DNA from: Protonemura montana | Taxonomy: Eukaryota > Arthropoda > Insecta > Plecoptera > Nemouridae | Assembly: GCA_947568835.1 (NCBI GenBank) | Contig: OX387605.1 | Location: 16,682,418 to 16,746,417, forward strand | DNA length: 64,000 bases | Reading direction: 5' to 3' | Translations under genes and position numbers: made by a program | Shown here: one piece after another, positions 1 to 64,000 of the stretch | Numbering within the stretch: the first letter of the stretch is position 1 | How the letters are laid out: every line of letters begins with the position of its first letter | Notes under the pieces: model-generated | Told to the model about the DNA's origin: nothing | Database searches by the model: none | Seen by the model: the letters and a program-made list of their open reading frames with translations, nothing else

Positions 1-2200
1 CTAAGATCCAGAAAGAGCCATTAAAAACACACCATTATGGTAATCCCCTGGATCTTGAATTGGAACTAACACGGAAACTAGATAATGTGAATATTTGTTT
101 TAAAAAAATCACAATTGTTGTAACTCTAATGAGCTAGGCGATTCACGTGTAATGCATCATTTTAAGCACAGAGGTAAATCAATGCAATTCTCTGTCCAAA
201 ATTGCAAGTTTTTTCCCCTCTCGCGGCTATCTAGCAGCGTAATGACGCGCGAATTCGTAGCGCACGACGGAAATAGCTCAGGATTGAAATAATTGCCGAG
301 CGACTGCAGTGACTGAGCTGAGCAACACATTCATCTCCTTCCACGATCAGAGGCTGCCAGAATCTTGAGAAATATCAACGGTGAAATTTAGCGTCAACTT
401 GTACGTCTGAATAAGATGGCAGTGGTCTGTTCTATTACCAACGTTATGCCTGTCGTCATGATACGTTAAATCCACGAAAACGTTTGGGCTTTCAACCTGC
501 TTCGACCTGTTAGACTAATCAAATTGCCAGTCTTTCATTAGCCCCATGTACCGACAGTTTTGGTGCTGCGTGGTTCATGCTTCTCGATAATACAAGAAAA
601 ATAAACGGAAATCAATAATTAATAGAAATAAGTAAATAAAGGTTGATTTCTTGTTCCCTTGTTTGTTGTATATGTTCATAATTCACAATCACATTTATAT
701 AAGGCATTAGTCACACCATTATTTCGTTCAATTTGTTGCACCGAGAAATTCAGTTCAGTACAGAAAGAATCTTATGCTCAGTGCGATGTAATCAACGAGT
801 TTGAAACACCGCAATTTCGGCTTGTAAAATGCTTGCCACTGAACAAAATTGTAATACAATATTGCAGCCCGATAGACTCGGCGGATATTGCTTACAAAAT
901 ACGCTTGGAAGTCGCTGTGAGCCTCTCATTCCATGCATTCACGAACATGACCATGTCACATTGAAATTGTTGGGTGAGAAATCATGTCATATCGCTAAAT
1001 CTGGGCCTAGGATTTCGTTCAAAAAGGTTTCCACTAAGAAAATTTCAGAAAGTAATGTGGATTGTTTCAAATTTCAGAAATCAATCAAATGATAGGTATT
1101 TTGACTTGACGGGTGCTTATCTCAATGATGTTTTACTTGGAATTCCCGTAATGGTGTGTTTTTAATAAAATCGCCTGGCGATAATGACAGTTTGGTGAGA
1201 CGGAGCGCATGCAGTCCAGTAACCAGTCCAGTAACCTTACTGGTTGGTCACGGGAAATTGATGCTAGGGAGGAATAGTTTCAAAATTAGAACAAAAATGA
1301 AAACTGATTTGAGATCAGGTCTCGAAGCCGAATGCAACGGAGTTTTAAAAATGTTCTAAATTCAATTATTAGCACCAGATGAATTTTTTAGTTAAATGGC
1401 TCTGGTATTAGCGATTCTCGAAAAAAAATTATCACAAATCGGCTTAGAAATTCAGAAGGATTTTTGTTCCACATCAAATCTCCAGTCGCATAGCCAGACA
1501 CCCACTTGATACACTCCTCTTTTGCCGCGGTAGAAAATTTGTGGAAAGGAAAAATGCACACCGTGTCCCGTATCACTCCCCCGGATATGTTAACACTGCC
1601 CTCTATACAAGTAATGAACTAAATATTCAAAGGTACGTCGCAATCTTAAACCCTCGCGATATTAATATGCAAGTTGGCACATTACTGACCAAGCGGTTTC
1701 AGCATTGAGTCAGTCGTTTATTTGGCTGTGTGCTTGGAAATTTAACTTCTCCGTAAACTTCTCTGACAAGTCTAATTAATTCGCGCGAAACGATACTGTA
1801 CTAATTTTAAACAACAATTCTGTCAAAATACGCTATGTGGTATAAAGGGACTCTCTGTAATGTTCTTTAGCTTGGTCCGCTGCGTTTGCGGTAAGCGCTT
1901 GTGTGACTCTGATTTAAGTTGAAGGACACTGCTTTAAGCAGCTATTGAAATAAGAGGACCTGGCATTTAAATATAGCTTATCTCATACAGAAGGAAATAA
2001 TGAGAGAACATTTATTTACCTAGCACTACAAATGCTCTAAAAATCTCTAGTCGAACGTTTAAAATGTTTTTTTCCAATCTCCTAAGCGTCTCTTTCAATA
2101 CGCGTACGCCTCACCGGCGCATTAAAGAAAATTAATCTGCCGAGTGCCAAAACCTGGAAAAGTTTCACCGGCTGTAATTACACTTCGTTTCTTCTGCCAG
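1..2200 (+). other. Intron sequence upstream of the first visible exon
   Basis: Presumed intron of the side-like gene, because the exon at 2201 starts in mid-domain. No exon with a matching Ig half or a signal peptide was found. Only short, composition-driven reading frames are present. Nothing else notable was seen. Confidence 0.6.
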
Positions 2201-2407
2201 GACGACCGCTCCCTCGGGTGCGCTGGTGGCGGGACGAGATGCTGCTGGACTCCAAGGACATGCTGACGACTTTCCCAAACGTCAAGCAGAACCAGCTGAT
2301 TGTCGGGAGGCTGGAGAGGAGCGATCTGCACGCTAAGTACACGTGTCAGGCGTCGAACAACAACATCAGTCAGCCGGTCGCTGCAACCGTCTCCATAGAG
2401 ATGCATT
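2201..2407 (+). CDS. side: side-like exon: second half of Ig domain 2
   Basis: Acceptor is a pyrimidine-rich run ending CTGCCAG; donor is T|GTGAGT. The exon enters with 2 nt completing a Gly codon and leaves in phase 1. It encodes residues 1-69 of the window product: GRPLPRVRWWRDE (core Trp of the Ig fold), then RLERSDLHAKYTCQASNNN. The last stretch carries the D-x-x-x-Y-x-C motif of Ig strand F. NIS is a possible N-glycosylation site. The matching first half of this Ig domain must lie upstream of the window. A minus-strand reading frame over the same bases is a shadow. Confidence 0.93.
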
Positions 2408-5400
2408 GTGAGTGTTTTACCTTTTCTAATTCCCTTGCGCTGCTTAAGGTGTTTCAAGGTTTTGATGTGATATTTCTTCACGCTGGGATGTGTTTTGCTG
2501 AACTAGCGTGTGTGGTAACTTTTTGTGAGAGTATATTCAAAAATATTCGCGTCGTGATAAACATCTTTTCTCAATCTCTGTGCGACTTCGAAAATGGTAC
2601 TAAATTCCTCATGAGCTTCTTTATAATCAATAATAAAAGTTAAACTTTATTTTAAAATACGATTGTATCGAGGGATACAAATAAATAATTTTACTGTAAA
2701 GTTTCCACTCCCACTGAATTAGAATAGTTGCCTGATTACTAAAGAAAAAGCTACGGCAAAAATAAAGAATCGAAAATTGGAACAGATCTGCCAAATAAGA
2801 ATTGAAATTTTTTAAGATAAGGTAAGAGAGTTTTCAAGATTTTTGGTGGAGGATCCATGATCTGCTCTGCGGGCTGCGTTCGGGGGCTGACATTGTTTTA
2901 TCGTATTGATGCCAAACAAGTTTGAAACGAGTCACGTTCAAGACCAAATGAGCCAAGAAGAAGTTAAAAGCAAAGTAAGATTGTATCTTTTCTTAGCACG
3001 GCGTTCAAACGAATGGCTGGTGGTCGAATTGTTGGTGGAGGAGCCATAATTTGCTCTGCGGGCTGCGTTTTCAAAACATTGAGTTCCTGCCATTTCATAC
3101 CATCTTGATTAAAAGTATTTGCAATGTTGGACTGGTCGGTTTAAAAAGAGAAATTAGTTCCTTTTTCTCGCCAGGACACACTTTTTAATAGGGTATCGGC
3201 AATTTCCACGAGGAAACAATGGACAATGTTACTCTAATGCCAGCGGAATCCAATCAATATAAATTAATTCAGAGTGGCAATATGAACGTAGTGTTGCAAA
3301 CGAACCCCCAGGGAGCTCGAACTGATGTAGGTTTTTCATATGCAGACCAAAGTCAACATAATTTCATCAGGTAACAATTGACAATGTTGCTACTACTTTC
3401 TGTGGGAGATATTATGAAAGCATTGAGCAAAATACCTCGTCAACGGCTTGATGAAAACATGAATGTGTAGTTTGAGTGTGTTATCTATAACCAACCATTT
3501 TAACGGGTAGAAGCAGTTGTACGATTTATTTTATTTTTCTTTTGCAACGTACAAGACTTCGTATTTTTCAATCATCACGAATTAATCAAGCAAAATCAAA
3601 GGCGTATGTAAAAATATCCAGTTCCATAAACTATTACCAAACCTAAAGCCGATAATTTTTTGGCGAAAGCTTTTAGTCGCGCATAAATTGTGGCTTATTG
3701 CTGCATGATATCGTCAAAATCGTCTCCCTTTTCCATTCGAAACTACACATGCTGTATGCAGCGGAAACAAAAACGAATTTGGAGACAACGTAAATGTGCG
3801 AAATCTGTACCATAATGGGCCGTTTAAAAAGAATAATAGAGTAACCGCATCCATAATGCATAACAACTACACTGTTATGTGCCTCGTATGTCGTCGTGCG
3901 TCACAGAAACACACCCCGATGAGTTTGTTTTATTTCCTACGTTCTGCACTTTTTTCCTCGACGAAAGCACATAAACGTTGAAATACGTTGGCATTGCACG
4001 CTTCGTACCTTGTCGTGCACAGGATCCACACGGTTTATGGTGACAAAAGTCTACGACTGCCGAAGACTTAAAGTTGCTTCTAGAAAATATAAAATTATCA
4101 TTGAAATAATGAGACCGACACTCATATCGTGTTGTATATGTTGCCTCGTACGCTGCAGGGATTGCAAAAATAACTGTCGTGGTTTCAGGATAGGTATATA
4201 GATAACTACCCTAGGGCTAGCTTCTAACTGTCATACATGCACTGAGTTATTTGCGCTCTTACGAAGGAAATACTGTTTCTGTGAAACGTATCTTCATAAG
4301 GAAATAAAATTTACGCCGAAGACCAGGTGAACCCAATCCTACATAACGAACATATAGAAAGCAAAGTGCAACTGTAATAGATAGATAGAAATTTCCTATG
4401 GTCATTATCATAATATCATCTCATATCACACAAAGGGATTACATGCAATGACCTTTCCACAAGCACTCAGTGTTGGGTTCAATCCCATTCAGTTTAAATT
4501 GCGTCCAATCTTAGTATTTCAAATTGTCCTCCCTTTGTTATGTAAAGCGATCCCATTACTATTGTAGGCTTCGGGTTCGAACCCGACCTCTCCCGTGTGG
4601 CCAGAGATAATTCTGGCACACAACTGGCCTGGAATTATTCTGGAGCGCTTTGCACAAATTTACTTGTAGAAGATATGGCATGAGCCTAACTTGCATTTCC
4701 CCTGTTCGCGTTCTGCAATTCAATAATATTTTGAAATTGCAACGAAGTTTATGGACGCAGTAAATAAATCCACCGCCCGAGCAAGTGGATCAATTGATGA
4801 TTGCATTTCCTCGCGAACGTTCTTTCGTCCTGCGTGGTGAATCAAGATTTATTCCTTTGATGCCATCATTAGGGAAGAATTGCGTGAAAACTTACCGGCA
4901 GGAAAATCGCTTTTCCGTGTTGAACGTACGAGAGTATAAAGAATGCAAATTTTCCTCTCGTCATTTGTTTTCATTGTGAGTGTCAGCCGTGGATTATCTG
5001 GATCACCTGTAATGGCGTCGGTTTCAGACAAATCGGCCGCGATTAGGGACCTCGATTTTGCGCAAAAAAAGGGGGCTGGAAAAAAATGGAGGATGCTGAT
5101 ATCCCTTATCCCAAAAGACCACGGATAAATATTATGAGCTCTCCTTTCATGTGAATGTAACACTTTAGCTCATTCATAACATTTTCAAGCTCTGAAGAGT
5201 TTGGGTACGGGGCACCGATCTGTGCTGAATTTATCGCCCAAGCAGAAGCCATGGCAGTTTCCTTATGCTTCTAAACTGGCTTTTTATACTTGGAAACACG
5301 GGACTTTGCCTCTATACAAACTACGTACGAACGATGGAATAATCGTCCATATTGAGCCTCGGCTTGTTTAAATGTATTCCGCTTTTCAATTTTCCATCTC

Positions 5401-8400
5401 ATTTCCCCACGAGCCTGTTAATTAGGGTGTCTCATTTAAAAGCTGCTGCACGGTTAATCGTTGTCTTTACATCCACATTAAGTTTTTATGCGAACATTAA
5501 TTTGCAGCTCATCCGTTTAAAATGGAAGACATTAAATATTCCGGCAGAAATAAATGTTTAGAGTTTTAGAAGCTTTTTGACGAAAATGTATGCATCTACC
5601 GACACGTAAAACCAGCTGTGATGTGGAAAGATATTTTTCTGCGTGTGATTTCACTGAAGTTTTCCCTTGGTGTCGTTCCTTGAATAACATTTTCCGACTT
5701 CTATTCTTTAACTTCGACCCGACTCAACGTCTTTGCGGATTGACTAAGAAAATGTTTGCCTAGGCTTCTGGATTCCCACTTAGTATCCAGCCTATCCAAC
5801 AAAGCCGTTTTCCATTTGTGAGGCACAGCTAACAGTCCATGAGAGAGAAACGAAATAGCTGTATCCAGGTTCTTGATGGTGATACCTACTAGACAAAACG
5901 GGACTTTCTTTCCGGGATAATGCACCTACTGCTGAGGAATTGAGATGAAAAGCATTGCATCTTAAAAAACCGCACTTGCTTGGAAGGAAAGGCTCGACAA
6001 AATTAGTCTTATCGTTTCCGTTTTATGAAGTGTGTTTGTTTATAGAAAAATAAGTTTTCCCATAGTAACTGATTATTCCCTTTATTATAATCAAATCGAG
6101 AGACATTTCGTTCACTTGCACATTTTTGTATGTCTTACTCACCAATTATTTACCATCATTTTCTTTATCACAATTTCGTAATTAAACAAAATTCTTTTGA
6201 CGCCACTGATTATTTAATTTCCTTTAAGATAAATGAAAGCGAGTTTTATTTCTAGGTTGTATTCATGGCTCCGCAGCTTGGAGATCAAACGGGAAAACTG
6301 TGCGGCCGTAATAAGGCGCACTCATTGAAGCCACTGCCTACTAATTAACTAGAAAAAACACACTCAGCCTCGTTTTCAGTCTCAAAGAGTTTCCCTCCCA
6401 GAGCATATTCATTTTATCAAACTTAGTTAATATTTCAGATTTATATGTATTTTTTCCTTGCATGCGATATCATTAACGACTCAAATTTATGAAATTAAAA
6501 TTCGAGCATCGCATAGAAACGACTAAAACGAATGCCAGCTTCTATAAAACTACAACAACTCCATAAGCTAGGCTACATATTTCGCGTATGTTCTAATTTT
6601 TCTGGGCTCTTTTCAGAGTTCGAGCCCGGTTTTTCGAAACATTTTTTTAGCTCAATCCACCGCATCTGTTGACGGCCTAGCCCCGACCTTTGAACAGTCT
6701 TCTTATTTACTCAGCAGTTGGTGTTTACCTTCAATCCTTCCGAATTACGCATGGTCAGTAAAACGGCGGCATTCAAATATGGACACATAAAACCCCTTCA
6801 CGTACATACCTATTCATTTTGCGTTTTTATTAGTTTTAGTTTGAGATGTTTGCTTCTGAATCGGACTGCGATGGAACGACGTCAGTGAGGCGACGAAGCG
6901 TAAGGCGTCGTCGAACGTGCCGCGGCGTCGAACGACGCCGGCTAGGCTAACAAGCTGATACTTTTCAAATAAAGTAACATAAAAACCTTTCTGTTTGATT
7001 CGAAACACGAAGGGAAATAAACGTCTACTTTCTTACCACGACATTTTTAAACATACTCCATCATGCAATACCGAAAGAAAATGCTATTTCCCCCAAAAGG
7101 TATGTCGTACCTTCCACTTAACCAGGCAACAGTAAGTGACTTCAGTTATCAATGAAACCTCATATTAAACTATCATCTCTATATCACTTAACCACATTCG
7201 CACGTGCCCCTAGCGATTACCAACACCGGTCTCTAGATTCTGTGTAACGAAGAATTTCCACTCGGTTAACAATCATAAGGCGTCGTCCAACAGACGGCGT
7301 GCACGGCGTCGTATAAATAGTGCGTTAATGCTATCACGTACAAGTTCAAGTGTTAGTGTTACTGAAAAGGAGGGTCGCAGGGGCCGTAGAAGGGGTTGAA
7401 ACCTCTTAGACGCTGCTTTAATATCGTAGGATATTGCCTTCAATCTTTCTTTGGCTTTCTCCCCAGCGTCTCCCCAAGCTAGCAAGCCTACTGATTCTTA
7501 TGCCTTATATATATTCGCCAAACGCGTTGTGTCAAACCGAAGGAATCACTTCCAACGCGATTCCAGAGTCAAAAACTGCGTGCGTGTGCCGACGGATTTT
7601 AAATGTGCGTCAGAGTCTTCGTATGCATGTAGACAGTGCGTAGATTTTTCAGACACAGTGTAGAGCGTTTTGCCATCCGGTATAATAGCACCACGGATGA
7701 AAACGATTTTTGAAATTCTTTCTCCCTTCGCGCCTTATGTTTTGGTAATCTGTGTGCCAACATCCCGATTCTTTTATATGCTTCCTTTCTTCCTTCCCTT
7801 TCTATTATCTTTTAGTTTTCCTATCACAATGTTACATTCTGGAGACTACCTTCTCAATTCTAATCGTATTGTTCGCACCCTCTCTACCATTCCAGCTCAA
7901 ACATTTATCTATTTCGCTTACTCACTCAATAAAATTTACGATCTTTTTCCATTTCCTAGTTTTTCTTTCTCAAGAATATCATACACCGAATTTCCGACTC
8001 CGTCGCGGCTTCAACCAACTGTTGGCATTATTATTATTATTATTCGAGAGAAGTTCTTGTGGGCTAACGAACTAAAATGCACACAACTCAGCGACCACTC
8101 ATTCACTTCGTACCCACAAATGCTCGCTATCATTCTCCATGCAGACATGAGAAACGCGGCACGGCAATCGGCTAGCCGAACTATTCCCTGACCACTGTTC
8201 CACGCCATCCGCCTACAAATGTCACATCTTTATGGCCACTTTGTATTCACAATATGCAGCTCATTTATCGGTTTATTTGTACGGCAATCCCTGGTCCGTG
8301 CATTCTTCTCCTTCTGGCTCCGCATTCTATCCTCCGTCGTACCTTTGTCACCTAGCCACCGCTTATCGCCGCGATCGCCGTCTTCGCCCTGGTGATGGGA

Positions 8401-11400
8401 TAATGAGCCCACTTTGCCACCATGTCACACCCTCGAGATCAACGTGCCAGGTTTATTCGTGAACAGAATTCATGCACCGGTCGGTAGTTTACTGCAGTCG
8501 GTGGCAGGCCGGTCTGCAGTAGGTACATGACATAATGTGTCCCAGGTTTTGAAATGACTTAGTAAATGATTTCGGTATCGAACGTGGACTATAAACACAG
8601 CGCTATCCGTCGATCTGGTTGAAGATCTGTCGTTCGCTGTTAATTGATATTCTAAACTGAAAGCAAACTTTCAGCAGACGCTCATTCTGATAATACTGTT
8701 CATTTTGGACGTCCCCGAGAAAGCATTCTGATACGCTATAATTCAAATCATGAATATTCACGTATAAAATCTCATCTTTGAGATTATTCAAATGCAAATT
8801 GCGAATTTAAAATATGTATAAAAGGAGTAAGTATTATAAAATATTCAAATGACAAAATGTATTTTTGTCGTATTTGTCTAGAACAGCTTGCGAGAGCCTG
8901 GTATGGACTTGGAAATAAATACGATTTGAATAGAAATTTGTTGCTAACAATTCGTTCATAGTCTATTTTCTTCAATCATGAATTTCACTTCCCAGTTGCT
9001 GTTTTTATATTATTACAAAAAAAAAACATGTTTAGTAACATGAAACAGAGTTTATTAGTGCATTGCTTATATTTCCCCAGGAGAAACAACTCATCTATTG
9101 TAATTTTCTTTGGCAGGCTACAAAACAAAAAAAATAAAATCTCATAACAAGAGAAAATTGCGTTTCTTTTCAATCTCCAATTAAAAATGCAAACACCAAA
9201 AAGTGCAAAGCACTTGCATCTTGCAGCGCGAGTACTAACTATTTTACCCCGGTTTCCTGGAAATATTTCATAGTGAATAATAGCATGGGGACACCACTGA
9301 TCATTTGTAACAATTACCTTGACCGTGCACACAGCAACAATGTACCTAGGGGGGAAAGAAGGGGTAGGGCGTGGTGACAATTTGTTTGTCGACACCCGAC
9401 AGGTAACTCCACTAAGCGCCAAATGATTAATCCCAAACATTAGAAGATCCAGCAGCTCAACAATCAGATGATTGTACCTACGGAATTAACCAACCTTTGT
9501 ACGCAATTGTTTTTTAAATATTATGTTATGTTTAAATAACAATAAAAGAAATGTATAAGTGCTTTTGTATTTACTAATTCGGTGCCTATCCTACTGTAAT
9601 TACACATATGTACACACCTTGTAATTTGGACTCCGTGCAATTACTTCAGTGTACATAGTGTAATTTTCATGTACGGAGTGAATCAATTTGGGCTGACACT
9701 TAAGTACACGAAACGAAGCTTATTTATCGAATAAAATGAGTTGGCAAAACTATCATGTTACGATTTACTAAATTAATCTTTCGGCCAAATCCGAAACATG
9801 GCATAAATAAAGTGACAATGGTATTAAGTTGCGTCAATATATCATAAACCGAGATTAAAACGTCAGTAATAGATTCCCTCCAGTTAGTTTCTCGCCTACC
9901 GCAAGATAGATTTCCCATACTAAAGAAAATGTCACCGCTCTCGATGGAATTGCAAACAATTGCGCACAAAAACAACAAAAAATATACAAAAACGACTTTG
10001 TGTCATCATTGTGTTGTGTTGCTCGCTGAGTCCAATATTTCCGCGATCGAGTGTGTCAATTCGATGACAAATTGATGGCAGGTGATCATTCGAGCCACAT
10101 TGCTAGCTGCTTTGACAGACGAAGAATCAGAGCTATCAATCAAACAATGAATAAATGTGTCACACTTTCACAGGATTATACCGCACTGCTGTGTTCAGGT
10201 TTGAGTTTCGATTTAATCGTGGTTTTCAATTTGCAGCTGTTACGAGGGGAATATTTATAAGCATGATCCTTGATTTCTTGCTGGATTTTGCTTTTACACC
10301 AAGACTCCACAGAGCGACGATATTGAGCTCTAAATCAGTTTGGATTGTGTATTCACATTTACTTGGTACACTAGCTTTAAAATTGATGTCAATTATGACA
10401 ATTAAGCTTATTTTCAAAAGCTTTCCTTCGCATTGGTTTATATAAAACAAACAAATTCGCTTTGCGACTACTTCAATGTGTCACATAAACCTATTCATAT
10501 GCTTAGTGCTGTCGTACTACTTTTAAGACATTCTTAAATAATATATTTAACAGTCTGCGCTCAAAGTTTTAATTGGCATCATAATATGGTCCCACACAAT
10601 GAGGGCGGGAAGGGGGTACTCTTAATTTTGTTGGTAATATAAATGTCAAGAAATGTGGGCCGCACTTTCAGGACTTGGTTTGGCCACGATTGCAAGTGGC
10701 AACTCATTCACATTCAGCTAGTGAGGGGGTAAGAGTGAATAGAACTGTTGAAGCCACGACTTTGGGTTGGGGTTGGAAACGGCCCAGTAGGCAAGTCTGT
10801 CCCGGAGAACGCCTGGAGTGCCCGGACCCAATGGATACAACTAGGAACAGTAATTGAAATAACTTCTCTGCCACGAATTTCAAATGGAATTCATAGTTAA
10901 GTTCGCTTACTGTAAGCTGTGCTATTATTTGGCCTGCCTTATTGTTCGGCACGAAATGGATTCGAAAAATACAGTTTGTGGTTAATTTCGGACGTTATTT
11001 TCTTCAAAGATAATTTCGCGTGCAATCGATTTGCATGTGTTAAAAATGCATGCTTTGTCTTACAATACAACATTGTTAATATCCAGTAAACCCATGTGTT
11101 AATATCTACAAACCGACAGTTCAAAGTTAGCAAACAGCGAAACATTCTGTTTTGGATTGAAGAAAAAGAAAGTACATTCAAACGCACCGAATTGTTTGGC
11201 TTGAACTTAAAAAGAAATGAAAAGCAAAAATAGATTGAACAGTGAACTTGAAACAAAATGCTATGCGCACGCCAGAAAGTCGACTGTTGTTTGTGCCATG
11301 AAAAGAAAGTTTGCCGTACGTCTACTTACTGTTCATTCCTTTTGCAACGCAACAAATATATTTTCCGAATATCATCGTGAGCTTTTCCGACTGATAATTT

Positions 11401-14400
11401 TCTGCTCGAATATAAATCCGAAAAAGGCATACAAAACCATGCGTCTTGAGTTCCTATGTGATACTGTTAAAGTCATCTTGAACGGCGAATATATAGGGGC
11501 GCGTGATTACCTCCAGGCTTTCTCCTATTAATGAAGACATAGTACACTATAATACGCGTTGTTCCCTGAAGACTCTCCTGAAGATATATACTTTCTAGCT
11601 TATTAGGCATCTCCTACGAGCTGGCTAGTTCAGCTTAGACAGCATACATTAACGTGAACCCCCCCCCCCCCCCCCCCCCCCCCCCACAGTATAGAGAACA
11701 TAGCGCATTATTTCATACATGCTTCTTCCTTGCACTAATGCCTTGCTAATGGGCAGGAAATACCTCGGCAACACTCTTACCAAAGGGCTAAACGTGGTTA
11801 ATTAGGCAAAGAAGAACCCCTTACGGCAGATTTTCATGTTACTACACACATCTCGTTATAATTATGATAGTAGTGTTCTAGTAGACCCGTCTGCCATCTT
11901 TTACAAATTTACCGTCACCGTGTGAAATATAAGATTCGCAAAGTTGTAAGTACTCTTCTTGGAAAGATTCATCGTCCCTTCACTCACTTCACTTCATCTG
12001 TGCACTCTGCACCCAACTACTCACTCACTAAGACAATTACCTACCTGCTATGCTGAAATATTATGCTCACATAGCCAAGCTAGTCCGTCAGCGAAAAGTT
12101 TGCAACTTTCGTGGCCCACCACCCAAGGAAAATTTCCATCTTAGGTATGAATATTTGATGCCGGTGAAATGGGAATAGGTGGGAATCTTTATAAGGTCAA
12201 TCTATGTGTAAAGCATGCTTGGTCTTGCACACTTCGTTTCTGCGTCAGTTTATAAGCCCCCACCTCCCCTCCCCCAACCACACCATCGGATATCACATAT
12301 ATATATATATAGCATTTACTCAAATGTTTGTCAGTTCCATTCAAGCAGATTCGTCTTCATATTCCTCATAAGCCTTTCTTATTTGATGTCATTGAAATAA
12401 TTTCATATGTTCCGTGATTCTCTCTCTCTCTCTCTCTAAAATCTCAAGATATCAAGGAAGTCTGACGCCGCTAAGCTAGGTGCTTAAAAACAGACAATAC
12501 CTACGAATTTCCCTAACCTCTTCTAGATTTCTCGAATGCGTTTCGGAATTAAACGTTGTGAAATGCTACCAATTTCATGTCCTAGCGAGTTCGCTTTCGT
12601 TTGTACACTCCTGTAATACGTGGATTATCTATCTTGTGCGCTTTCCATATCTGGTTCGGGATCTAGGTATTGAGTAACAGGCAAGAGATCCTCTTCGAAC
12701 ACCATTCAGCATATCAGTTTATGGGCTTTATTATAGATTTCCTTTAAGAATACAAAAAAAAAGTGGTAGAAATGTACAAAGAATTTCCGCCTCCTTTTTT
12801 CGAATGTCCTTAAGGATGCTCGCATTCTGCTTTCTATACGCAGCGCCGCTCGATTCAGTGCGAGCTTATACGCAAGACTTGAGATTAACATCTCCTGAAA
12901 GAATAACCAGGAAATCTCTCGTAACTTGCAGATTAAGTTTGTCCCTTGACGAAGGCGCTGCGACGGCGTCGGCAAGTGGAGAGGGAATCAGTGGATCCAA
13001 GATGAAGAAGCAGATGCTGAATATTGATCGCCCCTTAAAACCATCCATTCTGTATTTCTCTTGCAACCATCGAGAAGTACTTTATAAATCACTATAACTA
13101 TAGGAGCAAGTGTAACCAACCTTAGCCTGGACTCTAGGTTCAACGCCAGGTGAGACGAGCGCGTTATTTCACTATTTATGTGCGCCTTTGCACCCCTATA
13201 CTTGTCGAGGCGAACTCGGGGGGCAAAGTAAGCAGAAGAGCAAAACCGCGGTCGGACAAACAACAAGATGTTTGCTCGTTTAAATCGTTGTGCTCGACTT
13301 TCTTACTTTTGAAATCTAGAAGCTGAAACATTTTCAACGGCATCAGCTTGCTAACGTTATTGATCAAAGTAAAACAAATGAACAGCGAGCGTTTACCAAA
13401 AATAAAATATCGACGGAATGAAAATAAACTCTGTCGGCGTGTACAAAATAGCGATGCTCGTATCTGTATGTATATTTGAATTTGAGAACGAAACTGTGAA
13501 GATACAAAGTATAATATTACGTGAAAATGTATTCCTCTGGTCTTAATGTAAATAGAATGTTGAAGTGGGGTATATTTGTGTTTTGTGAATAATTAATGCT
13601 CTGCAAATCCCCTAAGGGGTTAGCAAGGATGATTATTTGATGCCACTTCTATGCCTTAGCCTCATTTGTTGTTAATCTTTGTCTCCTTGCATTGTGTACT
13701 TACTTTCTCTTCGTCGTCCGTTCCCAGTTTTCGCCGTTGAGTTTCTATTCTCGAAGGAAAGCCCCGAGGTAGAAAAGTTTTTTAAAGTAAATTATTAATA
13801 ATATTTCAGACTTTCTCGCAATTTCTACAGTGAAAAAGTTTTGTCGACGGTTTCATGGGAAAACTTCATATTTTTTGCAATATCTTTTTTCGAGGATCTA
13901 TTGCATTCTTGCTGTGATTGGAAATTGGAACCCAAAGTTAATTAGGTTTATTCACTGATTAATTTTCACTGGCGTCGAAAATATCGAATCAAGTTTGTAT
14001 TGTCTTTACTTTTGGTGTATAGGTATGCGGAAGGTCGCCTATAATCTGAAAATACCAATTTGAATTACGTTCCTTTTGCAAGGTGTGCATGGTAAAACTA
14101 AGTAACCACATTGTCGCTGGTCTTCCCTCATTTACCTACGTTGTTAGCTGAGAACTTGCTTCTCGCTACTTCAACTTCTGGACAAACTGACCTTGAACTA
14201 CAACTAAAGGAAAATTACCACGTTTTGAATGACGTTCTATCATACCTGTCAGCTGATTTGTTATTTAAAAAAGCGTGTGGATTGAATGGAAACAAATATT
14301 GTTGTGGTGGTGCAATATATCTATAGGGACGTCATGGCTACTTCATAATCAATCAAAGAAAATAAGTATTAAGCTCTTTTAACCTAATTATTGACATTTT

Positions 14401-17400
14401 GGTGGAAAACTTTACATATTCGTGCTTACTAGCCCATAGCCTTAACTCATTCCTAACCTATTTCGTAAATTTTGACACTAAAATTCTAAAACGTTACCTT
14501 GTTATCACATACTTTTGTTTGAAATTAATTATATTAAACTTTATTGTAACGTAAACAAGCCAATATAATCTCTTGCTTAAACTCATCCAAGTAATTACTC
14601 AAAGTACAAGTAAAATTACCGTCAGAAAGTATAATCTTTGTGTCGCAGGTAGATCACATTAATCATTTCGAGCGACAGCGAATGCAGCGCTCGGTGCGGT
14701 GCTGATGCGAATTCCATGGGAGCAATTGTTTTAGACTTTGCCATCCAGTGTGAGGAAAAACGAACGAAATGGTTACGTGATTAACCGTCGTAATAAACTG
14801 ACACCGCGAGCGCTGCGTTCGCTTTTAGATGTTTTACAGCTACTTTGAATATAACTGACAAACAAACTAAAAAAATATCTATAGCTTGAGTTTCTTTGCT
14901 CCAGGTAAAGCAATAATGCACTTTAGCACGACCCGTACCATTGTATAGAAGTGAAAAGGAGTGTCGTTTTCTTCAACACTTACATCAATAAATATGAATA
15001 TGAAATTGGCATAAACGGGCGATGAAATATTCAGAATATGTTGCATCAATATTGCTGCGCTTCTCACCAAGCAAATAGCAAAGCCAACTTTCTTGATCGT
15101 ATCAGGTGTCAGATCTTTGCTTAAAAGCTTTATCGTTAAGGCTCAAATGGGTTTAAGTCGTAGAGTTACTTGGTTCGGGTTATAACTCAAATAAAGTTAA
15201 AATGCTATTACACAATCCTTCTGATATATTCTAATAAATATATCGTAATGCGAGCTGACTTGTTTCAAAGTACCCTTGGATAATCGCTTAAACACACAGA
15301 CTGTTTTGCAAAAAGCTAACATGAATTACGTAATTAAATATCTATCTCCTGAATTAAACACAAAAACATGTGTTATACTTTAATTGTACTGGACATAACA
15401 GCAGGAAAAATACAGAGAAAATTGAGCAACTAAAAACATTGGAACTAAAAAGTCAATAATCTTGTGTTTTCAGAAAATCAATCTACAAATTACTGTGCAT
15501 AATTGTGGAGTGATCTCTGATTGTTGGTGTAGTCTGGATGTTATTTACGCCCACGCCGCTACGGCAACGGTCATAATTTGCTCACTGCATTCTGCCTCCG
15601 CAAGCTGCTGGTTCGCGAAAGTCACGTGCGAGAAGAGATCTTTGTCCCCCTTGCATTTCCTTTCAAACATTTAATTAAATATGACAAAAGTGCTTTGAAA
15701 CTGTTTGTTAGGTTCTCTTAATTAATTAAAAATATCTAGTTTCATTGGTTACGCGAAACGGGTTACGTGGTTCACGCAAAACGGGTAAACAGGTAAACGA
15801 GAGCTTTTACTCAACTTGAGTATTTCCGGTCATGGTTTAAGGCCCGGTATTACAATATTTTACAACTTAAAATGTAGGAGTAAGCTTAGGAGTTAAGCTC
15901 CTAACTCTCAGAAACAGCTGACTTTCACTTCATTTGATTGGTTGTTGTCATGGCAATTGATTTAACTGCCGCTTTATGAGAAATACACATTTCGGTTTGC
16001 TGTGCATTGCGTAACATTTTCCTTGTTTTCTCCAGTTTAGAATTAAGAACGAATCGGTGAACTGATCTTCTGTCTTTATTCGTTTCAGTCAAGCCGTTGA
16101 GCGCTAGCATCTTGTCCAGCAACCAGCCACTGTCTTCCGACAGGAAATACGAGATTGTCTGCCAAGCGGTGGGCTCAAGACCTCCAGCAAAGACCACGTG
16201 GTGGATGGACAACAAGAGACTGGACGACGCCGTTGAAAAGGTAACGCTGCCCTTCCACCTCCTGGCCCTCCCCCACCCCCACCACCACACCCACCCACCC
16301 ACCAGAGGATTAATATTAAAGAATTAAATTCAAATGCCGTGAGTTAGAAATTAAAACGTAGTTCTTGTGGAAGTCCGAGCACGAACGAGAATCGTCTGAC
16401 TATAAAGTTTTAAACTACAATTAGTTGCAAAAATTCAAAGAGAAAATATCTATAAATTTATGTTTTTTTTTTACAAGTTTAACTTTAATTAGTTTTTGCA
16501 GAGTAGCAGAAAAGTAACATACGTTTATAAAAGCCATCGAGTTTTTTCTCAGCCTTGTAACTATACAACGTATTTTTTTGTTAAAGTTCATGTCGGTTAG
16601 ATTCCTTAGCCACACTCATTAAAAACTTCGAGTAGACAACATCAAAAAAAATGTTCTTTTTCAAAACAACGTTTGTTTGTCGTTGTCGCCAAATTCAATT
16701 GGCACTTCTAAGCATCCAGCAGGTGTTTGTTTGCAACACGCAAGCGCCTAGCACTATTGGGGGGCTGAGGGCCAGCAGAAGGCTAGCTGAGACGTCGCTG
16801 AGGGTGTTAGCGTTGGTGTTAGTGGTCTGATGTCAGCTTATTGTGGTTGCATTCGAAGCTTTCAATATTTAATGTGTCTGTCCCGACAGCGGACAGGCAC
16901 GGGCGAAGTCAGTGACAGTGTCCTGGGATAGGGGTCCGAGTGTGGGCAAGGGGTTGAAACGAGAGATGTATAAAGCTAGACAGCTGAAACCTGCAGGTAT
17001 ATGGTCGTACACAAGGGAGGAGGAAATATATGAAAATTTGTATGGGTGAAAAGTTTGATATGTGAAAGGATGTTGTTTTTATTTCTTTTTTTTCGGTTTC
17101 ATTTCTTTCACTCTTTGTGAAAATGTAGGAAAATGTTTGCGGTTTTATGTTTGTGTTTTCCACGAAATTTAATCAATATTTTTATTTATTTATTGTGTTT
17201 TTTGATGTCAAGAGAAATGAAAATTAACCTCTTTATTAACTTCGTGCTTGCAACTCACTCAATTTCGCTTTAATTTAATTAGAAAAGCTTCCCGTTAATG
17301 AAAGTATTGCTGACAACATGTTCATAACAAAGGATGTAGTACAACAATGGGTGTAATTTCAGCCCAAAATAAACGAGTGGGTATATCATGGTGCTTAATG

Positions 17401-20400
17401 AACTAGCGCAAGCACTTTAAAATTTAAAGTTTCATAAACATGTCGAGTATGCGTTATTATACCTTAATACCAAGTTTAAGGTACAGAATTAAGTATTTAA
17501 AAAATATAAAAACCTTCTCATTCATAACAGAGAGTGACTGACATTTATTTTGTCAGCGAACAATGTGCGATTAGTTGCGTTAGTGAAGTCTTCGGGTCTC
17601 CATTGTAATAATTTGCATTACAACATTTGTAAAATTATCCAAAATCGATTCAAAGTCGTTGTTTCACATGCACGCCAAACGAAACCTACCTCCAATAAAT
17701 ATAATTGACCCTTATAGCATCACTTTGGTATAACTTGACAACCATTTTCTTTGCATCACTGGTGAGTCCAAACAATAACGCGATGCCGCTTGAACACAAG
17801 GATGATAGACAATACAAACAAAGGTGACCAACATTTCTCGCACATAAACATTTCTCGCACATGTTTGGGCTCAAGCAGGGTCGTTAGGGGGTCCCGGGTC
17901 ATTTCGGGGGGCTTGTTGCTACTCGGCACGTACGTCACAAAGAACGAGCAGCATTTGTCTTCGTCAACCCGGGCGTCGCGACGCCGACGCCGACGCTCCA
18001 GGGTTTTTACTGTCCCTTCGCATTCTCCCCGAGGACAACACACGGCATGATTCACCTCTTGTTTTGCTCTTGTTTTTGACGGCTGCTATGTGTGACTGTT
18101 TTACATTATTTTGCAATATTGGCTTTATGTGTGCTCCTGTGAAAAACAACATCAGCCAGAAACGAAGTTTAATTTTCATTTCCATAAAACAGTCGTTTCT
18201 AGTGAAGTCAGGTGTATCTTAGCACTGGAATTCAGTTCAAAGTCCGTGATTTAATTTCATCGATTTTGTACTACTTTTACTAAATACAAAAAATATGTCA
18301 TTTTTCTCTAAGCCTATCTTTTGAAGTGTTAGTTAGGATCACGAATATTTTAATTCGGGAGAGAAAACATTTCAGCCAATACCGTGGATTATGCCTTACT
18401 TATTTAACCATATCTCGAATGAAACAAAGACTTAATTTATCGACTTGCATGTTAAGACTATGTTTAACCCATTGTTATAATATCTGTTATAATTTTCAAT
18501 AGGGCAGGCAATGTGGAAAGGGGTTTCACGTTAATAATGAAAAGATCTCGAGTCTCTATAGAAAGGAAAACACAATTAACTGAAAATAAAATTGAAAAGA
18601 ATACCAAATCAGAGATTGGAACAGCGTGTTTGGCGCGGGCAAGCGTGCCACTTAAAGCAACCTAAAAAGCATTCTCTCTGGCACACGCTTTAGAATATGT
18701 TACCGACACAGTGCTCCAACATACGCATCTGCACTTGCTCGAAATGTTTTTCAAGTTAATAGGTAGAGTCACGTTGCTGTACGTTTTATCCAGCAAAACT
18801 AATAGGCGTGAACACTGCAGGTTGGAATATTCCATTCATCGCTCGCAACTGGATTGACAATGGAGCACCATGTATTTGCCAAAACATTCACAACGTAAAT
18901 CAACTCCAAATTTGAGATATATTTCACCCTCAAACCACATTTCATTAATTTGCTCTTAATTCTTCTCATTGGTCGATGTAAGAGCGAACGCATAATCGAA
19001 TCTGACATCCTAATCAGAGTGTCATGTAGGGATACATGCACATACCAGTCTAATCTACCTTCGATAACCACATTTTGACCTGTTGATGGATCCGTCCCAT
19101 ACATTGTTGCCCTGCAGGCTTGATAGGACGCCACGGTGTCGATGATTAATTGATCGAGTGATTGATTACCAGCACATACACGGTATGGTCGGAGGGAATC
19201 AGATTGGTTTATAGAATCACCTGACTAATTGAAACAGACGCGAAACGATTAATTATAACGTAACCCAGTTTTGCCCATAAAACCTTGTTTTACCATCTCG
19301 GCAGAAATTCCTCCGAGAATGGACGAGGTGGGCGTGATCCGTCATTGTGGAGGAGCCGGGTTTCAGATTAATTTAGAATTTAGAATGCGGAATGTATAGA
19401 GCGTATGGCGCCGGCATTTCATTTCAATCCAGCGATTTTCAAGATTCTATTATTTTAAAAGGCCAATAAAGATCACCCCTTCGTCCTTGGCTTGTGTATC
19501 CTACAATTGTATACCTGGCCTCAGGTTGGGTCAATATATTTTTGTTTCAGGTGGTTTTACCGATCGTAGAATTGCATAGCATTGTGTTGATAGTTTTCCA
19601 GAGTCACAGCGCTAATAATAAACGTCCTACAAAGCAAACGAGCCTCGTGCAGCATGGTATAGCTTGGTGTATCTTATGGCTATCCTTTTCAACAAAACAT
19701 TTCATAAATAACGACTTAAAACAAAATATCAATATTTGAGGTTAGCATCAACGAATATTATTTGAGAGTAATTCAGATTCAAAATTGAGTTACCTGCAAG
19801 AAATAACGAAATTAAATTTCTTAAAACACGCAATAAAGATTGGATAATTTCTGGGCGACTATCATTCATCGCAAATGTTCGTGAAGAGAGTTAAAGAAAC
19901 AAACTGTAGACACAACACCCATAGCTTGGCAGACCTTTTCCTTCCCACAACATTGAGAATGTCACCTGTGTTTTACTAAAGTCACCATTCCCTTGCCGTG
20001 TTCGCAGGTATCAGCCGATGGCAACGTGACCATCTCTACTTTGAATTTCACCCCCACAATGCTGGATCACGACAAGACGCTCACATGTCGGGCGGTCAAC
20101 GCAAGGGTGCAGTCCGGGGTGGAGGAAGACACGTGGCGTCTGAACGTATTCTGTAAGTGTCTTGACAAGTTTTCTTTGACGTAATGTTAATTTCACGTTA
20201 CTTGGAGAGGCACGTGGTAATTGGCAATTGTCTACTTGTCAAGCGCAGATGACAACGCATTTTTTTTTTGTTACAGAAAAATACTGTTTTAATTGATTGG
20301 CAAAGGCATGGCGTGACCTAGTTATCGTTATTGATTGGACATTTGAGGAAAACATACTTGCTAATTATGCTCGCGCGCTGTTCACCACTTCGAATATGTT

Positions 20401-23400
20401 GAAAAATCTGTCCCTTTTTTTGTCTCTACCCTGTCATTAACGTTATTTTTTTCTTGTTATTCTTCTACATATATACCAAAATTGATAGCATCTCTGCTAA
20501 CAAAATACAGGTTTTATGCATGCATATATAGATGTCGTTGAACTGTAATTGAACAGTGCACATAATTACAATGAACATGTTCAACTTATTCATGAACTGA
20601 CTGTACTTATAAGTGGCTTGATGTTATCATCAAGTACTTTTTTTGTTTTTTATCTTGCTTTTATTTTTATTGGGTAGAGGAGTAAGGGAGAGGGGAGGAT
20701 AGAACATTTATTTTGGAATTTTAGCTACGCGCAAAGCATCTCGAGTATTGTTTTAAAAACAAAATCTACATTATTTTAGCTCCTAATTTCAAGTCATCTC
20801 TCAGTTCTGACCCGAACCGTTCTTTTCACTTTGATCCAGTCGTTCCGATGCTACATCTGGAGCTTGGTTCGAATCTCAACCCCGACGACATTGAGGAGGG
20901 TGACGACGTCTACTTCGAGTGCAAAGTGCGCGCCAATCCAGAGGCATACAAGGTCATCTGGAGGCACAACGTGAGTCCAACGCATATCATGAGGTTACGT
21001 TTAGGGGTCGCATCTCAAATCTAAACTGAAGCACTGTAGCACTATTGCATGGATGGAATACGTTAACGATTGATTACATTATGTAACTGTGTTATACTAC
21101 ATCAAGAATTTGCATGGAAAAGAACTAGATCCTACAATTGGTGGTAAGATGCTAACTTCATCCGTTTTAAAACGTTTCTCTGGAACTAGTAATTTAAATT
21201 TCGTAGCATACATTTCTTGTTTTCGTTGTGGCCTGGCACCAATCGACCAGACAGTTATCACAATGGTTTCATGAACATTTTCACTATTGGTTCGTACCGA
21301 GTTCTTGGCTTGCTTTGTGAGTGAAATTGCGTCTCAAATATTTCGTCAGGCCACTTTAATGGCAAGTTCTCGAAGATGTAGCAGCCACCACTACGAATTT
21401 TCCAATAAATTTGGCATTTTGACTATATTAGGGTCTAAATAGCAATCGAAGCAAGTTATTCAATAAATGTGTCAACTTTTGAGTGAGGGGTGCCATAAAA
21501 AGCGGGACATGTGTTTATTTTAATATATTGGAGCTTGCCATATGGTCGTATAGAAAGCGATGCTGGTGGTGGCCATCATGCATGTGCAGCCAATCCTGTA
21601 GCCGCACATGTACTTAATAACTTTAAAAAGCTCTTATTGGCTACAAATGATACGCTTTCCATAGATATGAGTAGGCGTCACATTCTAAACTTTTCCTTGT
21701 AGTGATTGATTTTTCTCCTTATCAGCCGGAGATTTTGTTTGGCAAAATAAAATATTTAACTACTTGTGCATTGGTAGCAACACCTTAACCTTTTACCTCA
21801 TTACCACCCGACAAAGGATTCGTAACCGCACGATGTCCTAGTAATGAAAAGCTTAGGAAGAAAAGCGTCGGTGAGAAAAATCAGAGATTGCCCCGGTTTT
21901 CCGCGACCGGATATTGCTTTTCGTTCGTGGATTTGTTATGATACGCGCGATGTGGCTTCGGATCGAGTTTCTGCGAGATGTTTCTCGTCTGCAGAACGTG
22001 ATTTCTCGCGATCCGCGCGACTTGCTTGTCAAGTGATCTTGCGGTCGTCTTAACACCCTCTACAACACTGCGAGTGACTCGGCTTTAGACGCGAAATTGA
22101 TTTCTCAAGGCTACACCTACACCCTGTCATCGGAGGCTGTTACTCGGCATTGTAATTAAATAATCTGTGTGTTACTTGTTACTAGAATTTTGCCGTTCAC
22201 TGGCAAATCGGGCAAGCATTAATTATTTGCAAGGTCTAGTCGTCCATAAATCGTATTTTAATTTGAAGCAGACTTCCAACTCCGTTAGCTTGTCCCTGTT
22301 TTTGCTGGCCATGTCCGAGCAGTAATTAGACGTGTATCTGCTTTAAATATCAGATGACTTCTTGCTGATCCTGGGACCAAGCCTGGTTGTGAATACGTGA
22401 TCAAGTCTCTAACATTAAAGCCTCACTATGGAAAATGGAAGAGGGACAAGGAGAAAATTTTAAATAAGCAACGAATTTCGGACGCCGCTTAAATACCTAC
22501 TCAGTATACGGTTTCTTTGTCGTTTGCAGCTGTTTCTAGAACCGCCAACGGTACGATTTCTAGACTTGCAATGATTTGTGAAGATTTGTTGCAAAACCAT
22601 TTCCAAATAAATGCTGACAAAGGAACATAACTTTGGACTGTACGAATGTCATTTTATTTTTGCTGTCATGATTTTCTGGGATCGAAAATATTTGTAAACT
22701 ACTGCACTCTCAACGGTATTAGTTGGTCAAACTTTCCTTGCGGTCATCAAATTGGTTTGTTCCAAGTTTCAAGTGAACGTGAATACAGGTATAGCCTTAC
22801 CTTTGCCCTTATTCAATTTCAATCTTAGAACTAAATCTCGTAACTTAAACCCCCTGTAGAAACCGCTTTCCTCATATAGAGTAGAAGGGCACCAAAGATA
22901 TAAAAGTTGTCCGGCCAGCGGTTTTGTTCAAGGAGTTTGGTGTAGTATTGAAGCACACCGACAACCACACCAAGTTTATAGTTGGAAGCCCGAACACATC
23001 GCCGGCCGATCGGCTACTGATAATATTACAAGAGTTGTGGCTATGTAAGAAAGAGTTTGCGTTGTTCCTTCTTTGCTCTATCTTGTTCGTAAAGTCTCGC
23101 ATGACCACGGCACTGATAAATCGTCTAGTGGCGAACATGGTATTTTATTCGCCAACCGAACCACTTTACAAAGGTACGAAAGCCCGGGGAGGTGAGAGAC
23201 AAGAGAGGAAATCGACGCCGAATTTTCTTTCCTTACTATTAGCACTTTCATGGAGCGATTTCTTCCTAGCACGCACGGCGCTTGGCAGGAAGTTCTGTCA
23301 GGGAAAGTGTACGTGTGTTATTGGGGCACACTTATTTGAGCAAGAAAGCTTCACCTACATAACGGTGCGCACGAAGGGGGGGGGGGGGGGCAGTTTATGT

Positions 23401-26400
23401 CTGGTTCCCACTAAATTCGCTTGCCAGTCAACGGTCCGGAATAACAGTTTACAAAATGCAAATTTTTGACACTGATTTCATTTTTTTTTGTAATCTCGCT
23501 ATAAAATGATACCGATTTTTTAACGGGCCCATTAGATGAACAACCGTCGCCTTCCAAATCCACTCGGCTATGGGATTTAAAATTTTTGTAAATTTGCTAC
23601 CCTATCCTACACAATGTGCGTTTGTCTATCGGTAAGTCTATCGGTATGTCTATCGGTATGTCTATCGGTATGTCTATCGGTAAGGTTATCTGTACTGAAG
23701 AAATATTATTTTCAATATCACCTTATTTTCCACATATATACTCTAAATTATACCCTTATGGTGCACCTTATGGTGCACCCTACGCTTGCCTTTCAGCACC
23801 TAGCTATTAATTGTAATATCACTTGAAAATTTTCCGATCTGACTTTAGTACCTTGCATTTTGCTGTATCTCATTCACTACACAGTAAATATTTCAATAGT
23901 ATGCTATGTGTTCAAACTTGATACTCAGTCATTCTGTATGACCAATCGAACACTGAGCACAATATTTGCTGTTTAACAAAACACTCGTATATCAATAAGT
24001 TGAATAATTTATTTTCCTGCATGAAGAATCGACCAGTCCAGTCGCCCTCTACTACATCGATGAAAATAAGCCAGAGCTTGAAATATGTTTGAACTTCTTT
24101 TGCAATATTCATCAACCATTGAAAGAGTTAGCCTAAAGGTTCATCTTCTGCCAAGCGTATAATTCATTGGGACACATATATATGTATATAACACGATCGT
24201 CTTGTAAGAGCATCGTTTGAATCTCGATCTGTGCTCACCGAACCTTGATGAGCTGGACCCATAGCTGGACCAATGATTCTTTGAGACCTCGCAGTCGAAT
24301 ACGATCTTCCCAACCGCGTCCAAACAACATCTCGTAGATGCCGTAAAACACGCGGCTTCACAGTCATGGGTCAAGATTCTTGTGTAACAGGCTCGGAACC
24401 ACCTTACGAGGTCGTTTTATTTTCAGTCATAAACACACTTATATAGAAGTGCCGTTCAGTACCTGAATTTTATTTGAAATAAATCATGGAATCATTGGTT
24501 TTTTTGTCTAGATTCATGTAGCGAGGTTCAAAATCTTTTCGGTAACAAGAAAAAGCCTACATAAAATACTATTTAAAAATGGTCACACAAAGTAAAAAAA
24601 TACAAAAAAAATACAAAAAAAATGTACAGAATTTAATTTGAAATACTATTATAGAATATAACTAAAATCACCAAGAAAATGAACAAACCTATTAGTAGAT
24701 AGATGCACCACATTGATTTTGACGAGAATGAAATAATTCTGTTTCGCTTTCCTTTGGGACGAGCCAGATTTTCGCCAGAAATAGATATTTGACAAAGACG
24801 TGTTTTAGGCAAATCAGCAGGTATTTGTTTTAGGCGGGAAATTGATGTTCACTAACACTAACACGCGACTTCTAGTCGGGAACTTGTTCGAATGTTTTCA
24901 CGCAGATTGCTTTTCCAGTTTCCAGCTGTTTGCCACAAGTTTCTCTTCATGCCTAGACACTCTATTTACCCCAATTCAAAGACTTTTCAATCTTCCATTC
25001 ATCCTCAACTCTCACAATGGAACTTCTGATGACATACTTAGACGAACAGTTTTCGTGTGCTATTTAAGAAAATGAAAATGTCGTAAGTTTTAGCCTTTTA
25101 TTTAGGCCTTAGGTGTGGTAAATTTGATGGGGTTCTCTTCCCTTATAAATGTGAGGAAGAAAATCATCTAAAGACGTAAAGACGAGCTGTAAAAACGTCA
25201 TCGCGTTCAACCAAGCGATAAAACATGTATACAAGGAAATAACCCGCCTTTCGCAATGTCTATTACATTCATCGAAGCGTCTTTCAAGAACAATTTTACA
25301 GTTTTATTTCATTTTACAACTTACATGTAAATGAATTCCGTCTGGTTAGGTCCTTGCTCACATGCATACACTAGCTTACCAGGAACTGAAATTGTGTAGT
25401 AATTATTTTGAAAATGCACATCCGCCACTTTATGGACAGTGAGACCAGGTTACTCGGAAATAAACATAATAAACATATCATATGTAAACCACGTCCGATA
25501 CTTCATACATCATAATATATGCAATCTAATTAAAACATTTCATGAGTTTTACGTATATATGTTTCAATTAAACGACTGCTTTTAATGTTTTGCATCAAAA
25601 GTAAACTCATATTTTAATTATCGCATGCCATGAAATAGCTACATTTACTCTGTGGAAAGAAATGTGTACACTTTCTCGTACATTTGCTAGACTAACATGT
25701 CCGTGCGGGAAGGCGCTTGTAAATTATAATTTAATACAGACAAAATTATTTCATCGCTTAAAGCATAACAGAAAAAAATTCTTTGAGTTCCTTGCATAGA
25801 TCGTCCGGCATAACTCGTTTACATCTATGTCTGAAATAACGCTCACCGAATTATAAAGCCCAGTGTTTTTGGCCGAATGTGTACTTCACCTTTTCTCTCT
25901 TTCTCACTAATTAAGAGCCAGGGGAAATTCACCACTCTAAATAGGACCACCCTGAGTCGAGTCCTCGGAGCTAGTCGCTGCCAACGCGCTAGAGAACGCT
26001 TTCATGGACCAGGATCAGGACTCTTCCCGGCTTTATTCCTCTGCGGTTGAATCCATAATACTTGCATGATCGTCAATACCGAGACATTCCACCAGTTACG
26101 ATCACATCACAGTTTCTGTACTCGTACTTTAGACCGTGAATACTTAATATTATTACCAGAGTTCTTAATTTAAAATTACCAATAACTACCATAGCTATAT
26201 CTGCAGACACCTTCTATAGGCTGGGCTAAGCACACACAGATGAATATTTTAAGGCTACCATTATCAATTGATTAATGTGTCCAATAGAACACCTTGAGCT
26301 AAGCTCTCTCCCTCTATTTCACGTCAAATAGTATCTAGTCCCTGTATCTCTTGTGACGAGAGTCCTCTCATCGCACACGGAGCGTACTCCGTAGAGTACC

Positions 26401-29400
26401 TCACCTAATTCAGTTGGTGCAAGTTAGGGCATTAAAACGGCCAGGAAGGAAGGAGGTTAGGATTCCGCACATTGTTCTATTGTGGCGATAAAACAGTCGC
26501 TCTTCTCTGTGGAAACACAAAGCTAACCTTGCCGCAAGTGAACCCCGTACGACGCGCCTTTTGCAAGCCTTTATACTCAACTCATTGATTTCATTATTAT
26601 GTGCTGAGAATTTGGAAACAAGGAATTTTCGTTAGCGCTCTAGTGAGAATGGGATACTTTTGCTACTGTTTGATAGAACTGGATAGATCTTATACAGAGA
26701 GACGTGCTCGTTTGAACGATAATAACGTTATTTTACATTTTAACTGACGTTTTAATGCTTTGAGTTACTTTTCGGCTAAAGCTCCCAACTAAATTTAGCA
26801 TCAACATAGTTTATCAACGGTAAAATATAACAAAACATTTGTTTGGTTTTGCTTCTAGGGTCAGACAGTGCAGCACAATCAGAAGGCTGGAGTCATAATG
26901 AGCAACCAGGACCTGGCACTTCAAGGGGTCAGACGACAACAAGCTGGAAACTACACTTGCATTGCGTCAAACGTCGAGGGTGACGGCAACAGCAACGTCG
27001 TCGAGCTTCGAGTTATGTGTAAGTTGAGACTTCAGTTCCATTGAAACTATTCCTTGAGCTAAGTTTTGGATATGAGGAAGTGGACAGCATAAAGTTTATA
27101 TTACTGTTTGGTTAAATAGTTTTCAGCGATAGCATAAAGCCCCAGTTTGAGAATTGAAGAAGTTTGAGAGAGTTTATTTCCATCTTTATAACTGGCACAA
27201 CCTTATTACAGACACACCTATATGCCGGCCGGACCAGAAACGAGTGTACGGGGTCGCGAAACACGAAAACGCTCACGTGCTGTGCGAAGTGGAGAGCTAC
27301 CCTCCGCCAGACAGTTTCAAATGGTCGTTCAACAACACTGCCGAAACTATCGACGTGCCCCAAGCGAGGTACCGTAGCCCGGGGGGTTCGGCACACTCTC
27401 TGTCCACCCTGACGTACACGCCGATGGCCGAGATGGACTACGGCACGGTCATGTGCTGGGCATCCAACACTGCGGGACAACAGAGAGAGCCTTGTGTCTT
27501 TCACATCATTGCGGCTGGTGAGTTCTGAGATACGGCGGCGATATTTTTAATCATCCTTATTCACAGCGTTCCCATTGTTTTTTTTTTTTCTTAAGGAATC
27601 TTGAGTTTTCTTTTGTTTGGAAAAACGTATTGTTGTTGTTGGAGGGAGAATGTCACAGGAATTCCAAATGCATGGTAGATTCCGGATGCTTTTCATTCTT
27701 GGAATTTCTGATTTTTTTAGCGAGTTTTTTTTTCCTCTTAAATTTCTCTCAATGGGACATGGAAAACTGCCCACGCTTTTTCTAAAAGCGTCCAGCCGTT
27801 CTTTTAAAACACTTGATGCTTATTTGTGTGTCCTTCGCTTATTCCTGCAGGACACCCAGATATGCCGTACAACTGCACGATACTGAACCAGACAACTGAG
27901 TCCTTGGAAGTCGAATGCATCGAAGGTTTCGACGGCGGCCAACCACAGCACTTTCTCCTCGAAGTGTTCGATCTTCAGACGGGCCAATTGCAAGCAAACA
28001 TCTCGTCCAAGTTTCCCGCGTTCAGCATCAATGGCCTTGGGGCTGGCATGGTGCTCAAAATGCTTATTTACTCGGCCAACTCCAAGGGCAAGAGCGACAA
28101 CATCGTCATGGAGGGGTTCACTCTCAAGGTTGCAGAGAAGCAGACTGGTAAGTAACCAAATTCTAAACATCAATTTATAATTTTTGTACATCGAAGCATG
28201 TGGTGAAAAATTTGCGTTTGCTCGTAACATTTCGAAGATTTGTATTCTTCGTTTTAGCAACCGAGGCAGATTTTTCGTGCTGACATATACTGTATGAAAT
28301 CCATCATGCTAATCTTTTATTTTCTTTCTGTTGTCAAAAGAACTTTCCTTACTTTCAATCGCCCTGTGGGCGTCTTTGTCACAGCCATTCCCAGAAAGTG
28401 ACGCAGCACTTTCTGTTCCAGGAACGCCGGTTCCGTTTGAGCTTACCCCCGTCCTGGGCATCCTGATCGGCGTGGTGACGGTGCTGCTGCTCGTGGCGAT
28501 TGTCATCGTCGCCGCTTTGCGGGTGCGCGCCCAACACCGTGGGGGTCCCCCTCGACCAGGGAACCTGACTATCAAAGAGAAGGTGGCGCTGCCGCTCAGA
28601 TCGGACGTCGACGATCTCTACCAAACTGACGACAAAAACCCCGATGTCATACCATGTAATAAAGGTACGGAAGCAGTATTATTAACATCACGGTTTCGTT
28701 GTATTAATTTGATGTTTTTGTGCGCTACAGGAATACAACATGTAGTATGCACAGTAATTGCTTGTTGCAGTATACTTTTAACTTGTTGTCAAAGTGGTAA
28801 GTTACCATGCAATGCCGGAATCACTTGTTTTAAACATATTTTTTTCAAAAACTCTGGTCTGCCAAGATGGAAAAACGCCAATTGAAATAACAAATGTTGG
28901 TCATGCTTCAGTTTTCGTTAAGATTGTATCGATTTTAATTTCTCTGAAAAGTGTGTTACTGTAACCAATTAAAATTGCCATGTAACGTACTTGGAATAAA
29001 TAATTACCCAGTATAGTTTCCGAGCTACGGTAATGATCAGAACATATTTGAAGGCTGATATAAATTTTCTTTTGTTAGCTTCCTAGAATTAATATTTTGG
29101 AATGTTCATTTTGATACACTTTTTCATTGAGTCTTGATTCGTTTAGCAAGAATTATTGAGAAAACGCCAGTATATTAAGCGAGGCACTTGTCTAGAAAAA
29201 ACCCCAGCTCGTGCAAGCTGCTGACCATTCTCTGGAATGTTCTCGCGGCTGTACACACGGTATGTACACAAAGCAATGACTGATCGCGTAATTGCGTGAC
29301 AAATAAGCTGGCCGCGTTAGCAGATGGCGAAAGTCTCCATAGCTAGAGTCCTGAACAAGACGGTAGTGTTTGTCAATTTCATGATATCGAATCAATCCGG

Positions 29401-32400
29401 TGGAGAAAAATGACGATACAAATAAACCCGAGAAGGAAAACAAGCAGTAAAGGAACACGCCAATATAGGTCCTGTTCCAGACCGTGCAGATCGCAAACAA
29501 CTGGCGTTAGGTGAAATTGAGACGCGTTGGAAAATTAGGAAAGTCGTGGGAAAATCGGTCCGTTGACGTTTCAAGCTCGTGGTAGGTTATCTTCGGAGAG
29601 TTGGGAAGCATTTAAGTCTACAAATTATTGTAGACTTCGTTTTTCTGCGATATTTTGCCAGTTCTAGCCCGTTATGTAATGCTGTATGTTACGTGAACCG
29701 AACACGACACTTGCATTTAACAATTAAATGTCGACACCAATATGAAACGCATCTCGTGTGATGAGAAATTGCATTCAAAAACGACATCGAATTGTGCATC
29801 CTGGATGTAGTACTACATACCTATACATTCACGCAATGCCATCATTTCAGTCCAATTTGCAATATGCATTATTCATCGGCGCAAATGATTTCAAAGAAAT
29901 GAAAAGGATGCGACTTTTTACTTCAGCATGATGATGTACGAGACATAACATTGCTCAATATTTTATATTTCTTCTGGCATCGTTATTTTTAATATTCATC
30001 ATAGAATGGAGATCAAGCTATACTAGACTAGATGTCTGTTCTCTTTAGGGATGAAAATTGATAGCATGTACCCTTTTCTCTTCTCAATCATGTCATTAGA
30101 AATAATGGGGTAGAAATATACATGGTAGCCAAACGACACCCTCCTTTGGGATTGTATTATTTGCCCTACTTTTGTTCTATCTGGCTGCTTCCATCATCTC
30201 CAACGTTTGTTTTGACATTTCACGATTTATTTAATCGGTGTTTTCGTTGTGATGCCACCTCCGTAAATATGGTTTATCTAAGAAATAACAATAGGCATTC
30301 ATTGTGTAGGCTGGATCCTTTGCTAAGATATGTAAAATACGAATGAGTTTGCATAATTTAGCAGTTAAGACGAGATGAGATAATATCTTATCGTTTTGGT
30401 AGGCCTCGATTGTCATACAGCATCCAAACTGGCGCATGGAATTTACCAAATCACCGAATGAATCATGAGACTAACAATTGAACGGTAAACCTACACCACA
30501 AATCCACGTGAAAACGGAAATGAATTTTAATATAAAATGAATACGAATATTTTCATTTATGTATAGGTATGTTCTAAAATATGTATGTGATCCACATGGT
30601 ATAACCAATTTTCCATCAATTTCGAATGTATATAAATCATCTATAAAATATTCTTACGCCCGATAACATCATATTGCAATTCTCAATTGCTTCTCTTATA
30701 TCTATCTATCCATTTATATATATATAAATTTAGTACGGTTTCAAACCGTATCAAATTTCGTCAATAACCCAATCAATTAATCTGTTCATTACCAAGTAAT
30801 TCATTCAGTGATTAGAACTACATAATTATCTATCTTCCATTAGCTCCTCTAAATGGTCCGTGGCATTGCAATTAAATGGAATGACCAAGCGAGTTCATAC
30901 ATCACTTCTCATCCCCTCACATGTACACGCATACCATATCACTGTATCTCATATAGTACACCACATCTCATACATACTTCATAACCGTGCTCATAAATTA
31001 CAGTGCATATCGTTAATATTGTCAACTTTACCACGATATGTATGCGGTGTATAGGTAGGTGTAGGTAAGGTGTAAGTACGAATAGGGTATAGCATACACC
31101 ATAGCTTGCAGCATTGGATATAGATGTGATGTGCAGTCATGGTTGCTTGTTACAACACCTAGAGGCTCTAATAAACAACCGGACATGTTTACAATAATTC
31201 TAGCAAGTGCTGCGATAACAAGACTAGGGCTCAATTTGTGGGTTAATCGGGGATGGGGCAGGGGGGTAGGTTGTCGGGGTGATACACTTCAGTCTAATTG
31301 GGCCTAACATTACAAGGCGAGATATCTTCGAAAGCAGCGTGCGATGATGCGGGACGATTGTACACGTGGCAGTTGATAATTGGATGGATTCGAGGCAGAA
31401 GCTGCATCCAGAATATTAGTTCGATCTGCGGTTGTGTGTGTAGGGTCGAGGGTAATTTATCAAGACTAATTGGTAGCTGCTTGCCTGGGTGGTATTGAGA
31501 GAAAGGTTGCTTAATAGATTTGGAACGGTTCAGAGGGGAATGACTTAATGGCAATCGGTAGGGATAATGTATCATAAAAACAACTTATAAGGTAAAAATA
31601 ATTTAAATTGCAAATGTAACATTTACATTTTGTGAACTACGCATGCTTCATATTTATTCAAAAATCGCCAAATACCGATAGCAAGGCTCCAGGATCCACG
31701 AAAACAAACAAGCCCAGTTTTGATCGAGGAATTAACTATTAAAATTGCATTAGCTCATCACGGGCGACGGAGTGAGCCCGAGCATGGGACAGTTAGCTGG
31801 ATGTAACCGGGAGAGAAGACTGGATGATATAGACTCGACAGGTGTCCCTAGGGTCACGTGCTAACTATTAGCGGTACCTGTATACAACATCCACCTATGT
31901 CAAGATACATATTATAGCAGAATGGCTGGGTGATTTCCCTGCGGACGTTCGCGCTACGATAGGCTTCTAATGGCGGTGCCACGCGCACTCACACAGGAAC
32001 CTACTTTGTTTACGTGCGAAACGGCACCGTTTTCACAGGGACTATACCGCAATAGAGTTTGTATTCTTGTTATCTTATGAATAATTATGAATTGTGTGTG
32101 TTGTATATCTATACCTATAGCGTCGTACTACCATTAACGGTAGCTAACTTTATTTACTAGACCTTATTGAAGCATAATGGTTAAAATCGTCTGACACCTT
32201 TCAAAAGACCGCTCAATGAATGGCAGTTCCACATTGCATCTCGGTGCAAACGAGGAAGGCAAACTCTGTTGAGGAATGAACGGGTCTTTAGTTAGACGCT
32301 CTCTAGTCTACGAATAGACTCGCAATGAAAGTCACTTCAGTAAGCGCTGTACCTCTTCGGTGCTCAACAGAAGCGAAGCATACAAAAGACACATTTTCTT

Positions 32401-33370
32401 GCACTTTCATTGTGATGCATTTCGAATGTTCTGGCTTTAGAACATAAGAACCGTGTGCACATATTTCGACTTGAAAGCATTATGCAGCTGTTACGTAAAT
32501 AAGTTTTCTCCATAAATTATCACGACGACGCTGTCTTTTCTTTCTTCAGATTCCGACTACCAGCTTGTTTCTGGGTCTCAAACCCCGGGCCTAAACAACC
32601 AGACTTCCTTGGAGCTGCCTTCTTACGAGGAGCACCCGAAACGCAACAACGTGGTGACTAGAAACGGGGATGTCTTGGAGAACTACAAGAACAACAGGGA
32701 TCGCTTTCCTTCGCATCCAGTAAGTCACTCACTGATTATTTCCACTTTTCAGTTGCATTCCAGTTTTTATACATTTGTGGGGAACTTCAAAGCCAGTCCC
32801 GCAACGTATTCGCAAACTCATGAAATTTTATTCCGGAAAATGGCTACTTTTGAGTTTTTCTCCTTTTTTTGATGGTTTGAACCAATAAACTGTTACGATA
32901 AATAAATTCACAGGATATTTGTCCAAAGCAAATTAGCATAGCTTACATGTCGAACCAGTTCCTAAAAAGTAATCCAATTTGAATTGAATGTTTCCAATAT
33001 AGTTCCCGATTTGTACCCAAAATAATTAAAAACACCGAACCTTTTCTAAAGTCTTTCTGAACTCCAGGCGTCTGAAGAAGTAACGTATGCGGAGCTATGT
33101 CTTGCTCGTCCGACCCACCTCCAAGACTCCACCGTCCCGGCCGGAGCTGCCGCCAAAATGTCTACTCCTTTACTCCGAGGGGAACCCACCATCTACGCCC
33201 AAATCGACCACAGCCGCCGCCCTCCCCCACGCTCCCCCGGCGACGCCACCCTCTCGCCGTTGTCGCCTCTTGTCTCCCCTATGGCCCACATGCCGGGTGC
33301 CCTTCTCCACCGCGAGATCGTCACCGTGAGGACGCCGTTGATGGCCAACCAACAGGAAAGCTGTGTATAG
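2201..33370 (+). CDS. side: Side (sidestep) family Ig-superfamily receptor, 3' part of gene, 10 exons
   Basis: Single-pass cell-surface receptor of the Sidestep family; known members bind secreted or membrane Beaten path proteins and guide motor axons or match synaptic partners. Joining 2201-2407, 16089-16240, 20008-20152, 20840-20970, 26859-27018, 27212-27517, 27851-28147, 28422-28664, 32550-32719 and 33068-33370 gives one uninterrupted frame of about 704 residues. Every junction has AG/GT ends and matching phase. Order in window numbering: Ig2 second half (1-69), Ig3 (70-168), Ig4 (169-265), Ig5 (266-367), FN3 (368-466), transmembrane helix about 477-499, tail 500-704. Family hallmarks are GSRPPA, LELGSNLNPDDI, NVEGDG, PICRPDQK and WSFNNTAE. 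The 5' exons (signal peptide, Ig1, Ig2 first half) are outside the window. The family assignment is firm. Which side paralog it is cannot be decided here, so the symbol is a family label. Confidence 0.93.
8027..8044 (+). repeat. ATT microsatellite
   Basis: (ATT)6 in the first large intron; it encodes an isoleucine run in one frame. Confidence 0.9.
11659..11685 (+). repeat. Poly(C) tract, 27 C
   Basis: Twenty-seven consecutive C on the + strand inside the 13.7-kb intron. On the minus strand it is poly(G). Confidence 0.95.
12297..12310 (+). repeat. AT microsatellite
   Basis: (AT)7 in the first large intron. Confidence 0.85.
12419..12437 (+). repeat. TC microsatellite
   Basis: About nine TC units in the first large intron. 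Confidence 0.9.
16089..16240 (+). CDS. side: side-like exon: first half of Ig domain 3
   Basis: Acceptor TTCGTTTCAG, donor AAAAG|GTAACG. The exon completes a split Phe codon and ends in phase 0. Residues 70-120 include KPLSASILSS, the first domain Cys in YEIVCQAVGS, and TTWWMD with the core Trp. The run from the linker Lys-Pro-Leu to Gly-Ser-Arg-Pro-Pro is a strong family signature. The intron before it is 13.7 kb, the largest in the window. A C-rich run (16263-16303) lies just inside the following intron. Confidence 0.92.
16241..20007 (+). other. 3.8-kb intron
   Basis: Intron splitting Ig3. It starts with a C-rich stretch (16263-16303) and holds a strong GGCGTCG palindrome near 17.98 kb. 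No other exon-like or RNA feature was recognised. Confidence 0.7.
20008..20152 (+). CDS. side: side-like exon: second half of Ig domain 3
   Basis: Acceptor CCGTGTTCGCAG, donor TTCT|GTAAGT; enters in phase 0 and leaves in phase 1. Residues 121-168 read VSADGNVTISTLNFTP and then the strand-F pattern D-x-x-K-x-L-T-C with the second Ig3 cysteine. NVT and NFT are possible N-glycosylation sites. The end (EEDTWRLNVF) leads directly into the Ig4 linker of the next exon. Confidence 0.92.
20153..20839 (+). other. 687-bp intron
   Basis: Intron between the Ig3 and Ig4 exons, with GTAAGT and ATCCAG ends. It is AT-rich and nothing else was seen in it. Confidence 0.75.
20840..20970 (+). CDS. side: side-like exon: first half of Ig domain 4
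   Basis: Acceptor CTTTGATCCAG, donor CACAAC|GTGAGT. The exon completes a split Phe codon and ends in phase 0. Residues 169-212 contain VPMLHLELGSNLNPDDIEEG, then VYFECKVRANP (first cysteine) and VIWRHN (core Trp). The LELGSNLNP linker is a distinctive family marker. The exon ends within the fold, just after the Trp, at the same relative place as the Ig3 split. Confidence 0.93.
23376..23390 (+). repeat. Poly(G) tract, 15 G
   Basis: Fifteen consecutive G in the intron that splits Ig4. It lies within an otherwise open frame as a glycine run. Confidence 0.95.
23624..23683 (+). repeat. 12-bp tandem repeat, 5 copies
   Basis: Unit GTCTATCGGTAT, five copies. The first and last end in AA instead of AT. 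The unit is a multiple of three, so it keeps frames open (VCLS or SIGM type repeats). It lies in an intron. Confidence 0.92.
26859..27018 (+). CDS. side: side-like exon: second half of Ig domain 4
   Basis: Acceptor TTTTGCTTCTAG, donor TATGT|GTAAGT; enters in phase 0 and leaves in phase 1. Residues 213-265 begin GQTVQHNQKAGVI and continue with LALQGV, QAGNYTCIASN (second Ig4 cysteine and an NYT glycosylation site) and VEGDGNSNVVELRVM. These strings match the conserved Side Ig4 closely. It is separated from its partner half-exon by a 5.9-kb intron. Confidence 0.94.
27212..27517 (+). CDS. side: side-like exon: complete Ig domain 5
   Basis: Acceptor CCTTATTACAG, donor GCTG|GTGAGT; phase 1 on both sides. 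This single exon holds a whole Ig domain, residues 266-367. It opens with YTPICRPDQKRVYGVA, then VLCEVESYPPP (first cysteine), FKWSFNNTAE (core Trp and an NNT site), YTPMAEMDYGTVMCWASN (second cysteine) and finally EPCVFHIIAA. The PICRPDQK and WSFNNTAE strings are the clearest family identifiers in the window. Long minus-strand frames here are shadows. Confidence 0.95.
27851..28147 (+). CDS. side: side-like exon: fibronectin type III domain
   Basis: Acceptor TTATTCCTGCAG, donor GACTG|GTAAGT; phase 1 on both sides. Residues 368-466 form a fibronectin III-like domain: P-x-N-C-T at the start, SLEVECIEGFDGG in place of the usual Trp strand, FLLEVFDLQTG, and a late YSANSKGKS turn. NCT, NQT and NIS are possible N-glycosylation sites. 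As in other Side proteins it is the last extracellular module before the membrane. Confidence 0.93.
28422..28664 (+). CDS. side: side-like exon: transmembrane helix and juxtamembrane tail
   Basis: Acceptor CACTTTCTGTTCCAG, donor ATAAAG|GTACGG; phase 1 on both sides. Residues 467-547. TPVPFELTP precedes a hydrophobic helix of about 23 residues (VLGILIGVVTVLLLVAIVIV and on to Leu499). A basic stop-transfer RVRAQHR follows, then juxtamembrane KEKVALPLRSDVDDLYQTDD and NPDVIP. Another AG at 28393-28394 (CATTCCCAG) lies exactly 27 nt upstream in the same frame and would add nine residues. The downstream site has the better pyrimidine tract and is preferred. Reading through the donor runs into intron. 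Confidence 0.92.
28665..32549 (+). other. 3.9-kb intron
   Basis: Intron between the transmembrane and tail exons, with GTACGG and TCTTCAG ends. It is AT-rich. A small hairpin (TACGGTTT/AAACCGTA, 30734-30750) was the only structured item noticed. No exon-like segment was recognised. Confidence 0.7.
32550..32719 (+). CDS. side: side-like exon: cytoplasmic tail with YQLV and LPSY motifs
   Basis: Acceptor TTTCTTTCTTCAG, donor CATCCA|GTAAGT; enters completing a split Asp codon and leaves in phase 0. Residues 548-604 contain SDYQLVSGS, where YQLV fits the YxxPhi adaptor-binding consensus, and ELPSYEEHPKR, where LPSY fits the LPxY variant of the PPxY motif bound by WW domains. The remainder is polar and probably disordered. 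The identification rests on uninterrupted phase and the family-like DDKNP...SDYQLL/PSYEEHPKR order as I recall it from other Side proteins. Confidence 0.9.
32720..33067 (+). other. 348-bp intron
   Basis: Last intron of the gene, with GTAAGT and CTCCAG ends; phase 0. The other short introns (27019-27211, 27518-27850, 28148-28421) are equally plain. Confidence 0.8.
33068..33370 (+). CDS. side: side-like terminal exon: ITIM-like and ITSM-like tail, stop
   Basis: Acceptor TCTGAACTCCAG; enters in phase 0 and ends at TAG 33368-33370. Residues 605-704. It starts ASEEVTYAELCLARP, then EPTIYAQIDHSRR, a Pro/Ser-rich stretch, and MANQQESCV at the C terminus. VTYAEL (33080-33097) fits the ITIM consensus and TIYAQI (33188-33205) fits the ITSM consensus; the two tyrosines are 36 residues apart. 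The exon is much richer in GC and proline codons than its surroundings. Overlapping frames in both directions are shadows. Confidence 0.92.
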   Translation, partial: ASEEVTYAELCLARPTHLQDSTVPAGAAAKMSTPLLRGEPTIYAQIDHSRRPPPRSPGDATLSPLSPLVSPMAHMPGALLHREIVTVRTPLMANQQESCV

Positions 33371-33394
33371 CCCAATGAACGATATGTTTAGGCG

Positions 33395-33400
33395 AATAAA
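33395..33400 (+). promoter_or_regulatory. AATAAA polyadenylation signal candidate (proximal)
   Basis: Perfect AATAAA hexamer only 25 bp after the TAG of the side-like gene. Using it would give a very short 3' UTR. Confidence 0.35.
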
Positions 33401-34427
33401 TTTGTGATTTTAGGGAGGGACTGTTTGAGAAACTCTTAACTTGAGAAGGAAGATAGTGTAAATATGATATTTGAGACTGAAAGGAACTCCGGAAATCAGC
33501 GAGATGTGTTTTTTGATTCAGTGAGTTTTTTATATATCTTGAGCGTGTGCGTACGTAAATGTTGTTTAAGGCCTAACATCGGTTTGAAAAAAAAATAACG
33601 GTGATTTAAGTATTTACCAAAAGCGTAGATTTCTACAAAGAATTTTCACGTTTCCAGACACATTATTTGGTGTGCTCGATGAAGTACAGTTTGCGCCACA
33701 GCTTTGGTGTCAGCTGCGTTCGGTTTAAACGAATTATTTACAAAAAAAAATCTTATGGTTCAGTTTGTATTTTCAAAAAAAAAACTTTTAGCAAAATGAA
33801 AAATCTCCGTGTAAATCGTGCAGTGTCTTCGTAGGGCCTAAAAAATCAACGACCTTAACAATTCAAGACATTTTACGGCAAAACGAATTTGGTGTTTTCT
33901 AAGTCATCGACTTTTCGCGCGTGGTTGACGCACGAAGACTTCCGTCGTCGAGCAAAGTGGCAAATTATTTCGTGTGTAATCGTTCTATTTATCACTAGAT
34001 ATTCACGCCGATATCTAAAAAAAAAAACTCTCGTCCTGCTTTACAAAGGACGACTATTTTATACTATGAAACCTGCAACAAGTAACTTATTAGTCAGCTT
34101 TGTCATAAGAGAGCAAGAAAAAGAATACATTTTATTTCTAATGGAGTCAGCAAATCATTTGTGTAACAAGTAAAACAACATTATTACATGTAAAATGTGA
34201 ACAATAATTTGTGAACCTCCTTTCAAGAGTTACTTACCCTAATGTGGTGCTAAATGTAAAAAAAAATCACGGTTTATGAAGACCATGCCCTCCCCAAACA
34301 CTACGATGACCATGTAACTTAGTGACTGGCAAAAAAGTTTCATTCGAATACCAATTTCATGGCACTCTGACATGAAATGATCGCTTCAATGAGACAGAAA
34401 CTACATTTAAACTTTAAATCAAGATAG

Positions 34428-34449
34428 TATATATATATATATATATATA
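34428..34449 (+). repeat. TA microsatellite
   Basis: Alternating TA of about 22 nt, followed by more AT-rich sequence. It lies in the probable 3' UTR or just beyond the gene. Confidence 0.9.
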
Positions 34450-34586
34450 AATATATAAGTATATTCATTAATTATGATGTTGCATCTGTTTTCCCTATAC
34501 CAATGAAAATGTTAAAGTACTTTTTTGTAAAGTGCAGTCACATGACCTAAGAAATCATCCTATCGTACTAAAATTAATCAACATTC

Positions 34587-34592
34587 AATAAA
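34587..34592 (+). promoter_or_regulatory. AATAAA polyadenylation signal candidate (distal)
   Basis: Perfect AATAAA in ATTCAATAAAG followed by a T/G-rich stretch (ATTATTGTGTTA), the usual downstream element. It is a better candidate than the proximal hexamer. Confidence 0.4.
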
Positions 34593-34619
34593 GATTATTG
34601 TGTTATATAAATGATGAAA

Positions 34620-36632
34620 TATTTCCTCACGTTAAGTAAATACCTCTTACCTTGCTAGTCGTACCCTTATTTTTATTTTACTTTCTACCGGCAACAAAAC
34701 GTCATATCACATCCAGAATTATTTTTATTTCGCTTCAGTAATCTCATGTGCTAAAATCGCACCAAAATACCTCAAAAACACACTCGCATCTCTACGATTT
34801 AATTCGCTAGAATCTCTACTCACAAAATCAATGCGTCGCTGCGGTGGACTCGTCTGACGGAGCGCACAGTTCACGTCGTCGACGATGGAAAGTGAAGAAA
34901 CTTGATGGCACTCCACTAGTTTCCCGACTCTCGGTTTCTGTTTGGTTTCAATTACCGCGATATAACCACGCGAGCACGGGAGAGATTCTAGCCGTTTCCT
35001 GGTTTTTCATTCTCTTCCCATCCCCACCTAACCCCTCCCGTTTCCTCCTGGTTTCCGTTTACACGCCTCTTTCTTGTCCAACTTTCCTCCCCTCGACCTT
35101 TGCACTTAAGATAGTGATGAGTCAGAGAAGAACCGGGAAGAACCGGGAAGAAGTGTGTAATTGATGATGTTGAGCATGCCGCACGCTTGTAATGATTCCC
35201 ATTCCTAAAGAGCTTATCTTTCTGTATTGAGAGTGCACAGGTCGACGAGTGATTCAGGTGCGGTGACATCTGCAAGAAACATACTTTAAGAATAGTTTAA
35301 GAATTCCTAGATCCCAGAGTTAATGTGAGTTAAGTTGACTCTATAGTGCACTCTTTGATAAAATTTTGTGAACTGAATTTGATTCCGAGGGCTAGAAGGT
35401 GAACCCAAGAACTAAATAAATTGTAAGACACTCTTGCTTCTACGTCTAAGCTTGACGGCAAGCGTTGAAAATAAGTCATGGAGGAATTGAAAGGAAACAG
35501 TCGTGCTTTACGATAGGAGAACTATCCTAGCATTTGTGCCTGTGGAACACCACGGGAAACCAGGATAGCCGGTCCCCAGAATCGAACCTGAAAAGTCCCC
35601 AAAGCCTAAACGTCCAATTCTGTCACAACCACCAAGTAAAAGTTATCAGTCAAAAAGTAAACTGCATTGAATCTAATTGCACGTTGCCTATGAAAATAGA
35701 TGACTGCAACCTACAAACAGATTTTCGGAATTGGTCAAATCAATCAATAGTCTGTCACATTCATGGAACATACATGTCTAAATTTACAATACTCAAAACA
35801 ATTCTAGTAACTTATCCGAACTAGATGTATATTATCAGGTGAACATCGGGAGCTGATTCTAAATTTGTAATACCGCCAAGTCCGCGAGCGGCGGGTTTTG
35901 CTTTCCCCTTCGCCCGAGCGAATTTGCTAGTCCCCTGCGACTCATGAAATGTACAGCTTTCTTGGCCAGTATGAAGATTGAAGACTCTCACAACACCAGT
36001 GGTAAAAAGAGTAAAATAAGATTTTTTGAATCACGACTCCGTTTTAGTGCGCGTTTTTTCGCTGTCTCAGATTGTGTGTGGGTATAAAACATAGGCTCCA
36101 GGGGTCACTATAGTGTTATCAGAGATCACTGATGGTACACTTAACGTGACTTGGAGAAGAATTTACCATTTTAGTGTGGCTAGTAAAGTCATGTCCCCGC
36201 TGAGATTCGCAAGAATAGACGGTTATTCGTTTCTTACGAAAGTTAAAAATTGGTTCCATTTACATGGGGTTTTATGTTCCATTTATAGCAGTGGATTCGT
36301 TTTGTTGGTGTTGACAATTAATACACCTTTACGATGTTTTTAAATATTTTCCCAGATGAAAACTTGCATGAGAAAATGGTGACAAAGCACTCGGAGACCA
36401 TTCCATCTTCACAATATTTCCGTATACGCACTAAAAGTTTGCAACAAATACAAAATTATATGCAAAAGTAGCAGCGGAATATATCACATTTTATTTGCAC
36501 CCTCCAGTCTTATCAGTTTAGTTTATGGTCTTAAACAAGAATGATTATCCATCATTTCATTCAGTATATTTTACTTAATGTGACGTTGACTGGTGATGAG
36601 ATCTTCATTTTTAAAGGTTACTACGCTGCAGA
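34620..36632. other. Gene-less stretch
   Basis: No recognisable gene. It contains a C-rich patch near 35.02-35.1 kb and a small AAGAACCGGG duplication near 35.13 kb. Confidence 0.5.
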
Positions 36633-37130
36633 GTCGCTTACTGGAACGCGCCAACAAAATGCACAAATAATTCAGTGACTCTGCCATTTGGAAAATGCAT
36701 GGTTGCTTACTGGTACGCGCTCACAAAATGCACAAATAATCCAGTGACTCTGCCATTTGCAAAATGCAGGGTCGCTTACTGGAACGCGCCAACAAAATGC
36801 ACAAATAATCCAGTGACTCTGCCATTTGAAAAATGCAGGGTCGCTTACTGGAACGCGCCAACAAAATTCAAAAATAATCCAGTGACTCTGCCATTTGAAA
36901 AATGCAGGGTCGCTTACTGGAACGCGCCAACAAAATTCAAAAATAATCCAGTGACTCTGCCATTTGAAAAATGCAGGGTCGCTTACTGGAACGCGCCAAC
37001 AAAATGCACAAATAATCCAGTGACTCTGCCATTTGAAAAATGCAGGGTCGCTTACTGGTACGCGTCAACAAAATGCACAAATAATACAGTGACTCTGTAT
37101 CTAAAAATCCTGAGTCGCTTTCTCTTTGGC
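36633..37130 (+). repeat. 69-bp minisatellite, 7 copies plus a partial eighth
   Basis: Seven units start at 36633, 36702, 36771, 36840, 36909, 36978 and 37047, each opening G(T/C)(C/T)GCTTACTGG. A degenerate partial unit begins near 37114. Unit length is 69 bp, that is 23 codons, so a frame stays open on both strands (CRVAYWNAPTK is one repeated reading). Units 4 and 5 share the variant AAAATTCAAAAATAA and units 2 and 7 share GGTACGCG, which shows local duplication. It is probably satellite rather than coding, since there is no flanking gene structure. Confidence 0.95.
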
Positions 37131-39340
37131 TAATAAGCAATGATTCTCACACCGAGAAAATACAGCCATTTACTCTTATTGTGCCTAAAAATTGGATCTT
37201 TTAGTTGTCAGGTAAACAGGTAAGCAGAGAACATTTTTTTATTTGATGCAATCGTGACTCTACAATGCAAAGACAACGAAGACCCACAACAATCGATAGA
37301 GTAAGAAAATATGCCCTCTTAGACCTTTCAGAAGTTTGCAGCATGTAATGCAACCCACGTGTTTTAGGAAAGAAAATTCGAGTCTAAGTGAATTTGCAGG
37401 GTAAAGTGAGAGACTTGTGTTTACTCTCAAATATCCATTAAATTTTGGCAGTATAAAATAGAAGTTTTAGTCCAATGAAAGCGAGAAGTCAGGAAGCAAG
37501 ATGAAAACACTATACGTTATAAGTTTAGGAACAGTTGGTCATTTGACGTGACAGGATGTTCGGAAATGAAATTATAGGCTAGGAACTCTGAAGATCCTGC
37601 TGGCGATATTGTCCAGATAAATGTGGAATAGAAGAGGATGCGTAAAATTGCGTGGAACGCTTTAAATACGTTCTCATTACCCAGAATAATTCTATGACAT
37701 TTTTGACCGTTTTGCATTTTCACCCAGTAATCATATATAAGCCCGGTCAAAAACAACTAGCAATATGGCGAGCAAGCTTCTTCTCCGGTGTTCAAATTCA
37801 GACGATGTCCGATCCAATATTGTATTTTGCTTCCATGTTTTACGTGTCCAATTGTGTTTTATTGCCAGAACTGACAGAACGCTAGAAAACGGGCAAGCCC
37901 CACGGAGCGACGGCTAGAGCGTACGTACGTGGTAACAAAAATCCATATTGGAAATTTTTCATTGAACCATAAAATAATATTAATAAAAGCTGTACAAATA
38001 TCTGGGCACTGTCTTTGTTGTGCCGGGCGGCGTAGTGTACTTAGCAAGCAACTAAGAGTATATTCTCGAGTCGGAAAGAGAGATGACATGGCAGTTTGAG
38101 TTTCATGCTATATAAAGTTGTAAATGAATATATTTTACAAAATAATGCAAATTATAAATGCTGAAGATTCTGCTCAAAAGAAAAAGAAACTCTTTGCAAT
38201 CCAATAAACGCCAATTTCCAGCAAAAAATTGGTCATGAAACCACAAGAAAAAATGAAATCACAGTTCAACAACCACACTCGTCAATTTTTGCAACGACCC
38301 AGAAACGTGCTAAAGAAATGACATCTCCTCATGCGGCTCGGAGCATTTTTCCCCAAGAATCCGTCAAATCAATTTCCTTTCTCAATATCTTTGACCACCA
38401 ATCATGTGAACCGGTCTGGGGGCCTAAAGCCCTCATAAGCTCGTATTGTAACCACGTAGAAGTAGTAAAGAGAATGAATGGCCTCTGCCGGCGGCAAAAC
38501 GTCGATATAATTGATACCAACTCGCAGCTATGAATCGTCCGTGGCTAGGGCATAAAGGCGATATTGCGGATATGAAACGTGTGTAAGAAACCGTTGCATC
38601 ATCATCGATGTAACGGTGTTATTCGGTGATAGATTCTGCGAGGTTACGAACCACGGGAAATGGTCCATAACTATTATAGTCTTTGTGCCGGCGCTGAAAA
38701 TGTGGGATATCAGAGCACCTTTTTTTTTCTTTTTTTTTTCTTTATGACCAATGTCGTATGTTCCTTTACGTTTTAAAATTGTGATTCGTGTTGGAGTGTT
38801 GAACTATCTTTTGGGTCATAACCATTGAACACTTTTTGGTGTTAATCTAATTATAAATGTTTATCGTGTACGTTTTATGAGGAATCGCAGTGAAGAGAGT
38901 TTATGCTCTGTAGATATTATAAATGTTATAATTCAAGTGTTACTGACCAATCACGTGACACTATTTCAACTTGATGTAGCGTCGCTAAATTAATGTCATC
39001 AAACGTTTAATCTGCTGTAATTCCAAGTGATAAAGCGGGGGAAATGTTTTGGCATACTCTGATGCTAAATGAGTCTTCTGGAAACGTTAATGGAGCGGAA
39101 ATTGAATGATGACCGCTCTCAGATTGATTCCTTGACGTCATCTTCATCAAGAAAGATAACTGTTGATTTTATATTTGTATGTAAATCTTATGAGGTTTTA
39201 ACGACTGAGTAGACAACCAAATATTATACTGCTTCGGTATTTAAAATTCATAAGTATTTGTATTTTTTTAGTTAGACTTATTTTCCACACCATTTTCCAG
39301 TAATTCAGAAACAGTAATTCAGTTATCAGAAAATTGTCAG
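37131..39340. other. Gene-less stretch
   Basis: No recognisable coding or RNA gene. A T-rich pyrimidine tract lies at 38720-38743. Confidence 0.5.
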
Positions 39341-39470
39341 GCCTGCTTTCACTCTTGATAAAGTAACAAGTCAAAAGTTGCAAAACGTTGGGAAATTAGT
39401 TGTTTTTCATTTAGCATTTAAAACCCAGTTTAAAAAGTTTTTGTCAAAACTAGTGCTAAGGTCAGGTAAC
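39341..39470 (+). repeat. Inverted-repeat arm 1 with hammerhead-like motif
   Basis: About 130 bp that reappears, reverse-complemented and roughly 80% identical by eye, at about 40226-40360. It holds CTTGATAAAGTAAC (39354-39367) and GTTGCAAAACGTTGGG. The pentamers GTAAC and GTTGC can pair with one wobble as a stem II. The arm ends with CAAAACTAGTGCTAAGGT, which is shared exactly with arm 2. Confidence 0.7.
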
Positions 39471-40225
39471 GAAAACATGAGTCTAAAAACCATAAACCAA
39501 AAAGCGAAATCTTGAACCATTCACTCGAACGATACGCAAATGTTCAATTTTTGAAATCTCACGTGTAACTTTGCACAACACGTATAGTCCAGAATGAGAT
39601 GATAACAGCTCTCTCTTCTCTCCCTCCTCGAATCGTTGTCTAAGTCTCAGTAATCCCTTGGAATGGTATGATATTACGACCCGATTAATAGCTAGAGGCA
39701 ATCCCCCAAGAAAATCTGGTCGACGAAGATTAAAGCAAATAGACCGCGGTCCGTGAAGATGAAAGTAGACAAATCGAAACGATGGACAATTTTTCACACT
39801 TTGTGGTCCTCCCCCCTACTTTTCTAGCAATCTTTTTCCCCAAGGTACGAAGCGAAGCGGGAAAAGTCAGATGTAAATGGTAGCCTGTATTACTCGAACC
39901 TGGAGATAAATTGCTATACGTATCACGTTATTTCCTTGATCCTATTGCTTTGCCAGGGCGAGTAGTATTATTGACTTCCCAGAGGGAATTCATCTCGAAT
40001 AAACTGGTACCGAGCTCATTCCAATGTGGGGGAAATCCAGCCCAGACTGGCAGTTTATTCGTGAATCTGGGTACAGATCAAGAGTCCAGAGTGAATATGA
40101 CTTTCTATCTTCGTTTCTTAGCGATATTTCCCTGTGCTAGGTCAAGAACCTGTCTACGACTGGAGCGTTTGAAATCAGAAGTGTATTAAAAATAAACAAA
40201 CCTGCCAAATTAACTCACGTCTACT
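39471..40225. mobile_element. Possible internal part of a retroelement or foldback unit
   Basis: The roughly 755 bp between the two inverted arms. No reverse transcriptase, endonuclease or transposase motif was recognised; frames are short. It is called a mobile-element candidate only because of the flanking inverted repeats and the third copy elsewhere. It could instead be two independent insertions in opposite orientation. Confidence 0.3.
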
Positions 40226-40360
40226 TTATCTAACCTTAGCACTAGTTTTGACAGAAACTTTTAAAATGGGTGTTCAATTCTAAGTGAAGAACAATAAAAT
40301 TACCCAACGTTTCGTAACTTGTTCCTGTTACTTTATCAAGGGTAAAAAAACGCATTCAAT
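40226..40360 (-). repeat. Inverted-repeat arm 2 with hammerhead-like motif
   Basis: Reverse-complement partner of 39341-39470. Read on the minus strand (40340 to 40303) it gives CTTGATAAAGTAAC, an eight-base loop, GTTACGAAACGTT and GGGTAA. GTAAC/GTTAC is a perfect five-pair stem, and TTACCC/GGGTAA closes the outside. This is the best-preserved of three copies. Confidence 0.7.
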
Positions 40361-43190
40361 ACCCAGTTAAAATGCTTTAGTCATGTAATTTTTTCTCAAA
40401 TTGAACTGTTTCAAGTTTTAGTAATATCGGTAAATGTAACTAGGGAGTCGATACACATTCCTTATCTTAAGTAAAGATCCGTTATATTCCTCATACAGTT
40501 TTAACAATGCTGTAAACACTACAACTAATTAGATAAAACTAAGCTGGCACCGAGGTTCGTTCTAAAAATAATTAACTTAACTATCAAATTAAATGGAGGG
40601 TTACCTTTATGAGATTAGTTTTAAAACGATTCTTCCCTGCCTAGCTATAACTCTAAACTAACACACCTGTGTTTCTACCTGGCTAGTCAGACGCTACAAA
40701 TTACAGCGTGGCTCATTAACTCAGCGCTGGTGACTAATTAACAAGTCTACACAACTCTGATCAATCAGGTGTAAGAGAGCCAGCCTGGACCACCCACCCT
40801 GACTATGTTTCCTACGTTCAGGCTGAGGAAATTCTAGAACTTGGCAAGCTACAACGACCCTATAAGTATGCCGTTACGTCTTCACCTATTTTTATAGTTA
40901 TCTACTTAAGCTACCTTACCTTAAAAAATGAAACAAGGCTTGCTTAATTTTTCTAAACATTTTTTTTTTTGCTTTGGTCATCTAAGTTGGTATACTAAAA
41001 GCATCAATATGAATATGAAATTGATAGTATTTCAGACTAAGCTATTTATACATTATTATAATCAGTACTAATATAATTTTTTTCTGCTGATCATAAAAAA
41101 TTATTATTATTACACGTAAAATGACCCTCGTATTTAATATTTACAGCATTTTACAATTTTGAACTGGTACAACATGTGTTTAAGACTGTCATCGCGCTTA
41201 GGAAAAAACAGAAACACAAAAAACCGTCCAGTTTATTTATATTGACAAGTATTTCACAACGACAAGTATAGTAGTTAAGAAAGTTGAACTCTGTGTGCAA
41301 CACATTTCCCTTGTCTCTGAGAATATCCATGAGACGAATGTGGAACCTTGCCTGCCGCGACGCAGCAATCAGGTCGCGTAGCCCTCTTTTCGACCGCAAG
41401 AGCCACCTCAACAATTTCCTTCGACCCTTTGCTGTGCAGGCTCGCTGGGTATCGATCCGTCATGTCCCACATGTGAGCTACTTTGGACCACGACTCCGGG
41501 CATGTACAGGGTGGATGAAAGGGTTGTTGCTGTTGCTCAACCGGCAAATTGAGAAAAATACCTCCCTTGTTTTGTTTTCTGTCTGAGAAAAGTTGTTTTC
41601 TCCTTGGATCATGAGTTTGCAAGTTGATGCAGTTTAAGTTATTGGTCAATTTGTTGTGGTGTGTGGTTTTTTTTTTATTTTCTCAGCTTGTTATTATTTG
41701 TTGCAATCTAGGTTATGATGAGGGTTACCTATTTCCATGATACTAAATTCGCGAGAGTGATTTTATATATAGCTAGGAGTAAACTGAACCAATTTTCAAA
41801 GTTAAATATCCATAAAATTAACTATTGAATATTAATTATTAACCCGTTTTAGCTTTAAAATATACTTCAAAATGCACAAATAAGCACAGCTTTTCATTTT
41901 AGACTAATTCTATATGCAAATAACCTTAGTATTCGACTTCTTTCCTTTATTCAGACTAATATTCCGATTATTTTTATTTAAAATTCCTCCCGCCATGCCA
42001 GTTTCACCAATTGAAAACACACTTTCGAACTTTTTTCGAACAATGTATGTCAATTTTCTCTAAACTGCACATGCATTCCGCTAAAGCGATTACAATAAAT
42101 AACCGAAGACAGCATGTTTATAATGTTTCAGCGAAGTTAAGTTTAAAGTGCTCTTTGTTTATCCTTGCAAGATGTTCTATGTATAATAATTGGCTGACTA
42201 GGTGGCGTAAAACGAGCACACAGCGGCGACGTCAGTTGGTTTTCAACCAGCTTTGTACACGTCACTAGATTGTCTTTTGTACAAGTGCAATTCTAGTCTG
42301 GGGTGTTGACACAACTGCCGAGAACGACAGTACAAGTCAAAGGTACTCACTTATACTTGACTCAAGTAGTTTTCCTTTTACCTCGAAGCTGAGCTTCCTC
42401 TATGGGAATGAGGACTATTTAACCATTCGGTAGAAATGCAGTGTGAAATCTCCCAGCTCGAGGAAATTTAAAATAGAGTTTTCTTTCAATTCTAACATCC
42501 GTAAGGTACTTTTTGGTTTTGTTACATCACTGAACTCCCAGTTTCAATTTTTTTTTGTCGTAAGAATAAATACTGGGTGAAAGATTATCAGTTAAAGAAA
42601 ATTAACTGCAAAAATCCCCTTTTTTGTGTAAATAACAGAAACAAATATTTTCCTTTGCTTAACATCAATGTGGATTTACTGAAAATTAAGTGGATCAACC
42701 AATCATGATTGATGCATCGTTCTTGTTAAAAAATTCCTGGACGCATCCCGCAGAGAAAACATTCGCAACATTTTGCAATCTCCTGGACGCATCCCGCAGA
42801 GCAAACGCGGCTCCTCCATTTATTGCATGCAACAGAGTGCATCAAGTTAAATATAGAAAAAAAAACATTGTTTACCATACTAATGTCAATAATTGTCTCA
42901 CTTTCCAGTTCACTGGTGCGCGGAACATGATTCGACATTAATTAATTTGAAACTACCAAATCATAAAGAAAATTGAAACACAATTCACTCTTCACATCGA
43001 GGTACCTACAAAAAAGTGTTGTGAATTGTGGATTTCATATTCATCATTCAAGCAGACATGAAATGAAATCTACCGGCTGCAAAAATATCCCGAGCATGTT
43101 TGAAGTTCCATTATGATACTGTTGCAAATGCCCTCCATTCCTTTGTTGACGAGCGAACAATAAAACTTGATCTCTACTTCTGTCTAGTTC
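40361..43190. other. Gene-less stretch with a 46-bp-period direct repeat
   Basis: No gene assigned. At 41.28-41.65 kb overlapping open frames occur on both strands in locally higher GC, unrecognised. TCCTGGACGCATCCCGCAGA occurs at 42735 and 42781. Confidence 0.45.
42735..42806 (+). repeat. 26-bp direct repeat, two copies 46 bp apart
   Basis: TCCTGGACGCATCCCGCAGA plus six more bases occurs at 42735-42760 and 42781-42806 with one mismatch. Confidence 0.9.
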
Positions 43191-43196
43191 TACTCT

Positions 43197-43243
43197 AGAC
43201 TCGAACCCAGTGCTTCTAGTGTCTAGACAGGCCAGCTACGCCA
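43197..43243 (-). other. tRNA-like relic (box A and box B)
   Basis: On the minus strand TGGCGTAGCTGG (43243-43232) fits the Pol III box A consensus, and GGTTCGAGTCT (43207-43197) fits box B. The A to B distance is shorter than in a normal tRNA, and neither the T stem nor the D stem folds properly. Best read as a tRNA-derived SINE head or a pseudogene. Confidence 0.35.
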
Positions 43244-43739
43244 TAGTGTTGCTATTAATTTTCATGCCACGCGTCAAGGGCTCATTTACAAAGACGGGGA
43301 AATGGGTTATTGCGCGAGGAATTCCTGTTGAAAAGTTATCAAGATTAATAGAGTTCTCGGCATTTTACTAGCAATATATACAGTTATTCTAATTTCTTCC
43401 TGTCTTATGCTTTCCTTCTCTTCTCTTCTATGGTATTTGAGGAAGCTAGTAATCATGCTTATTTAGGAGAATAATTTGATGACATTAATTTTCCGCGGTA
43501 GAAAGTGCCTTATCAATCTGTTTCCGTTAAATAATAATTAAAGCATTCCAAAACTAACCAGATTCAGTAAACCCTCACCCTTTATTTCCCCTTCCTATAC
43601 ATTCTTGGCTTTAATCATACGCTAGTTATTGTTATTTTATCTTAATATATATATTTATTATTGTAGACTTTAATTGTAACGCAACAGAGATTTCATTTAA
43701 AATGATAAACAGATAAAAGAAAGTATCCTGAAAGTGAAA

Positions 43740-44000
43740 AACGAGGAAAATTCGTCACCGCTAGCACGCTCTACCGCCAACCCCTCCAGCTAGTAACTCA
43801 GCATGTAGTACCAAGCGTCGTCGAGGGATAGCGGCGTTAGTTCGTGGCGTCGCCTAAAGGTGGCTCTTGCCACACGCCGCGACGCCGAGCACTCCTTCCG
43901 TGAGGACTTGTTCCAGAGTAGTTTCATGTTGGGAGCTAGGTGCCGCATCTGTCTCTGTGCTGGCCGCCGCTACGGTAGCCGAAAGCTGCAGCGTATCTTG
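43740..44000. other. CpG-rich island with GGCGTCG words
   Basis: CpG-rich segment in AT-rich surroundings, with GGCGTCG at 43846 and CGACGCC at 43880. No open frame of note. It could be a promoter-like or enhancer element, or a decayed repeat. Confidence 0.4.
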
Positions 44001-44675
44001 CTGATGCGCTGATATTAGGAAGACGCTATAAATATGTGTGATACAGTTTGAAAGAGCCCCTTACCCCGATTTCGCCTTAAAAATGTATTTTCTCCGGTTT
44101 TTAACGACCTTGAAAGAACGATCTGTAGCGCACAAGAGTTGTTAACTCCCTAAAGAGTTAAAACGTTGTAACTGAGATTCTGGTCTTTTTAAACTTATGT
44201 CGATGAGGTGTTAACAATTGGGAATAAAACCAATACACTTTTGATGAAAAGGCTGAATGACGCTCCAAGTGTTTCTACCGTTGACAGTTAAAATAACTTT
44301 TGAATAACAGTTCTAAATAATAATAATCCGCTTATTTAGCGCATGCTCTAGTATAGTCAAAAAAAACCCAATTACACTGCATTTCATAATTCATTTAACA
44401 TTTCGCAATACATTTAACAGATATAAAAACAAATCTAACCTATTAATATTTTCAGCATTTCTCTTTTAAATAATCATGTATGGCTATTGTAATCATTTTT
44501 TAATTAATTTATTTAATATTAATTTATTTATTTCTAATAACAATATTTATTTTATTCGCCAAATTGCACATGCCATTTTGCTCTGATTAATTTTCATTGT
44601 CAGATTTGTTAGTCCGGAAACAAGCTTTTATTGGTACATTCCGATCTGATCCCTGTTTAAATATATAAAAAAATA

Positions 44676-45164
44676 ATGCATGCGGCTTGTTCAATCGTTA
44701 AAAGTCCACCCAAAAGTGCTTTCCATTTGATAATTTTCCCATATCTGTCAATTTTGTCAATTGATTCTGAAATCAAAACATCGCTAGGTTCAAGCTGCCA
44801 CATCCGTACAAATTATTATACAACTGAACAGATACTTCCTGTGATACTACTGCATAACATCAACAATGATCTTAAATTCCTTGTCAGTACCCCCCACTTC
44901 CAACCTACCTGTACTAACTGGTCTAGACTAGTTCGGCACGCAAACCAGCCAGTATCTCTCGGCCGACGGTCGAGCATGGGCTTCATATCTCGCTGCGTTG
45001 AGGAATATTTGTTCAACGAGATGCGTGAGAAGAATGAAAAGAAGTGTGAATTTGAGTTACAGTGCTATTCTGGTGACAAATGTAAAGCGCCAAGATTGAA
45101 CAACAATTGCAATCGTTCTAGGCCGACAAAAATCTGCCTCGAGGGGTGGAGTGGGTGGAGGTGA
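44676..45164 (+). other. Unassigned 162-codon open frame
   Basis: ATG-initiated frame preceded by an AT-rich TATA-like stretch. The product begins MHAACSIVKSPP and ends with a Cys-containing stretch (KKCEFELQCYSGDKC, NNNCNRSRPTKICLEGW). No family was recognised, there is no clear signal peptide, and no splice context supports it. It may be chance. Confidence 0.15.
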
Positions 45165-45882
45165 ACAACCTCGCAGTGTCCGAGTTGAAGCAATCTTTGG
45201 CCACCGATGTTCTTCCCCGTCATTTGTGATCATTCTCGTACGCTACTCGACCAACTGTACTATTGTAAAAAGGAGATTCATTGGTATGTTTCTGATATTT
45301 TCTAGTTATCAAGTGGGTAGAAAATTAACTTTTAAGGTAGGGCAGGCTTTTACCATCATTAATTGTCAACCATTAGCAGCATGTTTATTTTGTGTTGTTT
45401 AATTACGGTGCATAACCCTCATTACCCCTTCTACCGCGTCATTTCTGCGTAGTACCGTGCAGTACGTTTCACCTTTGAAAATGATTCGTGAAACAATTTA
45501 CCTGTGCCTGGGTTCAACTCTCTGAAGAAAAGTCTCTGCAATGAGGAACATACATTGGTACTCACGTGTCCTGAAAAAAAATCACCAGAGCGTCCTTAAT
45601 TATCTGGACTTAATTATCCCAGTGTTGACGAGAAATTGGGTTTTTCTGTCAATGACCTTGTATGCCTGTGCTAGGCGCGGCGTCGACAAATTGGGCAACC
45701 CATGGTCTCCTAGCACATGTTTTGGGGGTTATGTTTGAATTATGGTGTCAGTCAATCTTGTAAAGATGTGAAAGATGCAGCACTGGCCGAGGTTAGATCG
45801 AAAACTGTTTAATTATTGCTAATTGCTTTCTTTGAAACGTACCATGGCTTTGCAGCTTCTCACATTCCTGTTTTTTTTGCAG

Positions 45883-45991
45883 CAGTCTCTCGGCTCTCCC
45901 GACAGGTAAATGACTTGGTCACATACGCATACGACATCTACTCGCGTGCTCTCCTTTCCAATACCACCTTCTCTACGAACCTGCAACAGAG
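45883..45991 (+). other. Candidate exon of an unrecognised transcript
   Basis: Acceptor is CCTGTTTTTTTTGCAG with a tandem CAG (NAGNAG); donor is CAGAG|GTGAGA. One frame is open throughout (VSRLSRQVNDLVTYAYDIYS onward) with 2 leading nt, ending in phase 2. An alternative donor, GACAG|GTAAAT, lies at 45905. The evidence is splice-signal quality and phase only; no homology was recognised. Confidence 0.25.
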
Positions 45992-47639
45992 GTGAGATTA
46001 CTTTGTTTTCGGTTACAACTCTAGTGCAGGTTGTGCAGGCTGTGTTGCTTGCTTAAAATGGAGGTTATCTGCATTGTTGTAAGAGTTAGAATGAAATGTG
46101 TGCTCTTCTCAATAAGTAAGATTGTTCACCAAATAAAACCACAACCATAAAACCACGAATATTTTGCGAATATGTTTGCATTTTTTGTAATATTTTTGCA
46201 AATTTTTAGGAGCTTACGAACCAAATCTAAATCCAAGCGGAAACCTACAATCATACGTTGTAGTTCAACACCAAGATCCAGTTGTGCTCCATGTCTTGGC
46301 ATTGAATTGGTAGGCATAGTCAGAGGGACAGCGTTTATGCAAAACTTTCTGCTGAGCAAACGAGCCGGCAACACGCGGTAACAGTAGGTGCCACCCGATG
46401 ACGCTTGCGGCCGTTTTTTTGAACAAACCCATACATCGAAATAAGTTCGACTAAATTATCGATACGTGTATATCATCAATAGCTTTTAGCATTATCAACG
46501 ATTGAAAGTGAACCTGTCTCAAATGCGAGTAAACTGCCAGAAATAACAAAATTAGATTTAAACAACGGTGACACCACCTATTAGCATCATCAATTTTTGT
46601 TTTTTCGAATTGTATTTATTCGTTCAAACATTGGCGCTGACCGTCTAACTCAATGGACTTGGGTGGGGAACTCAATGTGGGAAAACGAAGGTGTTCATTT
46701 TAGGAATGCCCTTCGATATGCTTGCATTATGAACTGTCACTGTCAGACTGGTTTACTAGGTACTTTGTGAAAAATAAACAAATCCCTCTAGGAATATTGA
46801 CTTCCGGTGTTTTCATTGGCACGGAATGGCTTGGCAAATCCCGATGCTACTTCCTATTCGGGTTTAAGAATAACTTCAACTCCAAGAACAAATTTTGCCA
46901 GTGAATGGACCTTGCTCTTTCGTCGCTGCTTCGGCTGCAGTTGGGTGGATGCCTCCATCCAAGCACCGCAATCCAGAGACACAACCGAGGTCGGTATTAC
47001 CGGAGCGGTGTTGAACGTAATGAAGAAGCGAAGGGGAATTAAACCACGGTGCATTTTAGAGAACCATTTTCAAAAAATTCTGTTACGAAAAGACATCTAT
47101 GAATGTGTTTTATGAATACTTTAAACTATCCTGTAGTTGGCCATAGTATACCGATTACAACTTTACAAGTTTTGTATATGTATCCACAAATTGTAGTTAT
47201 ATGCAAGACCAATGTCGTGACCTGGCGAATTTTAGTAAATCAGAAAAAATGAATCTTTTGTATTTCCAACCTGCACGCTTTGAATACAACAATGAATGCC
47301 TGTTTTTTTCCCAAAGAGCAAACCCTCAGGAACGCTCATGACGTAAATCGTCAGTTGGGCTATTAATTATGCCATCGGGATGGATGGAAGCGATTGAGAC
47401 AGCTAATGTATACTTTGTTATTATGAACACCACTACCGTCTCAATAATTGATGCTTAGCATCAATTTCAAGCCATTCATCACAAACAAGTAATTTACTCT
47501 AACCACCTACCTTAACTACATTTGCAACAGGTGGAAATCCGTACAAAAACTAAGCTTATAGGAAAATGAACAACATCGTTCAAGACCCCGTACTTAGGTT
47601 TTAAGTTTTGTTGCTTATTGCCTCGTCGCTCTAGCCGAG

Positions 47640-48020
47640 TCGAGATCCGCCACCATCTCGTCATGAGCCCTGTGGTCAGCGACGTCGCAAATCAGCGTGG
47701 CCTTGCACCGGCGTCGTCGTGTCTGCAAAAGTGAACTGCGGCTCCCCGAAGACGTGGCGTCGACGTGGGGCTTAGGTTAAGCAACATTGCGCTAGGTCAT
47801 CGCACGTCCCGTACTTATCGACGCCGATATTTTCAGTGGACCCCGCCATCGATGCTGGCACATCGTCGTCTCTGCGTCGCTTTGGATGCGTCGAGATTAC
47901 GGCTATCTCGTCCGAGTTCAGGTCCGACGACAACCGAGTGGTCATCAAATCGGCGTCGCTGTGTTCGCAGATAAACAACAGGTGACGTTGCGTGGCGTCG
48001 ACGCCAGGAAGCTTTCATGG
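47640..48020. other. CpG-rich island with GGCGTCG palindromes
   Basis: Contains GGCGTCG or its complement at 47710, 47756, 47819, 47952, 47994 and 47999. The last two overlap to form the 12-bp palindrome GGCGTCGACGCC. Short open frames occur on both strands, as expected in CpG-rich DNA. No promoter motif was recognised. Confidence 0.5.
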
Positions 48021-48583
48021 TTCAGCGAAATGGAGAGGTGGGGGGTTAAAAATAGGGACACGGGTATGGGATACCACTAGGTGTATTTCTCGTTTAAATA
48101 GTCTTCTATATTTTCGGTAAACTTCAAAAAACTTCATTGTTTTTTTCAAAAATGATATCATTTATTATTTGAGTACGCATTGTGCTTATGTGTCACGATT
48201 AATTTTGTCTGATAATTTTCTCGACTTGCGTGCAACAACCCCGTGTGCATTGATTTAGACTGAACAATAATTACAACCATGGACACTGCTTGCAATCTTC
48301 AAGGCATTTGGGATACGATAAACAAAGTATTCACAGAAAGTAAACAGTTTTTTAAATAAATTCAAGTCTGCATTAACTGCATTGCATTTTGGTCCAAAAG
48401 ATCCAATGTTTCCCCAAATATGGGGGCGATTCACACGAAACAACGAACATTTCTTCACGCAGACACTGTTCATTCTTCACTAGTCCCACCTATTATCAAA
48501 ATAGCACAAGAATTCCTTTTGATAGCTAAAGCATTTTTTTTTCTGCAGCGTGCTGATAAAATTTGATTTTCTTCCGTCTTCAG

Positions 48584-48704
48584 GGCCACCCAGCAACCAG
48601 CACCACCCAGAACCACTCACTATCTAGCACCCAGCACGGTGATGGAGATTCCAGATTCTGGGCCGTCAACTGATGAAAGGACCTCAAGTCTTAGAAGCTG
48701 AGAG
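48584..48704 (+). other. Candidate exon of an unrecognised transcript
   Basis: Acceptor TTTTCTTCCGTCTTCAG, donor GAGAG|GTAAGA. Joined in phase to 45883-45991 it continues open (ATQQPAPPRTTHYLAPSTVM, then EIPDSGPSTDERTSS) to TGA at 48699-48701, just before the donor. A stop so near a donor suggests a 3' UTR intron, a non-coding RNA, or a chance pattern. Confidence 0.25.
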
Positions 48705-49294
48705 GTAAGAGTTGAGCTGGTTTTTCAATCATGTCATCAATGTCACTGACATGATGTCAAGAACATCAACTCTGGACTAATCAGAGGCTATAGCCGTTAA
48801 CTTTTGTCATGGCATGTTTTGTACGATGACATTAATCGCGGCAAAGCAATGAGCCGGATCGCAACCCGAAAGAATTTGTATTAGCAGGAATCGGCTCTTT
48901 TATGTTTAATTTCTGAACACCAGAACTGGAACTGAAATTTTTAGTATTTCTAAATAAATAGTAGGAACTGGACGTGGATCCGTAAAATGTTGAGGTTTGT
49001 AGCACTGCGATCTGGAGGCTAAGGTCTGTTTTCCTAGCGTGTTGAAAAATCCGTTCCCTGATATTTTCGAGGGACGAAGGCGGCCTCCCAGCATTTTGGG
49101 CATGATACTGATTTGTAACCCTACATCGTTTGGATCCCCTGAATCCTAACGAGTTTAACAAGGTGAAATGTCTCTTGTAATTTTAATGAAGACGCTTTGC
49201 ATGTCGGACCCTGGGGTTCAGATTGCAGTATTTGGCCATCGAGTGGCTTGCAGAGCCTTCCACAGTTCATATCCTAAGATCTCTTTCGTTACAG

Positions 49295-49366
49295 TCAGCC
49301 TTCAGCCTGAGGATAAAAAGGTCGTGCACGAGGTCACCGTCCTGATCTTCCAAACACACCAAGAGG
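49295..49366 (+). other. Candidate exon of an unrecognised transcript
   Basis: Acceptor ATCTCTTTCGTTACAG, donor CAAGAG|GTAAGC; both are strong. The one open frame reads SLQPEDKKVVHEVTVLIFQT and HQE, with phase 0 at the end. Product unrecognised. Confidence 0.25.
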
Positions 49367-49796
49367 TAAGCATTTGGCTTTTGAACCGCTCACTAATGGG
49401 GGTGTTTGACGTCATAATGCGTGATAATGCATGAGTTGCCAGATCAGGGTAGTTTCTGCAGAACGCAGTCTTAAAATCTAACTGACAGAGCTACTAGTAG
49501 AGACTACACCGTGTACAGAATGGCCTTTTAAAATACACGCTCATTGAACAAAATGGCGTGCCGATTTTTGAGCAAGGAGCACACCTACCAGCCCTACGTA
49601 GACTTACCAGGTCTACCAGCTGCTATTTCTAATGAGCAATAGGATCTAGCGCGTACGTGAGTACGGCGTAGAGCCGCAGGTGCTCTATAGTAATTTCAGA
49701 GTACTTGGAGTTGGCTGGATTTATAAATCCAAGTTGGCGGCTAATTGGTTGGGTTTTGTCCAGGCACGGTTTTAACGACGCATCTTTGTTTTCAGA

Positions 49797-49835
49797 TCCT
49801 ACTGACGGTTTTCTTCAACGCGTGCTCCCACTGAC
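49797..49835 (+). other. Candidate terminal exon segment
   Basis: Acceptor CTTTGTTTTCAG. In phase with the previous candidate it reads ILLTVFFNACSH and then TGA. It is weak on its own and listed because it follows the 49295-49366 segment. An AATAAA lies further on near 51279. Confidence 0.2.
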
Positions 49836-50089
49836 AACTGCCATCATCGCGTAATCCCATTGGCAGCCAATTGCCCTCGGCGCTGCGCATCGTTGAATCG
49901 CCGCTCGGTAGGATTGACAGAAGCTGCTGTACACCGTTTTCTTAAAAATGTATTAAGAGATTCATGATTTTTTTTGCCTTTCGTTATATTCGTGTGAATA
50001 GTCCACTGGGTATTGCTAAATGTTTAGTGGTTCAAGCTGTCTCTAAAACTTTGTTAGTTCTAAAGAAATGTTCACGTAGAAAATCTGTT

Positions 50090-50226
50090 AAAAACCATAA
50101 TTTTAAAAACTTTTTCACATGTGTAAAACTATTTACAACTGGGTTCTTGATTGTTAAGGACAAACAACCAATTTTTCCCGACGTTTTGCAACTTATACAT
50201 GTAACCTCATCAAGGGTGAAAGCAGT
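50090..50226 (-). repeat. Third, diverged copy of the hammerhead-like repeat
   Basis: Minus-strand copy. CTGCTTTCACCCTTGATGAG, then a short variable part, then GTTGCAAAACGTCGGG (50177-50215). The downstream part (ACTTTTT, ACTGGGTT, AACAACCAATTT) can be aligned with arm 1. Stem II has one mismatch here, so this copy is more decayed. Confidence 0.6.
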
Positions 50227-50639
50227 CGTGACATTTCTCCCATAACAAAATGTGCAGAGTCAATTCGCGCGAAAAAATACGTGAATGTTTGTGGATCAAA
50301 GTCGCTAGGACGACATTCGCACGAAAAATATGCAAATTTTCGTTTACTGAAGTCGCCAGGACAATCTTTTGACACGAAATATCCGTGTCCCGAGTGCTGG
50401 CGGCACTAACCGGTTTCCTTTAATATCTGTGACCCCCCCACAACCCCTTCGAGCTGTATCCGTGGGGGTGGAGCATTGAACTTGCACAAGTAACTAGAAG
50501 TTATTTAAAAAACTGACAAATTAGCTGTCATACAATTTCAATCTAAACCAAGATTTATGGAAACCAAAACATTAAATAAATGGACCACCGCAAAAAAAAA
50601 GAAGCAAATAGTTCATACATACAAAAGTGCCCGACCATG

Positions 50640-50990
50640 GGGCGCCGACCATGAAACTTTCTTTCAATACTCGACTCCCGCCTTACCGACTCGGCGCCTA
50701 CCTCGGAACTCTGTTTCACTACTCGACGCTTGCTCTTTCGAGATGGAGCCGACCTCGGAGACGCCCTCCCTCGCGGCATGGAGGCGACGTTGGCGTTCAG
50801 GGCGCCGACCATGGAACTCTGTGCACAACGCCCTCGGTCCTGTCATGTACACGACGTCAGCGTTCACAGCTACGACCTCGTGCCGGGTGGAAGGGCGTTG
50901 TGCACAGAGTTCCAAGGTCGGTGCTGTGAACGCCGACGTCGCCTCCGTAATGCGAGGGAGAGCGTTGTACACAGAGTTCCATGGTCTCAT
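50640..50990. repeat. GC-rich island of direct and inverted repeats
   Basis: Arms 50761-50834 and 50892-50965 are 74 bp each and reverse-complementary at 64 of 74 positions, with a 57-bp loop. A further copy of the arm end (GTACACAGAGTTCCATGG) lies at 50968-50985, and diverged direct copies (CTCGGAACTCTG) lie around 50700. Long frames open in several directions are a by-product of this composition. Confidence 0.85.
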
Positions 50991-50999
50991 TGGTTCCAT

Positions 51000-51033
51000 G
51001 GTTATTATGTGGTTATTATGTGGTTATTATGTG
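51000..51033 (+). repeat. 11-bp tandem repeat, 3 copies
   Basis: Unit GGTTATTATGT repeated three times, then GGTTTTG. It directly borders the GC-rich palindromic island. Confidence 0.9.
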
Positions 51034-51360
51034 GTTTTGTTAAGACCGTTAAAACCTAAAAGTTTAACCTAAGACCTAAGACCTTTAATTTACGTTCTAG
51101 TCAGAAAGACTTCGCCATTTTTTGTCTCAGAATTATTTAAGTCACTGATTTCCCATTCAGACAAAATCATAATTGTAACATTTTTTTTGTGGATGAAAGA
51201 ACTACAGCAATGTAACTGTATTGCTTCGCTTCTCTCGGTTAATTCCAGAACATGTCTCAGTCTGTAAAATGATTTGTTGAATAAACAATGAAATCTGCTT
51301 TTTAATATAAAACACTTGTATATTTATTTAAAAAACTTAATACCCCTTTTACTGTCCGCG

Positions 51361-51387
<27 letters not shown>
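51361..51387 (+). repeat. Poly(A) tract, 27 A
   Basis: Twenty-seven A on the + strand, that is T27 on the minus strand, where it lies about 60 nt downstream of a tRNA-like element. Confidence 0.95.
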
Positions 51388-51392
<5 letters not shown>

Positions 51393-51439
51393 AAACCGTA
51401 ACCAAAACGGATTTTTAACTTGCACTGACAAACATTGCG

Positions 51440-51515
51440 TGAATAGGATTCGAACCTGAGCCGCAATGATCGTGAGGATCACTAGTCGCACTCGCTACCT
51501 CTGAGCTAACACGAC
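51440..51515 (-). other. tRNA-like element (Pol III box A and box B)
   Basis: On the minus strand TAGCTCAGAGGT (51508-51497) is a consensus box A and GGTTCGAATCC (51456-51446) a perfect box B. The D stem GCTC/GAGT forms with one wobble. The acceptor pairs only in part, and the middle (GTGAT/ATCAT with loop CCTCACG) is not a normal anticodon arm. Best read as a tRNA pseudogene or a tRNA-derived SINE head, not a functional tRNA. Confidence 0.4.
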
Positions 51516-51647
51516 CCGTTGAAAACCTTGTGGTGTTTGTAGTCCAAGTTCGAGAAAGGACTTAGAATAATTTTTTCGATGTCGATTGTTTATTTATTTG
51601 CACTTACATGATCGATGACTATGACAGCTGAAACTTTTCGAGAATTT

Positions 51648-51713
51648 GTATTCGAACCCGGGTCAGAATATTACCAGAGGAAAGCAGAGGAAAGCAACTT
51701 ACCTATATGGCTA
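51648..51713 (-). other. Second tRNA-like relic
   Basis: On the minus strand a box A-like TAGCCATATAGG (51713-51702) and a box B-like GGTTCGAATAC (51658-51648). Between them AGAGGAAAGC is tandemly duplicated (51676-51695, + strand), which lengthens the A to B spacing. No tRNA fold. Confidence 0.3.
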
Positions 51714-51719
51714 CCAATT

Positions 51720-53800
51720 CAATATGATTCCACGGAGAATTAGATTGATATAAATTAATTCCTCATATGAATTCCATGACAGCTACTCTTACTGATCTAG
51801 GGAATAGGAAAAAGGCGAAACACTTTTCAAATGATTGACAGCAGTATTCCTTTCATGTTAATTTATTATCAAACACAGCGAAGTTTACATACCAAAAATA
51901 TCAGTTGGAACTTAATAAAGTAAAGACAACATTCACTGAAACGCAAAGTTAGCATCACACGTATTGCTCGTTCGCGACATCGAAGCAATCTTCCTCGAGT
52001 CATAGCTGTGTACTTGAAAGCATGGCACCAGAACTTCTTGGACTTCCGCTGTCTTAGACTGTGGAGGTGTCAGACTTCCGCTGTCTTCAGTTGTAGAGGC
52101 GACGAAGTTTCGCTATCTTCGACTGCTGTAACAAGCGAAGGTAGAGATTGTTAGAGTATAGTATCATTCTGTGAGGATGGTCCACGAACACTAAACAACA
52201 TCGGGTTCAACAAAATCGAGCTAACCTCGGGTTTTTCTTAAACTCGGTTCAAAAATGTATTTTTACGTGAGACATTAAAATGTTTTTTTTTTTTTTTCTA
52301 TAGGGCAGAGTTCTGTCACAACAAAGTTTGATTTTGGAACCGCAATATTTGATAATACTATTAGTAGTATAGAAACACTTCATCGTTTGTCTATCACAAA
52401 ACAGTTTCTTTTCAAAAATGCTCGAATAAACTTAGATTGATGACTAAGTGCTTATGACAAGGTGTTGGTTGCTTCTCGCCGACCATCTTGGAGGCCAGCA
52501 ATGAGCAAGAGCTGTAATGATGACAAAAGGAGTTAGGCTAGTGCCTCCAAATATGAGACTCAAGCATGAAAATTCAAGAGATTGTTGGCTCCTTGGAACA
52601 ATTTCGGATTTTAATAAAAAAGTTAGTCACACCCAATATAGAAGTGTTCCTATATTGTTGAAATTCCCAGAATCTAATCAAAATCTCGTTCTGTTAGAAA
52701 CTACAATGTCGTCTTCAGGGCAGTGAAATATAAAGTAGATGTCGGCAAATTCTACGTGCTGAGTAACTTGCAGCAGGTATTGATAATAATTGACAATTAA
52801 GTCAAAACTTACTTGGTTTAGGTGATAGCTGCAGTTCTGACACACCCAGGCCCACAGAAAGTGTCTTCATCGTCAGCATCAGAAAGAATCGCCCGTGGAA
52901 AAAAAACGGTGGCAAGTCCGCATGCACCTGCAAACAAGGGTTCAACTTTAAAGTCCGATAGCTTGGCTATCTGACGTCCGAAAACTTTGATTCCATATCG
53001 GATTGAATCTGCTCATACCATATCATACAAATAAATTTACAGAAATGAAAAAAAACGAGTTTTACAGATACATACACATTAATTTAAGTTGATTAACAGC
53101 TCTGCAGGGAAGCTGCAAGACACTAAACATCGAATAACCGAGAGAAATTCCGTTAAAGTACCAATTGAGTGGCCAAACTTGCGACCTTTAACCTCACTGT
53201 CCAACCACGGGCACGAGGTGTGGAGAAATAAATTACCGCCGTCAATCTTCAAAAAGATAAGATGAGGAAAAACACTGATGCACCTTTATTATATGATGGA
53301 TTTTTCTTGGAGACGTTACCACTTCACAAGACTCCAGTCGAACGAAAAGTGAGACCGAAGTGCCGTGGTCGGAAGTAGGAAGGCAGAGCAAAAAAGGAAC
53401 CGGAGGCAAAGGTAAGACGTCACAGTCCTCTCCAGCTCGAGCGGTGATTCAAAGTTTCATATTCCCTTTGGGACAAATCTCATTTGCACGTCGTGATTGA
53501 CTTCTAGTCATTCCCCCTTTTGCCCCCTTTGTTTAGCATTATTAACTTACCCAAAGTCATTCCCAAAATGCAACAGTACGAAGTATGTCAGTATGTGACC
53601 CACATCCTTTCTCATTACTTTCCGTTTGAATAGAAGTGCAGGCGACCCTTCGAATCTTAAGACCCTTGGACCTGTCGACCATTCGAACCACTTCCTTCTA
53701 CTAATAAAAAAATGTGGTTTGAGTTTTCCGTTTTGCACTTAACAAATACATTAAAAGTATTTTTCTTTTATGCAAGCGCCAGTGCAACGAGTACCGCAAA
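51720..53800. other. Gene-less stretch with a degenerate repeat
   Basis: A three-copy imperfect repeat of about 33 bp (GACTTCCGCTGTCTT type) at 52041-52129 and a T15 run at 52283-52297. No gene recognised. Confidence 0.5.
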
Positions 53801-53819
53801 TAAACCTGGAACTCATGCA

Positions 53820-54080
53820 TACATCTTTCACTGTCGTCTGAACGCTTCGTGCAAACTTCGACCAGCACGGCTCCACTTCCCCGCGACGCGTCCCGAGCCA
53901 CCCCGAAGACTTCTGCTGGGAAACTTTTCCCGCGTCGGACGGAAGCAGTTTTTCGCGGGACACGTCCACGGGAAATTAGGAGCATTTAGCGCCGGGAAAA
54001 CCCGGCGTCGTAAACACGGCGCGCACGATAAACCTAGCAGCCAGAGACACCGACACTCCTTTCGAGTCTAAACCGCGCCA
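53820..54080. other. CpG-rich island
   Basis: Rich in CpG, including CCCGGCGTCG near 54001. Frames are open on both strands. No TATA box or start context was recognised. It could be a promoter of an unseen transcript. Confidence 0.35.
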
Positions 54081-57000
54081 AAAACCGAAAGAAACTCCAA
54101 GCTTTCTTAGATACATCAGGTACTTTTTTAGTTTCTTATTTTCTTGGAATTCGCTGTCTGCTTTCGTATTTTTATAGATGCTATGTTAACTTTGGTTGCA
54201 TTGTAACCTGTCTACATGCGGGTACTAGTTTTAATGCACTTGATCTCAATTGTAAACCAGTTTTGTATGACCAAAGAGTTTTATTTAATTTCACAAAGTT
54301 CTCGAATATGGCGAGTGGACTTAGACACTAAAAGTTTGCCAATCAGACTTTTATGCTTTACGATGTTGTATAGTAATGTTTTGATTCAAAACGCGAGATA
54401 CTTGGTTTTACGAACGTTTATTGGCCAATTCCCGACTGAGTTATGGGCTGTGTTCACTTAGGACGTAAGAAGGGAACGGACTCTGGGAAGGGTGGGTGGG
54501 AAGACAGGGAGGCCGTCGTGCCCCGCAAGGAGTCACGCTCCGCTGGCAATTATATTACGGCAGCGCCTGACATTCACTGTCCAATAAAACCATTATCGAT
54601 GATTAATCGGGAAAATGTTGCACTTTCAGTGAAAACGGCAAGCGTGGAAAATTGTTTTGTTTGCGATTCGAATCACTGAAAATAGTGGGAAGAAACTCTC
54701 GACTGCCTCCGCCATTTTTGAGAAAGATTTCCCTTGGAAGTTGACGATGACTATGAAATTTAATCTCGATTGGCTAAGTTTAGGTTTTCGATTTCCAATT
54801 TGCTTTCATTTCCAGCCTCCTCTACTCTATTACTTTTTCGTATTATTTTAAGATTGGGTATTTTTCTACCGTTTCCAAAGCATCTTTTCTTGCCATTCCC
54901 ACACAAAATGCGTGCGCTCGCACGTACTATGGCGCTCTCGGATTGATTCAATAGGTAAGACCAATAGCATTCTCAACGATTATCATTAATTTATTGAATC
55001 ACTCGTCCTCGTCTTCGATTGCGCGACTACGAAAAGAATTAGACTATACGTCCACGAATGGCGGCTATTTCGAAATTTAATTTACAACATTTGAAAGGAG
55101 CTATGGGGTGAAATTCATTAGATCCATATGAAACGAATCGAAAGCGGTTCCCAGATTAAATCTAATTGGAATTTTATGGGACGAAAAGCAATATGAGCCA
55201 ATTTATGTAAAGGTTAGGAAAATCAAATTATAAAACTCTTTTGTCTGGTTAAGACAAAAAGATTCCGCAACAAAAAAAGAATAAAAAATCCAATTATTTA
55301 AAAGCGAGATCTATGTTTTAATTCATCGGGAAGCGGCTGCATTTGGGTGATAAAGGATTAAACAACTAATTCCCTCCTTGTCTCCTACTCTTATCATAAC
55401 TCTGTCGTCATGGATTGTTGCCAGGGCTAATCTCCTCGGAGGCGAATCATGGACGAGAGCCGAGATTACCTGGTCCACCATTAATTACCTAGCGAGTGCT
55501 GCTCATGATAAAGTGACGACATCTCAGTTAGAGGCACGGTATGCAAAGCATGTCAGTCAGAAAATAAAATGACACTTATTTCATTTTCATATTTGAAGCA
55601 CTAATATTTTTGTAAAATATTTAAATTAATAACTTTAATTCTTAGTAAAAGCAATTAATTTGAATCTTCTTGAACTACTGGTATTGTGACGTGGGCGTCA
55701 CAGGAATTTAATAATTCGTATCAAAAATTCACGGGATAAAAAATTGAAGCTTTCTGAAGCTTGCTCTTCTCTCAGAGACGAGATAAAAATAAATTGACCC
55801 TAACGTGCCTCTGAAACAGACAGACTCGGAGTGTTGCAAAACGAACACTTCCTCGTCCGAAGCTAGACGTAGCAGAGATAAAAGTCACGTGACTAAATAG
55901 ATTATGCCCTTTTGCAGTTTTTGAGATGCGGATTGCCGACGCGAAACTTAATATTCCTGGCGCATTTCCTGAAATCCCGCCATCCTCGATCGCCATCCAC
56001 GCTCTAATGCTGCAACTCTCCGGAGGTGGTGGAGGTGCGAGCTCCCGCTTTGATCCGCCGCGACGCTTTGTGAGAACGACGCCGGGAATAAGAAACGACG
56101 TCGATACCGAATCTCAGCAGCGTCCGAATGACGTCGTGGCGTGTCAATAATTAAATTCCATTTGATATCCGCGCGACTTTGACAACTGGTACATGTTACC
56201 CTCGGCATACCAAATACCAACCCGTGGTGTGGAGGCCAGATTTTTCCACGTTATGTACTCGTAAGACAATTTATTCAGACTGGTTTGAGCAATTAAATTA
56301 TTAGTCATGGATTCTGCGATGTTATGAAAGTGTGGTATAATTTCAGATCAAATTTGAACAACAAAGAAATATCAAATTATGACACCTAGATTATCTTGGT
56401 TTACCACACCTTAGATAGCGAAGGGATAGAATTTCTTTCTGTCGACCAAATGCTACTTAACATCACTTTAAACACTGAAATTAATCAAGCTTTAATTAGA
56501 TAATGATACCGTGTCCGCCCTTCCGGTATCACTGATTGAGGTACGGTGAGGTAACCACCGAAATGAAAGACAAGCTGTCCGTCGCCAGTCACGAGATGCG
56601 GTGGCAAACTCTTCGATCGCACCCTTCTTGATGATAACACGGTATTTCATAACAAAATATACTAAAACATCCTTCTTTTAAAAACGTCCTTTCAACATCA
56701 CTCACTGCTTGTACCGTACGCTTAGCTAAGTTTCTTTTTACAAATGATTTCCAATTCTGCTGAGGATAAAAAAACGGGGAACTTTCTTCTCGAACATTCT
56801 GATCAATTCTCACGCTCTCCGGTCCAACCTTACCACCCTTCAATTAACCCCTTCTGCTGTTTCATGAAATAATTATAAGAACTTTAAAAAGAGTTTCCTA
56901 AGATTCTAGAAAACTTTAATCGAAGTCGATGCCGGCTAGCGAACTGCTTTCCGAGTTTCATGTCGAACGCGCTCGTACGCGCGACGCCATCCAGTTCATG

Positions 57001-57500
57001 TACGAGCGAATTGGAAATAAGAAAATTGAGATTTTTAATTTTTAGAGAGCCCGCTTTTTAATCACACCCGAGGTTCGAACGAAATAAGACAAGATTTTAA
57101 TTAAAAACTGTCAAAAGAATTTATATATGGGCGTCTTTCCTGTTGAACCAACTTTGCCACCAGCGAAGCCTAGAAACAGAATTTCATCGTTGAATAGCAC
57201 AGATCTCCCGATGCCTAACTTTGCACAAGTAGTACATTTTGATTTACAGGCGATACTTAAAAACACGAGTAACCTGGAGCTTCCCTTCTCTTAGTTAATT
57301 GCAGCAATTTTGATGAAGTGCTTTATACAGGAGTCGATATCTCAATAAATGTTGCATGCTCAAAAGGCTTAAAAATGTCTCACTTTTAGCGAAACTTTAT
57401 CGTTATTTATCGCGCATCCGGCAAGGCAATCTAACATTATGCGCTTAAGCGGAAAGGGTGTTAACATCTGTAAATGAAAGATGGAAGGGATGCTTACATT
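54081..57500. other. Gene-less stretch
   Basis: No gene recognised. A CpG-rich patch at about 55.92-56.15 kb carries CGACGCC at 56077. Confidence 0.45.
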
Positions 57501-57743
57501 TGCTTACTAAAGCTGTTCTCGGGTCGCCATGAAGGATGCCGCGCTCGCCGTTTACCCGGCCGTGCATCAAATCAGGACGACGGCATCCTGGTTTGTTGTA
57601 ATTGTGCTTTACGCGAACGAGCGGTCTGGTGTTAGTCTCACATAACTTAATTCTCTTCGTGGATTCGGCTCTTCTGGTTTTAGGATCGCTGCCAAGATCA
57701 ACCGTTTGGCGCTCGGATAATCTGCCAGAATCTCGACCATCTC

Positions 57744-57809
57744 CGTCGTCGTCGTCGTCGTCGGCGTCGGTGGCGTCGGTGGCGTCGGCGTCGATGGCGT
57801 CGGCGGCGT
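57744..57809 (+). repeat. GTC/GGCGTC tandem repeat
   Basis: (GTC)n running into GGCGTCGGT-like units. GGCGTCG starts at 57763, 57772, 57781, 57787 and 57796. The triplet period gives Ser/Ala, Asp/Ala or Thr/Pro runs depending on frame. Probably a low-complexity expansion. Confidence 0.85.
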
Positions 57810-60800
57810 TGCAATGTGCAAACTGCAACATGAAAAAAGTTACAAATCTGCTGGCTTCGATTACTATCGGAACTCCTTTAAGAAACGGGTTTAGTCGGTG
57901 ATAGAGGATTAAGTTTTTATTGGAGGGAGAGTGGTACTATCCATAAAGCTATTGGTGCAGCTAGGACACCGGAGGAATCCAGAGTGCCTGAAGATCACTT
58001 CCTCAACAACTGCTTACGCTAAAATATTTCACAATCTTAGACTTCCAACAAATTTTACCACTTGGAACTCGCCGATAAGGCGATAAATAATGCTGCTGAG
58101 TCAAATTTTCATTGGATCGCTTTTCCAGCAGAATTACACCTACTTTCAAAATGTATACATATACATAGATGCGCGAGGCCGAGATGTAATCGTGCTGCCA
58201 CCTACCAAGCAACCCTTAAGAAAATACTCCCGTCCTATCTCTTATCCAACTCTAATGGTATTCTACAAGAAGACAAAGCTTCGTTATAACATTATGAATA
58301 GCTAAGTGTGCGTTGCACAGTCATACCGCATAACTTATATTCCTGGCTAACCGACACACAAATTTATCTCAAGTTTCACAACTAACCACCTTGGCTTCAG
58401 GGAGACTTTAAGGGAGACCATGGCTCCTAATTCCGACACCTTTGTGCACCTTAACTTTGACTAAATTGTGCGCGGCATACGCATTTAGGGGTTGCTTAAT
58501 CTCTTTAAGATTTGGATATAGTAGTCACAGCTTCCAGACTTGTAAGGTCCTATTAATTTTCGCAATAAAATCAAGATCTTAAAATTATTTCACTCCAATG
58601 GTTATCATCAGAACCAGGCATCTAAAAATTAAACACTGATGCGTCATGTTAATTATGTCGCTTTACAGACGCGTAACACTAATTGTTTTTACATTTGAAT
58701 TAGTTAGAAATTATTCTGAAATCTAGACAGTTTAACACTTAGCATTTACACCTGTTCACCATTTTAGTAGTTATAAAACAATAAAGTACAAAGCCGACGG
58801 GCCACATGCAGATGCCCCGCTGTTTATTATTTACCGCTGTGCTGATGCGCGTACGCAAAGAGTAAAACGAACACTGCAGAAGCGAGCGTTGGTAACGTAC
58901 GCTCACCGAAACGCTATCTGGGACAGGCAGTAAATCGAGCCCTTGTAATGGCCAGGTATGTCGGCTGATTTATGATAACTATTTTTAAGTGACTTTTAGA
59001 TGAACATGGGGATATTTTATCGGTGACAGATGAGAAGACTCGTACCTGAAGGTCGAACCATGTTGAGTCTTACTAAATGTTTGAACTGACGGTTATATGT
59101 TGTTCATAAAAAGTGTCGGTAGGGTTGGACCGAAGATTGCTGCCTTGTTCAGTTGTCATCGTAGGGCTTTGTTTCTGGTTGACGTCTTTCAAATTAAATC
59201 AATCGTCAGGCTTTGTAATCCATTCACATGCCAATCATATCAGTGCGGTTAAAAACCAAAGTATTCTTTTTTTCTATATGCATTGCTTATTTTGTAAAAC
59301 CAGTCAAACCAAACCACCAAATCGACCAATTTGCGTTAAGTTGCGTTACGAAATCATCATCGGATTAGCAATTGCTGTTTACATCTTTGAATTGATTCCA
59401 TTATTATATGGGTGGAGTAAAAAGCTTTATCGTTGACCGAATGAGTAAGTACTTTAGCCTCGCGAACAAAGCCAAACGGCGTGCCAGCAAATGCTACGGA
59501 GGGTGTGTAGAGACCGAATTTATCTCCAGCTTAATCGACAGGTGAAAATGGTTTACTGTAAGCAAACAATACCTACGCGATAAAATGAAACAAATTTCAA
59601 AACCAACATCTTTTACCCGCTTTCAATGATGAATGGACAAGAATATAAAGTTGATTACCTTTTGATTTCTATTCTCTTCGAATCGAAAACAACTCTAACC
59701 GTATTTTCGTGTCTCGATTGAGCCGCATGCTCGTGTTGACACGTGAATTACACGCGGGCGGGTGACACAGTGCCAAAGAAGTGGCTGTCGGTGGAGAGAT
59801 GCTGCACGATAACGAGCCGGAAAGAAGATCAGATCACAGAGATAATATTCCCAGGACAATGGCAGGGAGCGCCGATGGAGGCCACAGTAACTCTGTCTCG
59901 TGCAGACGTGTCAGTCGATCAATGATATATCTTATGGCGAGATTGAAACCAACCACCACCCAGTATCCACTGGCCAAAGCTAGACGGGAAAAAGAGGTCC
60001 TTTGACGGCGCGATCTTTATCAAGTTTAATTGACAGACATTCACTTTAAGGGTGTAATACTTTTGCCACCATTCTTGTCATTCTCAGTCCTACTTTGGTC
60101 TTTGTTATGCTTTGAATGCAAAAATCAACCAAATTATCAAATATAATCAGTTTGGGTTGAAATGCAGTGCTTCAAATAACATACAAATAGCATGGATAAA
60201 ATGTGAGCACAAATCTAGTCCAGTTTTCGGCGAATCTTTCATTTTGCCATACAAATCAATTCTGAATTTAATTGGAATAGGTTAATGTTGAACTCACATT
60301 AGTTCTGTACTTTTTATTAGCAAAAGCTGACCATTCAGTCGAAAATCATTTGTAAATACCATACACCTATGCCAGCATCGGAATGAAACTACGGGTTACT
60401 TTGATGGAATGAGCGGGGTGGTCAGTGGTGATGGCGGCGGGGTCGGTGGTATTTGTGATGGGGTTAAAATATGTCATGTGCATTTCCTGGACCAATTGCC
60501 CCAGATGTCGTTTGATTATTCGGTGCAACGAAACCGCACGCTCTGCCGCTGCTCCATGGCGGCAGCTCGGACGTCGAAACAGCGATCAGCTGCACTAATT
60601 AAACTAGAAAAACAGATGAGCTCATTGGCGGCAATAGGAAAATGTTGTCTAAAGCTTTAAAAAAAAAACTCCCTCGAGCTTTTACAGGATCTGTTTCGGA
60701 GGGTTGCTGTGGAATGAGTACCAGCTAGAGTTCGTTTATTTTCCCGGTCAATTTCTTCAGCTGTTACAAGCTACAAAGTCTTTTATGAAACTAGATAAAT

Positions 60801-62000
60801 GCAAAAGTACCGTGCGTACTTGCTTAAAGGACACACAATATGGTAGAAAGAATTGTAATATTTAATCTGTTATATAAATATAAAGTTGTTGCGCAATATT
60901 GTACTACGTTCCATGCCTCTATCACTGTGTACACATTCGAAAGATTTCCTTTTTTTCATGGAAATGTAATCTCTTCGCTTACAAATTTACTCTTCTATTT
61001 TGCATGATGTGCCATTTTGTTTCATCTCTAGTGTGTAACGGAAATAAAATATTTCAATTCTTACCGAATTGCGTTATCCGTCAATACTTTATGGATAGGG
61101 AAGCAAATATCTTTGGTTTCACCCGCATCAAATTACTGTGGCAGAGTCAGTATCATATTTTGTTGGCGCTACTGGGGCAACGGAGAACGGTTCTTGATAT
61201 TCAAAGTCCCATTCTCAGCGTCGGCTCGCTCTGTTTGGCCATGCTTCACACAGAATGGTTTGTTCTAAAGTCCTGTAATGCATTTCGGAAACACGTCGAA
61301 CCGTAAATATCAGCCGGCATAAAAGAAAATGGTCTACTTCGTCATTTTTTCCACCCGCGACTTTCTTGCTAACAAATTTTTATAACTGAGCATTACTTTC
61401 ATTTTGTAAACTGTATTTGCTGGGAAGACACATTTGTGTCCAGTGATATTATCTCTGGTTGTACTCCCGGAAAAGCTACGACCTGGCGTAACGATCCCGG
61501 TGAAGTGTCGGAAAATGTAGTCATCCAGTCTGAGCAACATTGGCTGTTTTAAAAATGTAACCATTGGTACAGTAAAGATATAATTTTTCCCTTTCAAGTT
61601 CATCTCGTAAGTGAGGAAGCTTTGAAGATCTCAACCTCTGAATGAAAAATTAAGCGCTTCTAAACGGAATTCAGATAAAAAGTTAACAATTTAAACTTGC
61701 GTTTAAAAAAAGGTTAAAAAAAGGTTTTTCTGTTTTAATTGTAGTCCGGTACAATCACAACGACACGTCAACTCCTTAGGGTGCTTGGCAGCATCCATTC
61801 GTTCGCTGTAATATTTTTAACAGTCCGTTAACACCACAATACATCTCTAGAAAACCGGTTCTTCAAGCTATCACGCGTACGCAGTTTTCTCTTCGCTAAT
61901 CTGCTATTCAAAAAAAAAGTGAAACCCTCTACCGCAATTAGCGTTCCGTGAAAAACCACACTATAGAATCGAGAACTAACTACCAACGCTTTTCATTTTG
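57810..62000. other. Gene-less stretch
   Basis: Open frames at 59113-59436 (107 codons, with hydrophobic segments) and 60899-61306 (135 codons) begin with GTG or TTG. They have no recognisable domain or splice context, and nothing can be assigned. Confidence 0.4.
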
Positions 62001-62270
62001 GCGGTAGTCGAGAACACGCATTTATCGACGCGCTTAAAATGGACGCGTATACGGTGTTTCGCGTACTGTGCGACTGAAGCGGCGCTTTTCCAGCGGTGAA
62101 AACTGAAGCCGCCGCCGCGCGTGAAATTGATGGACAGCGTTTTGTCGTGATTATTTTGCCGAGTTGGCTCGTGGGATTGCGCGTGGCGAAAACGCTTTCG
62201 AATGGCCCTCTAGTTTTTCATTCCGTCTCGCTAGTTTGTGAATCTCATCTGAGAAATTTGGCGCGAGCGT
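62000..62270. other. CpG-rich segment
   Basis: Dense CpG (GACGCGC, GCCGCCGCCGCGCG) in AT-rich surroundings. A 97-codon frame starts in it (62096-62389), unrecognised. Confidence 0.35.
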
Positions 62271-62300
62271 CTTGGTGTACATATATATATATACACCAAG
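62271..62300. repeat. Perfect hairpin with alternating AT loop
   Basis: CTTGGTGTA and TACACCAAG are exact reverse complements around a 12-nt (CA)(TA) loop. It could form a cruciform. Confidence 0.85.
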
Positions 62301-64000
62301 AGAATGTAACGCCTCGCAGATTCTTTCTTCAGAGACTTAAGAGTGTTCATCCTTTACGAGGACTCTCCGGGAATCCTGTTATAAAGTGAGTCACACTTCT
62401 TTGCACGCGCGTACTTACATTAGCGACGATGGAGGAAATGAACGGGTAGCAAGGAGTGGTGTTGCGCAAGATCTGACCAGTCATATTCTGATCGTGCATT
62501 GAAAACAAAAAAAAGGGTGGAAAATCGGATCGACGATACATTCTCATATCTTAAATCCATTTAAATTGCAATGCTTGCAATGAAAAGAGTATATTATTAT
62601 TATCAGATCTTCTAGCCTCTCAAAAGTTTTCCTGGAGGTCCGTCAAGCTCATGAAATAAAACTAAAATTCCTTTGAAAAGGTCGTGTCCAATTAGGTTAG
62701 AGAAACAACCGCGAGCGGTGGAGAGCGGGGTTTGAGTCCCCGGTTGGGTACGCATTTCTAGAGGGTAGCAGAATTCTACGACAGCGCTAATGATAAACGA
62801 ACTTCGCGAAAAATTCCCACGAAATGACTAATTTACCGACAAAACATCGTCACCACATGTGGCCAGCTCGTTTGGTCAGCAGAAAGTCTAAAATTGATGC
62901 TGACCCTCTGACTCTACCTATAAACTCGATGGTAGCAATGTTCTTGTTAATAAAACGAAAATAAATCTTCACGTCTTGTTAAAATTTGCGTGTAAATAGG
63001 TGCCATGCCACTACAAAATAAAATTTAAAAAAAGATTCTGTATGATTTCACGAGCCGTCTTAAATAACTCGCAGAAATAATTATCTCCTTGCTCTGATTT
63101 AGTTTCCAACGTGCCCTGTAAGTTGATCTGGTTTTTCAAAAGAAGAAGAAGCGAGAAAGAAGCGAATATTGGTGATGGGATTGAGTTAGTGCGCGCAAGA
63201 AGGAAATGTCATGCGGGCAACGGCATTGAGAGAAAGACGCTTGCTTCAAAGACGCGGTATCAAAGGAAAAGAGTGCTAAAGAAGTATTATTCGCAGCGTG
63301 GTCTTTATGTAAAGAATCTTCTTGGACAGACGCGACGAAAATGCCTTTTCGCAAAACTTAAGATTTTTCAGACATGTTAAAATTGAATTAAGTTTGCCTA
63401 CCTTTGGACACATTTTTTGGCTTCCTCAGAAGATTATTGATGAAGTTAACATCCAAAAATAAATCGCCAAAAACACAAGAAACTAAAGAGTTATTTTAAG
63501 GTAATAAAACAATACCCACTCATTCTAAATTCTAAATTCTAAAAGTACTTGGAAAATAGACTTAATTTTAAATATCACGAACATGATACTAGATCAGAAA
63601 GAAATCCGTGTGTGGCTGGGCTAATAAAAGTATATTTTATAGAGGAGTATGTAAGAATTATGCACTTTCTACAAATATTAAAGATGAGGAAGACTTTGTT
63701 AAGTTTAGTAGAAAATTAGAAAGCCATGTTAGTATTTTAGTACAAATTTTAAGCTATGAAATTACAATAATTGATAATGTACTGTAAATAGCATTTTTTT
63801 TGCTAAATAAACAACTTCAAAACAAACAAACAAACTAACTAATGAGATAATGTAACAAAAAAAGAGTAATTTTGTATTAATGCTTAACTAAATTCTAGCT
63901 AAATACGGTGCGAGATGTATTCACAGTTTTTTTTGGATCAACCTGAAGTATTATTTTCATATTGATTTACCGCAGAGAAAGTATGTTACTTTTCCCACAA
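62301..64000. other. Gene-less stretch
   Basis: AT-rich, with no gene recognised. A box B-like GGGTTTGAGTCCC occurs near 62739 without a tRNA fold. Confidence 0.5.

Follow-up and report, generated by a model that had tools for sequence, protein, structure and literature searches.

Two Side-like receptor genes of Protonemura montana, S1 and S2, appear from their sequences to be old gene duplicates that have kept the same pair of tyrosines in the receptor tail while the surrounding protein drifted. S1 is the gene of the window, the whole 64,000-nucleotide stretch of DNA analyzed here, and its tail carries an ITIM-type motif followed by an ITSM-type motif.

The motif pair in the terminal exon of S1

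The features of the S1 terminal exon and the corresponding exon of S2 are as follows.

33068..33370, + strand: terminal coding exon of the Side-like receptor S1; AG acceptor at 33066-33067, frame open to TAG, 100 codons plus stop
33074..33103, + strand: ITIM-type motif EEVTYAELCL, core VTYAEL at 33080-33097; S2 counterpart EEVTYAELSL
33182..33208, + strand: ITSM-type motif EPTIYAQID, core TIYAQI at 33188-33205; S2 counterpart EPTVYAQID
33356..33370, + strand: C-terminal ESCV plus stop, class I PDZ ligand by the pattern ES[CTA][VIL]-stop
L029 7942-8322: terminal exon of S2, homologous to the S1 terminal exon

The S1 exon translates as ASEEVTYAELCL...GEPTIYAQIDH...QQESCV-stop, with only two tyrosines, one per motif and 36 residues apart. 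According to Table 1 of PMC7226588, the ITIM consensus is (S/I/V/L)xYxx(I/V/L) and the ITSM consensus is TxYxx(V/I); VTYAEL, in the predicted cytoplasmic tail, fits the former, and TIYAQI (S1) and TVYAQI (S2) fit the latter. The sequence-only reading had proposed an ITIM followed 36 residues later by an ITSM at 33080..33205. Both cores are encoded exactly within that span, and their order is real in S1 and is the same in S2. Given the GT-AG borders and the homology to S2, we rejected a misread frame or strand. In the full sense of the terms, an ITIM entails a phosphorylated tyrosine, recruitment of an SH2 phosphatase and an inhibitory outcome, and an ITSM is a switch that can engage either SAP-type adaptors or SHP phosphatases.

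Shuffling the S1 terminal exon 200,000 times produced an ITIM with an ITSM after it, no more than 50 residues away, in 0.024% of cases; for the whole 206-residue S1 tail the figure was 0.17% of 200,000 shuffles. These P values ignore the choice of the motif from a large scan. Among the 1730 ORFs of at least 50 residues in 254 kb (the window plus L029-L047, six frames), four contain such a pair: the S1 terminal exon, its S2 counterpart and two antisense frames. Conservation in S2 is a stronger argument against chance than the shuffle P values.

Conservation of the motif pair in S2

The Side-like paralog S2 lies approximately 220 kb from S1. The last Ig domain and the FnIII-like domain of the two are 44-49% identical, and their two tail exons 34% overall. 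The S2 tail motifs are EEVTYAEL and EPTVYAQID, with tyrosines 35 residues apart, compared with 36 in S1. Within five residues of the two tyrosines, 17 of 22 residues are identical between the paralogs, compared with 29 of 115 elsewhere in the tail (Fisher P 5.9e-6). A single change, I to V at position -1 of the second site, separates the six-residue cores, and the tyrosine and positions -2, +1, +2 and +3 are unchanged at both sites. The longest exact run shared by the tails is eight residues (EEVTYAEL), a length reached in 0 of 2000 shuffles. Across the 19 motif codons there are 11 silent and 2 replacement differences (raw counts). Motif identity above that of a diverged tail, together with mostly silent codon differences, points to purifying selection on the S1/S2 motif pair rather than to chance. 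The S1 tail fits the ITIM consensus at a third place, SDYQLV, which S2 lacks, and a consensus match by itself therefore means little.

When the whole genome was searched with either tail, the only matches below E 0.01 were the tail itself and that of the other paralog (0.0026 and 0.0019); the next matches were at 3.3 and 2.6. When the S1-S2 tail alignment was compared with viral and prokaryotic contigs, 15 and 34 pattern matches were obtained, none of which was confirmed; since these scans covered viral and prokaryotic collections, they are silent on orthologs. A PDB search with the tail gave two matches, at E 0.46 and E 3.3, which we attribute to chance, and Pfam gave no match on the S1 terminal exon.

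S1 as a probable Side-type receptor

Upstream of the terminal exon, the following features were located on the same strand.

2086..2400, + strand: upstream Ig exon (approximate borders), probably of the same gene; Pfam I-set E 8.4e-6, assigned to the gene by strand and order only
16061..16230, + strand: partial Ig domain (approximate; putative linkage); weak Pfam C2-set_2 match, E 0.0054, below the curated cut-off
19990..20150, + strand: partial Ig domain (approximate; putative linkage); weak Pfam C2-set_2 match, E 0.0051, below the curated cut-off
20830..21000, + strand: partial Ig domain (approximate; putative linkage); Pfam Ig_3 match at E 6.1e-5, below the curated cut-off
27241..27519, + strand: last Ig domain exon (approximate borders); Pfam Ig_3 E 4.4e-9, homologs in all eight paralogs
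27850..28149, + strand: membrane-proximal FnIII-like domain exon (approximate borders); AlphaFold2 model, homologs in all eight paralogs
28422..28664, + strand: transmembrane exon; hydrophobic stretch, AG/GT borders, juxtamembrane NPDVIP box at 28637-28654
32550..32719, + strand: tail exon DSDYQLVSGSQ...LPSYEEHPKR...LENYKNNRDRFPSHP; AG/GT borders, phase 1 in, three tyrosines and one YxN

In published descriptions (PMC5578738, PMC9743010), Side receptors carry five Ig domains, an FnIII domain after them and a single transmembrane segment. Set against this layout, S1 has Ig matches in several exons, mostly partial or weak, an FnIII-like model and a transmembrane exon; neither the first Ig domain nor the signal peptide was located. 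For the FnIII-like exon, which had no FnIII match in Pfam, an AlphaFold2 prediction on seven aligned paralogs gave seven strands with a mean pLDDT of 89.4. PDB searches with two ectodomain pieces found NCAM2, contactin-2, Kirrel3, Robo, titin, Dscam and RPTP-delta, and no entry named Side. Judged against the described layout, S1 is probably a Side-type receptor (Ig, FnIII-like, one transmembrane segment).

Eight Side-like loci in the genome, S1-S8, have the last Ig-FnIII unit in common, constituting a multi-gene family of about eight. An NPDVIP-like box is present in S1-S6, and the S2 tail exon (L029 7684-7829) begins with ETDY at the position matching the start of the S1 tail exon. Terminal exons were identified for S3-S7 of the paralogs S3-S8. 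The ITIM-ITSM pair was found neither in these terminal exons nor in sense-strand ORFs of at least 50 residues in the S3-S8 DNA examined, which leaves S1 and S2 as the only paralogs in which it was seen and leads us to reject a family-wide motif; as a general property of Side receptors, the pair did not hold up. S3 has YA (DMMYAAGG) in the alignment column of the first site and PTYAGGV, one residue off, near the second, both lacking the aliphatic +3 residue. In a tree of the last Ig-FnIII unit, S1, S2, S3 and S6 group together with support of 85/94, below the star threshold of the tool, and gain and loss of the motif pair cannot be ordered for this reason.

The C-terminus is more widely shared. 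A class I PDZ ligand is a C-terminal (S/T)-x-hydrophobic sequence, and ESCV of S1 fits this consensus as a predicted ligand. Across the eight regions, each of S1-S7 has a single sense-strand ES[CTA][VIL]-stop, which closes its terminal exon, and the pattern never occurs antisense; seven of the eight paralogs (S1-S7) end in ES(C/T/A)(V/I).

A putative phosphotyrosine dock and its alternatives

The sequence-only reading had noted that arthropods have one SHP2 homologue (Corkscrew), and the P. montana genome contains an SHP2/Corkscrew-type gene with similar SH2 domains: SH2, SH2 and PTP matches lie in order on one strand at C2:26466915-26480569, and the first PDB match of the SH2 pieces is PTPN11. 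SHP2 is broadly used, and the presence of the gene is therefore weak evidence of a partnership. With the motifs, their conservation in one paralog, this gene and the PDZ-ligand ending of S1-S7 as the observed elements, we propose with moderate confidence that the S1/S2 tail docks a phosphotyrosine-binding partner, most probably SHP2/Corkscrew, next to a PDZ anchor. From the membrane to the C-terminus, the S1 tail would present the NPDVIP box, the tyrosine-rich exon with YxN, VTYAEL (ITIM), TIYAQI (ITSM) and the PDZ ligand. Upon binding of a partner by the ectodomain (a Beat in flies), a Src-family kinase would phosphorylate both tyrosines, and the doubly phosphorylated tail would engage the two SH2 domains of SHP2/Corkscrew, so that the phosphatase opens next to the membrane; the PDZ ligand would meanwhile keep the receptor in a scaffold. 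In this scheme, phosphorylation, the identity of the partner (SHP2), binding through the PDZ ligand and signal direction are inferences; the output may be positive or negative, because SHP2 often promotes Ras-MAPK signaling.

The same tyrosines could instead be YxxPhi sorting signals (Y-x-x-bulky hydrophobic), bound unphosphorylated by AP-2 mu so that endocytosis sets the surface level and phosphorylation, if any, blocks it. YAEL and YAQI both fit YxxPhi and both sites are in the tail, and many guidance receptors are controlled by endocytosis. However, YxxPhi needs only the tyrosine and +3, whereas S2 also keeps -4 to -2 at both sites, together with +5 in the first motif and +4 in the second, and neither two spaced copies nor the T at -2 of the second site is needed for AP-2; we regard sorting as a serious but improbable reading. 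We give slightly less credence to docking of other SH2 proteins (Drk/Grb2, Dock/Nck, Shark, PLC-gamma or Src kinases) with an adaptor or kinase output. The adjoining tail exon has a YxN, a Grb2-class site, in both paralogs (YKNN in S1, YANV in S2), and the genome has at least 40 SH2 exon matches. Against this, SHP SH2 domains prefer a hydrophobic residue or T at -2, Ala at +1 and an aliphatic residue at +3, all of which are present at both sites. Nor do the sites form an ITAM (YxxI/Lx6-12YxxI/L; PMC7226588), as 32 residues lie between the four-residue motifs YAEL and YAQI.

A functionless chance match in a low-complexity tail would fit the looseness of the ITIM, which 26% of shuffled whole S1 tails contain and of which SDYQLV is a further instance in S1 that S2 lacks, and scanning much sequence turns up pairs. 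This reading is highly improbable and is rejected on the conservation in S2, in which the cores are retained letter for letter except for I/V within tail exons that are 34% identical, with silent changes in the same codons. 

Returning to the phosphotyrosine dock, a more ambitious version is plausible, though less likely than not: one Side branch would have a full neural "checkpoint" tail (ITIM, ITSM and PDZ anchor) that recruits Corkscrew/SHP2 upon binding of a Beat-type partner, so that wiring is gated by an independently evolved phosphatase switch of the vertebrate immune type.

Comparison with known systems

Intracellular signaling by Side is little described in the literature examined. 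The Side papers PMC5578738, PMC9743010 and PMC12350164 deal, in the text available, with ectodomains, binding, localization and phenotype, and no description of tyrosine motifs in a Side tail was found there. The accessible portions of Li 2017 (PMC5578738) contain no mention of "cytoplasmic", "intracellular" or "PDZ", those of Heymann 2022 (PMC9743010) none of "tyrosine", and those of the 2025 LPLC2 paper (PMC12350164) none of "cytoplasmic", "intracellular" or "tyrosine". A selected ITIM-ITSM pair names two residues, one kinase class and one phosphatase, and the PDZ ligand that S1-S7 have in common points to a second class of binding partner. If the proposed dock is real, the SHP2 switch would have been put to independent use in nerve wiring; if the sites are endocytic signals, they would explain how the surface level of Side is set.

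S1 appears to share with the Side family an ectodomain of Ig domains and one FnIII-like domain, ahead of a single transmembrane segment, and the eight loci of P. montana compare with the eight Side proteins of Drosophila (PMC5578738; Li et al. 2017). It differs at the C-terminus: the Drosophila Side cDNA ends in TLDPTLK, as translated from the printed reverse primer (PMC9743010), without the C-terminus of S1.

Literature matches to the strings VTYAEL, TIYAQI, TVYAQI and EVTYAEL were to vertebrate receptors only. According to PMC7226588, PD-1 and mouse CEACAM1 have an ITIM and an ITSM in an Ig-receptor tail, and the spacing in mouse CEACAM1 (Y454, Y481) is 27; S1 has the two motifs in its tail at a spacing of 36. 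VTYAEL, the S1 core, is given in print as the ITIM of SIRL-1 and mouse NKG2A/B, and TVYAQV as an ITSM of mouse NTB-A, compared with the S2 core TVYAQI. Unlike these vertebrate inhibitory receptors, S1 is of neural type and has both an FnIII-like domain and a PDZ ligand, and the likeness is one of motifs.

Among arthropods, Dscam is a neural IgSF receptor with predicted ITAM/ITIM and PDZ motifs in its tail; an ITIM is reported for Daphnia Dscam tail variants, shrimp and crab Dscam being without one, and the consulted text of PMC6851185 describes no ITIM-ITSM pair. Draper differs in being an engulfment receptor outside the Side family, with its ITIM in a splice isoform, but as an arthropod surface receptor Drosophila Draper-II, which reportedly binds Corkscrew via an ITIM (PMC8092387), provides a precedent for the partnership proposed here.

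Domain architecture and tail exons of S1

Upstream of its tail exons and on the same strand, S1, the Side-like receptor gene of the window, encodes a last Ig domain, matched by Pfam Ig_3 at E 4.4e-9, and a second domain, modeled by AlphaFold2 as seven strands with a mean pLDDT of 89.4. The model is in keeping with an FnIII-like domain; no FnIII match was found for it in Pfam. The putative Side identity of S1 rests on this architecture, on the eight-locus family to which it belongs, and on the naming used in the sequence-only reading.

Features of S1 (window coordinates)
28422-28664, + strand, transmembrane exon (AG and GT borders)
32550-32719, + strand, penultimate (tail) exon (AG and GT borders)
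33068-33370, + strand, terminal exon (AG acceptor, frame open to TAG)
33080-33097, + strand, ITIM-type VTYAEL (translation of the terminal exon)
33188-33205, + strand, ITSM-type TIYAQI (translation of the terminal exon)
33356-33370, class I PDZ ligand ending (C-terminal pattern)

The terminal exon product, translated from the window, is ASEEVTYAELCL...GEPTIYAQIDH...QQESCV. The sequence-only reading had pointed out VTYAEL and TIYAQI, and its coordinates proved exact; the distance from one tyrosine to the other is 36 residues. A 12-bp tandem repeat (5 copies, 23623-23682) lies in a presumed intron of S1. Another tandem repeat, with a 69-bp unit in 6.8 copies and a 94% match (36627-37097), sits some 3.3 kb past the gene, within open frames of 172 residues on the + strand and 130 residues on the - strand.

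A family of eight paralogs

With the last Ig plus FnIII unit as query against the P. montana genome (258 Mb, 34 contigs), eight loci were matched, S1 to S8.

Paralogs matched by the last Ig plus FnIII unit
S2: contig C3, 16.93 Mb, about 220 kb from S1
S3, S4, S6, S7, S8: same contig as S1
S5: contig C2

DNA was taken from the Ig-FnIII unit onward, 10 kb for S2 and 30 kb each for S3 to S8. Terminal exons were located within it for S2 to S7, those of S4 to S7 being picked out by G+C content and a PDZ-type ending rather than by splice borders; for S8, none was found in the 30 kb. S5 is followed downstream by a tandem satellite with a 293-bp unit (paralog stretch L037, 8994-10000, continuing by repeated frames into L038).

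The motif pair is conserved in S2

The S2 terminal exon (L029, 7942-8322) encodes AEEVTYAELSLPKQQ...EPTVYAQIDVTKK...HRESTV, with the second of the paired tyrosines 35 residues after the first. The last two exons of S1 and S2 align with 46 identities in 137 ungapped columns: 17/22 columns are identical within five residues of the two tyrosines, and 29/115 elsewhere (Fisher P 5.9e-6). Independently of alignment, the longest exact run common to both is 8 residues, a length reached in 0 of 2000 shuffles. The other three S1 tyrosine contexts in these exons are less well kept in S2 (2/4, 2/10, and 2/11 aligned residues identical); among these three, SDYQLV is likewise an ITIM consensus match, so that such a match on its own says little. 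Of the codon differences across the 19 codons of both motifs, 11 are silent and 2 change the residue: C becomes S immediately beyond the first core, and I becomes V at position -1 in the second. We read this codon pattern as protein-level selection on the two motif sites.

As a feature of Side tails, the pair proposed earlier holds for S2 but turned up neither in the S3 to S7 terminal exons nor in sense-strand ORFs of at least 50 residues in the S3 to S8 DNA (30 kb each). The S3 exon opens with SGDMMYAAGG, placing YA in the alignment column of the first site, and has PTYAGGV one residue off the second, both without the aliphatic +3. S1, S2, S3, and S6 group together in the family tree with support of 85/94, too weak to tell a single gain of the pair from its loss in S3 and S6. 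The founder Side lacks the S1 C-terminus: the Drosophila Side cDNA employed in PMC9743010 has TLDPTLK at its end, as translated from the reverse primer that the paper prints.

When shuffled, the exon gave an ITIM followed by an ITSM within 50 residues in 0.024% of trials and the tail in 0.17%, and such a pair occurs in 4 of 1730 ORFs of at least 50 residues (254 kb): S1, S2, and two antisense frames. These rates alone are not decisive, because the motif came out of a large scan; it is conservation in S2 that decides against a chance match.

Other tail motifs

On the sense strand, S1 to S7 have a single ES(C/T/A)(V/I/L)-stop pattern each, and it ends the terminal exon; across the eight regions (244 kb) the antisense strand has none. 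The lone match in S8 is a 14-residue frame. A predicted class I PDZ ligand, ES(C/T/A)(V/I), thus ends seven of the eight paralogs (S2 to S7 in L029, L030, L034, L037, L039, and L042). A juxtamembrane (N/D)PD(V/I)IP box is common to S1 to S6 (S1, 28637-28654; S2 to S6 in the transmembrane exons). The penultimate exons of S1 (YKNN, 32550-32719) and S2 (YANV, L029 7684-7829) each contain a Grb2/Drk-class YxN tyrosine, at positions that do not align.

A candidate phosphatase partner and output

The genome contains at least 40 SH2 and at least 57 phosphatase domain matches. By coordinates, two SH2 domains followed by a phosphatase are co-located at one locus.

Candidate partner locus
C2:26466915-26480569, + strand, SH2, SH2, then phosphatase

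In one stretch of the first SH2, 54/62 positions are identical to a PTPN11 chain, and PTPN11 heads the PDB matches for pieces of both SH2 domains. By domain order and PTPN11 matches, the genome therefore has an SHP2/Corkscrew-type gene; the sequence-only reading had named one such homolog for arthropods. The SH2 domains of SHP2 prefer motifs of this ITIM and ITSM type, and those of the C2 gene are much like them.

The best-supported reading is that the S1 tail is a putative phosphotyrosine platform next to a predicted PDZ anchor. Site order and spacing, together with V or T at -2, A at +1, and aliphatic +3 residues in the two motifs, point to SHP2/Corkscrew as the likely partner. The tyrosines may instead belong to YxxPhi endocytosis signals, or recruit SH2 partners other than SHP2/Corkscrew. 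If the phosphotyrosine platform is correct, its output may be inhibitory or positive; SHP2 is also able to promote signaling.

In the portions of the open-access literature consulted, no description was found of tyrosine motifs such as the ITIM-ITSM pair in a Side tail. Arthropod IgSF tails with tyrosine motifs have been annotated already, as for Dscam in Daphnia (PMC6851185), and an ITIM with Corkscrew has been described for fly Draper, where Corkscrew is reported to act as the eraser through the ITIM (PMC8092387).
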